The notes beneath the pieces were generated by a model that ran no database searches, had not been told where the DNA came from, and saw nothing but the letters and a program-made list of their open reading frames with translations. This document shows, piece by piece, positions 1 through 34,410 of a DNA stretch of 34,410 bases. Each line of letters opens with the position of its first letter. Position 1 is the stretch's first letter. The DNA is taken from assembly GCA_028866785.1 (NCBI GenBank), contig JAGWHN010000011.1, positions 1 to 34,410 of the forward strand. The letters run 5' to 3'. Made by a program: the position numbers and the translations under genes. The DNA is from Microcaldota archaeon. GTDB taxonomy: Archaea > Micrarchaeota > Micrarchaeia > Micrarchaeales > CABMGC01.

Positions 1-1260
1 AGCCTCGTTCTCTCCCTCTATCTCGTCTCCGGAGTCGCGCTCAATCCAATAGTGGGCAAGCTTGCTGACATCTACGGTAAGAAGAAGGTGCTTGTCAGGG
101 TCCTTGCAATATACTCGGTTGCGGTTGCGATGACAGGATTTGCACCAAGCTTCTCGGCACTTCTTGTGCTTAGAACGATACAGGGAATAGGCCTCACAAT
201 CTTCCCGCTTGCAATCAGCCTGATTCAGGAGCAGTTCCCAAGGGAGAAAGTTCCAAAGGCACTTGGAATTGTTGGGGCAATGTTTGGGGCGGGGGCGGCA
301 ATAGGTCTCCCTATAGGCTCATTTGTCTCAAACACGTATGGATGGCAGACTACCTACCACACCGCGCTCCCATTTGTGGTTCTTTTCTCAATCCTTATCG
401 GAATCTACATCCGTGAATCAAAGCACACTCAGCCAGATGTAAAAGTTGACTATTTCGGTGCAATCGGACTTGCAGGATTTCTCGCGGCAATAGTGTTTGC
501 GCTCTCAGAAGGGTCGACATTTGGCTGGACGTCGCCTTTGATCCTTGCATTGTTTGCAATAGGTATACTCCTTCTGGCACTCCTCATCCCACATGAGCGA
601 AAGAGGGAACACGGAGTCCTTGACTTCAAGCTTCTTGGGATAAGGAATGTGCTGACATCCAATCTTATTGTGCTTGTGATTGGGCTCGGATTTTTCCTCG
701 CCTATCAGACTTTTGCCTACCAGCTCGAATCCCCTATTCCAGTCGGATACGGAAAGAGCATTTTCATGACTGGTCTTTTGATGGCGCCTTTTGCGGTCAT
801 GTCCCTAATAGTTGCCCCAATAGTTGGACAGCTAATCACCAAGTTTGGCGCAAAACCATTCTACCTTGTAGGTTCCACGATTGCAATAATCGGCTTCCTC
901 TTCACCGCATTCTCCCCAAGCGTCGAATACCTGGTAATAGGCGCAGCGCTGGTCGGCGCTGGGCTTTCCGCGCTCAACATCCCCAATGTGAATACCCTAA
1001 TACTTAGCATTGAAAGAAGGCAGGCGGGCCTTGCAACGTCCATGAACGCAGTCTTTAGGTTCTTGGGAAGCGCGCTTGGCGCCCCTGTTGCAGGAGTTTT
1101 GATTGCGGAGTTCGGCTCCTCGGTCGCATTCCAGTACTCCTACTTCTTTGCAATAGCGATGTTTATCCTTGTGATAATTCTCTCAACCTTCTCTACGGAG
1201 GTGCTGGGGCCAAAGGCTGTCAAGAAAGTCGACCCTGCCAGCGTCATAAAAGAAGACTGA
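1..1260 (+). CDS. MFS drug/H+ antiporter-like permease (DHA2 type), 5' end outside window
   Basis: Integral membrane transporter of the major facilitator superfamily, probably a proton-driven exporter. The frame is open from base 1 and its first codons align with the interior of the next gene, so the true start and first helix lie upstream of the window. The loop 2-3 signature GKLADIYGKKK is visible at once, followed by RTIQGIGL and a motif C-like GAGAAIGLPIGSF segment. Hydrophobic helices run to residue ~400 and a short charged tail ends in VIKED. It is a close paralogue of the next gene, which starts 4 bases after this stop, so the two are probably co-transcribed. Substrate cannot be read from sequence. 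The family call is secure; the export direction is inferred from the DHA2-like (EmrB/QacA) layout. Confidence 0.9.
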   Translation, partial: SLVLSLYLVSGVALNPIVGKLADIYGKKKVLVRVLAIYSVAVAMTGFAPSFSALLVLRTIQGIGLTIFPLAISLIQEQFPREKVPKALGIVGAMFGAGAAIGLPIGSFVSNTYGWQTTYHTALPFVVLFSILIGIYIRESKHTQPDVKVDYFGAIGLAGFLAAIVFALSEGSTFGWTSPLILALFAIGILLLALLIPHERKREHGVLDFKLLGIRNVLTSNLIVLVIGLGFFLAYQTFAYQLESPIPVGYGKSIFMTGLLMAPFAVMSLIVAPIVGQLITKFGAKPFYLVGSTIAIIGFLFTAFSPSVEYLVIGAALVGAGLSALNIPNVNTLILSIERRQAGLATSMNAVFRFLGSALGAPVAGVLIAEFGSSVAFQYSYFFAIAMFILVIILSTFSTEVLGPKAVKKVDPASVIKED

Positions 1261-1264
1261 GTGC

Positions 1265-2683
1265 GTGACGATTATGAAGGAGGAACACTACGATAAGAAG
1301 TACGCCCAAAAGTCCCTTCTGATTTTTGCGGCATTCATAATCATCGTGATGTACATCGAGACGATGATAATTTCATCGCTCCCTTCCATCGCAGCAGAGT
1401 TTGGGATTAACGCGGCAAGCGTAAGCCTGGTGCTCTCAATCTACATCGTAGCGGGAGTAGCACTCAGCCCGATAGTCGGAAAGCTTGCCGATATCTACGG
1501 AAAGAAAAAGATTCTAATCAGGGTGCTTGCAATCTACTCAGTTGCGGTTGCGCTTACCGGATTTTCCCCAAATTTCACCACGCTTGTGATTTTAAGGGCG
1601 ATCCAGGGAGTGGGCCTTACCGTCTTCCCCCTTGCAATCAGCCTCATTCAGGAGCAGTTCCCAAGGGACAAGGTTCCGCAGGCTCTGGGTATAGTTGGAG
1701 CCATGTTTGGCGCGGGAATGTCCATCGGCCTTCCACTTGGTTCATTTGTCTCAAACACCTTCGGCTGGCAGATAACCTACTTTACCGCCGTTCCTTTCGT
1801 GCTCATCTTCTCGGCATTGATAGCGCTCTTCATAAAGGAATCAAGGCACATCCAGCCTGATGCGAAGGTGGACTACGTCGGTGCGATAGGCCTTGCAGTA
1901 TTCCTCGCCTCACTTGTATTTGCCTTGTCTGAGGGTGCAACATTCGGGTGGACCTCAAACGTCATACTCTCCCTCTTTGCATTTGCAATTATTGTTTTTG
2001 TACTCCTAATTCCTTACGAAAGGAAGAAGCAGCATGCGGTGCTCGACTTCGACCTCCTCAAAATAAGGAACGTCGTTGCAGCAAACCTGATCTTCCTTGC
2101 GATCGGAATAGGGATTTTCCTTGCTTATCAGACCTTTGTGTACCAGTTTGAATCTCCAACTCCTGTAGGGTACGGAAAAAGCATTTTTGAGACAGGATTG
2201 CTTATGGTGCCTTTTGCATTGATGTCGCTTATAATCCCTCCGATAGTCGGCAGGTTCCTGCCGCGCTTTGGCGTGAAGCTCTTTTACCTATTTGGCTCCG
2301 TGCTTACGATAATCGGATTTTTGATTGCGGCTTTCTCGCCTAGCATAATCTACCTGGTAATAGGAGCTGCGCTTGTGGGAATAGGGCTCTCAGGCCTTAA
2401 CATCCCTACGATGAACCTGCTGGTTCTGAGCGTTGAGAGCAGGCAGATAGGCCTTGCGAGTTCAATGAACTCGGTCTTCGGATTCTTCGGCAGCGCCTTG
2501 GGCGCACCGATTGCGGGAGTCCTAATTGCGGTGTTTGGTTCAACAGCAGCGTTCCAGTACTCCTATTTTGTTGCGATACTAATGTCGCTTATAATAATCC
2601 TGATCTCATTTTTCGCAAAGGAGGTTCTCGGACCTAACGCCCTGGTTAAGATACCTGACTCAAAGGTCATAAAAGAAGTTTAA
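1265..2683 (+). CDS. MFS drug/H+ antiporter-like permease (DHA2 type), tandem paralogue
   Basis: Complete 472-residue major facilitator permease, of a length usual for DHA2 (EmrB/QacA-like) exporters. A short charged N-terminus precedes the first helix (about residues 16-37). Motif A GKLADIYGKKK lies between the next two helices, RAIQGVGL resembles motif B, and GAGMSIGLPLGSF sits where motif C is expected. It is alignable end to end with the preceding partial gene at high identity, including the EVLGP and VIKE tail, so the pair arose by tandem duplication. The start given is GTG; an ATG three codons later (1274) is equally possible, and neither has a clear ribosome-binding site, consistent with translation coupled to the upstream gene. 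Substrate unknown. Confidence 0.92.
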   Translation: MTIMKEEHYDKKYAQKSLLIFAAFIIIVMYIETMIISSLPSIAAEFGINAASVSLVLSIYIVAGVALSPIVGKLADIYGKKKILIRVLAIYSVAVALTGFSPNFTTLVILRAIQGVGLTVFPLAISLIQEQFPRDKVPQALGIVGAMFGAGMSIGLPLGSFVSNTFGWQITYFTAVPFVLIFSALIALFIKESRHIQPDAKVDYVGAIGLAVFLASLVFALSEGATFGWTSNVILSLFAFAIIVFVLLIPYERKKQHAVLDFDLLKIRNVVAANLIFLAIGIGIFLAYQTFVYQFESPTPVGYGKSIFETGLLMVPFALMSLIIPPIVGRFLPRFGVKLFYLFGSVLTIIGFLIAAFSPSIIYLVIGAALVGIGLSGLNIPTMNLLVLSVESRQIGLASSMNSVFGFFGSALGAPIAGVLIAVFGSTAAFQYSYFVAILMSLIIILISFFAKEVLGPNALVKIPDSKVIKEV

Positions 2684-2685
2684 AG

Positions 2686-2756
2686 TGGGCCCGAGGAGAA
2701 TTGAACTCCTGTCTTTACCGTGTGAGGGTAACGTCTTACCACTGGACCACGAGCCC
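2686..2756 (-). tRNA. tRNA-Val (anticodon CAC)
   Basis: Read on the minus strand, a 71-nt cloverleaf forms. The acceptor GGGCUCG pairs with CGGGCCC and is followed by discriminator A. The anticodon stem UUACC/GGUAA encloses the loop CUCACAC, giving anticodon CAC (valine, GUG codons). The T arm AGGAG/CUCCU has loop UUCAAUU. No CCA is encoded. The 3' end lies 2 bases from the stop codon of the convergent MFS gene. Its upstream side shares an AT-rich divergent promoter region with the cobalamin adenosyltransferase gene. Confidence 0.95.
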
Positions 2757-2783
2757 CTAGTAGGATATCAATATTCATCAAAT

Positions 2784-2792
2784 AAATATAAA
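2784..2792 (+). promoter_or_regulatory. TATA-like box in divergent promoter (tRNA-Val / adenosyltransferase)
   Basis: The very AT-rich run AAATATAAA is centred 34 bases before the ATG at 2822, which predicts a start about 26 bases downstream and a leader of under 10 nt. The same A/T run read on the other strand is positioned to serve tRNA-Val. Assigned from spacing alone. Confidence 0.5.
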
Positions 2793-2821
2793 TAATCAAA
2801 ATAAGCAAGCAAATTGCTTAT

Positions 2822-3364
2822 ATGTCAAATTTTTACACAGGCAAGGGGGACAGCGGCTCGACCTCAATAATGAACGGAAGCAAGGTGGGTAAGAGCGACA
2901 TCCTGATGGAGTGCATCGGCGACCTTGACGAGCTAAATAGCAGCATAGGCGTCTCGCTCTTCTATGTTCACGATGAGCAGACAAGGGACTCGCTAAGGCT
3001 CATACAAAACGAGTTATTCTCCCTCGGCGCGCTTCTTGCAGCGGTAGACTCAAAGGAGTTCACGAAGGCCAAAATTGAGAAGAAGCAGATAGAGCGCCTT
3101 GAGACGGAGATTGAGAACATGAGCGGCAAGATGCCAGAGCTCAAGAAGTTTGTTTTGCCCGCAGGATCAGAAGAATCATCGCACCTTCATCTTTCAAGGT
3201 CAATTGCAAGGCGCACGGAGAGGCACGTTGTTGCCGCAGCAAAGAGCTATGCGATTCCTCCAGAGCTTCTTGCCTACCTAAACAGGCTCTCTTCATACCT
3301 ATTCGTTGTAGCCATTTACCTAAATCACAAGAACGGGATGGAGGAGAGCAACCCTGTCTACTAG
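2822..3364 (+). CDS. PduO-type ATP:cob(I)alamin adenosyltransferase
   Basis: Transfers the adenosyl group of ATP to cob(I)alamin, making adenosylcobalamin in the cytoplasm. The 180-residue length is typical of the PduO type. The ATP-binding N-terminal motif TGKGDSGST is at residues 6-14, the GDLDELNSSIG segment follows at about 33-43, and the basic SRSIARRTERHVV motif near residue 130 corresponds to the family's RT-x-x-RR-x-ER nucleotide-binding helix. The late NRLS-S-LFVVA segment has Ser where NRLSD is usual. No cobalamin biosynthesis or B12-dependent enzyme gene is in the window, so the cofactor is probably salvaged. Its TAG stop overlaps the TAG stop of convergent scpB in a shared CTAG. 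Confidence 0.93.
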   Translation: MSNFYTGKGDSGSTSIMNGSKVGKSDILMECIGDLDELNSSIGVSLFYVHDEQTRDSLRLIQNELFSLGALLAAVDSKEFTKAKIEKKQIERLETEIENMSGKMPELKKFVLPAGSEESSHLHLSRSIARRTERHVVAAAKSYAIPPELLAYLNRLSSYLFVVAIYLNHKNGMEESNPVY

Positions 3365-3831
3365 ACGTTGAAGTACTCCTTGAACTTGGTCGTGGTGCTG
3401 ATCTTCTTGCTCCTTCCGACCTTTTTTGTCTCGATGAACTCCTTGTCCGTCAGCTCCTTCATGTACTCGTATGTGGAGCCTCCAAAGATCTTCACTATCG
3501 AGCTCTGAAGCGCATTTGGATTCTTGCTGACATACGCAAGCAGCCTGAGCGCCCCCTTTGTGAGGTCCGGCCCTATCGCAAGCCCGCTAACCTTTGATGC
3601 GTAGGGCTCCTTTAGCGCGAACATGAACTTTCCCCCTATCTCGATTAGCTGAAGCGATGTCTCCCTTGCTGCGTAGTCGTCCATCAGCTCCTTTAGCAGC
3701 TTCTGGATTGTTCCTGGGGACATGATCCCTGTTGCCCCAACAAGCTCGTTGACACCAAGCGCATTTTGCGACATGAAGAGTGCGGCCTCGATTAGTTTTT
3801 TGTGGTCTATCTGCTCATCCATCGTGATCAC
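3361..3831 (-). CDS. scpB: Segregation and condensation protein B (ScpB)
   Basis: Winged-helix accessory subunit that dimerises and binds the kleisin ScpA in the SMC-ScpAB chromosome-organising complex. The 156 residues start with the characteristic KKLIEAALFMSQ helix, then two winged-helix units. LIEIGGKFMFALK matches the family's first wing, and GLAIGPDLTKGALRLLAYV matches the conserved centre of the second domain. The GTG start overlaps the scpA stop in a GTGA 4-base overlap, so the two are translationally coupled. An internal ATG three codons in is an alternative. No smc gene is nearby. Archaeal ScpB is shorter and more divergent than bacterial ScpB, as here. Confidence 0.88.
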   Translation of the reverse strand: MITMDEQIDHKKLIEAALFMSQNALGVNELVGATGIMSPGTIQKLLKELMDDYAARETSLQLIEIGGKFMFALKEPYASKVSGLAIGPDLTKGALRLLAYVSKNPNALQSSIVKIFGGSTYEYMKELTDKEFIETKKVGRSKKISTTTKFKEYFNV

Positions 3832-4526
3832 TGAAGCGCAATTATTATCTCCTCAAAGAACCTCTCCTGTATGAGCGCAACCTTCTTCTTGTGCGAGAGG
3901 AATAGGAGCGGTATGAATATTCCAAGAAGCGCCTTTTCTGTTTCCATCCCTTTTGTGAGAATTGAGAATGTAGTCATCCTCGAGCGGTCAACGTTCTTCT
4001 TCACAAGGTCATAGACCATATTGATTTCTGCCTCAATGTCGACTGGATTTATGTTGAGCGGAACTGGGATTGGGGCCTTGATGTTCGTCTCCTTGAACTC
4101 CTTGAGCTTCATCGCCTCCTCAAGCGCGCCGATAAGCTCCTGAAGCGTCATCTTCCTCCTTGGGGGTATCCTTAGCCTGAAGCTGAGCGGCTCAACGGTC
4201 CTGTCAGGTCTTACTCCTTCAACGTACTCTTCTTCGACCTCTTCCTCCGCAAGGCTGAGCATCTCGCTCTTTAGCCTAAGAAGGATTGCTGCGGCAAGAA
4301 TGATGTTTGCGGGAATCCTAAGGTCCATCACCTTCATTCCCTTTATCGCCTCGATGTACTTGTCGACCACATCAACGATGTCTATGTTCCAAGGGTCCAG
4401 CTGCTCCTTGTGCACGAGCTCAACAAGCATCTCCTTCCATGTGGCATCGCTCACCAGCTCCTCAAGATTCATGTTCCTCGGGTCTATCGTGCTAGCGGGT
4501 TCAAGGCTAGCAGAGGCGGTCGCCAT
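3828..4526 (-). CDS. scpA: Segregation and condensation protein A (ScpA, kleisin)
   Basis: Kleisin subunit predicted to bridge SMC heads and recruit ScpB for chromosome compaction. The N-terminal kleisin region includes LVHKEQLDPWNIDIVDVVDKYI, whose DPWNIDI block is diagnostic. Next comes the NIILAAAILLRLKSEML helix, an acidic EEEVEEEYVEG linker, and a C-terminal winged-helix region ending in FFEEIIIALQ. I chose the ATG at 4526 because the TATA-like TGTATTTATT on this strand lies about 27 bases upstream, giving a nearly leaderless mRNA. An in-frame ATG at 4559 would lie at or upstream of that box. It is co-transcribed with scpB and divergent from the aldehyde dehydrogenase. Confidence 0.9.
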   Translation of the reverse strand: MATASASLEPASTIDPRNMNLEELVSDATWKEMLVELVHKEQLDPWNIDIVDVVDKYIEAIKGMKVMDLRIPANIILAAAILLRLKSEMLSLAEEEVEEEYVEGVRPDRTVEPLSFRLRIPPRRKMTLQELIGALEEAMKLKEFKETNIKAPIPVPLNINPVDIEAEINMVYDLVKKNVDRSRMTTFSILTKGMETEKALLGIFIPLLFLSHKKKVALIQERFFEEIIIALQ

Positions 4527-4605
4527 GGTTTGTATTCTACCGAGTAGCAATAAATACATTGCGGCGAGGACAGGGAGTTCTTAAAGTAAAAACACTTGCT
4601 CGCTA

Positions 4606-4616
4606 TCTTTTTAATT
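4606..4616 (+). promoter_or_regulatory. TATA-like box for aldehyde dehydrogenase
   Basis: CTTTTTAAT-like element about 36 bases before the ATG at 4647, predicting a start near 4637 and a short leader that contains GGGG. This placement argues against the upstream in-frame TTG at 4623 as the start. Confidence 0.45.
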
Positions 4617-4646
4617 GTTTGATTGGAATTAAGCTCGGGGCTAATT

Positions 4647-6266
4647 ATGGATTTTCAAAATGAGTTCACCTACAAGAGATTCCTAGAGGAGGGTAGGGAG
4701 AGTGAGTTTGATGCACTATTTGACAATGCGGTAAAGAAGGCAAAGAGCGAGGTCTTGGGAAAGAGGTTCCCAAACTACATAAACGGGCATGAAACCTACT
4801 CCGGCAGCGAGCTGCTCGAATACTCGCCAATAGACCGGACTCTGCTCATCGGAAAGTTCCCGAAGGCGACAAGGGAGCAGGCAATCCAGGCAATAAATGC
4901 GGCATCCGCAGCATTTGAGGGATGGTCGCAGACCGATTACAAAAAGAGGGTCGAGATATTTAGGAACGCGGCGAAGATCTTCTCCAGGGAGAAGTTTTTG
5001 CTTTCGGCGATCCTCAGCATCGAGAACGGGAAGACAAGATACGAATCAATCGGCGAGGTTGATGAGGCGATAGACTTCCTCAACTACTACTCGCTCGACC
5101 TTGAGAAGAACAAGGGCTATCTGAGAAAGACAAAGCTCGGCAAAAGCAGCTCAAAGGTCTCTGCGGGCTTCCAGGGCGCCCCGGGGCAGCAGGAGGACGT
5201 TAGGATTGCGATGAAGCCGTACGGGGTCTTCGGGGTTCTTGCGCCCTTCAATTTCCCGATCTCCATTTCGGTGGGGATGAGCAGCGCGGCGCTGATTACG
5301 GGAAATACGGTGGTGTTTAAGCCTTCATCCACGGACAACATGGCAATGCTGACAGGCTTGAAGATCTATCAGATCTTCAAAGAGGCGGGAGTTCCGGACG
5401 GAGTCTTCAACTTCATAACCGGCCCTGGCTCCGAGATTGGGGATGAGTTCTCGATAAGCAAGGGCGTTGGGGGAATCGCATTCACGGGCTCAAAGGCCAC
5501 GGGAATTGCAATGATGATGAAGAGCTACTCGCTTGGCCTGCAAAAATCATTTGTGGTCGAGATGGGAGGGAAGAATCCGGCAATTGTTACGAAGAGCGCA
5601 AACATAGATGACGCTGCAAAAGGCATCGCCAGCGCCGCATTCGGGTTTGCGGGACAGAAGTGCAGCGCCTGCTCAAGGGTTTACGTTCACCAATCAATAA
5701 AGGAGGAGTTCATCAGCAAGCTCGTTGACAAGATGCGCTCATTAAAGATTGGCGACCCGCTTGACAAGGACGTGTATGTGGGGCCTTTGATAAGCGAAAA
5801 CGCGCTGCAAAAGTATCGCTATGCCGTAAACGAGGCCAATAAGTCAGGAAAGATAATATTTGGCGGAAAGTCTGTCGATGCGGGGCTCAAGGGAAGCTAC
5901 GTGGAGCCTACGCTCGCCGAGCTTGACCATGAAAACAGGCTCTTCCATGAGGAGCTCTTTGTCCCGTTCCTTTGCATTTCAACCTTCAAGACTCTCGATG
6001 AGGCGATCACAAAGGCAAACGATGTGGAGTACGGCCTCACCGCGGGATTCTATGGCTCAAAGAAGGGAGAGATAAAGGAGTTCCTTGGCAGGATACAGGC
6101 TGGCGTCGTATATGTGAACAGGGAGACAAGCGCCACCACAGGAGCGATTGTGGGGCTCCACACCTTTGTCGGATGGAAGGGAAGCGGCCTAACCGGAAAG
6201 GGATCGGGGAGCAGGTTCTACTTGCAGCAGTTCATGAGAGAGCAAAGCGAGTCCGTCGCAAAATAA
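4647..6266 (+). CDS. Aldehyde dehydrogenase of the 1-pyrroline-5-carboxylate dehydrogenase type
   Basis: NAD(P)-dependent aldehyde dehydrogenase, 539 residues from the chosen ATG. The P5C-dehydrogenase subgroup (RocA/PutA C-terminal type), which oxidises glutamate semialdehyde to glutamate, is indicated by GFAGQKCSACSRV around catalytic Cys339, the general-base segment VVEMGGKNPA with Glu305, the cofactor-loop APFNFPIS, and the C-terminal block ATTGAIVG with WKGSGLTGKGSGSRFYLQQF. The roughly 60-residue N-terminal extension before the YINGHE strand also fits this subgroup. No proline dehydrogenase is in the window, so the physiological aldehyde could come from ornithine or imported proline. 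A TTG at 4623 would add 8 residues. Together with the glutamate dehydrogenase at 21565-22830 it suggests flow of amino-acid carbon to 2-oxoglutarate. Confidence 0.88.
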   Translation: MDFQNEFTYKRFLEEGRESEFDALFDNAVKKAKSEVLGKRFPNYINGHETYSGSELLEYSPIDRTLLIGKFPKATREQAIQAINAASAAFEGWSQTDYKKRVEIFRNAAKIFSREKFLLSAILSIENGKTRYESIGEVDEAIDFLNYYSLDLEKNKGYLRKTKLGKSSSKVSAGFQGAPGQQEDVRIAMKPYGVFGVLAPFNFPISISVGMSSAALITGNTVVFKPSSTDNMAMLTGLKIYQIFKEAGVPDGVFNFITGPGSEIGDEFSISKGVGGIAFTGSKATGIAMMMKSYSLGLQKSFVVEMGGKNPAIVTKSANIDDAAKGIASAAFGFAGQKCSACSRVYVHQSIKEEFISKLVDKMRSLKIGDPLDKDVYVGPLISENALQKYRYAVNEANKSGKIIFGGKSVDAGLKGSYVEPTLAELDHENRLFHEELFVPFLCISTFKTLDEAITKANDVEYGLTAGFYGSKKGEIKEFLGRIQAGVVYVNRETSATTGAIVGLHTFVGWKGSGLTGKGSGSRFYLQQFMREQSESVAK

Positions 6267-6274
6267 TGATCTAG

Positions 6275-6685
6275 ATGTTCACAAAGCTTCTCTACGAAAT
6301 CCTCTCGTTTAGGACAAAGGGCGTTAAGGTAAAAAACACAAAACTCGAGCTCCTTATCGCAGACTCCCTTCCAAAGCAGATATTGGGGCTTATGCACAGG
6401 CCGCAGATAAATCCAAATCAGGGAATGCTTTTTGTTTTCAGGACAGATTCTAGGCACAGCATCTGGATGTATAACATGCGCTTCTCGATAGACTGCATCT
6501 GGATAAACGAGGCGGGGAAGGTGGTCGATTTGGTGGAGGGCATGAAACCCTGCACCTCAATGCTAGGCTGCACAGCCTACTACCCCAAAGAGGAGGCAAG
6601 GTATGTGCTGGAACTAAGGTCGGGGGCCGCAAAGAGGCTAGGGATAAAGATCGGAAGCAGCTTAAGCTCGATTATTAGATGGTAA
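6275..6685 (+). CDS. DUF192 family protein
   Basis: Small protein of the DUF192 family (COG1430), function unknown. The diagnostic blocks are present: LPKQILGLMHRPQI, GMLFVF, HSIWMYNMRFSIDCIWI (the family's W-M-x-N-T-x-I-P-L-D-x-x-F-I region), and VLELRSGAAKRLGIKIG at the end. The usual signal peptide of many members is absent; residues 1-20 are only weakly hydrophobic and charged. It lies 8 bases after the aldehyde dehydrogenase stop and one base before the next start, so it is probably the middle gene of a three-gene transcript. Confidence 0.88.
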   Translation: MFTKLLYEILSFRTKGVKVKNTKLELLIADSLPKQILGLMHRPQINPNQGMLFVFRTDSRHSIWMYNMRFSIDCIWINEAGKVVDLVEGMKPCTSMLGCTAYYPKEEARYVLELRSGAAKRLGIKIGSSLSSIIRW

Positions 6686-6686
6686 G

Positions 6687-7082
6687 ATGGTAAAATTCAC
6701 CGCGAAGGAGTATGCGTTCATCAGGAAGATGAGCGAGGCGCGCATCGCAACCGTTTCGGCCAAAGGCTGGCCGCAGGTAACAACCGTGATACATGTGTTT
6801 GATGGCAAGCATCTCTACTTTGCAATCGACTACGACACTGTGAAGTACAAGAATCTGCTGAAGAACAACAAAGTCGGAATTTCAATCGATGTGTATGCAA
6901 GGCAGCCAAAGGCGATTGTGATGCAGGGGAGGGCAAAGATGTTTGATGAGGGGAAGGAATTTGCGCATGGATTCAAGCTGCTCCAAAAAAGGCACGAGTA
7001 CTACCGCGCAAACCCCTTCAAGGCAAAGGAGGCGCCGATAGTCAAGGTCCAAATCCTAAGAAAAGCCAGCTGGGGCATATAG
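6687..7082 (+). CDS. Pyridoxamine 5'-phosphate oxidase-like FMN-binding split-barrel protein
   Basis: 131-residue split beta-barrel protein of the PNPOx-like superfamily, expected to bind FMN or F420 as a dimer. It begins with the typical helix (KEYAFIRKMSEARIATVS) and strand pair GWPQVTTVIHVFDGKHLYFAID, followed by the YKNLLKNNKVGISIDVY phosphate-binding segment and a VMQGRAKMFDEG strand-turn. The C-terminus lacks the substrate-site residues of true PdxH, so a specific reaction cannot be given. The start ATG lies 2 bases after the DUF192 stop, supporting co-transcription. It converges with the ABC permease operon with no intergenic space. Confidence 0.85.
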   Translation: MVKFTAKEYAFIRKMSEARIATVSAKGWPQVTTVIHVFDGKHLYFAIDYDTVKYKNLLKNNKVGISIDVYARQPKAIVMQGRAKMFDEGKEFAHGFKLLQKRHEYYRANPFKAKEAPIVKVQILRKASWGI

Positions 7083-7874
7083 CTACCCCATTCCGCTTGA
7101 GTAGCTTTTGAAGAGGTGGCTGAAGATCTTGAGCAGACCTGCGATGAATATCAGCATCCCCACAAATACCGCAACCATCGCATAAAGGCTAAGCTTTCCC
7201 GTCACTGCCTCTATCGGGTAGTAGGTCGCAAATCCGAGCGGCACAAGGAAGGTGAATATCAAAGTGCCCAATGTCCCGTAGATGCTGAGCGGATACTTTG
7301 ATGCGCCGCTCAGCGTGTTTGCCACCCAGTTCACCCATGCCCCTCCCCTAAAGAGCTTGTATGAGGAGAGGATCAGCACGATCAAAAAGAGCATCACGAT
7401 GAATGTGCCCATCCCGAAGAAGAGCGCAAATAGCGCAAGCTGCGCTATTGTTAGGCTCAGGTGCGAGGCCGCATAGGCAAAGATGGAAAGTCCCGTCAAG
7501 AAGCTTGCAATGAGCGTTACTCCGTTGAAATTGGAAAACATTATGGTCATTGCAGATATCGGCCTTGCAAGCTGGACATCAAAGTCGCCTGCAAGCAGGT
7601 TCTGCCCGATATTGTAAATATCAATGAAATAGTTGACCAGCCCCATCATCATTATCGTTGAAGAAGAGAGCAAAAGCATCTCAAAATAGCTCCATCCTGG
7701 TATTCCTGCAGAGACCGAATAGATCACGCTGATGAACACGAATGTCAAAAGCGCCTGCGCGACAAAATTGATTAGCCAGACCACCGCCTGCACCCTGTAT
7801 GCGAGCTGGGTCTTCCAGGCGTAGACTTGCACGAGGTATAAGAGATAAAGGTTTCTTGCAATTTTTTCTATCAT
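7083..7874 (-). CDS. ABC-2 type transporter permease (COG3694/DUF990 type)
   Basis: Membrane subunit of an ABC exporter. The 263 residues carry six hydrophobic segments at roughly residues 25-50, 60-82, 110-135, 142-172, 195-220 and 230-252. The SSSTIMMMGLVNYFIDIYNIGQNLLAGDFDVQLARPI region is characteristic of COG3694, where a cytoplasmic coupling helix precedes the short LxRP motif. It follows the second permease with no spacer and is the last gene of the ATPase-permease-permease operon. The substrate is not deducible; related three-gene systems have been described as small-molecule or viologen exporters. Confidence 0.88.
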   Translation of the reverse strand: MIEKIARNLYLLYLVQVYAWKTQLAYRVQAVVWLINFVAQALLTFVFISVIYSVSAGIPGWSYFEMLLLSSSTIMMMGLVNYFIDIYNIGQNLLAGDFDVQLARPISAMTIMFSNFNGVTLIASFLTGLSIFAYAASHLSLTIAQLALFALFFGMGTFIVMLFLIVLILSSYKLFRGGAWVNWVANTLSGASKYPLSIYGTLGTLIFTFLVPLGFATYYPIEAVTGKLSLYAMVAVFVGMLIFIAGLLKIFSHLFKSYSSGMG

Positions 7875-8681
7875 CTAAACACCTACCGCATCAACATGCT
7901 TCTTGGCGGCAAAGACAACTCCCCATGTCAGAATCCCTATCACAACTAGCCAGAATGCGGCCACCCAAAGCAGGGCAATTGCCTGCGCATTGCTTATCGC
8001 GTGAGAGAAGATCGCCGCTGGAAAATAGTAAAGAAACTGGAAAGGCAGGACGGACGTTACGCTCGAGATGTACTGCGGGAACAGATTGAGCGGCACCAGC
8101 CATCCCCCGAAGAAGTCTATTGTAAAGTAGTAGATGTTTATCACGCCCGCAGTTTCAACTATGAAAAATGCAAGGTATCCTAGTATTATGTTGAACATCA
8201 TCCCCAATGCAAAGGCAACGATCAGCGCAAGTAGGAAAAGAGCAAATGAGGATGCGGATAGCACCGTTCCGGTGAATATGTAGAGCAGAATAAGTATTGG
8301 CGCGCCTATGCTCAACGCGTCAAACAAAAAATTCGCGCTTCCCGCAAAAACTACCGATTTTAGGTAGCTCAGCGGCTTTGTCATCACCGAGAAGGTGCCC
8401 CCTGTCTTTATGTCGCTAAGAATCCCCCAGGAGCTGTCCGGCGCCATGGAGTTCACCGCTGCGACCACGAAGAAGTAAGTTGCTATCTGCAGCAGCGTGA
8501 AGTTGTTTATTGAGTTGACCTGTGTTGCAAGGTAGACAGCGCTCCACACAAAGAGCATTATCATCGGGCTTATTATCTGCAGGCCGAAGAGTAGCGCCAT
8601 ATCGAACTTGAAGGCAAGCCTCCTCTTGATTATGAATCTTGCGTGCACAAAATATTTGCCGAATGTATTTTGGTGAATCAT
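7875..8681 (-). CDS. ABC-2 type transporter permease (COG4587 type)
   Basis: Second membrane subunit of the exporter, 268 residues with about six transmembrane helices. The block DIKTGGTFSVMTKPLSYLKSVVF is the LxKP counterpart of the LxRP motif in its partner permease. The start ATG overlaps the ATPase stop by 4 bases (ATGA), and its own stop abuts the partner permease start, so the three subunits are translationally coupled in the order ATPase, COG4587-like, COG3694-like. That order is the usual one for this transporter group. Confidence 0.88.
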   Translation of the reverse strand: MIHQNTFGKYFVHARFIIKRRLAFKFDMALLFGLQIISPMIMLFVWSAVYLATQVNSINNFTLLQIATYFFVVAAVNSMAPDSSWGILSDIKTGGTFSVMTKPLSYLKSVVFAGSANFLFDALSIGAPILILLYIFTGTVLSASSFALFLLALIVAFALGMMFNIILGYLAFFIVETAGVINIYYFTIDFFGGWLVPLNLFPQYISSVTSVLPFQFLYYFPAAIFSHAISNAQAIALLWVAAFWLVVIGILTWGVVFAAKKHVDAVGV

Positions 8682-9676
8682 CTTCTGCGCCTCTTCTCCC
8701 TGTTCAGCTTGTAGAACCTCGCGAGCACCTTTGCAAGGTCCGGATCGGAGACGTTGTAGTCCATGACCTCCTCGTCATTTAGCAGATCTGAGATCTTGCT
8801 GCTCTTGAGCGCATCAGCCTCTATCTCAAGCCTCAGGTAGTCCTTCTTTGCCTCGACAATCTCCCCGTATCGCGCGTAGTCCTTCTCCCTTATCTCCTTG
8901 TTGAAGCGTATCTCAAGCTGCTTTTTCGTACCGAAAAATCTCTGCAACTCGGCCCTTGTGCCATCAAAGACGATCCTGCCCTTATCGATAATTATAACGC
9001 CCCTTGCAAGCGCCTTTATCTCGTCCACTATGTGCGTCGTTATGAAGAATGTCATCCCGTGCTTCTCGCGCATGTCAAATATCGCCTCCCTGAGGTTTAG
9101 CACCGCTGGAAGGTCCATTCCTATCGTTGCCTCGTCCATGAACACTATTTTTGGCAGGTGCAGCACGGACGCAACAAAGTTGCACTTCATCCTCTCTCCG
9201 AGCGAGAGTGTCCTAACCTGCTTCTTGTAGACATCCTCAAGCGCAAGGACCTTGACAAAATAGGCAAGCCTTTCGTCAAACTCCTTTCTTGGTATCCCGT
9301 AGATTCCGCGAACGTACTCGAAGCTGTCTATTGCGGGAAGGTTCCAAAAGAGCTGGTTGTGCGCCCCGCTCACCATTCCATAGTCCCAGGCAAGCCTAAC
9401 CCTCTCCTCCCACGGCGTTATCCCGAGCACCTTCGCACCTCCGCTGTCAGGGTGCAAAATGCCCACAAGTATCTTGATAAGTGTTGACTTGCCGCTCCCG
9501 TTCTGGCCCAGCAGCATCACTATGTCTCCCTTCTTCACCTTGAAGCTCACGTTTTGAAGCGCCTTTTGCGTGTAGTATTTTCTCCTAAGCGATGCCAGGA
9601 AGATTTTCTTGCCCTCTCTGGTCTCGTAGCTCTTGAAGCTCTTGCTTAGATTATCTACCTCTATCACATATTCCAT
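8678..9676 (-). CDS. ABC transporter ATP-binding protein (COG4586 type)
   Basis: Cytoplasmic ATPase that powers the two permeases encoded immediately downstream. In 332 residues it shows the Walker A GQNGSGKST at 57-65, the signature LSLGERMK at 157-164 (Leu-Gly in place of LSGGQ, as is common in COG4586), Walker B IVFMDE at 177-182, a D-loop ATIGMD, and the switch histidine in FFITTHIV near 217. The ~95 residues after the nucleotide-binding domain form the extra C-terminal domain of this family. A TATA-like TATATAG sits about 20 bases before the ATG, suggesting a nearly leaderless operon transcript. Confidence 0.92.
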   Translation of the reverse strand: MEYVIEVDNLSKSFKSYETREGKKIFLASLRRKYYTQKALQNVSFKVKKGDIVMLLGQNGSGKSTLIKILVGILHPDSGGAKVLGITPWEERVRLAWDYGMVSGAHNQLFWNLPAIDSFEYVRGIYGIPRKEFDERLAYFVKVLALEDVYKKQVRTLSLGERMKCNFVASVLHLPKIVFMDEATIGMDLPAVLNLREAIFDMREKHGMTFFITTHIVDEIKALARGVIIIDKGRIVFDGTRAELQRFFGTKKQLEIRFNKEIREKDYARYGEIVEAKKDYLRLEIEADALKSSKISDLLNDEEVMDYNVSDPDLAKVLARFYKLNREKRRRR

Positions 9677-9845
9677 AGGCTCACTGGCGCTCTATATACT
9701 TGGCAATACTCCTCTAAATAAAGTGCGGAGAAGGCAGCAAAGGCCCCCCAAAAAGTGCGTCAATCAAAGCACCATTCTTCTATGATAAACGAAATATAGG
9801 ATATGGCTAAAAAGGGACAGAATGAACTTGCTTTAGTTGAATATT

Positions 9846-10229
9846 ATGGCCACGCATGCAGATTCAAGGATCAAGACCCCTACTGAAAAGCTGACCTTTT
9901 CAGAATTTTTCACGCTTTACTTTAAACCGACCATCGACAACTACGGCTTTCCCTCCTACGAGAAGTTCATGGGCGATCTGAGCAAGAGGAACAGCGACAT
10001 GAGCCACTCCATCCAAATCGGCATAAGCTCCCTTATGAAGGAGTTCATACGCTTTGAGAAAACTGCAATTGCCCAGCCCGAGAAGAAAGCATACTGCGAG
10101 GAGGAAATGCATAAGCAGCTTGCAATCCATGTAATCCACCTTGAGTACTGGGCAAATGCGCTTAGGCAAGAACAGGAACAAAAGGAGGCCAATTTGCTCT
10201 CGTCAAAACTGCCCCAAACCCGCACCTAA
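9846..10229 (+). CDS. Hypothetical helical protein
   Basis: 127-residue protein that I do not recognise. It is predicted mostly helical and soluble: a short polar N-terminus, a TFSEFFTLYFKPTIDNYGFPSYEKFM segment, then amphipathic helices with one Cys and a charged EQEQKE stretch near the end. No membrane segment or signal peptide. The ATG at 9846 is preferred over the in-frame TTG at 9837 because of codon strength; the AAATATAGG box near 9796 would put the mRNA start around 9822. It stands alone between the divergent ABC operon and the DEAD-box helicase. Confidence 0.65.
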   Translation: MATHADSRIKTPTEKLTFSEFFTLYFKPTIDNYGFPSYEKFMGDLSKRNSDMSHSIQIGISSLMKEFIRFEKTAIAQPEKKAYCEEEMHKQLAIHVIHLEYWANALRQEQEQKEANLLSSKLPQTRT

Positions 10230-10248
10230 TACAAAGCCCAACGAAAGC

Positions 10249-10365
10249 CATATATATGATGGATTCCAAGTAGTTAGTGTAAAATAGAAGCGAAGAAGTC
10301 TAGTTTTTCTTGATTTACAATGTCAGCGAAAGGCTAATTTTTCCTTGTGTTTACGAAGTGTTCAG
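10249..10365 (+). promoter_or_regulatory. Promoter and long leader of the DEAD-box helicase gene
   Basis: A clear TATA box (CATATATAT, 10249-10257) predicts transcription from about 10279, giving a leader of roughly 85 nt, long for this window where most mRNAs look leaderless. The leader contains a five-codon reading frame (ATG at 10320, stop at 10335-10337) and two T-tracts (near 10303-10308 and 10338-10342) of the kind that cause archaeal transcription termination. This resembles a regulated leader. Confidence 0.45.
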
Positions 10366-11763
10366 TTGAAACAATTTAGCGAAATGAACCTAAAGCCAGA
10401 GCTAATCGAATCCCTCAAAAGGCAGGGGTTCATTACCTGCACTGAGGTGCAAGAAAGGGCCATACCTGAGGTTATGGCGGGAAAGAACGTGGTGGCGAGA
10501 GCCAAGACAGGAACGGGCAAGACGGGCGCATTCATTGTGCCAATCATGCAGCGAATCGAGAAGTCAAGGGACATCGACGCGCTGATCATAGTTCCTACAA
10601 GAGAGCTTGCAATCCAGGTCGCAGCCTTCTCAGAGAAGGTTGGATCCCACATGCACATCAAGACCACGACGGTCTACGGTGGAGCATCGATAAACATGCA
10701 GATGCATGCTCTTAGAAGCGGAACCAACATAGTCGTTGGAACCCCAGGAAGATTAATCGACCTATTTGAAAGAGGGGCGCTTGACCTTCACAGGATCAAG
10801 TTCCTAGTTCTAGACGAGGCCGATGTCATGCTTGACATGGGATTCATCGAGGACGTAGAGATGATAATCTCAAGGACTCCAAAAGACAGGCAGATGATGA
10901 TGTTCTCGGCAACAATGCCAAGAGAGATCATCAAAATTGCAGACAGATACTCAAGCGGACATGACGCAAGAATCACGGTCGGAGAGGAAGAGGACCTAAC
11001 GGTCAAGTCCATCCAGCAGAGCTACGCAATAGTTCCTGCAAGGCTCAAGTTCTCTGCATTGCTTGCATACATTCAGGAGTACAAGCCAAAGAAGTCGATC
11101 ATATTCTCAAGGACAAAGTACGAGGCAAACGCGCTCCACAGGGTGCTGCTAAGCCAGAAGTATGATGCGATCCTCATGCACGGCGGACTCACCCAGTCAA
11201 TGAGGGAGAGATCGCTTGGAGCATTCAGGAAGGGGGCGCAGTTCCTAATCGCGACGAACGTTGCTGCAAGAGGACTTGACATCCCAGACATCTCGAACAT
11301 AATTAACTTTGGAGCTCCGGAAGATCCAAACACCTACATCCACAGGGTCGGAAGAACCGCAAGGATGGGCAAGGATGGAAAGGCGTTCACGCTGATCGAT
11401 CCAGAGCAGCGAAGGCAGATCACTGACATTCAGGACTATGCCAACGTCAGGATGGAAAAGATTGAGCTTAACCTTGAGCCATTTGCAAACATGAAGCTTC
11501 CAATCAGCGACCCAGACCGAGGGGAGAGATCCTTTAGGCCAAGAATGGGCGGCGGAGGATTCAGAGGCGGTGGCGGAGGAGGCGGCTTTAGAGGAGGAGG
11601 CAGAAGCTTCCATCGAAGCGGCGGCCGAAGAGAGGGCTCCGAGGGCGGAAACCGAGAAGGTGGAGGCGGAGGAGGCTTTAGGCACCGAAGTGGAGGCGGG
11701 GGATTCAGGGGAGGCGGAAGAAGCTTCCACAGATCCGACAGGCCAAGAAGGACAGAGAGATAA
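10366..11763 (+). CDS. DEAD-box ATP-dependent RNA helicase with Gly/Arg-rich tail
   Basis: ATP-dependent RNA-remodelling helicase acting on structured RNA such as ribosomal precursors or cold-stabilised mRNA. Motifs in order: the Q-motif Phe and CTEVQERAIP, Walker A AKTGTGKT, PTRELAIQ, GTPGRLID, DEAD (in VLDEADVMLDMGF), SAT, then domain 2 with IIFSRTK, TNVAARGLDIPD and HRVGRTARMG. The C-terminal ~70 residues are Gly/Arg/Phe-rich (repeats of GGGGFRGG and GGRSFHRS), typical of an RNA-binding disordered tail. No ATG precedes the Q-motif. The TTG at 10366 lies 5 bases after AGTG and keeps the Q-motif, so it is preferred; a TTG at 10345 would add seven residues. T-rich sequence follows the stop. 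Confidence 0.93.
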   Translation: MKQFSEMNLKPELIESLKRQGFITCTEVQERAIPEVMAGKNVVARAKTGTGKTGAFIVPIMQRIEKSRDIDALIIVPTRELAIQVAAFSEKVGSHMHIKTTTVYGGASINMQMHALRSGTNIVVGTPGRLIDLFERGALDLHRIKFLVLDEADVMLDMGFIEDVEMIISRTPKDRQMMMFSATMPREIIKIADRYSSGHDARITVGEEEDLTVKSIQQSYAIVPARLKFSALLAYIQEYKPKKSIIFSRTKYEANALHRVLLSQKYDAILMHGGLTQSMRERSLGAFRKGAQFLIATNVAARGLDIPDISNIINFGAPEDPNTYIHRVGRTARMGKDGKAFTLIDPEQRRQITDIQDYANVRMEKIELNLEPFANMKLPISDPDRGERSFRPRMGGGGFRGGGGGGGFRGGGRSFHRSGGRREGSEGGNREGGGGGGFRHRSGGGGFRGGGRSFHRSDRPRRTER

Positions 11764-11822
11764 TTTTTCTCTTTTATTTCAAACTCCCTAGCGGAGCTTT
11801 GATACTTTAAATTTTAAGAAGA

Positions 11823-11894
11823 AGCACCCAGCGAGAATTGGACTCGCGACCTCGTGCTTACCATGCACGCGCTCTACCACTGAGCTATAGGTGC
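11823..11894 (-). tRNA. tRNA-Thr (anticodon GGU)
   Basis: The 72-nt minus-strand cloverleaf has acceptor GCACCUA paired with UGGGUGC and discriminator U, the usual identity base for archaeal threonine tRNAs. The D stem is GCUC/GAGC. The anticodon stem CGUGC/GCACG encloses AUGGUAA, so the anticodon is GGU (ACC/ACU codons). The T arm is GCGAG/CUCGC with loop UCCAAUU. The T-loop starts UCC rather than UUC, slightly unusual. No CCA encoded. Convergent with the DEAD-box gene. Confidence 0.95.
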
Positions 11895-11917
11895 GCAGAA
11901 CTACTTTGGTTAAGCAA

Positions 11918-11925
11918 TTTTATAT
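11918..11925 (+). promoter_or_regulatory. TATA box for the GNAT gene
   Basis: TTTATATA centred about 26 bases upstream of the ATG pair at 11947/11950, predicting a leaderless transcript. The box lies between this gene and the 5' end of the divergent tRNA-Thr. Confidence 0.6.
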
Positions 11926-11946
11926 AGCTGTTTATTTCATCTATGC

Positions 11947-12366
11947 ATGATGATAATAAGAAAGGCAAAACTCTCTGATTTCAAGGCATTATATACGATA
12001 GGACGTGCCACGCCAGAGCTTAAGATCTCGAGAAAAGTTTTCATGACCGAGCGAGAATTCAAGTTTGCAATAAAGAATCCCGATGGACTATTTCTTCTTG
12101 CGCAAGAGGGATCAAAGTACATAGGCTTTGCCTACTGTGCAATTGAGGGTCTAGATTATGCGTGCATGACCTATGATGTTGTAATTCCAAAGTATCGCGG
12201 AAAGGGAATTGGAAAAATGTTCATTAAAGAAAAGGAAAAATGGCTGAGGAAAAAGAAGATTAAGAGCGTTTATGCACTTGCAACTAATCCTAAGATAATC
12301 GGAATACTAAAGCACCTTGGCTATCAAAGGGGAAAGACCCTAGTTTGGATGGAAAAATACCTCTAG
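11947..12366 (+). CDS. GNAT family N-acetyltransferase
   Basis: 139-residue acetyl-CoA-dependent acetyltransferase of the GNAT fold. Beta strand 4 and motif A are clear: YDVVIPKYRGKGIGKMFIKE contains the acetyl-CoA pyrophosphate-binding R-G-K-G-I-G loop. The C-terminal SVYALATNPKIIGILKHLGYQ is the usual motif B strand and the helix ending in GY. The acceptor cannot be predicted; the single-domain layout fits small-molecule or protein N-terminal acetylation alike. The start is one of two adjacent ATGs at 11947/11950. It faces tRNA-Leu, which ends 9 bases beyond its stop. Confidence 0.88.
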   Translation: MMIIRKAKLSDFKALYTIGRATPELKISRKVFMTEREFKFAIKNPDGLFLLAQEGSKYIGFAYCAIEGLDYACMTYDVVIPKYRGKGIGKMFIKEKEKWLRKKKIKSVYALATNPKIIGILKHLGYQRGKTLVWMEKYL

Positions 12367-12375
12367 AAGGAAATG

Positions 12376-12479
12376 TGCAGGGGGAGAGATTTGAACTCTC
12401 GAAGGCGCTAGGCCACAGGATCTTAAGTCCTGCGCATTTTTCTGTGGCTGTAGGCCAGACCAGACTCTGCGACCCCTGC
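12376..12479 (-). tRNA. tRNA-Leu (anticodon UAA) with enlarged D-loop
   Basis: Minus-strand class II tRNA, 104 nt instead of the usual ~85. Acceptor GCAGGGG pairs with CCCCUGC, discriminator A. The anticodon stem CAGGA/UCCUG encloses CUUAAGA (anticodon UAA). A long variable arm (GGC/GCC stem) and T arm GAGAG/CUCUC with UUCAAAU are present. The D stem GCA/UGC encloses about 31 nt (12437-12467), roughly 20 more than normal, including a UGGC/GCCA hairpin. The extra piece may be a non-canonical intron or an expanded D-loop; I could not fit a standard bulge-helix-bulge. The 5' end is 7 bases after the PAC2 stop, so a joint transcript is likely. Confidence 0.9.
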
Positions 12480-12486
12480 ACTGCAC

Positions 12487-13221
12487 TTAAGCGTACATCG
12501 AAGGACCTGTCGCATCGACAGCGTTCTTGTAGCTCTCGTGCGAGTCCCTCGCCTTCTTCATTATGTCCTTAACCTTTGCCTCGACAAGCTTTGCCTCCTT
12601 GCTTAGTTCATCGGTGCTCACGTTTAAGTTTATCACGCGCTTTAGGTTCGTTATGGCGGTCACTGCATTCTTCGGGTCCATGATCGTTGGGTCCACTGGC
12701 ACCAGTATGTCCATGATAGGTATGTTGAATTCAGGTCCGTTTGCAAGCAGCATCGCGCTCACTCCCGCGACTATCCCCTCCACCATCGGATTTATCTTTG
12801 CGACCCTGAGCTTCTCCATCAGCGGCCTTGTTGTCGCAATTCCGTATGCCATATCCGTTGGCTTCTGGGTCGGCATCCCACCTATCGAGACAACCATCGA
12901 GATTCCCTGCTTCCTGATGAAGTTGATGAGCTCGTTGCCAAGGTAATATATCAGCTCGGCAGGTATTGTGAACTCCGACATGATCACGACCACCTTGTAC
13001 TTGTCGTCCTTGTATATCCTGACAGGGAACATCGGCACTCCTCCGTGCACCGCGGCTATCGGCGGAAACACATCGCTCTCAATGTGGCCTATGTATTCCA
13101 TCCCTAGCTTTTCGATGATGTAGCTGTTTGCCATCGGTCCGACCAGTCCCGCTCCCGGAAATCCTTCTATCAGTGTGTATCCCTTGAGCTTGGCGTCTTT
13201 GAAAAGTTTTATCTCAATCAT
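12487..13221 (-). CDS. PAC2 family protein (proteasome assembly chaperone-like)
   Basis: 244-residue archaeal member of the PAC2 family (COG2047/COG1938), related to eukaryotic proteasome assembly chaperone 2 and the archaeal assembly factors PbaA/PbaB. The early TLIEGFPGAGLVGPMANSYI motif, a nucleotide-site-like loop of the family, is followed by FPPIAAVHGG, the VSIGGMPT strand-turn, and GIVAGVSAMLLANG. A helical C-terminal stretch (residues ~200-244) ends in SMYA, which could act as a C-terminal tail docking to a ring partner; that part is speculation. A palindrome lies between its predicted TATA box and start. It is followed 7 bases later by tRNA-Leu. Confidence 0.88.
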   Translation of the reverse strand: MIEIKLFKDAKLKGYTLIEGFPGAGLVGPMANSYIIEKLGMEYIGHIESDVFPPIAAVHGGVPMFPVRIYKDDKYKVVVIMSEFTIPAELIYYLGNELINFIRKQGISMVVSIGGMPTQKPTDMAYGIATTRPLMEKLRVAKINPMVEGIVAGVSAMLLANGPEFNIPIMDILVPVDPTIMDPKNAVTAITNLKRVINLNVSTDELSKEAKLVEAKVKDIMKKARDSHESYKNAVDATGPSMYA

Positions 13222-13230
13222 TCAATCAAT

Positions 13231-13246
13231 TAGATTGCTATCTAAA
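13231..13246. promoter_or_regulatory. Palindrome at the PAC2 promoter
   Basis: TTAGAT-TGCT-ATCTAA, a perfect 6-base inverted repeat with a 4-base centre, lies between the TATA-like TTTTAAAT and the PAC2 start on the minus strand (coordinates good to about 2 bases). An archaeal repressor site commonly lies here; assigned from position only. Confidence 0.35.
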
Positions 13247-13313
13247 CATTTAAAATCTCATCTAGCCAAATCGCTTCAAAATTGGTCGAAAAGGGCATTT
13301 TTCCCTCTGCAAA

Positions 13314-13330
13314 ATACCCCTCGAGGGTAT
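13314..13330. repeat. Inverted repeat upstream of the small basic repeat-protein gene
   Basis: ATACCC-CTCGA-GGGTAT, two perfect 6-base arms around 5 bases, ends about 28 bases upstream of the TATA box of the gene at 13401. Could be an activator site or a terminator-like element; no T-tract follows it. Confidence 0.4.
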
Positions 13331-13357
13331 AGTTTGCTGACGTATCCCCGACGACAG

Positions 13358-13367
13358 ATATTTAAAT
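13358..13367 (+). promoter_or_regulatory. TATA box, strong promoter of the basic repeat-protein gene
   Basis: ATATTTAAAT predicts transcription near 13389. The following AGGTGGA (13391-13397) places GGTG exactly 5 bases before the ATG at 13401. Together these are the clearest promoter and ribosome-binding site in the window, suggesting high expression. Confidence 0.65.
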
Positions 13368-13400
13368 GTATACTTCCGAGATAAAATCGAAGGTGGAATA

Positions 13401-13625
13401 ATGGCCGAAAGAATAGGAAAAGAGAAGATTGTAAGAGAAGACGGGTATCTGTATTACCTAGGTAAGGATGGATACGTATGGGCAACACCTATGAAGACAA
13501 ATCCAAAGGGCAGAAAGGCCAAGAAGGGATCCGAGAAGGTCAGCAGGGCTGCAGGATACCTATACTTCATAGACAAGGGCGGATATGTCGCTCGTGCCAA
13601 GATGAACAGGAAGGGCAGAAAGTAA
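13401..13625 (+). CDS. Small basic two-repeat protein (GYLYYL-KDGYVW motif)
   Basis: 74-residue very basic protein built of two copies of one unit: DGYLYYLGKDGYVWATPMK then NPKGRK, and AGYLYFIDKGGYVARAKM then NRKGRK, preceded by a short acidic-basic leader MAERIGKEKIVRE. Each unit looks like a beta-hairpin with aromatic residues followed by a Lys/Arg tail. No Cys, no membrane segment. Similar short proteins are, as far as I recall, widespread in poorly characterised archaea without assigned function. The strong promoter, optimal ribosome-binding site and dedicated hairpin terminator suggest an abundant protein. A nucleic-acid-binding role such as chromatin packing is an inference from charge and size. 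Confidence 0.85.
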   Translation: MAERIGKEKIVREDGYLYYLGKDGYVWATPMKTNPKGRKAKKGSEKVSRAAGYLYFIDKGGYVARAKMNRKGRK

Positions 13626-13633
13626 TTTTATTT

Positions 13634-13663
13634 GGGGCTGAAAAAAGCCCCGCTTATTTTTAT
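13634..13663 (+). terminator. Hairpin plus T-tract terminator
   Basis: A perfect GGGGCT/AGCCCC stem (13634-13639 and 13646-13651) with a six-base loop is followed by a T-rich run to about 13663, directly after the basic repeat-protein gene. It looks like a bacterial intrinsic terminator, although the T-tract alone suffices in archaea. Confidence 0.7.
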
Positions 13664-13748
13664 TGTAGTTTAATTTTTCTCCTAGCGTACGCTTCGTTTC
13701 CTGTACAATAGGTATAAAAGCAAAAAAGGAATCATACTAGCGGTTGCT

Positions 13749-14198
13749 TTGGCACAAAGAGAGAGCTTTAGGGAGACAAAAGCCTTCAGCATAGAAGAAT
13801 CCATCTCTCTTTTGCGCAATTCCAGTTTTGAAGTAAAAATAAAAATGGCGGAGAGCAGGAAGACCAACATCCAGATCTTGAAGTTCCTCTCCGATGATTT
13901 TGAGCCGAGAGTAAGGTATGCGGTCGCGTACAACGAGAACGCGACGCCCGCCCTACTCGAAAAACTATCGAGAGATTTTGACTGGACTGTTAGGTATGCG
14001 GTCGCAAGGAACACAAACACCCCCCCTGAGACGCTCGCAAGGCTTACAACGGTCCTTGAAATTGAGGAACGCGTTAGGTCGGCCGCCATCCAAAACCCTA
14101 GCATACCCCTTGAGGTCTGGCTTGACGCATACGATTCCTATGACAAGGGACTAAGCTCCGCAGCTCGCTTGAACCCGAAGCATGCAAAGCGCGCCTGA
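13749..14198 (+). CDS. Leucine-rich-repeat-variant (LRV/HEAT-like) protein
   Basis: 149-residue alpha-solenoid protein with LRV-type repeats of about 24 residues. Clear units are EPRVRYAVAYNENATPALLE and DWTVRYAVARNTNTPPETLA, with a degenerate unit before (KIKMAESRKTNIQILKFL) and one after (ERVRSAAIQNPSIPLEVW). The repeat core V-R-x-A-V-A-x-N-x-x-(T/S)-P is diagnostic. The N-terminal Fe-S module seen in some LRV proteins is absent. No ATG is available: the TTG at 13749 is used, 32 bases after TATAAAAG, so the leader is a few bases. Probably a protein-binding scaffold; partner unknown. Confidence 0.8.
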   Translation: MAQRESFRETKAFSIEESISLLRNSSFEVKIKMAESRKTNIQILKFLSDDFEPRVRYAVAYNENATPALLEKLSRDFDWTVRYAVARNTNTPPETLARLTTVLEIEERVRSAAIQNPSIPLEVWLDAYDSYDKGLSSAARLNPKHAKRA

Positions 14199-14218
14199 AT
14201 GAGGCGTGTTTTTGTGTA

Positions 14219-14293
14219 CGGGTGTGACGGGATTCGAACCCGCAACCTCTGGCTCCGCAAGCCAATGCGCTATCCAAGTTGCGCCACACACCC
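14219..14293 (-). tRNA. tRNA-Arg (anticodon GCG)
   Basis: The 75-nt minus-strand cloverleaf has acceptor GGGUGUG/CACACCC with discriminator G, D stem GCGC/GCGC, anticodon stem UUGGC/GCCAG around UUGCGGA (anticodon GCG, arginine CGC/CGU), and T arm GCGGG/CCCGU with the canonical UUCGAAU loop. No CCA encoded. Lies 20 bases beyond the stop of the convergent LRV gene. Confidence 0.95.
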
Positions 14294-14370
14294 ATAGCTT
14301 TTTTATATGTTTTCGTATATATTAACTGTACATCTTAACTTCTTTTCTGAAAGTTAATAATGGTGATTGT

Positions 14371-14538
14371 ATAGCAATAGTTCCAGGCAAGGTATGTTCT
14401 TCATGCGGAAAGCTGACTGACAAGTATGTCGAGTTCAAGTGCCCAAAGTGCGCAAAGGCCGATATAGTTAGGTGCTACCACTGCAGGGAGACGTTCACAA
14501 GGTATACATGCAGCGCATGCTCATTTGAGGGTCCGTAA
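14371..14538 (+). CDS. Small zinc-ribbon RNA-binding protein (COG2888 type), apparent ATA start
   Basis: 55-residue protein with four zinc knuckles: C-S-S-C, C-P-K-C, C-Y-H-C and C-S-A-C, forming two zinc ribbons, ending in SFEGP. This matches the short archaeal zinc-ribbon protein commonly encoded just before aEF-1beta and thought to act in translation. The frame has no ATG, GTG or TTG between the preceding in-frame stop (14323-14325) and the first Cys codons. ATA at 14371 stands exactly 5 bases after GGTG (14362-14365), giving MAIVPGKVCSSCG if read as Met. A second ATA at 14377 is possible. An out-of-frame ATG at 14360 opens only a four-codon frame ending in TAG. The stop is one base from the aEF-1beta ATG. 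Confidence 0.82.
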   Translation: MAIVPGKVCSSCGKLTDKYVEFKCPKCAKADIVRCYHCRETFTRYTCSACSFEGP

Positions 14539-14539
14539 A

Positions 14540-14785
14540 ATGGGAAAGGTCGCAGTTCTCTTTAAGGTTTACACCGAGGAAGGCCAGCAGGAGGCCGTCG
14601 CAAGCAGGATAAAGGAGGAGCTAAAGCCAAACGGAATCGCAATGGAGGAGATTGGTTTTGGGATCAAGATAATCAAGGTCCAGTTCGTCTACGAGGACGA
14701 GCAGGGAAGCACAAAGCTCGAGGAAGGCCTAAGGAAGGTTCAAGGAGTAAACGAAGTGGAAGTAATAGAAGAGACCCTTCTCTAA
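14540..14785 (+). CDS. Translation elongation factor 1-beta (aEF-1beta)
   Basis: Guanine nucleotide exchange factor for aEF-1alpha, regenerating its GTP form during elongation. The 81-residue length is normal for the archaeal protein. It starts MGKVAVLFKVYTEEG and ends in the diagnostic VNEVEVIEETLL strand; the ferredoxin-like alpha-beta fold is clear from alternating strands and helices, with FGIKIIKVQFVYEDE as the central pair. The ATG at 14540, one base after the zinc-ribbon stop, is chosen over an in-frame TTG 15 bases upstream. Its substrate aEF-1alpha is at 30369-31640. Confidence 0.95.
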   Translation: MGKVAVLFKVYTEEGQQEAVASRIKEELKPNGIAMEEIGFGIKIIKVQFVYEDEQGSTKLEEGLRKVQGVNEVEVIEETLL

Positions 14786-14820
14786 CACAACGACTTCCGG
14801 AAACGACTACTACTAAATCT

Positions 14821-14828
14821 ATTTAAAC
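14821..14828 (+). promoter_or_regulatory. TATA box for the winged-helix gene
   Basis: ATTTAAAC centred 25 bases before the GTG at 14849, predicting a leaderless mRNA starting at that GTG and explaining why the out-of-frame ATG at 14841 is not used. Confidence 0.6.
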
Positions 14829-14848
14829 ATTGAAAGCACAATGCGTGT

Positions 14849-15940
14849 GTGGTTGTTGAACAATACTATAGTCCTTCCGGTCGTTCGCGCACTGCTATTA
14901 AGCCTTCTTCATCTCGTCCTAAATTCCTAGACTCTACTACAGATAAACTAATCATACTATCTATCCTCGAAAATAAAGAAGCCACATCAAAGCAGATTTC
15001 AGAGTCTCTGCACATGAGTCCTAAAGTCATTGAAGAACACCTATCTTCTCTCAAAGCTCAAGATGTCGTCAAGACCAATGAAAAGCCAAAAGGGAAATTC
15101 CTTTCTTTCAAAAGTGTACCAGATTCGTATTCACTTACCGATAAGGCAATTGCTGAAATTGAAACTTACAACAATGATTTCGGAGAGTCCAAAAAGCATC
15201 AGGAGATAGCAAACACACTTTTAATTTCGCTATCTACCCCCGGAAAAACTATTTCTGATATTTCTAAGGCTTTAAGTGTAGAAGTGGAGGAAGTTGAAGA
15301 AGTTTTGAAAAGGCTTAAGGAATTTGGGGCAAAGGTTGAAGAGCAAATCGGAGGTAAAGTCAATCTAGATTTTCAGAATGGAAATGTGGTACTCAAGAAG
15401 GAAAGTTATGAATTTGCTGTTAATCCTGGTAAAACTTTCGATATTGTGCAGGATGGAAAATTAATATTATCCCTTACTAACTACGATTTTGTCGAGTCCC
15501 ACAAGAAGATGGTAAGCCTTTCAAACGACTCTCAACTCTTCCATTCGTATGCCAAATATCTTCAAACCGGCGGTCTAACAAATAATCCCTTCAGTGGCCT
15601 AGATGATGAGATAAAGAGTCTGCAGTCTATGTTTGAGCTTATTGAGCGAGCAGATCCAAAGAAAATAAAGATTGAGAATAAATCAGATAAAACTGTAGAA
15701 TTTGAGATTCCTGGAGAAGTGATCAACTCCTCATATACTGTATTGGTAAGGGATAATGTTGTAAAGTTCATGCCCAATTACAGACACAGTGTAGGTGGCG
15801 TTCCGGCACAAAATCCCTCTTATATCATGCCTAAAAAACTAGATGACCTTTCCATAAGCGGGATAAAGGAGCTAATAAGGTCAAACAAGGAGGTAATAAA
15901 GAACGTTAGAGAGAAGCTCAAAGTCAAGGCTTCTGCTTAG
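14849..15940 (+). CDS. Protein with two winged-helix-like N-terminal domains, unknown C-terminus
   Basis: 363 residues, not assigned to a named family. Residues ~30-78 (KLIILSILENKEATSKQISE then MSPKVIEEHLSSLKAQDVVK) form an ArsR/MarR-like winged helix-turn-helix. Residues ~118-165 (NTLLISLSTPGKTISDISKA then VEEVLKRLKEFGAKVEE) look like a second one. The C-terminal ~200 residues have a beta-rich middle and a helical end, suggesting a ligand or partner domain. No membrane segment. Codon use is distinctly AT-rich relative to neighbours (Lys AAA, Asn AAT, Ile ATT), a possible sign of transfer. The GTG start follows from the TATA box 25 bases upstream. Likely a DNA-binding regulator; target unknown. 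Confidence 0.75.
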   Translation: MVVEQYYSPSGRSRTAIKPSSSRPKFLDSTTDKLIILSILENKEATSKQISESLHMSPKVIEEHLSSLKAQDVVKTNEKPKGKFLSFKSVPDSYSLTDKAIAEIETYNNDFGESKKHQEIANTLLISLSTPGKTISDISKALSVEVEEVEEVLKRLKEFGAKVEEQIGGKVNLDFQNGNVVLKKESYEFAVNPGKTFDIVQDGKLILSLTNYDFVESHKKMVSLSNDSQLFHSYAKYLQTGGLTNNPFSGLDDEIKSLQSMFELIERADPKKIKIENKSDKTVEFEIPGEVINSSYTVLVRDNVVKFMPNYRHSVGGVPAQNPSYIMPKKLDDLSISGIKELIRSNKEVIKNVREKLKVKASA

Positions 15941-15985
15941 AATCCTTTAAATAAATTCTACCCCTAATCTAATTGGGGGCTAATC

Positions 15986-18292
15986 GTGATCACTTCTATC
16001 GATCTTAAGAACTGGAAGACCCACAAGCACACAAGGCTTGAGTTCACGCGCGGCACAAACGTGCTAGTTGGCCTCATGGGCGCAGGCAAGAGTTCGATAA
16101 TGGACGCAATTTCTTACGCGCTATTTGGCACATTTCCCTCAATACAGCACAGGAGGGTCACCGTTTCGGACCTTGTGATGAGCCGCCCGAACCAGGAGAG
16201 CGATGGAAGCGTGAAGCTCACACTCACACTTGACAACCACGAGTACAGCGTGCTTCGCACTATCTCCACCAGAGAGCCCGCAAAGGCTACGCTGGAAAAG
16301 GATGGCGCATACCTCCAGTCGCAGCCGCAGAGGGTAAGCGAGGAGATTGCTCGCATACTGAAGGTTGACTACGATTTGTTCTCGAGGGCAATCTACTCAG
16401 AGCAGAACAGGCTCGACTACTTCCTCGAGCTCCGCGCATCGGAGAGAAAGAACCAGATAGACGAGCTCCTTGGTCTCGACAAGTTTGCGATCGCGCAGGA
16501 GAACGCCACCGGACTTCTAAACAGGATAAGGGAGACAATCTCAGAGCACGAGAAGATAATCTCCAACTTCGATTCCGCAAAGCTGGGCCATGAGCTCGCC
16601 TCCCTCGAAAAGGAGATTGGGGAGCTGAACGCAAAGAGGTCTTCGCTTGAGAGCGAGCACGTGAAGATAACTGCGGATGCAAAGCAGATTGAGGCAATAT
16701 TAAAATCGGGAAAGGAGGCGCTTCTAAAGAGAACCGCTCTCGCAAAGGAGATTGCCGAGATAAAAAGCAAGCTTGAATTCATAAAATCGGAGAGCTCAAA
16801 ACTGGAAAAGGAAGGCCTGCCAGAAAAGGCCGAGCTTGAGAGATTGCTCAAGGAGACAAATGCGAAGCTATCTGAGGTTAAGGCCTCTGAGGCAGCATCG
16901 AGGGAAAACGAGAGGAGGGCAAGCAAGGAGCTCTCTGATTGCGAGGCGCAGATAAAGCAATCCAAGCAGAAAATAATCGAAAGGGACAAGATTTCAGCTG
17001 AACTAAAGGACAAGGACCTTGAGGAGGAGCAAAAACGCGTAGCCGCATCTTCGGAGTCGCTCCATGAAATCGAGAAGAGGCTTGCCGGATACCAGTCCCA
17101 AAAGGAGGAGACAAAGAAATGGGTCGCTGAGCTTGAAAGGCACATCAGCACCTGTCCCGTCTGCGACAGGGAGCTCGACCCTGAGATGAAGGCAAAGCTG
17201 CTTGAGGCGAAGAAAGGCGTTTTTGCAGCCGCGGAAAGCGGAATACTCTCTTCGGAGAAGGAGATAATTGAGAAAAAGAGGTCCCTTGATCTCCTAAAAT
17301 CCGAGCTCGATAAGCTGAGGCTTTCCCACTCGCGCCTTAAGGACTACATCGGGCTTGACAAGCAGCTGTTGGATGCAGAGCAGAAACTAAAGGGCTCCAG
17401 GGAAGAGTATGAAAAGGCAAAGTCCCAAAGCGAGGCTCTCAAGAAGAGCTACGAGACGCTCACGGTTTCACTTGCGGCCGCCACATCAAACAAGGAGAAG
17501 GCAGAGCGACACGAAACTTACAAGAGGCAGGCAAAGGAGCTGGAAGAGAAGGTCCAAAAGAAGGGCGAGGAGCTCTTGACAATAAGCGTGGATGAGAGCG
17601 CGGTGGAGGCGATGCAGAAGAGCTTTGTTGAGGCGAGCTCAAGGCAGATCAAGATAGCGACCGAGATGGTCGCCCACATAAGGTACATCGCAGACAAGCA
17701 GAAGCTGATTGACGAGAAGAGCGAGCAGGTCAAGAGGATAAACAGGATACTTGGCGAGATCGGGCAGAAGAAGGAGGCGGTTGACAACCTTGCAAAGTTC
17801 AAGAACGCGCTTGAGGAGACCCAAAAGGCGATGAGAATACGCCTTGTCGGGGCGATCAACAATGTGATGCAGGGGATCTGGCCGGAGCTCTATCCCTACA
17901 GCGACTATGGCGCGATAATGCTGGAGGCGAGCGCAACAGATTATGTCCTGAAGGTGCGAACCTCAAGAGGGGAGAAAGAGAAGTGGGAGATTGTTGAGGG
18001 GATAGCAAGCGGAGGAGAGAGGAGCATCGCCTGCCTTGCGATGAGAGTCGCGTTCGCGCTCGTGCTTGTCCCGAACCTCAAGTGGATAATCCTAGACGAG
18101 CCGACGCACAATATCGACGAGCAGGGAATGGGCAGGTTCATCAGGGTGTTCAACGAGACGCTTCCAAAGATAATCGATCAGATCTTCATAATCACGCATG
18201 ACGACCAGCTAAAGCACGCAGCAAGTGCAAAGACCTACCTTCTAACAAGGAACAAGGCAGAAGGAGGAGCTACATTAGTAGAGGAGAATTGA
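15986..18292 (+). CDS. rad50: DNA double-strand break repair ATPase Rad50
   Basis: SMC-like ATPase that with Mre11 tethers and processes DNA ends. In 768 residues, Walker A GLMGAGKSS is at 29-37, the Q-loop region YDLFSRAIYSEQNRLDYFLE near residue 135, and a first coiled coil at ~180-380. The zinc hook CPVC is at 390-393, then a second coiled coil, the signature SGGERSIACL near 675 and Walker B LKWIILDEPTHNID. The hook CPVC and the FLxxxxxERKxxIDELLG block separate it from SMC. The length is below the ~880 of Pyrococcus Rad50, so its coils are shorter. The start is GTG, with TTTAAATAA about 35 bases upstream. No mre11, herA or nurA is adjacent, unlike the common archaeal operon. Confidence 0.9.
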   Translation: MITSIDLKNWKTHKHTRLEFTRGTNVLVGLMGAGKSSIMDAISYALFGTFPSIQHRRVTVSDLVMSRPNQESDGSVKLTLTLDNHEYSVLRTISTREPAKATLEKDGAYLQSQPQRVSEEIARILKVDYDLFSRAIYSEQNRLDYFLELRASERKNQIDELLGLDKFAIAQENATGLLNRIRETISEHEKIISNFDSAKLGHELASLEKEIGELNAKRSSLESEHVKITADAKQIEAILKSGKEALLKRTALAKEIAEIKSKLEFIKSESSKLEKEGLPEKAELERLLKETNAKLSEVKASEAASRENERRASKELSDCEAQIKQSKQKIIERDKISAELKDKDLEEEQKRVAASSESLHEIEKRLAGYQSQKEETKKWVAELERHISTCPVCDRELDPEMKAKLLEAKKGVFAAAESGILSSEKEIIEKKRSLDLLKSELDKLRLSHSRLKDYIGLDKQLLDAEQKLKGSREEYEKAKSQSEALKKSYETLTVSLAAATSNKEKAERHETYKRQAKELEEKVQKKGEELLTISVDESAVEAMQKSFVEASSRQIKIATEMVAHIRYIADKQKLIDEKSEQVKRINRILGEIGQKKEAVDNLAKFKNALEETQKAMRIRLVGAINNVMQGIWPELYPYSDYGAIMLEASATDYVLKVRTSRGEKEKWEIVEGIASGGERSIACLAMRVAFALVLVPNLKWIILDEPTHNIDEQGMGRFIRVFNETLPKIIDQIFIITHDDQLKHAASAKTYLLTRNKAEGGATLVEEN

Positions 18293-18310
18293 AAAATAAC
18301 CTCTTAGAAT

Positions 18311-18658
18311 TCAAACACATCCAAGATAAGATACTAGCACTAAAATTAGCAGTATGGAAATCAAATAAATCGGTAAGATCCCAAACAGAATTTGTCTTGG
18401 ATCCACATTTTTATATAACCTACTAAAAATCCTAACGTAGGTTAACAATAAACCAATTAAACCTAGCAAAATAATTGTGATTGCCTGGGATTCATATAGA
18501 GCTATTCCGAAAGCAACCTTTGGATAAGTTTGGTAGCAACCGGGGGTTAAATCCGAAGTCAACAATGCAAGAAGTAGCATTCCTACCAGCCATATACCTA
18601 CTGCAAAAAAAGCCTTGCCCAACTTAACTGAGATTTTATCTTCCATCTCCTTCATCAA
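18311..18658 (-). CDS. Small three-helix membrane protein, unknown
   Basis: 115 residues with three predicted transmembrane helices (about 14-34, 57-77, 89-112). A loop with a single Cys after the first helix (DLTPGCYQTYP) and a final Cys (SYLGCV) could face outside and form a disulfide. The N-terminus MMKEMEDKISVKLGK is charged and cytoplasmic by the positive-inside rule. It is more AT-rich than its neighbours. It starts 25 bases after the FtsZ2 stop on the same strand, so it may share the ftsZ2 transcript. No family recognised. Confidence 0.65.
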   Translation of the reverse strand: MMKEMEDKISVKLGKAFFAVGIWLVGMLLLALLTSDLTPGCYQTYPKVAFGIALYESQAITIILLGLIGLLLTYVRIFSRLYKNVDPRQILFGILPIYLISILLILVLVSYLGCV

Positions 18659-18683
18659 TAAGATTGGGCTAATTAGAGGTAAT

Positions 18684-19721
18684 TTAGAGGATATCCAGGC
18701 CCATTGGCTGCGACTCGTCGTCCTTCTTCATTCCTCCGAAGATTCCAGGGCTTGTGACTCCAGTGAAGATTGCGATAACATCAATTCTTCCCTGGTTGTC
18801 GTTCTCGAGCCTTGCTCCCCATGTTACGCTCGCATTTGGCGAGACGCTTGAAGTTAGCATCTCTCCGATCCTGTTTGCCTCACCAAGGGTCATGTCTGGC
18901 CCTCCGGTTATGTGCAGAAGAACGCCTGTTGCACCTTCATATTCAACATCAAGCAATTTGTTCTTGAGCGTGTTCTTTACCACGTCCTCAACCCTGTTTC
19001 CTCCCTGCCCTGATCCGACGCTGATCATTGCGAGCCCTCCTGAGGACATTATCGCCCTGACGTCCGCATAGTCGATGTTGACCATGCTTGGCTGCGTAAT
19101 TGCTTCCGTGATCCCTCTCACTGCCCTTGAGGTTATCTCGTCCGCAAGCTTGAATGCCTGCTCGATCTGAAGGTTTGGATATAGGTTCACTAGCCTCTGG
19201 TTGTCGATTACGATAAGCGTGTCTACGTGCTGCCTTAGCCTCTCAATTCCCTTCTTTGCGGTATTGAGCCTGCTCCTTTCAAGCGAGAATGGAATTGTTA
19301 CAATTCCTACCACCACTGCGCCGTTCTCCTTTGCGATCCTTGCGACCACCGGTGCAGCTCCCGTTCCGGTTCCTCCTCCCATTCCTGCGGTCAGGAAAAG
19401 CAGGTTCGTGTCCTTCAAAAGTTCCTCGATCTCCCTCCTGGACATCTCCGCGGCCTTCTCTCCCATGTCTGGGAATCCTCCTGCTCCAAGCCCGTGGGTG
19501 AGCGAGTATCCGAGCGCAACCTTCTTTATGACCGGGTTTAGCGTTATGAGCTGCTTGTTGTCGGTGTTGAATGCGAACAGGCTTGCTCCCTTGACATCAA
19601 GCGTGCTGAGTCTTTGAACGGTGTTGTTTCCTCCTCCTCCAACTCCAGCCACGGATATCCTTGGCTTAAAGAGTTCTGCCTCATTTACATCGAAGTTGGC
19701 CATGTTGCCGAAGTCGTTCAT
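18684..19721 (-). CDS. ftsZ2: Cell division GTPase FtsZ (FtsZ2-type paralogue)
   Basis: Tubulin-like GTPase that polymerises into the division ring. The N-terminal nucleotide-binding region has GVGGGGNNTV, the tubulin signature GGGTGTGAAP, and SLERSRLNTAKKGIERL. The T7 synergy loop VNIDYADVRAI carries the catalytic aspartates. The C-terminal domain follows with GATGVLLHITGG and WGARLEND. A short acidic tail ending in PMGLDIL may be the partner-docking peptide. The ATG at 19721 is 6 bases after GGTG; an upstream in-frame GTG at 19733 is less likely. Called FtsZ2 because the other copy (26308-27417) has the ftsZ1-secE context; the subtype is an inference. Divergent from polX. Confidence 0.93.
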   Translation of the reverse strand: MNDFGNMANFDVNEAELFKPRISVAGVGGGGNNTVQRLSTLDVKGASLFAFNTDNKQLITLNPVIKKVALGYSLTHGLGAGGFPDMGEKAAEMSRREIEELLKDTNLLFLTAGMGGGTGTGAAPVVARIAKENGAVVVGIVTIPFSLERSRLNTAKKGIERLRQHVDTLIVIDNQRLVNLYPNLQIEQAFKLADEITSRAVRGITEAITQPSMVNIDYADVRAIMSSGGLAMISVGSGQGGNRVEDVVKNTLKNKLLDVEYEGATGVLLHITGGPDMTLGEANRIGEMLTSSVSPNASVTWGARLENDNQGRIDVIAIFTGVTSPGIFGGMKKDDESQPMGLDIL

Positions 19722-19811
19722 TACAAACACCACTTACTTATCTACAAATAGACTAAAATACTTTTCTGTCGGCTACGAGGTAATTTATTTGTTATTTGTT
19801 CAGTATAATTC

Positions 19812-21545
19812 ATGCTAAACAAGAAGCTTGCCGAGATCTTTGAGGAGATAGCGGACATGCTTGACCTTGGCGATAAGGACCTGTTTTTCGAAGTTAGGGC
19901 GTACAGGAAGATTGCGCAGACCCTTGAAACGATGCAGGAGGACGTTGGCGAGATCTATTCCAAGGGCGGAATCAAGGCGATAGACGACCTTCCAGGGGTC
20001 GGAAAGAGCACCGCAGAGCTAATCGAGGAGTACATCAAGACGGGCAAGATGAAGAAGTACATTGCGCTCAAGAAAAAATATCCAATCGATTTTAATTCGA
20101 TCACAAAGATTCAGGGAATGGGCGCAAGGAAGGCGTTCAAGCTCTACAAGGCGCTTGGCGTTAAGAACATCGAGGACCTAAAGAAGGCGGTTGAAAAGCA
20201 CAAGATAAAAGACCTCGAGGGATTCGGCGAAAAGAGCGAGCAGGACATACAAAAGGGCCTGGAGTTCCTCGAAAAGGCCGGCGGCAGAGTTCCGATCGGG
20301 ATTGCGCTTCCCGTCGCGGAGTCGATAATTGCGCAGCTAAAGTCCTCAAAGTTTGTTGAGCAGGCGGTGGTTGCGGGCTCCGCAAGGAGAATGCGCGAGA
20401 CTGTCGGGGACCTTGACATACTGGTCATCTCAGAGGACCAGCAAAAGGTGCTCGATTTCATCTCCAAAATGAGGGAGGTAGAGGCGGTCATTGCAAAAGG
20501 CCCGACAAAAATATCGGTGGTCCTCAAAATGGGGCTCAACTGTGACTTTAGGATAATTGAGAGGGAAAGCTTTGGCGCGGCGCTGCAGTACTTCACCGGA
20601 AGCAAGGACCACGGGGTTCAGGTGAGGCAGATTGCGGTGAAGAAGGGCTACAGCCTAAACGAGTACCAGCTATCCGATAGGAACGGGAAGAAGATCGTAA
20701 GCCTTACCGAGCAGGAAATCTACAACAAGCTCGGGCTTGACTATGTCGAGCCGGAGATGCGAGAGGCAAGGGGCGAGGTCGAGCTTGCAGCGTCGCATAG
20801 GCTTCCAAAGCTAATCGAGCTTGGCGACATCAGGGGCGATCTGCAGATGCACACAAGGCACACCGACGGCCAAAACACAATCGAGGAGATGGCGGAAAAA
20901 GGTGTCGAGCTGGGATACGAGTACATCGGGCTCACCGACCACTCAAAGAGCGAGTTCCAGGCAAGGGGAATGGACGAGAAGAGATTCGCCAAATATTTTG
21001 AGGAGATAGACAAGGCAAACGAGAAGCTTGAGGGAAGGATAAAAATACTAAAGAGCGGGGAGGTCGACATACTAAAGGACGGAAGCCTCGACCTTGCTGA
21101 CAAGACTCTTGACCAGATGGACTACGTCCTCTGCTCCCTGCACTCAAGCTTCCAGCTTGGCAAGGAGGAGCAGACAAAGCGGGTGATAAGGGCGTTTGAG
21201 AGCGGATACGTGAATATATTCGGGCATCCGACCGCCCGACTGATAAACCAGAGGGACCCTGTCCAGCTGGACCTTGACAAAGTCTTTGAGTCGGCCAAGG
21301 AAAACGGCGTCATTATGGAAATTGATTCAATAATCGACAGGCTTGACCTAAACGACGAGAACACGATCCGCGCAAGAAAGGCGGGGCTCAAGTTTGCAAT
21401 CGACAGCGATGCGCACCAAAGGGCGAACATGGAGTTCATGCGCTACGGGATAGGGACTGCAAGGAGAGGCTGGCTCACAAAAGAGGACGTGGTCAACACT
21501 TTGCCTCTTTCAAAATTAGAAAAAATATTCGGAAAGAAAAAATAA
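19812..21545 (+). CDS. polX: Family X DNA polymerase with PHP domain (PolX)
   Basis: DNA repair polymerase that fills short gaps in base-excision repair; the PHP domain provides 3'-5' exonuclease or phosphoesterase activity. Three parts in 577 residues: an N-terminal helix-hairpin-helix region (DDLPGVGKSTAELIEEYI and IQGMGARKAFKLYKALG); the nucleotidyltransferase core with GSARRMRETVGDLDILV carrying the paired catalytic aspartates and LNCDFRI the third; and a C-terminal PHP domain from ~340 with GDLQMHTRHTDGQNT, GLTDHS, LHSSF, GHPTARLI and DSDAH metal ligands. Length and order match bacterial and archaeal PolX. The AT-rich box at 19781-19790 is about 26 bases before the ATG, so a leaderless mRNA is likely. 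Convergent with glutamate dehydrogenase. Confidence 0.95.
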   Translation: MLNKKLAEIFEEIADMLDLGDKDLFFEVRAYRKIAQTLETMQEDVGEIYSKGGIKAIDDLPGVGKSTAELIEEYIKTGKMKKYIALKKKYPIDFNSITKIQGMGARKAFKLYKALGVKNIEDLKKAVEKHKIKDLEGFGEKSEQDIQKGLEFLEKAGGRVPIGIALPVAESIIAQLKSSKFVEQAVVAGSARRMRETVGDLDILVISEDQQKVLDFISKMREVEAVIAKGPTKISVVLKMGLNCDFRIIERESFGAALQYFTGSKDHGVQVRQIAVKKGYSLNEYQLSDRNGKKIVSLTEQEIYNKLGLDYVEPEMREARGEVELAASHRLPKLIELGDIRGDLQMHTRHTDGQNTIEEMAEKGVELGYEYIGLTDHSKSEFQARGMDEKRFAKYFEEIDKANEKLEGRIKILKSGEVDILKDGSLDLADKTLDQMDYVLCSLHSSFQLGKEEQTKRVIRAFESGYVNIFGHPTARLINQRDPVQLDLDKVFESAKENGVIMEIDSIIDRLDLNDENTIRARKAGLKFAIDSDAHQRANMEFMRYGIGTARRGWLTKEDVVNTLPLSKLEKIFGKKK

Positions 21546-21553
21546 AATTGAAA

Positions 21554-21574
21554 ATGGTACCGCTTTAGTACCAT
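21554..21574. terminator. Hairpin between convergent polX and glutamate dehydrogenase genes
   Basis: Perfect 7-base inverted repeat ATGGTAC-cgcttta-GTACCAT spans the 19-base gap and the last codons of the dehydrogenase gene. It can fold in transcripts from either side and could act as a two-way 3' end signal. Confidence 0.5.
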
Positions 21575-22830
21575 CCTCTAATCTTCATTGCGGATGCGAC
21601 CCTTCCCACCGCGATTATGTATGCTGCCATCCTTGGGTTTATCTTTTGGCCCTTGTCCGCATACTCCTTTTGCGTTGCCATCACGTCCTTGAATGACCTT
21701 GTCACAATCACGTCAAGCTTCTGGTCAAACTCCTCCCTTGTCCAGTAGTATCCCTGCCGGTTTTGTATCCACTCAAAGTAGGATCCGATGACTCCGCCCG
21801 AGTTCACAAGGAAATCCGGAAGGTCGAGCACTCCGTTTGCGGATAGGATCTTGTCCGCCTCTGGCGTGACAGGTCCGTTTGCAAGCTCAAGAAGTATCTT
21901 TGGCTTGATTCTTGGTGCATTTTCCTTGTGGATCTGGTTCTCGATAGCCGCAGGAATCAAGATATCCACCTTCAACTCAAGAAGCTCCTCGTTCGAGACC
22001 TTCTTTGCGCCCGCATATCCCTGAACGCTCCCGGTCTTCTCCTTTGCCGCATCAAGTTTCTTTAGGTCAAGCCCCTTCGGGTCGTAAACCCCTCCCTGCG
22101 AGTCGCTGATTGCGACAATCTTACACCCGAACATTTCGCTTGCAATCGAGAATGCAAAGTGCCCTGCGTTCCCAAAGCCCTGGATTGCGACAGTTGCCTT
22201 CTTTAGGTCAATCTTCTTCATCTTCGCGGCCTCCCTTAGGATCATCAACCCTCCAAGCGCTGTTGAGTCGTTTCTGCCCTCTGATCCCCAGGCATCAAGC
22301 GGCTTTCCCGTAATCACTCCGAACACATTGTGCTCCTTTATCCTGCTGTACTCGTCCATCATCCACGCCATCATCTGCGGCGTAGTATAGACGTCCGGCG
22401 CCGGAATGTCCGTCTCTGGCCCGATGAACTTTGAAATCGCCCTGATGTATGCCCTCGACAAATTCTCAAGCTCCATGTCGTTGAGCTTCTTCGTGTCGCA
22501 TATTATCCCTCCCTTTGCCCCGCCAAACTGTATGTTCGCAAGCGAGCACTTCCATGTCATCCATGCGGAGAGAGCCTTCACCGTCTCAATGCTTTCCTGG
22601 GGGTGGAACCTTATTCCTCCCTTCCCCGGACCTCTTGCGTTGTTGTAGAGCACCCTAAAGCCCGTGAACGTCTTCGTTTTCCCGTCACGCATCTTGCATG
22701 GTATGTTCACCGTGACGATCTGCATGGGCTCGCGGAGTATGGCAAGCGCCTGCTTGTCAAGCTTCATGATCGAGGCTGCCTCGTCCAGCTGCTGTTGCGC
22801 TATTTTGAAAGGATCCATTTCTTCTGCCAT
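21565..22830 (-). CDS. gdhA: Glutamate dehydrogenase (Glu/Leu/Phe/Val dehydrogenase family)
   Basis: Interconverts glutamate with 2-oxoglutarate and ammonia using NAD(P). The 421-residue hexameric-type enzyme has the substrate-site blocks GPGKGGIRFHP and FGGAKGGI (catalytic lysine), DIPAPDVYTTPQMMAWMMDEY, and a Rossmann domain around AIQGFGNAGHFAFSIA. The C-terminal SYFEWIQNRQGYYW segment is characteristic. Its glycine-rich loop GFGNAG with Ser-Asp after strand 2 does not decide between NAD and NADP. The start is the ATG at 22830, 5 bases after GGTG. It is the third gene of an operon with an RpiB-like protein and an HTH regulator, 17 bases after the latter. Confidence 0.95.
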   Translation of the reverse strand: MAEEMDPFKIAQQQLDEAASIMKLDKQALAILREPMQIVTVNIPCKMRDGKTKTFTGFRVLYNNARGPGKGGIRFHPQESIETVKALSAWMTWKCSLANIQFGGAKGGIICDTKKLNDMELENLSRAYIRAISKFIGPETDIPAPDVYTTPQMMAWMMDEYSRIKEHNVFGVITGKPLDAWGSEGRNDSTALGGLMILREAAKMKKIDLKKATVAIQGFGNAGHFAFSIASEMFGCKIVAISDSQGGVYDPKGLDLKKLDAAKEKTGSVQGYAGAKKVSNEELLELKVDILIPAAIENQIHKENAPRIKPKILLELANGPVTPEADKILSANGVLDLPDFLVNSGGVIGSYFEWIQNRQGYYWTREEFDQKLDVIVTRSFKDVMATQKEYADKGQKINPRMAAYIIAVGRVASAMKIRGWY

Positions 22831-22847
22831 TTTTCCACCAATTAATA

Positions 22848-23195
22848 TCAATGCCTGTTTATCGCGGTCATCTTCCTGACTGCGAAGTCGAGCAGCTCCC
22901 CATCGTTGCACAGCCTGTCTATCTTTCTTTCCGTGTCCTTTGTCTTGTCTCCCTTGAGCACGCCCTCCACTATCTCCTCGGCGATTGCGTTTTCCTCGAT
23001 ATACTCAACAACCTCCTTTACCTCCTCTGAGTACTTCTTGTTGATGTACTTGCCCACGCCCACCTGCACAATGCCTATCTGGTCCGCTATCTTCTGCTGG
23101 GTGTATCCGTACTTTTCGTGCAGAGTCTGGGCTACCCATGCTCTTGTTGCGGGCAGCACCAGCTTAGTGACAGTTCTGCAAAGCAGCTCTTCCAT
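22848..23195 (-). CDS. Predicted transcriptional regulator, HTH (COG2522-like)
   Basis: 115-residue protein with a lambda-repressor/XRE-like helix-turn-helix: LPATRAWVAQTLHEKYGYTQQKIADQIGIVQVGVGKYINKKY, where TQQKIADQIGIVQVGVGKYI is the recognition unit. The leading LCRTVTKLVLPATRAWVA matches the archaeal COG2522 pattern of a conserved LPxxRA helix. The C-terminal half is helical and charged. It sits between the RpiB-like gene and glutamate dehydrogenase with short gaps, so it may autoregulate this operon or respond to nitrogen state; this is inferred from position only. Confidence 0.85.
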   Translation of the reverse strand: MEELLCRTVTKLVLPATRAWVAQTLHEKYGYTQQKIADQIGIVQVGVGKYINKKYSEEVKEVVEYIEENAIAEEIVEGVLKGDKTKDTERKIDRLCNDGELLDFAVRKMTAINRH

Positions 23196-23201
23196 AAAAT
23201 A

Positions 23202-23846
23202 TCAATCGATGATTCCCAGCTCGTCCTTTAGCTTCCCAAGTATTCCACTCCTTGGCTTTCCGGCGGGAAGGACAACCTGCTCATCTGCCTCTTTCTCAAT
23301 GACCTTTTTCTTTGGCTTGAATATCTGCGGCAGCCTTATGTTGATCGAGATAGGCGCCGATGGCTCCCTGTATTGCTGCTGCACCTGCGGCCTTTCGATT
23401 TGCCTCTCTTTCTTCTCCGGCGCCATCCTTTCCTGAGGCCTTTCAACCACAACTTTTTTCTTCTGCTTGTTTAATTGGAGTACTTTTCCAAGTCCTCCTC
23501 CGCTCGAGACAACAGCCTGCGCTATTTCCTCCTTGTTTCCTCTTCCCTGCTGCACAATTATGACATTCGCCCCGCTCTCCCTTGCTTCCTGCACGTCCTC
23601 CCCGTCCTTGCAGATTGCGGCCCTGACTCCGTCTATCTTGTTTAGCTCTATGTTTGCGCTCATGTGGTCGCTTGTGACCAAGATTAGGACGTCAGCATTT
23701 CCATTTGCGACATGCTTTTCAACCTCCACTGCAGCTGCATCATCGTTCCTTACCTCCTTTGAGATGACGCTCACGTTTGAGTTGTCAAGGACATCAAGGA
23801 TCTCCTCGCCTCCCGATGGGACGCTGCTAATAAGATATACCTTCAT
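23202..23846 (-). CDS. RpiB-like fold protein lacking catalytic residues, with charged tail
   Basis: 214 residues. Residues ~40-105 read like the second half of ribose-5-phosphate isomerase B/LacAB: ADVLILVTSDHMSANIELNK followed by IDGVRAAICKDGEDVQEARESGANVIIV corresponds to the RpiB blocks with ANKxxGIRAAxCxD and AR-x-H-NDAN-V. The catalytic Cys-Gly-Thr-Gly loop is replaced by VTSDHMS, and the HNDAN histidine is lost, so isomerase activity is unlikely. Residues ~130-195 are a disordered Lys/Glu/Gln/Pro-rich linker. A conserved-looking end (SGILGKLKDELGIID) may dock a partner. GGGAG-like GGGAG lies 6 bases before the ATG. First gene of an operon with an HTH regulator and glutamate dehydrogenase. 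A sensor or scaffold role is a guess. Confidence 0.7.
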   Translation of the reverse strand: MKVYLISSVPSGGEEILDVLDNSNVSVISKEVRNDDAAAVEVEKHVANGNADVLILVTSDHMSANIELNKIDGVRAAICKDGEDVQEARESGANVIIVQQGRGNKEEIAQAVVSSGGGLGKVLQLNKQKKKVVVERPQERMAPEKKERQIERPQVQQQYREPSAPISINIRLPQIFKPKKKVIEKEADEQVVLPAGKPRSGILGKLKDELGIID

Positions 23847-23903
23847 AGAACACTCCCATTTGGAATAGGGTTGAAATGTATAAATAGATAGCGATTACCC
23901 TTG

Positions 23904-25253
23904 CTAATTACCCGTACCTGACCAAGTCCACTCCCCCTGTATGAGATAACTTGTGGTTGTCGACCAAGAGGGGATTCCGGTTGCAGTGAGTTTTGCATAG
24001 TCCACTTCCGAACCCCTTCCAGTTATGCAATACACATAGCCTCCGCTCGTTGCGCATGAGTGAGCATTTTCCTGCAACGGTGCAACGGTGGTTGACGTCC
24101 ACGCACCTATTCCAGATTGTGAAAGCGGGGCGTAATAAACAAGGTTTGTGAATGGGGCTCCATTAGTTCCCCCTATGCAGAATATCATCCCTGTATAAGT
24201 AACACACTGCGGGGATCCGTCCTGTATCGGATATGATGTTGTTGCGGTCCAGGCGCCCACGCCTCCTGAAGGAAGCAGAGGCGCATAATAAGACAAAGTT
24301 CCAGGACTGCCATTAATCGTGCCTGCGACACAATACATGTATCCTTGATAAACAACGCACGGTGTGAATCCGGGCTGCACCGGATAGGTGTTTGTGGTCG
24401 TCCAAGTAGGTATTCCGTTGCTGGTCAGCTGCCCGTAATCGATTTCTGAGCCCCTTGCGGTTAGGCATGTTATATATCCGCTGTATGCCACGCACGTGTT
24501 TCCGTTTTCCTGGTTTGGTGTGCTTGTAGTCGCCGCCCATGTGCCTATCCCCTTGTATATAGGCGCATAGTAAACATTATTTGTCCATGCACCTGAGCTT
24601 CCAAGGCCATCAACGCAGTAGATATATCCGCTGTTTGTTACGCAAGATGTTTCATAAATGCTGATGGGATATGTGGTTCCAGCTATCCATGTTCCCACCC
24701 CGCTGGCGGAAAGCGGGGCGTAATAAACAAGGTTTAGGGCTCCAGACCCTGGATTTGCTCCCACAACATACATATTCTGCCCAGTGACGGGGCCCGTGAG
24801 GGTTGCCGGGGCAGTCACCGATGCAAACTTGGAGATTATCCCGCTTTGGGCTCCTTGGGTGTATACTATCCACAGCGAACCGCTGAAAACTGTTCCAAGC
24901 GAGTGCGTAGACAAAGGACATTGAACGACAAAAGTATACTTCTGGTTTGATTGCAATGTTGTGCTAAATCCCGTTGTGGATGATGGTACAGTGCTATTAG
25001 TTGTGCACCCGATGCCCGTGACTGTTATGGGCGTTCCCACTATCCCCACCACTATCGAAAGGTTTCCTGATGTATTCATTATCGGCGTTGTGCAGAGAAA
25101 TCCGGACTGCGCAAGGCAGCCTGAGCTGCCAAGCCTTCCAAAATTAAAAACCCCAAGTTGGTACAAAACGCCCAAGACGACCGCAATCACAAGTATGGCC
25201 CATCCGTAGGTCATGAGATACTCCATTGCGCTCTGCAGCCTGCTCTTTCCCAT
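23904..25253 (-). CDS. Pilin-like surface protein: class III signal peptide plus disulfide-patterned beta-propeller
   Basis: 449 residues. The N-terminus MGKSRLQSAMEYLMTYGWAI is a class III (type IV pilin) leader: cleavage before Gln7 by a prepilin peptidase would leave QSAME with Glu at +5, then one hydrophobic helix to about residue 36. Residues 40-150 form a Cys/Thr/Ser-rich beta domain. From ~160 come kelch-like repeats of about 50 residues (YYAPL, GxGxW, Y-P-x-Q, then C-x8-C). The Cys pairs are at 204/213, 254/263, 299/308, 350/359 and 400/409, with a first half-blade at ~161-190 and a last half-blade at ~425-445 that could close a six-bladed ring. Likely an external pilus-borne adhesin or minor pilin. 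No other pilus gene is near. Confidence 0.82.
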   Translation of the reverse strand: MGKSRLQSAMEYLMTYGWAILVIAVVLGVLYQLGVFNFGRLGSSGCLAQSGFLCTTPIMNTSGNLSIVVGIVGTPITVTGIGCTTNSTVPSSTTGFSTTLQSNQKYTFVVQCPLSTHSLGTVFSGSLWIVYTQGAQSGIISKFASVTAPATLTGPVTGQNMYVVGANPGSGALNLVYYAPLSASGVGTWIAGTTYPISIYETSCVTNSGYIYCVDGLGSSGAWTNNVYYAPIYKGIGTWAATTSTPNQENGNTCVAYSGYITCLTARGSEIDYGQLTSNGIPTWTTTNTYPVQPGFTPCVVYQGYMYCVAGTINGSPGTLSYYAPLLPSGGVGAWTATTSYPIQDGSPQCVTYTGMIFCIGGTNGAPFTNLVYYAPLSQSGIGAWTSTTVAPLQENAHSCATSGGYVYCITGRGSEVDYAKLTATGIPSWSTTTSYLIQGEWTWSGTGN

Positions 25254-25279
25254 CGAAACATCCTTAGTTGGGTGCGAAT

Positions 25280-26074
25280 CTATTTAATTGTGAACTCTCC
25301 CGCCGGAAGCTGCTGCATTATGTAGTCAAGGTCCTCGTACCCGAGCCTCTTGCTGATCAGCTTTGCCGCATCGGACTTCTTTGCCTTCCCGATGCTTATC
25401 CTTACTCCCTTTTGCCCCTCCATTTTCTCAAAAGTCTTTCCCGGGACAACCGAGAGGTAAGTCATCTCCTCTTCATCAACCATCTTCTTTGAGACAAACG
25501 CTACAAGCTCGAGCCTCACGCTCCTAAACCACTCCCTCTCCCCGCTCAGCGCAAAGCTTCCTGTTCCAAGCGAGCCCTGGTTCCTTGACTTGGTGACCTG
25601 CTTTCGCTCCATTGCGTAAACGTCAACCGTATTGAGCCCCTCCTTCCAGGCGCTTGAGTAGCATCCCGCAAACTGCGCAACCTCGTCCCTGACTTCCCTT
25701 GGCGCATCAATTCCCCCCTTGAGCACCGTCACGGATGCGCCGAATATGTCTGCGTGGAAAAAGAGGTCCTTCTCCTCAAAGTGCTTGGAGTTTATCAGCT
25801 CGTTTTGGACTGCGTCCCTACCGCCGATGACCATCATGCCGTTGCTTGCAAAGAACCAGTGGAACTTCTCATACCACTCCCTCTTTCCAACAACCTTCAC
25901 CTTCTTGGTGTCCTTAGCCTTCTCGAACTTTTGCCTTGCCTTCTCAAGCTTTGCCTCAAGATCGCCGATGCTTATCTGCGCGCCCTCTTTCTTGTGCTTT
26001 GCCTTCTTTGATTTGTAGAAGTACTCGTTTGCGTTGTCCTGAGCGCTTTGAGTAAGGTCTATTTCGACGTCCAT
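25280..26074 (-). CDS. Stand-alone NFACT-R (RqcH C-terminal) domain protein
   Basis: 264 residues. A short coiled-coil region at ~20-60 (helix with many Lys/Glu) is followed by the NFACT-R domain: KREWYEKFHWFFASNGMMVI, GGRDAVQNELI, FHADIFGASVTVLKGG and GSFALSGEREWFRSVRLEL are diagnostic. In full-length RqcH/Rqc2/NEMF (about 650 residues) this domain binds peptidyl-tRNA-bearing large subunits in ribosome quality control. The NFACT-N and helix-hairpin-helix parts are missing here: the ATG at 26074 lies about 26 bases after a TATA box (GGATATAAATAG), so this start is real and not a truncated reading. The N-terminal half may be encoded elsewhere or absent. Probably cytoplasmic and ribosome-associated. 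Confidence 0.85.
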   Translation of the reverse strand: MDVEIDLTQSAQDNANEYFYKSKKAKHKKEGAQISIGDLEAKLEKARQKFEKAKDTKKVKVVGKREWYEKFHWFFASNGMMVIGGRDAVQNELINSKHFEEKDLFFHADIFGASVTVLKGGIDAPREVRDEVAQFAGCYSSAWKEGLNTVDVYAMERKQVTKSRNQGSLGTGSFALSGEREWFRSVRLELVAFVSKKMVDEEEMTYLSVVPGKTFEKMEGQKGVRISIGKAKKSDAAKLISKRLGYEDLDYIMQQLPAGEFTIK

Positions 26075-26102
26075 GATGATAGGAATAGCTCAATTTAGCT
26101 AT

Positions 26103-26291
26103 TTATATCCTGCCTGTTAGGATGAGGTTCACAATTGTGGAGACAACAAATCCGAGCGCCCCAACGATAACTGTTCCGATCAGCACGATCTTTAGCGTCT
26201 TTGTGAAGTGGGCGGTGGTAGGCTTGTAGCTCACGTTTGCTATGTGCTTTGCGTTTGCAAAGAAGCTCTTGAAATCAGGCATGAATCCCAT
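26103..26291 (-). CDS. secE: Preprotein translocase SecE / Sec61 gamma subunit
   Basis: 62-residue tail-anchored subunit of the SecYEG channel. The amphipathic N-terminal helix (FKSFFANAKHIANVSYKPT) is followed by the family-typical basic turn and one transmembrane helix (IVLIGTVIVGALGFVVSTIVNLIL). The ATG at 26291 is 6 bases after AGTG and 16 bases after the ftsZ1 stop. This ftsZ-secE order is conserved in many euryarchaea, where spt5/nusG and L11 usually follow; here the next gene downstream is NFACT-R with its own promoter in the opposite order, so the continuation of that operon is lost. Confidence 0.9.
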   Translation of the reverse strand: MGFMPDFKSFFANAKHIANVSYKPTTAHFTKTLKIVLIGTVIVGALGFVVSTIVNLILTGRI

Positions 26292-26307
26292 TGTAATCAC
26301 TAAAAAT

Positions 26308-27417
26308 CTACTTTCTTCCTGCCGGCTTTGGCTTGTCGTCCATCTCGAAGATCTCGTCAAGGTCTATGTCCTCCGTGTTGTCCTTGATCTTGGTCTTTAT
26401 TCCGGTCTCGGTGTAGTCCGGGAAGTCCACCCCTCCCATGACGACCATCACCTTGAGCGAGCTCTTTTGCATCGTGTTGTCTATCCTTGCTCCCCACTTC
26501 AGCAGTCCCTCATCGCTGATCCTTCCCGCAACCTCCTGGAAGATTCCCTCTGCCTCCCTGAGCGTCAGGTCCTCTCCTCCGATGATGTTTACAAGCGCCT
26601 TCTTTGTGGTGCTAAGGTCGACGTCGAGCAAAGGCGACTTGAGCGTGTTCTCGATTGCGATCTGCGCCCTGTTTGCGCTCTGGCTCGCCGTTGCCTCCCC
26701 GATTCCAATGACCGCATATCCGGAATCCTTCAGCACGCTCCTTAGGTCCGCGAAATCAAGGTTTACCATTCCTGGCTTTGTGACCATCTCAAGTATCCCC
26801 TTTGTCGCGTTGCACAGCACCTCGTCGCTCACCCTAAATGCCATGTTGAGCGGAAGGTCTGGCGCGACAGCAAGAAGCTTGTCGTTTGGAATTATGATCG
26901 TGCAGTCTGTGACCCGCTTTAGCTTTGAGAGCCCCTCAAGCGCATTTCTCATCCTCATCCTTCCCTCGCTTGAGAATGGGAGCGTTACGATTGCTACCGT
27001 GAGCGCGCCGTTCTCCTTTGCCTCATGCGCGATAACTGGGGCGGAGCCGGTTCCCGTTCCCCCTCCAAGTCCGCATGTGATGAATACGAGCTGCGCATCT
27101 CCTATGATGTGGCGAATGTCCTCTTTGCTTTCAAGCGCAGCCTCTTCGCCGATCTTTGGCTCTGATCCTGCGCCAAGCCCCCTTGCGGACTTCTTTCCGA
27201 TAAGTATCTTTCTTGTTGAATGGGTCTTTGCAAGGTGCGCCGCGTCCGTGTTTGCAGCAACAAGCACCGCCCCCTCTATGTTCATCTCGGCCATTCGCGT
27301 GATTGTGTTGGATCCCGATCCTCCGGCTCCGACCACGTAAATCTTTGGCTTTGCATTTTCAATAAATCGCAAAAGTTCTTCGTCGTCCTGTGAAATCATC
27401 GGTTTGCTCTCTGCCAT
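26308..27417 (-). CDS. ftsZ1: Cell division GTPase FtsZ (FtsZ1-type paralogue)
   Basis: Second tubulin-like division GTPase in the window, 369 residues. Motifs: VVGAGGSGSNTI, NTDAAHL, GGGTGTGSAPVI, FSSEGRMRMRNALEGL, and the T7 loop VNLDFADLRSVL. The C-terminal domain carries KALVNIIGGEDLTLREAEGI and WGARIDNT. A 40-residue acidic then basic tail (DIDLDEIFEMDD then KPKPAGRK) differs from the FtsZ2 tail. Directly followed by secE, the context typical of archaeal FtsZ1. Only modest identity with the copy at 18684-19721, so they are old paralogues with separate roles; in Haloferax, FtsZ1 acts as an assembly scaffold and FtsZ2 in constriction. Confidence 0.94.
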   Translation of the reverse strand: MAESKPMISQDDEELLRFIENAKPKIYVVGAGGSGSNTITRMAEMNIEGAVLVAANTDAAHLAKTHSTRKILIGKKSARGLGAGSEPKIGEEAALESKEDIRHIIGDAQLVFITCGLGGGTGTGSAPVIAHEAKENGALTVAIVTLPFSSEGRMRMRNALEGLSKLKRVTDCTIIIPNDKLLAVAPDLPLNMAFRVSDEVLCNATKGILEMVTKPGMVNLDFADLRSVLKDSGYAVIGIGEATASQSANRAQIAIENTLKSPLLDVDLSTTKKALVNIIGGEDLTLREAEGIFQEVAGRISDEGLLKWGARIDNTMQKSSLKVMVVMGGVDFPDYTETGIKTKIKDNTEDIDLDEIFEMDDKPKPAGRK

Positions 27418-27468
27418 TGTTACTACCTTTAGGTCAAGTATCGCCTGCTATATGTATAGATAAAAAAG

Positions 27469-27477
27469 CATATAAAG
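27469..27477 (+). promoter_or_regulatory. TATA box for deoxyhypusine synthase
   Basis: CATATAAAG centred 31 bases before the ATG at 27504. A second AT-rich box (TTTTTTATA, ~27487-27495) would suit a start at the in-frame ATG 27516 instead, so two start sites are possible. Confidence 0.55.
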
Positions 27478-27503
27478 ATATTGAGTATTTTTTATAACTT
27501 CCG

Positions 27504-28484
27504 ATGCCAAATAGCATGTATTACGGTGTCAACTTGTACAACAAAAAAGATTTGCTAAAGGACAAAGTCAAGGACCTAAAGATCAAGAAGGGGATGAAGG
27601 TCAGCGAGCTGATTTCAAGCATGAAGAGCATCGGCGGATTCTCGGGCCAGAACATGGTGGATGGGATCGACATACTCGGAAGGATGCTAAAGGACAAGAA
27701 CTCATTCAACTTCTTCTCATTCCCCGCAAACATTGTCTCAACAGGGCTTCGCGGCGCGATCGCAAACTCTGTCAAGTACTTTGACGCGCTCATGACCACC
27801 TGCGGAACGCTCGACCACGACATTGCAAAGGCGTACGGCGGGGTTTACAACCTCGGGAACTTTGAGGCGGATGACAAGGAGCTGCTAAAGCTTGACATCT
27901 ACAGGCTGGGGAACATCTTCATCGCAAAGGACGAGTACGGTCTTGCGCTCGAGAAGTACTTCATGGAGATAATGAATGATATCTACAGGTCAAAGGATTA
28001 CAAGAAGGAGTACAGCCCAAGCGAGCTTCTCTGGGAGTTCGGCAAGAGGATGAAGGACCCAAACTCGATAGTTAGGCAGGCCTACCTCCACAATGTTAAG
28101 ATCTTCGTTCCCGGGATAGTTGACGGCGCATTTGGAACGCAGCTGCTCCTCTTTTCGCAGGACCACAGCGACTTCAAGCTCAATATCCTAAGGGACGAGA
28201 TGGAGCTCTCAAACATCTCATTTGACAACAAGACGACCGGGGCGCTGATGCTTGGCGGGGGAATAAGCAAGCACCATGTGATTTGGTGGAACCAGTTCAA
28301 GGGCGGGCTTGACTATGCGGTTTACGTAACGACCGCAAGCCAGTATGACGGCTCGCTATCCGGCGCAAGGCTCACCGAGGCGGTATCTTGGGGAAAGGTC
28401 AAGCCAAAGGCAAGGTACACGACCGTTGACGGGGACGTGACAATAATCCTCCCGATAATGTTTGCAGCGCTTGACATCTGCTAA
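27504..28484 (+). CDS. dhs: Deoxyhypusine synthase
   Basis: NAD-dependent enzyme that transfers the aminobutyl group of spermidine to a lysine of aIF5A, the first step of hypusine formation. The 326-residue protein has the conserved NAD/spermidine-site blocks: FFSFPANIVSTGLRGAI, TTCGTLDHDIAKAYGG, VDGAFGTQLL, and the C-terminal LGGGISKHHVIWWNQFKGGL then YAVYVTTASQYDGSLSGA, followed by RLTEAVSWGKVK, whose lysine is the covalent intermediate site. All catalytic residues expected for an active enzyme are present. aIF5A itself is not in the window. Implies that polyamines are available to the cell. Confidence 0.95.
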   Translation: MPNSMYYGVNLYNKKDLLKDKVKDLKIKKGMKVSELISSMKSIGGFSGQNMVDGIDILGRMLKDKNSFNFFSFPANIVSTGLRGAIANSVKYFDALMTTCGTLDHDIAKAYGGVYNLGNFEADDKELLKLDIYRLGNIFIAKDEYGLALEKYFMEIMNDIYRSKDYKKEYSPSELLWEFGKRMKDPNSIVRQAYLHNVKIFVPGIVDGAFGTQLLLFSQDHSDFKLNILRDEMELSNISFDNKTTGALMLGGGISKHHVIWWNQFKGGLDYAVYVTTASQYDGSLSGARLTEAVSWGKVKPKARYTTVDGDVTIILPIMFAALDIC

Positions 28485-28486
28485 AA

Positions 28487-28894
28487 TCAGCCCTTCTTTC
28501 TCCCAAGCAGCATGCTTGCGAGCAGCGCTATCACGATCAGGTGTATCGCAGTGCAGTAAAGGCAGATCTTTCCAAGCGTGTACTCTGCGTACCAGAAGTA
28601 GAAGAGGAAGATGAATCCGATCACGTTCCAATATAGCGCATCCTCATCCTTGTTTACCCATATCAGGCCGATGTAGACCAAAAAGAAGACTATGCCAAGG
28701 GCAGAGCTTGGAATTATTCCAAGTATTGTCGCAAAGCTGCTTGCGAGCACCGCCCCGCAATCGACTATCCCGACAGTTGGGCAGTATACCGGCAGCGCGG
28801 AGAAGTAATGGTTTATCGTGAGGTATATCGAGATTAGAAGGCCCAGCAGCGCCAGTGCGAGCTGCAGCTTTTCCTTGTGTGTAAACGTCCTCAT
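28487..28894 (-). CDS. VKOR family quinone-linked thiol oxidase
   Basis: Membrane protein of the vitamin K epoxide reductase family, which reoxidises DsbA-like partners using a quinone. The 135 residues have four or five transmembrane helices. Both redox pairs are present: Cys38/Cys46 in the loop (CPTVGIVDC) followed by the conserved Ser in ASSFATILGI, and the membrane CxxC at Cys111-LeuTyr-Cys114. No fused thioredoxin domain; its partner is probably the DUF929 protein encoded directly upstream on the same strand. The ATG at 28894, 7 bases past the partner stop, is chosen; an in-frame ATG at 28918 would overlap the partner gene. Confidence 0.92.
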   Translation of the reverse strand: MRTFTHKEKLQLALALLGLLISIYLTINHYFSALPVYCPTVGIVDCGAVLASSFATILGIIPSSALGIVFFLVYIGLIWVNKDEDALYWNVIGFIFLFYFWYAEYTLGKICLYCTAIHLIVIALLASMLLGRKKG

Positions 28895-28901
28895 TTTAGC
28901 A

Positions 28902-29687
28902 CTACGTGAATGTCTCAATCTTCTTTATGTAACTCTGCGAGCAGACGCTTGAAGGCGTGTTGTTCGTCGCCTTGCATATCTGCGCAGTCAGCAGGTTTGC
29001 GGAGCCAAGTATTGACTGGGAGACTGTCGAGTTTGTGTTGTTGAACTGCGCGATTATCTGCGTCCAGTTCATTCCCTGCAGCGCAGTAGGCGCGTATGTT
29101 GACCCGCTCACTATGCTCATGTTTGCAAAGTCAATGAAAGGTATCCCGCCTCCGCTGTCAAACGCATTCTCTATGTTGCTCTGGCTACCGCTTAGGGTCT
29201 GCAGCGGCGGATATGTGCCATTGACCAGCTTGTTTGTGAGCGTCTCCACCGGGGTGAACGCGATGTAGCTGCTCTGGTAGCTTGAGTTGTAGAACGTGAA
29301 GGTTGGGGTGCTTGGCGCGTAATCCGTCGAACTCGATGTCATGAAGTGCAGGTTGCTAAAAGTTCCGAACCTGGAAAGTGCTATTATCATCGGCCATCTC
29401 TCCGCCGCGCAGTATGGGCAGTACTCTGCTCCTATGTATAGTATCTGCGGCTTGCCGTTTGATGTGAGCGCAGGCGCGGTAATCTTCTTTGGGAAGTTGC
29501 CCGCTGCGCCTATTCCCACGCCTGAGAGAAGCTGGTTTGATACGTTAAGGCTCGCAACAATGCTTTGCGGAACAAGCACATTGTCAAACTTCGATAGGCC
29601 CGAGGTGGAGCTCATCAGGCTGCTTGCGATCAGCGCAACAACCACTATCACCGCAAGCGCTATTAGTATCAAAAACTTTCTCTGCAT
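28902..29687 (-). CDS. DUF929 thioredoxin-like membrane-anchored protein (DsbA-like)
   Basis: 261 residues. The N-terminal signal anchor ([20 protein letters not shown], about 6-25) puts the rest outside the membrane. The thioredoxin-like core carries [19 protein letters not shown] with the redox CPYC at 90-93, and a later cis-Pro candidate in GGGIPFIDF. This layout is that of DUF929, found in acidophilic archaea such as Sulfolobales and Thermoplasmatales. Two further Cys near 240 and 251 may form a structural bond. Several N-x-S/T sites suggest an extracellular glycosylated domain. Directly followed by the VKOR gene; the pair would form disulfides in secreted proteins and pass electrons to quinone. 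Confidence 0.88.
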
Positions 29688-29717
29688 GCAATCAGAAATT
29701 GTGCTCAGTTAATCCTT

Positions 29718-29957
29718 TTATACTTTCTTGGGAGACTGCCTCTCCCCCCTGAAAATCAGATTCTGTCCGGAGAAAATCCCGCCAACAATTGTCCCGAACA
29801 TGCCCGCAGCCTCAACCGCAAGGTTCTTCTCCACGACTCCGGTGACGAGCGCCGGTATTGAGATAACCGCAATGACCGCCCCTGCCCTGAGCAGCCCCGT
29901 GAACTGATGCACACGCGCCCTCTCCTCGCCCCCCTTCTCCTTCATGACGGATGTCAT
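29718..29957 (-). CDS. Small two-helix membrane protein, unknown
   Basis: 79 residues with a charged cytoplasmic N-terminus (MTSVMKEKGGEERARVH), two hydrophobic helices (about 20-40 and 47-68, the second glycine-rich: AAGMFGTIVGGIFSG), and a basic tail. The ATG at 29957 is exactly 26 bases from the centre of the TATA box AATATAAA (29980-29987), so it is preferred to an in-frame TTG 24 bases upstream. It lies 30 bases upstream of the DUF929 gene on the same strand and may be co-transcribed with the redox pair. No family recognised. Confidence 0.65.
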   Translation of the reverse strand: MTSVMKEKGGEERARVHQFTGLLRAGAVIAVISIPALVTGVVEKNLAVEAAGMFGTIVGGIFSGQNLIFRGERQSPKKV

Positions 29958-29979
29958 GCAAGTAGCTTCCCCTTCAATC

Positions 29980-29987
29980 AATATAAA
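29980..29987 (-). promoter_or_regulatory. TATA box upstream of the small membrane protein and DUF929/VKOR genes
   Basis: On the minus strand TTTATATT is centred 26 bases before the ATG at 29957, the textbook archaeal distance for a leaderless transcript; it may drive all three downstream genes. Confidence 0.6.
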
Positions 29988-30033
29988 CCGATTCGTGCCT
30001 TCGTCTAATGTGGAATTAAATAAAAACTGTAAG

Positions 30034-30046
30034 GAAAAGAAAAAAA
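30034..30046 (-). terminator. T-rich terminator after rpsJ
   Basis: Read on the minus strand, a run of T bases broken by one C begins 8 bases after the S10 stop codon, the usual form of an archaeal transcription terminator. It ends the EF-1alpha/S10 operon. Confidence 0.6.
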
Positions 30047-30053
30047 GGCGAGA

Positions 30054-30359
30054 TTAGTTCAGGCTCATCTCGATCTGCACCGAGTCTGGGACAGGGATTC
30101 TCATCACCTGCCTTAGAGCCTGCTCCGATCCGTCAATCTCAACCATCCACTTGTGGATCCGCATCTCCCAGTGGTCAAATGTGTGCGAGCCGTCAGCTGC
30201 TGGCGTTTTCCTGGTCGCGATCCTCATCTTGCGGGTAGGCATTGGAATTGGGCCCTTGTTCTTGACCCCTGCGCTCTTTGCGATCTCGATTATTAGTCTC
30301 GCGATTGCTCCGACGTCCTTTGCGTTCCTGCTGATTATCTTGATTCTTGCGACTGGTAT
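30054..30359 (-). CDS. rpsJ: 30S ribosomal protein S10 (uS10), apparent ATA start
   Basis: Small-subunit head protein, 101 residues. Archaeal uS10 hallmarks: GPIPMPTRKMRIATRKTP, HTFDHWEMRIHKWMVEIDG and ALRQVMRIPVPDSVQIEM. The N-terminus VARIKIISRNAKDVGAIARLIIEIAKSAGV aligns with the first strand and helix of the family. The codon just before the family's start position is an in-frame TGA (30360-30362), and there is no ATG, GTG or TTG before residue 40. The only sensible initiator is ATA at 30357-30359, placed 5 bases after GGTG (30365-30368), the same spacing as at other genes here. It lies 9 bases after the EF-1alpha stop, the conserved archaeal tuf-rpsJ arrangement. Confidence 0.92.
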   Translation of the reverse strand: MPVARIKIISRNAKDVGAIARLIIEIAKSAGVKNKGPIPMPTRKMRIATRKTPAADGSHTFDHWEMRIHKWMVEIDGSEQALRQVMRIPVPDSVQIEMSLN

Positions 30360-30368
30360 TCAAACACC

Positions 30369-31640
30369 TTACATCTGCTTCTTGACTACGTCAAGAATTA
30401 CTCCAGCTGCTACTGTCTGACCCATGTCCCTGATTGCGAACCTTCCAAGCTGTGGGAAGTCTGTGTACTTCTCGACCACGATTGCCTTTGATGGCTTGAT
30501 CTTGACGATTGCGACGTCTCCGTTCTTGATGAACTCTGGGTTCTTCTTGAGCGTTGCTCCTGTCTTTGGATCCTTCTGCTCCATAATCTCTGTTATGGTT
30601 GCAGCAAGCTGAGCTGTGTGGATGTGGAAGACCGGCGTGTATCCAGCTGCGATTGCAGTTGGGTGGTTTATCACTACGATCTGCGCAGTGAACTCCTCTG
30701 CGACCGTTGGTGGGTTGTTTGATGGCCCGACCACGTCTCCTCTCTTGATCACTCCCTTGTCGATTCCCTTGATGTTGAAACCTACGTTGTCTCCAGGTCC
30801 TGCCTGCGTGAGCTGCTGGTGGTGCATCTCGATGCTCTTCACCTCAGTCTTCACGTTTGGAGGCATGATAACTACCATGTCTCCCGGTTTCATGATTCCT
30901 GTCTCAACCCTTCCGACTGGAACTGTTCCGAATCCTGAGATTGAGTAGACGTCCTGAAGCGGAAGCCTTAGCGCCTTGTCTGTTGGCTTGACTGGAAGCG
31001 TTAGCTTGTCAAGAGCCTCCATAAGCGTTGGTCCTGTGTACCATTCCATCTTTGGTGACTTCTCCTTTACATTGTCGCCCTGAAGCGCTGAGTAAGGGAC
31101 GAACATTATCTTTGTCGTGTCGAATCCGATCGTCTTGAGCAGAGTTGAGATCTGGGACTTCATGTCCTCATACTTGACTCTGTCGTAGTCGATTGCATCG
31201 ATCTTGTTTATTCCGACAATGAGCTGCGAGATTCCAAGCACCTTTGCGAGGAACGCGTGCTCTCTTGTCTGAGCCTGGACTCCATCCTTTGCTGAAAGAA
31301 CGAGCACTGCAGCATCAGCCTGCGATGCTCCCGTGATCATGTTCTTGACAAAGTCCTTGTGTCCTGGCGCGTCGATGACTGTGAAGTAGTAGTTGTTTGT
31401 CTTGAATTCCTTGTGGTTCACGTCGATTGTGATACCTCTTTCTCTTTCCTCCTTGAGGGAGTCCATGACGAAAGCGAACTCGAAGGTTGGCTTGTTGAAC
31501 TTAGCTGCCTCTTCCTTGAGCTTCTTTAAGTCCTGCTCGCTGACTGACTTTGTCTCGTAAAGCAATCTGCCTACTGTCGTAGACTTTCCGTGGTCTACGT
31601 GTCCTATGAATACAACGTTCATGTGCGGTTTTTCTGCCAT
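30369..31640 (-). CDS. tuf: Translation elongation factor 1-alpha (aEF-1alpha)
   Basis: GTPase that delivers aminoacyl-tRNA to the ribosome. 423 residues with G1 GHVDHGKST at 13-21, switch region ERERGITIDVNHKEF, G3 DAPGHKDF, G4 NKID and the two beta-barrel domains ending GRFAIRDMGQTVAAGVILDV. Codon use is strongly biased and more uniform than in neighbours, as expected for a highly expressed gene. GGTG lies 6 bases before the ATG, and a TATA-like TTATTTTAT sits about 70 bases upstream, giving a leader of some 40 nt. Transcribed with rpsJ; its exchange factor is at 14540-14785. Confidence 0.97.
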   Translation of the reverse strand: MAEKPHMNVVFIGHVDHGKSTTVGRLLYETKSVSEQDLKKLKEEAAKFNKPTFEFAFVMDSLKEERERGITIDVNHKEFKTNNYYFTVIDAPGHKDFVKNMITGASQADAAVLVLSAKDGVQAQTREHAFLAKVLGISQLIVGINKIDAIDYDRVKYEDMKSQISTLLKTIGFDTTKIMFVPYSALQGDNVKEKSPKMEWYTGPTLMEALDKLTLPVKPTDKALRLPLQDVYSISGFGTVPVGRVETGIMKPGDMVVIMPPNVKTEVKSIEMHHQQLTQAGPGDNVGFNIKGIDKGVIKRGDVVGPSNNPPTVAEEFTAQIVVINHPTAIAAGYTPVFHIHTAQLAATITEIMEQKDPKTGATLKKNPEFIKNGDVAIVKIKPSKAIVVEKYTDFPQLGRFAIRDMGQTVAAGVILDVVKKQM

Positions 31641-31776
31641 TTAATTCACCAATATTTTTTGAGTATAACTGCTAACTAACAGAGATAAAATAAGCCATTA
31701 CCCCCTTACCTTTAGCTTGATATTATAAGCATAACATAATATTTAAATCTTTTGGATTTTCCCTCGTAGAACTTGT

Positions 31777-32037
31777 TTACTTGCCTGTCGAAACCGGCGT
31801 TTCCGAAGGGGTCGTTTGCTCTCCTGTGAAGAGCTTCTTCATTGTTTCCACCTTAACCTTGCTTATGGTGCTCTCATCCCCGCCCCTCTCAATCAACACA
31901 TTCCTTAGCCCGGTATCTGATATGTCCCTTAGGACTGCAATAGGGTCCTTTGCGTCCGGCAAAATTTTAGCCACCTTATTTGCTATGTTGTCAATAGCCT
32001 GCTTTTCCTCCCCTACCGTTTTTATCTGCGTAACCAT
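31777..32037 (-). CDS. Hypothetical small helical protein
   Basis: 86 residues, not recognised. Mostly helical and charged, with an apparent small helical bundle (EEKQAIDNIANKVAKIL, then PIAVLRDISDTGLRNVLIE and STISKVKVETMKKLF) and a disordered Thr/Pro/Ser tail. No Cys, no membrane segment. It starts 8 bases after the preceding unknown gene on the same strand and is the last gene of a three-gene unit (46, 108 and 86 residues). Confidence 0.6.
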   Translation of the reverse strand: MVTQIKTVGEEKQAIDNIANKVAKILPDAKDPIAVLRDISDTGLRNVLIERGGDESTISKVKVETMKKLFTGEQTTPSETPVSTGK

Positions 32038-32045
32038 CGTTCCGC

Positions 32046-32372
32046 CTATTTTCTATGCGTCTTTCCGAGGGTTTTCTTGCCCTCTTCGACTACCGTGAAA
32101 ATCTTTACCGGCTGCGGCTCTATTTTCCTCAATCTTTCCTTAATCGACTCTACAACATCAGGGTTGTTTATTAACTGCAGATATATCCCCCTATATCTTC
32201 CAGGCATCGCCAGCGCCTCCTGTGCCCCTTCTGACAAATACGGGGACCTTGCAACCTTTTCTAGTTGCGTAGAATCAAATCCCTCAAACATCCTGTTCAT
32301 CTTCTCCTTTGTGAATGTTGAGTCCTGCGCATTGTAGATCAGTCCCACCAAACTCATTTTTGCTTTTTGCAT
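32046..32372 (-). CDS. Hypothetical helical protein
   Basis: 108 residues, not recognised. Helical, basic (ends KKTLGKTHRK), without membrane segments. The ATG at 32372 follows GTGAT-AGG, and its neighbour's TGA is 4 bases upstream, so translation is probably coupled. An ATG five codons later is an alternative, and a TTG six codons upstream would overlap the 46-residue gene. The segment KMNRMFEGFDSTQLEKVARS followed by PYLSEGAQEALAMPG suggests two short helical units joined by proline turns. Function unknown. Confidence 0.6.
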   Translation of the reverse strand: MQKAKMSLVGLIYNAQDSTFTKEKMNRMFEGFDSTQLEKVARSPYLSEGAQEALAMPGRYRGIYLQLINNPDVVESIKERLRKIEPQPVKIFTVVEEGKKTLGKTHRK

Positions 32373-32376
32373 CCTA

Positions 32377-32517
32377 TCACGAATATTCAACAGGGTTAAT
32401 TGTCTTGCAGTCCAAAGTCCCTGATTCCTTGAGCTCCGCGAAGATCCTTTTCATTTCCTCGGGGCTGCTGTAGGAGAATTTTGCTATGTCGGATCTTGAT
32501 AAAACTTTTACTTTCAT
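32377..32517 (-). CDS. 46-residue unknown protein
   Basis: Short gene with a clear promoter: the TATA box ATTTATAAA (32545-32553) lies just over 26 bases before a predicted mRNA start near 32522, 5 bases from the ATG at 32517. The product MKVKVLSRSDIAKF... has a single helix region (SSPEEMKRIFAELKESG) and one Cys. Its TGA stop is 4 bases before the next ATG. The size and coupling would fit a regulatory peptide or antitoxin-like partner, but nothing in the sequence identifies it. Confidence 0.55.
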   Translation of the reverse strand: MKVKVLSRSDIAKFSYSSPEEMKRIFAELKESGTLDCKTINPVEYS

Positions 32518-32519
32518 TG

Positions 32520-32538
32520 AACCAACTTTAGTTTGGTT
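32520..32538. promoter_or_regulatory. Palindromic operator-like site
   Basis: AACCAA-ctttagt-TTGGTT, 6-base arms with a 7-base centre, sits between the TATA box (32545-32553) and the start codon (32517) of the 46-residue gene, over the predicted transcription start. Binding here would block initiation. No cognate regulator is identified. Confidence 0.45.
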
Positions 32539-32576
32539 GACTCTTTTATAAATCTTGACATACGTTTTGTTTCCAG

Positions 32577-33053
32577 TTATCTCTCATTCATGAGGATGCT
32601 GTGCTCCTTTATGAAATCGAAGAAATATTTTATGTTCATTATGTTGGAGCCTTTTGTGTGTATTCCTAGGTTCTGCAGCATCAGTTCGTCAGCCCGCGTG
32701 AGCCTGCTTATGCTGACCTTTCCGTTCCTGACCTTGCCGCTTGCATCGTACATGCCCGCAAGGAAGCTTGAGGAGTATGCGTTCTTGTACTTGAATATTT
32801 TAGTCTCCTTCTCCGTTATCTCGCGTATCTCTTTTGCAATCTTTGAATGGAAGAAATAGACATGTCTCATTCCGTCCAGGTCCTCGATCACGATCTTTTT
32901 TGAGTCGATTCCAAGCTTTAGCGCAAGCTCGATGAAGTTCTCTATCATCGCATCGATTGTGGTAGTGACGCCAACCATGCTCTTCTCCTCTTGCCTGGTC
33001 TTGCTGACTATCCCTGCAAGGTAGCACATCTCTGGGCTTAGCTTTGTTGGCAC
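32577..33053 (-). CDS. LAGLIDADG-fold protein with degenerate first motif
   Basis: 158 residues, the size of a single-chain two-repeat LAGLIDADG protein. The second motif is well kept: SSFLAGMYDASGKV, with the catalytic-position Asp at about 103, followed by the usual KVSISRLTRADELMLQNLGI. The first motif reads MCYLAGIVSKTR: the acidic residue is replaced by Ser, so double-strand cleavage is doubtful. It is free-standing, not in an intein or intron as far as can be seen. The GTG at 33053 is chosen because the TATA-like TTTTAATT is centred about 26 bases upstream; an in-frame TTG at 33071 is too close to that box. Probably a domesticated DNA-binding protein or a decaying homing endonuclease. 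Confidence 0.72.
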   Translation of the reverse strand: MPTKLSPEMCYLAGIVSKTRQEEKSMVGVTTTIDAMIENFIELALKLGIDSKKIVIEDLDGMRHVYFFHSKIAKEIREITEKETKIFKYKNAYSSSFLAGMYDASGKVRNGKVSISRLTRADELMLQNLGIHTKGSNIMNIKYFFDFIKEHSILMNER

Positions 33054-33085
33054 ACTAATACTTTGCAGCAAACAATTAAAACAAG

Positions 33086-33337
33086 TTATGCGATCTTGGA
33101 TTTCTGCCTTGCTTTTGCCTTGAGCATCTGGGATATGATCGGATTGCCCTTCTCCTTTGCAGTATCCGCGAGAAGCCCGAGCACCGTCTTGCTTATTTTG
33201 GAGTCTCGAAGAATTGCTGCAACCTCCTTTTTCGAGTTGTCTCCTTTCTTCCTGTTTGCAAATTTGAAAACTGCGATCTCCTCCTCGCTGAGGTCCAAGA
33301 CCAAAATTCCGCCGATTATTTCTTCCGGGCAGTCCAA
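33086..33337 (-). CDS. Hypothetical small protein
   Basis: 83 residues, not recognised. A short acidic beta part (EEIIGGILVLDLSEEEIAVFKF) is followed by a basic helical half (KKEVAAILRDSKISKTVLGLL and a Lys/Ala-rich end). It starts with TTG 4 bases after the stop of the large membrane protein gene, so it is translated by coupling. No ATG is available upstream in the frame. Confidence 0.55.
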   Translation of the reverse strand: MDCPEEIIGGILVLDLSEEEIAVFKFANRKKGDNSKKEVAAILRDSKISKTVLGLLADTAKEKGNPIISQMLKAKARQKSKIA

Positions 33338-33341
33338 GCTC

Positions 33342-34292
33342 TCACATCGTATAGAACTTTTCAGAGTCCGCAGGGCAGAATGCCTGCCTTAGCCTCTCAA
33401 GCCTCATCCTCTCAGCTTGCCTCTCCTTCCTCTCTTTCACAAGTCCTACAAGAGCTTTTGCACCCTCGTAGATCCCCTTTGCTCCTGCCGTGATTAAAGG
33501 TATTGTTGCAAGGTAGAATAAGCCGTACATCGTTGAATCATGGCTTGTCATGTAGGCTATGTCGTTTATGTGGTTTAGCATGTGCGGAGTAATCGCAGTA
33601 GTAGGATAAGCGTTTATTCTGTATCCGCCAAGAATTATCAGATTCGCTATTGTTGTAGGTAGAACCAGCAGTCCCTTCTCATATCCCTTGTAATTTTCCA
33701 CATCCTTAGATACTGTCTTTGGCCCAATCTTCCACGGGTAATACCCCATCAGATACACCCCTCCTGCCATGAGTACTCCAAGTGCAACTCCCCTTCCAAT
33801 CTCCTCAAGCTTGTCTAGGCGCGGGTGATAGCCCGGACCGTATATCTGAGCGATTTTTGCCTTTGTCTCCTTCTTTTGAAGCTTGAGCTTTTCCTTCTGT
33901 TCGTTCCTTAGTTTATCGATAGTATTTTTGTACTCCTTGTACTTCTCATTGCTGAATTGGTGGCCCAACTGATCAAGCAACTCGTTAGTCTTCTTATCCC
34001 CTCCCAATGTGTGCAAAAGCTGCTGGCCGACCACAAAGTTCTCTGGCTTGAGGTTCTTGAACTCGCCCCCTTCGCGCTTTATCTCCTTTATCTGGAATGT
34101 GTTTAGGTCGAAAATAAGATATGACTTGAATGAGATTGCATCGTTCTTATCATCGTAGTTTCTCTTGAGCGATCCAAACATAAGCAGCCTCTCATTCTTC
34201 TTCGGTAGCGTCTTCTCCTGAATTACTCCCAAGTAGCAGTTTTCCTTCGTGTTCAAAATAAGGTCGTCCCTTGTAACTCCTGATCTATTCAT
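33342..34292 (-). CDS. Unknown membrane protein with N-terminal soluble domain and coiled coil
   Basis: 316 residues, no family recognised. Residues 1-100 form a soluble alpha-beta domain (CYLGVIQEKTLPKKNERLLM, SYLIFDLNTFQIKEI) that resembles a small ligand-binding or PH-like fold only vaguely. Residues ~115-150 are a charged coiled coil (KEYKNTIDKLRNEQKEKLKL). Three hydrophobic segments follow at about 168-186, 206-224 and 252-275, and the C-terminus is a long basic helix (LVKERKERQAERMRLERLRQ). The topology would leave both ends cytoplasmic or split. It heads the unit with the 83-residue gene. A TATA-like ATTTAAAT lies about 32 bases upstream. Confidence 0.65.
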   Translation of the reverse strand: MNRSGVTRDDLILNTKENCYLGVIQEKTLPKKNERLLMFGSLKRNYDDKNDAISFKSYLIFDLNTFQIKEIKREGGEFKNLKPENFVVGQQLLHTLGGDKKTNELLDQLGHQFSNEKYKEYKNTIDKLRNEQKEKLKLQKKETKAKIAQIYGPGYHPRLDKLEEIGRGVALGVLMAGGVYLMGYYPWKIGPKTVSKDVENYKGYEKGLLVLPTTIANLIILGGYRINAYPTTAITPHMLNHINDIAYMTSHDSTMYGLFYLATIPLITAGAKGIYEGAKALVGLVKERKERQAERMRLERLRQAFCPADSEKFYTM

Positions 34293-34342
34293 ATTTTCAC
34301 AAATCCAATCTTTTCCGGGGATTTAAATAGCTCCGCTAGGGG

Positions 34343-34357
34343 TTTGTTTAAAACAAA
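34343..34357. repeat. Perfect palindrome in a divergent promoter region
   Basis: TTTGTTT-A-AAACAAA, 7-base arms, lies between the TATA box of the minus-strand gene at 34292 and a plus-strand TATA box (TTATAAAAA, from 34391) pointing out of the window. Could be a regulator site serving both directions. Confidence 0.4.
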
Positions 34358-34390
34358 AGAACTGTAGTCTTTGGTAATTAGATTAGGGCC

Positions 34391-34399
34391 TTATAAAAA
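34391..34399 (+). promoter_or_regulatory. TATA box of a gene beyond the right edge
   Basis: TTATAAAAA on the plus strand, 12 bases from the window end; the gene it would serve is outside, divergent from the membrane protein gene. Confidence 0.4.
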
Positions 34400-34410
34400 T
34401 ACTCAAAGAA

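Follow-up and report, generated by a model that had tools for sequence, protein, structure and literature searches.

An AUA codon as the probable start of the ribosomal protein S10 gene in a family of Micrarchaeota

In the window, that is, the whole 34,410-nucleotide stretch that was analysed (contig JAGWHN010000011.1 of assembly GCA_028866785.1), the reading frame of rpsJ, the gene for ribosomal protein uS10, opens with ATA, and from its sequence setting this codon is with high probability a real start. We consider it very probable that AUA is the genuine rpsJ start, placed by a Shine-Dalgarno (SD) sequence and read as Met by the ordinary initiator tRNA. The same ATA in relatives, together with a second AUA-started gene in the window, makes this rare start look real rather than a sequencing mistake. 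The sequence-only reading had proposed the AUA start and had called it unusual for an essential ribosomal gene. The start itself is supported, with an identical ATA in the nearest relative, which was assembled separately, but the idea of a lone case is not supported: within this family AUA also stands on a zinc-ribbon gene, including the copy in the window, and on one uS19 gene, and CUG stands on one rpsJ gene.

The rpsJ coding sequence, when read from AUA, covers 30054..30359 on the minus strand (uS10, 101 aa, stop included), an assignment based on profile matches and a structure alignment, and its AUA start codon lies at 30357..30359 (minus strand), as placed by the sequence and by the start regions of relatives. 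The gene had been given as 30054-30371, of which 30371-30369 belongs to the stop codon of the upstream gene, whereas the end at 30054 stands. This upstream gene encodes EF-1alpha (30369..31640, minus strand), and its TAA stop at 30369-30371 is 9 nt before the rpsJ AUA. It ends with AAG CAG ATG TAA, which is followed by GGTGTTTGA and then by the rpsJ codons ATA CCA GTC GCA AGA ATC AAG. Direct reading confirmed the ATA at codon 1, a TGA directly upstream of it in the same frame, and no ATG, GTG or TTG before an ATG at codon 40. It also confirmed the GGTG (30365-30368) 5 nt before the AUA, which forms part of the SD sequence GGTGTT (30363..30368, minus strand). The ATA-started product is uS10, matching TIGR01046 at 119.6 bits (cut-off 96.25) as well as PF00338. 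Moreover, in the S10 of the closest relative (P0001) residues 2-100 match the equally numbered residues of structurally solved archaeal uS10 chains (4v4n, 6sw9), indicating that the rpsJ ATA occupies the position of Met1.

Comparison of rpsJ start regions in the closest genomes, as the sequence-only reading had suggested, showed that ATA is kept. The nearest relative, G001 (L001; JAGWGX010000018.1, a Micrarchaeota MAG), shares 94% protein identity with the window, and its ATA and the preceding 24 nt are identical, while 28 of the 101 rpsJ codons differ, 22 of them silently and 6 with a change of amino acid. P0001 has 101 aa with M first, is 99% identical to the frame of this relative and bears the NCBI name 30S ribosomal protein S10. 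G001 gave a single rpsJ match and hence no sign of a second copy. ATA stands at the same place in G006, G047 and G048. An upstream in-frame start in relatives, which had been put forward as a sign of an indel, was absent from the close relatives, and none of the ATA rows nor the CTG row of rpsJ has an upstream in-frame canonical start.

The family of the nearest relative comprises 79 genomes, with an rpsJ match in 69. The 69 rows surveyed consist of the window plus 68 loci, which come from 67 genomes with G022 counted twice; they leave out G015, on account of its short contig, and G045, whose match is split and whose copy L040 has TTG. When a canonical codon at or one codon from the aligned place is accepted, the starts are ATG in 41 rows, TTG in 22, ATA in 5 and CTG in 1; at codon 1 itself the rows have ATG (40), TTG (22), ATA (5), CTG (1) and ACC (1), the ACC row having ATG at codon 2. 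Another 36 rows, taken almost entirely from beyond the family, have canonical starts throughout (ATG 30, TTG 3, GTG 3). A pattern for ATA-started rpsJ, built from this family so that divergent S10s may escape it, was found in 4 of the 301 genomes searched in the class, every one in this family, with 0 in the backward control. A quick EF-1alpha tree built from 65 rows divides the rpsJ ATA rows among three places. One is an open fork that the window and G001 form with the TTG row G003, another holds G047 with G048, and G006 makes the third; the fewest changes that account for ATA number 4. The two rpsJ loci of G022 (L124 and L148) differ and come from separate contigs of a single MAG, which is probably a mixed bin, and the same holds for L026 and L063.

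The SD sequence of rpsJ stands at the spacing that is normal for this group. Counted before 735 ATG codons near homology ends, GGTG had 46 occurrences at a spacing of 5 nt, and none of the other spacings between 1 and 15 exceeded 14, so the 5-nt spacing is more frequent than chance. The GGTG reported earlier at this distance from glutamate dehydrogenase and the basic repeat protein was found there, as was GGTG at 6 nt before EF-1alpha and before the FtsZ gene that starts at 19721; the FtsZ gene that starts at 27417 has GGTA. These two FtsZ-like genes of the window lie at 18684-19733 (-) and 26308-27417 (-), Pfam having been run on the first, whose GGTGTTTGTA-ATG is almost the rpsJ leader but with ATG. 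In 4 of 30 loci, the other 26 being unmatched by the search pattern, the 3' end of 16S rRNA was readable as GATCACCTC, and GGUGAU thus pairs with AUCACC. A 16S match was not found in G001. Elsewhere, some 16S matches measure about 1976-2275 nt (L460-L463 and others) against about 1485 in most genomes, and some are broken at model position 828/829; the long and broken matches suggest inserts or introns. Taken together, rpsJ has no usable canonical start, relatives have canonical codons at its place, and its SD sequence is normally spaced.

The second AUA-started gene encodes an HVO_2753-like zinc-ribbon protein (PF07754; 14371..14538, plus strand) in a frame without ATG, GTG or TTG. Its SD sequence GGTGAT (14362..14367, plus strand) lies 3 nt before the AUA, and the start region reads GGTGATTGT ATA GCA ATA GTT CCA. 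The frame was among 10 flagged by a homology screen of 426 frames from the window and G001. Relatives have ATG, TTG, ATA or ATC at the start place, after a GGTGAT-like SD sequence. The gene is present in 71 of the 79 family genomes, and from 71 names surveyed (the window and loci of 70 genomes) 68 rows were obtained. A canonical start within -8 to +4 codons of the aligned place was found in 59 of these 68 rows. Without a nearby canonical start, 8 of the 68 have ATA (the window, G010, G011, G018, G020, G021, G022 and G026) and one has ATC (G027). Five of these nine near-cognate rows (the window, G011, G020, G021 and G022) have no canonical start in the entire frame, and in the other four the first canonical codon is number 8, 20, 20 or 21. 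Among the 59 rows with a canonical start, the copies in G001, G002, G003 and G057 are ambiguous, with GGTGATnnn-ATA 2-4 codons upstream of their ATG or TTG; with these genomes left out, the strict ATA state requires at the fewest 5 changes on the tree. Of 46 uS19 rows (49 names surveyed), a single one has ATA where relatives have ATG, namely that of G029 (L172 / L522), in which the ATA follows GAGGTTGATTGA.

Near-cognate rows carry stronger SD sequences than canonical rows. The median SD duplex energy at rpsJ was -6.2 kcal/mol in near-cognate rows (n = 6) versus -4.3 kcal/mol in canonical rows (n = 63), the latter splitting into -5.5 kcal/mol for TTG (22) and -3.9 kcal/mol for ATG (41); at the zinc-ribbon gene it was -9.0 (n = 9) versus -4.7 kcal/mol (n = 59). 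One-sided rank tests for a stronger near-cognate SD, which take the best candidate per row and are uncorrected for shared ancestry, gave p 1.2e-4 for rpsJ and 9.3e-6 for the zinc ribbon, and p 0.06 for uS19 with its single near-cognate case. This difference is consistent with an SD sequence that makes up for a weak codon, and hints that selection may have kept output up and not only down.

AUA starts appear to be rare in this family and gathered in particular genes, as indicated by canonical controls and by the lack of a general ATA enrichment. The start was ATG in 30 of 30 uL14 rows and canonical in 81 of 81 EF-1alpha rows (ATG 80, TTG 1); uS11 (30/30) and uS7 (29/29) had a canonical start within a broad search range, a weak test in that 80 codons upstream were allowed. 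In a set of 822 homologous genes drawn from the window, G001, G003 and G048, ATG (100), TTG (23) and GTG (7) were all enriched at SD spacing, whereas ATA, with 2 cases at the site against 57 at control positions, showed no enrichment. A general class of AUA starts was thus not seen, and the lack of enrichment counts against our preferred explanation. From the 10 frames flagged in the 426-frame screen, we kept 3: the window's rpsJ and zinc ribbon, and the rpsJ of G001. In another screen 27 of 806 rows passed, many with ATG or TTG a few codons downstream. Many screen flags were judged by eye to reflect upstream or overlapping-frame similarity and were set aside. A plasmid search found nothing.

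Several further near-cognate candidates were judged by eye and stand outside the counts. For aIF2-beta, the only near start in L376 (G003) and L393 (G075) is CTG, where others have TTG or GTG. Possible ACG starts at SD spacing were seen in a surface-like protein of G001 and G003 (L318, minus strand, and L343, plus strand) and in an MFS-like gene of G048 (L360, about 2367, plus strand), and another in a cytidylyltransferase-like gene of G048 (L361, about 3581, plus strand; GGTGTTTGA-ACG), all three named by eye. Possible CTG starts were seen in an unnamed gene of G001 and L012 (GGCG-5-CTG; L292 6711 and L012 619, both plus strand) and in a gene of G003 that looks beta-CASP-like by eye (L326, minus strand).

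The nearest relative has an initiator-type tRNA gene of ordinary appearance with anticodon CAU and a GGGCTCATAACCC stem-loop, which we take to be the initiator mark, and the gene of aIF1 was present in 9 of 9 genomes searched, this relative among them. Some tRNA matches of 99-126 nt, made by Rfam but not by ARAGORN, are probably intron-bearing (L317 13506-13628, L315 2636-2761 and L314 17736-17834). Near-cognate start codons initiate weakly, and the experiment in which all codons were compared as starts was reportedly done in E. coli. In that experiment, as cited in a passage of PMC10666635, ATT reached ~0.3% of ATG, and according to PMC6237735, aIF1 destabilises complexes on non-AUG codons in archaeal test systems. 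From these two observations, AUA initiation is expected to be weak, which speaks against our preferred explanation as it would be odd for an essential ribosomal protein.

Other explanations of the ATA have to be weighed against a genuine AUA start. An error of sequencing or assembly at 30357-30359, or an upstream ATG masked by an indel, has in our estimate a negligible chance: the relative's contig is of low coverage by its title (3.8x), but this relative shows the same ATA and flank as the window, and three more family genomes have ATA there. It is also highly improbable that S10 is made from an internal canonical codon with loss of its N-terminus. Such codons are near inside in two of the five ATA rows (TTG at codon 8 in G047, GTG at codon 16 in G048), whereas the first one is codon 40 in the window, codon 22 in G001 and codon 66 in G006. 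Moreover, codons 1-39 of the window and G048 differ 9, 7 and 28 times at the first, second and third positions, respectively, a mostly third-position pattern of conserved codons, and the N-terminal codons align with the N-terminus of solved uS10. Agmatidine is a C34 modification in tRNA-Ile, and the AUA of rpsJ could likewise be read by an initiator tRNA modified at C34, be edited in the mRNA, or be recoded as Met. Although AUA recurs at rpsJ and the zinc-ribbon gene more often than any other near-cognate codon, and tRNA modification and mRNA editing are invisible in DNA, we consider such a change or special reading very unlikely, given the ordinary initiator tRNA gene of G001 and the ATC and CTG starts that a special AUA reader would leave unexplained. 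Recoding as Met is excluded, as the five internal AUA codons of EF-1alpha align with Ile in 237 of 317 letters and with Met in 5.

A further possibility, also raised in the sequence-only reading, adds a purpose to the genuine AUA start, in which the codon is a selected brake that lowers S10 relative to EF-1alpha from one mRNA. The shared operon with its 9-nt gap is in keeping with such a role, as are the 28 of 69 family rpsJ rows with a start weaker than AUG (TTG, ATA or CTG) and the lower translation that the authors of PMC6237735 expect from TTG and GTG starts. However, ATG is retained in 41 of the 69 rows, weaker codons accompany stronger SD sequences, and AUA also starts a gene without an adjoining EF-1alpha. 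We regard a selected brake as unlikely, and neutral tolerance of AUA under a strong SD sequence as the explanation that needs least.

On our preferred explanation, the SD sequence (GGUG, 5-nt spacing) would place the 30S subunit on rpsJ, the ordinary initiator tRNA (CAU) would pair with AUA at the first two positions with a mismatch at the third, and S10 would begin Met-Pro-Val-Ala-Arg. Since the AUA lies 9 nt after the EF-1alpha stop, some initiation may come from ribosomes that have just finished EF-1alpha, and this coupling may help S10 output. AUA, and likewise CUG, would have replaced AUG or UUG several times in the family where a well-placed SD sequence tolerated the change.

This arrangement has partial parallels in known systems. 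In bacteria, infC, the gene of IF3, has an AUU start that is conserved among relatives and serves autoregulation by IF3. The rpsJ case resembles it in that an essential gene of translation has a near-cognate start which is kept in relatives, but differs in that the codon is AUA, the gene encodes archaeal uS10, the codon varies among relatives, and any regulation would be conjectural. A CUG start on the initiation factor aIF2-beta would recall infC as well. In mitochondria, AUA initiates and is also a Met codon; AUA is predicted to initiate in rpsJ too, but internal AUA codons here stand at Ile positions. As with the SD-led archaeal UUG and GUG genes described in passages of PMC7531240, initiation on rpsJ appears to be SD-led, and UUG is the commonest non-AUG rpsJ start (22 of 69), whereas AUA is mismatched at the third codon base. 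The passages of that paper that were searched mention AUA and near-cognate starts 0 times. The short stop-to-start gap within one operon is a possible likeness to the archaeal termination-reinitiation pairs covered in sections of PMC10666635; unlike those pairs, among which overlaps are far commoner, EF-1alpha and rpsJ are separated by +9 nt and rpsJ has its own SD sequence. For one gene pair of H. volcanii, the same sections state that a 13-nt gap cut reinitiation by 60%.

To our knowledge, natural AUA starts outside mitochondria are hardly documented, and among the CC-licensed PMC papers searched we recognised none that describes AUA starts in Micrarchaeota or archaeal ribosomal protein genes that begin with AUA. 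Gene callers restricted to ATG, GTG and TTG would truncate or miss such genes. The AUA-started ribosomal protein and zinc-ribbon genes are natural tests of how far a strong SD sequence replaces codon-anticodon pairing. We tentatively suggest, as an idea that is plausible though somewhat short of probable, that AUA, AUC, CUG and perhaps ACG are recurring minor starts of translation genes and of a small zinc-ribbon gene in this Micrarchaeota family, that strong SD sequences at a constant distance keep them usable, and that SD strength and start codon evolve together as one tuned unit with these codons at its weak end, which, if true, may set the dosage of ribosomal proteins in the family.
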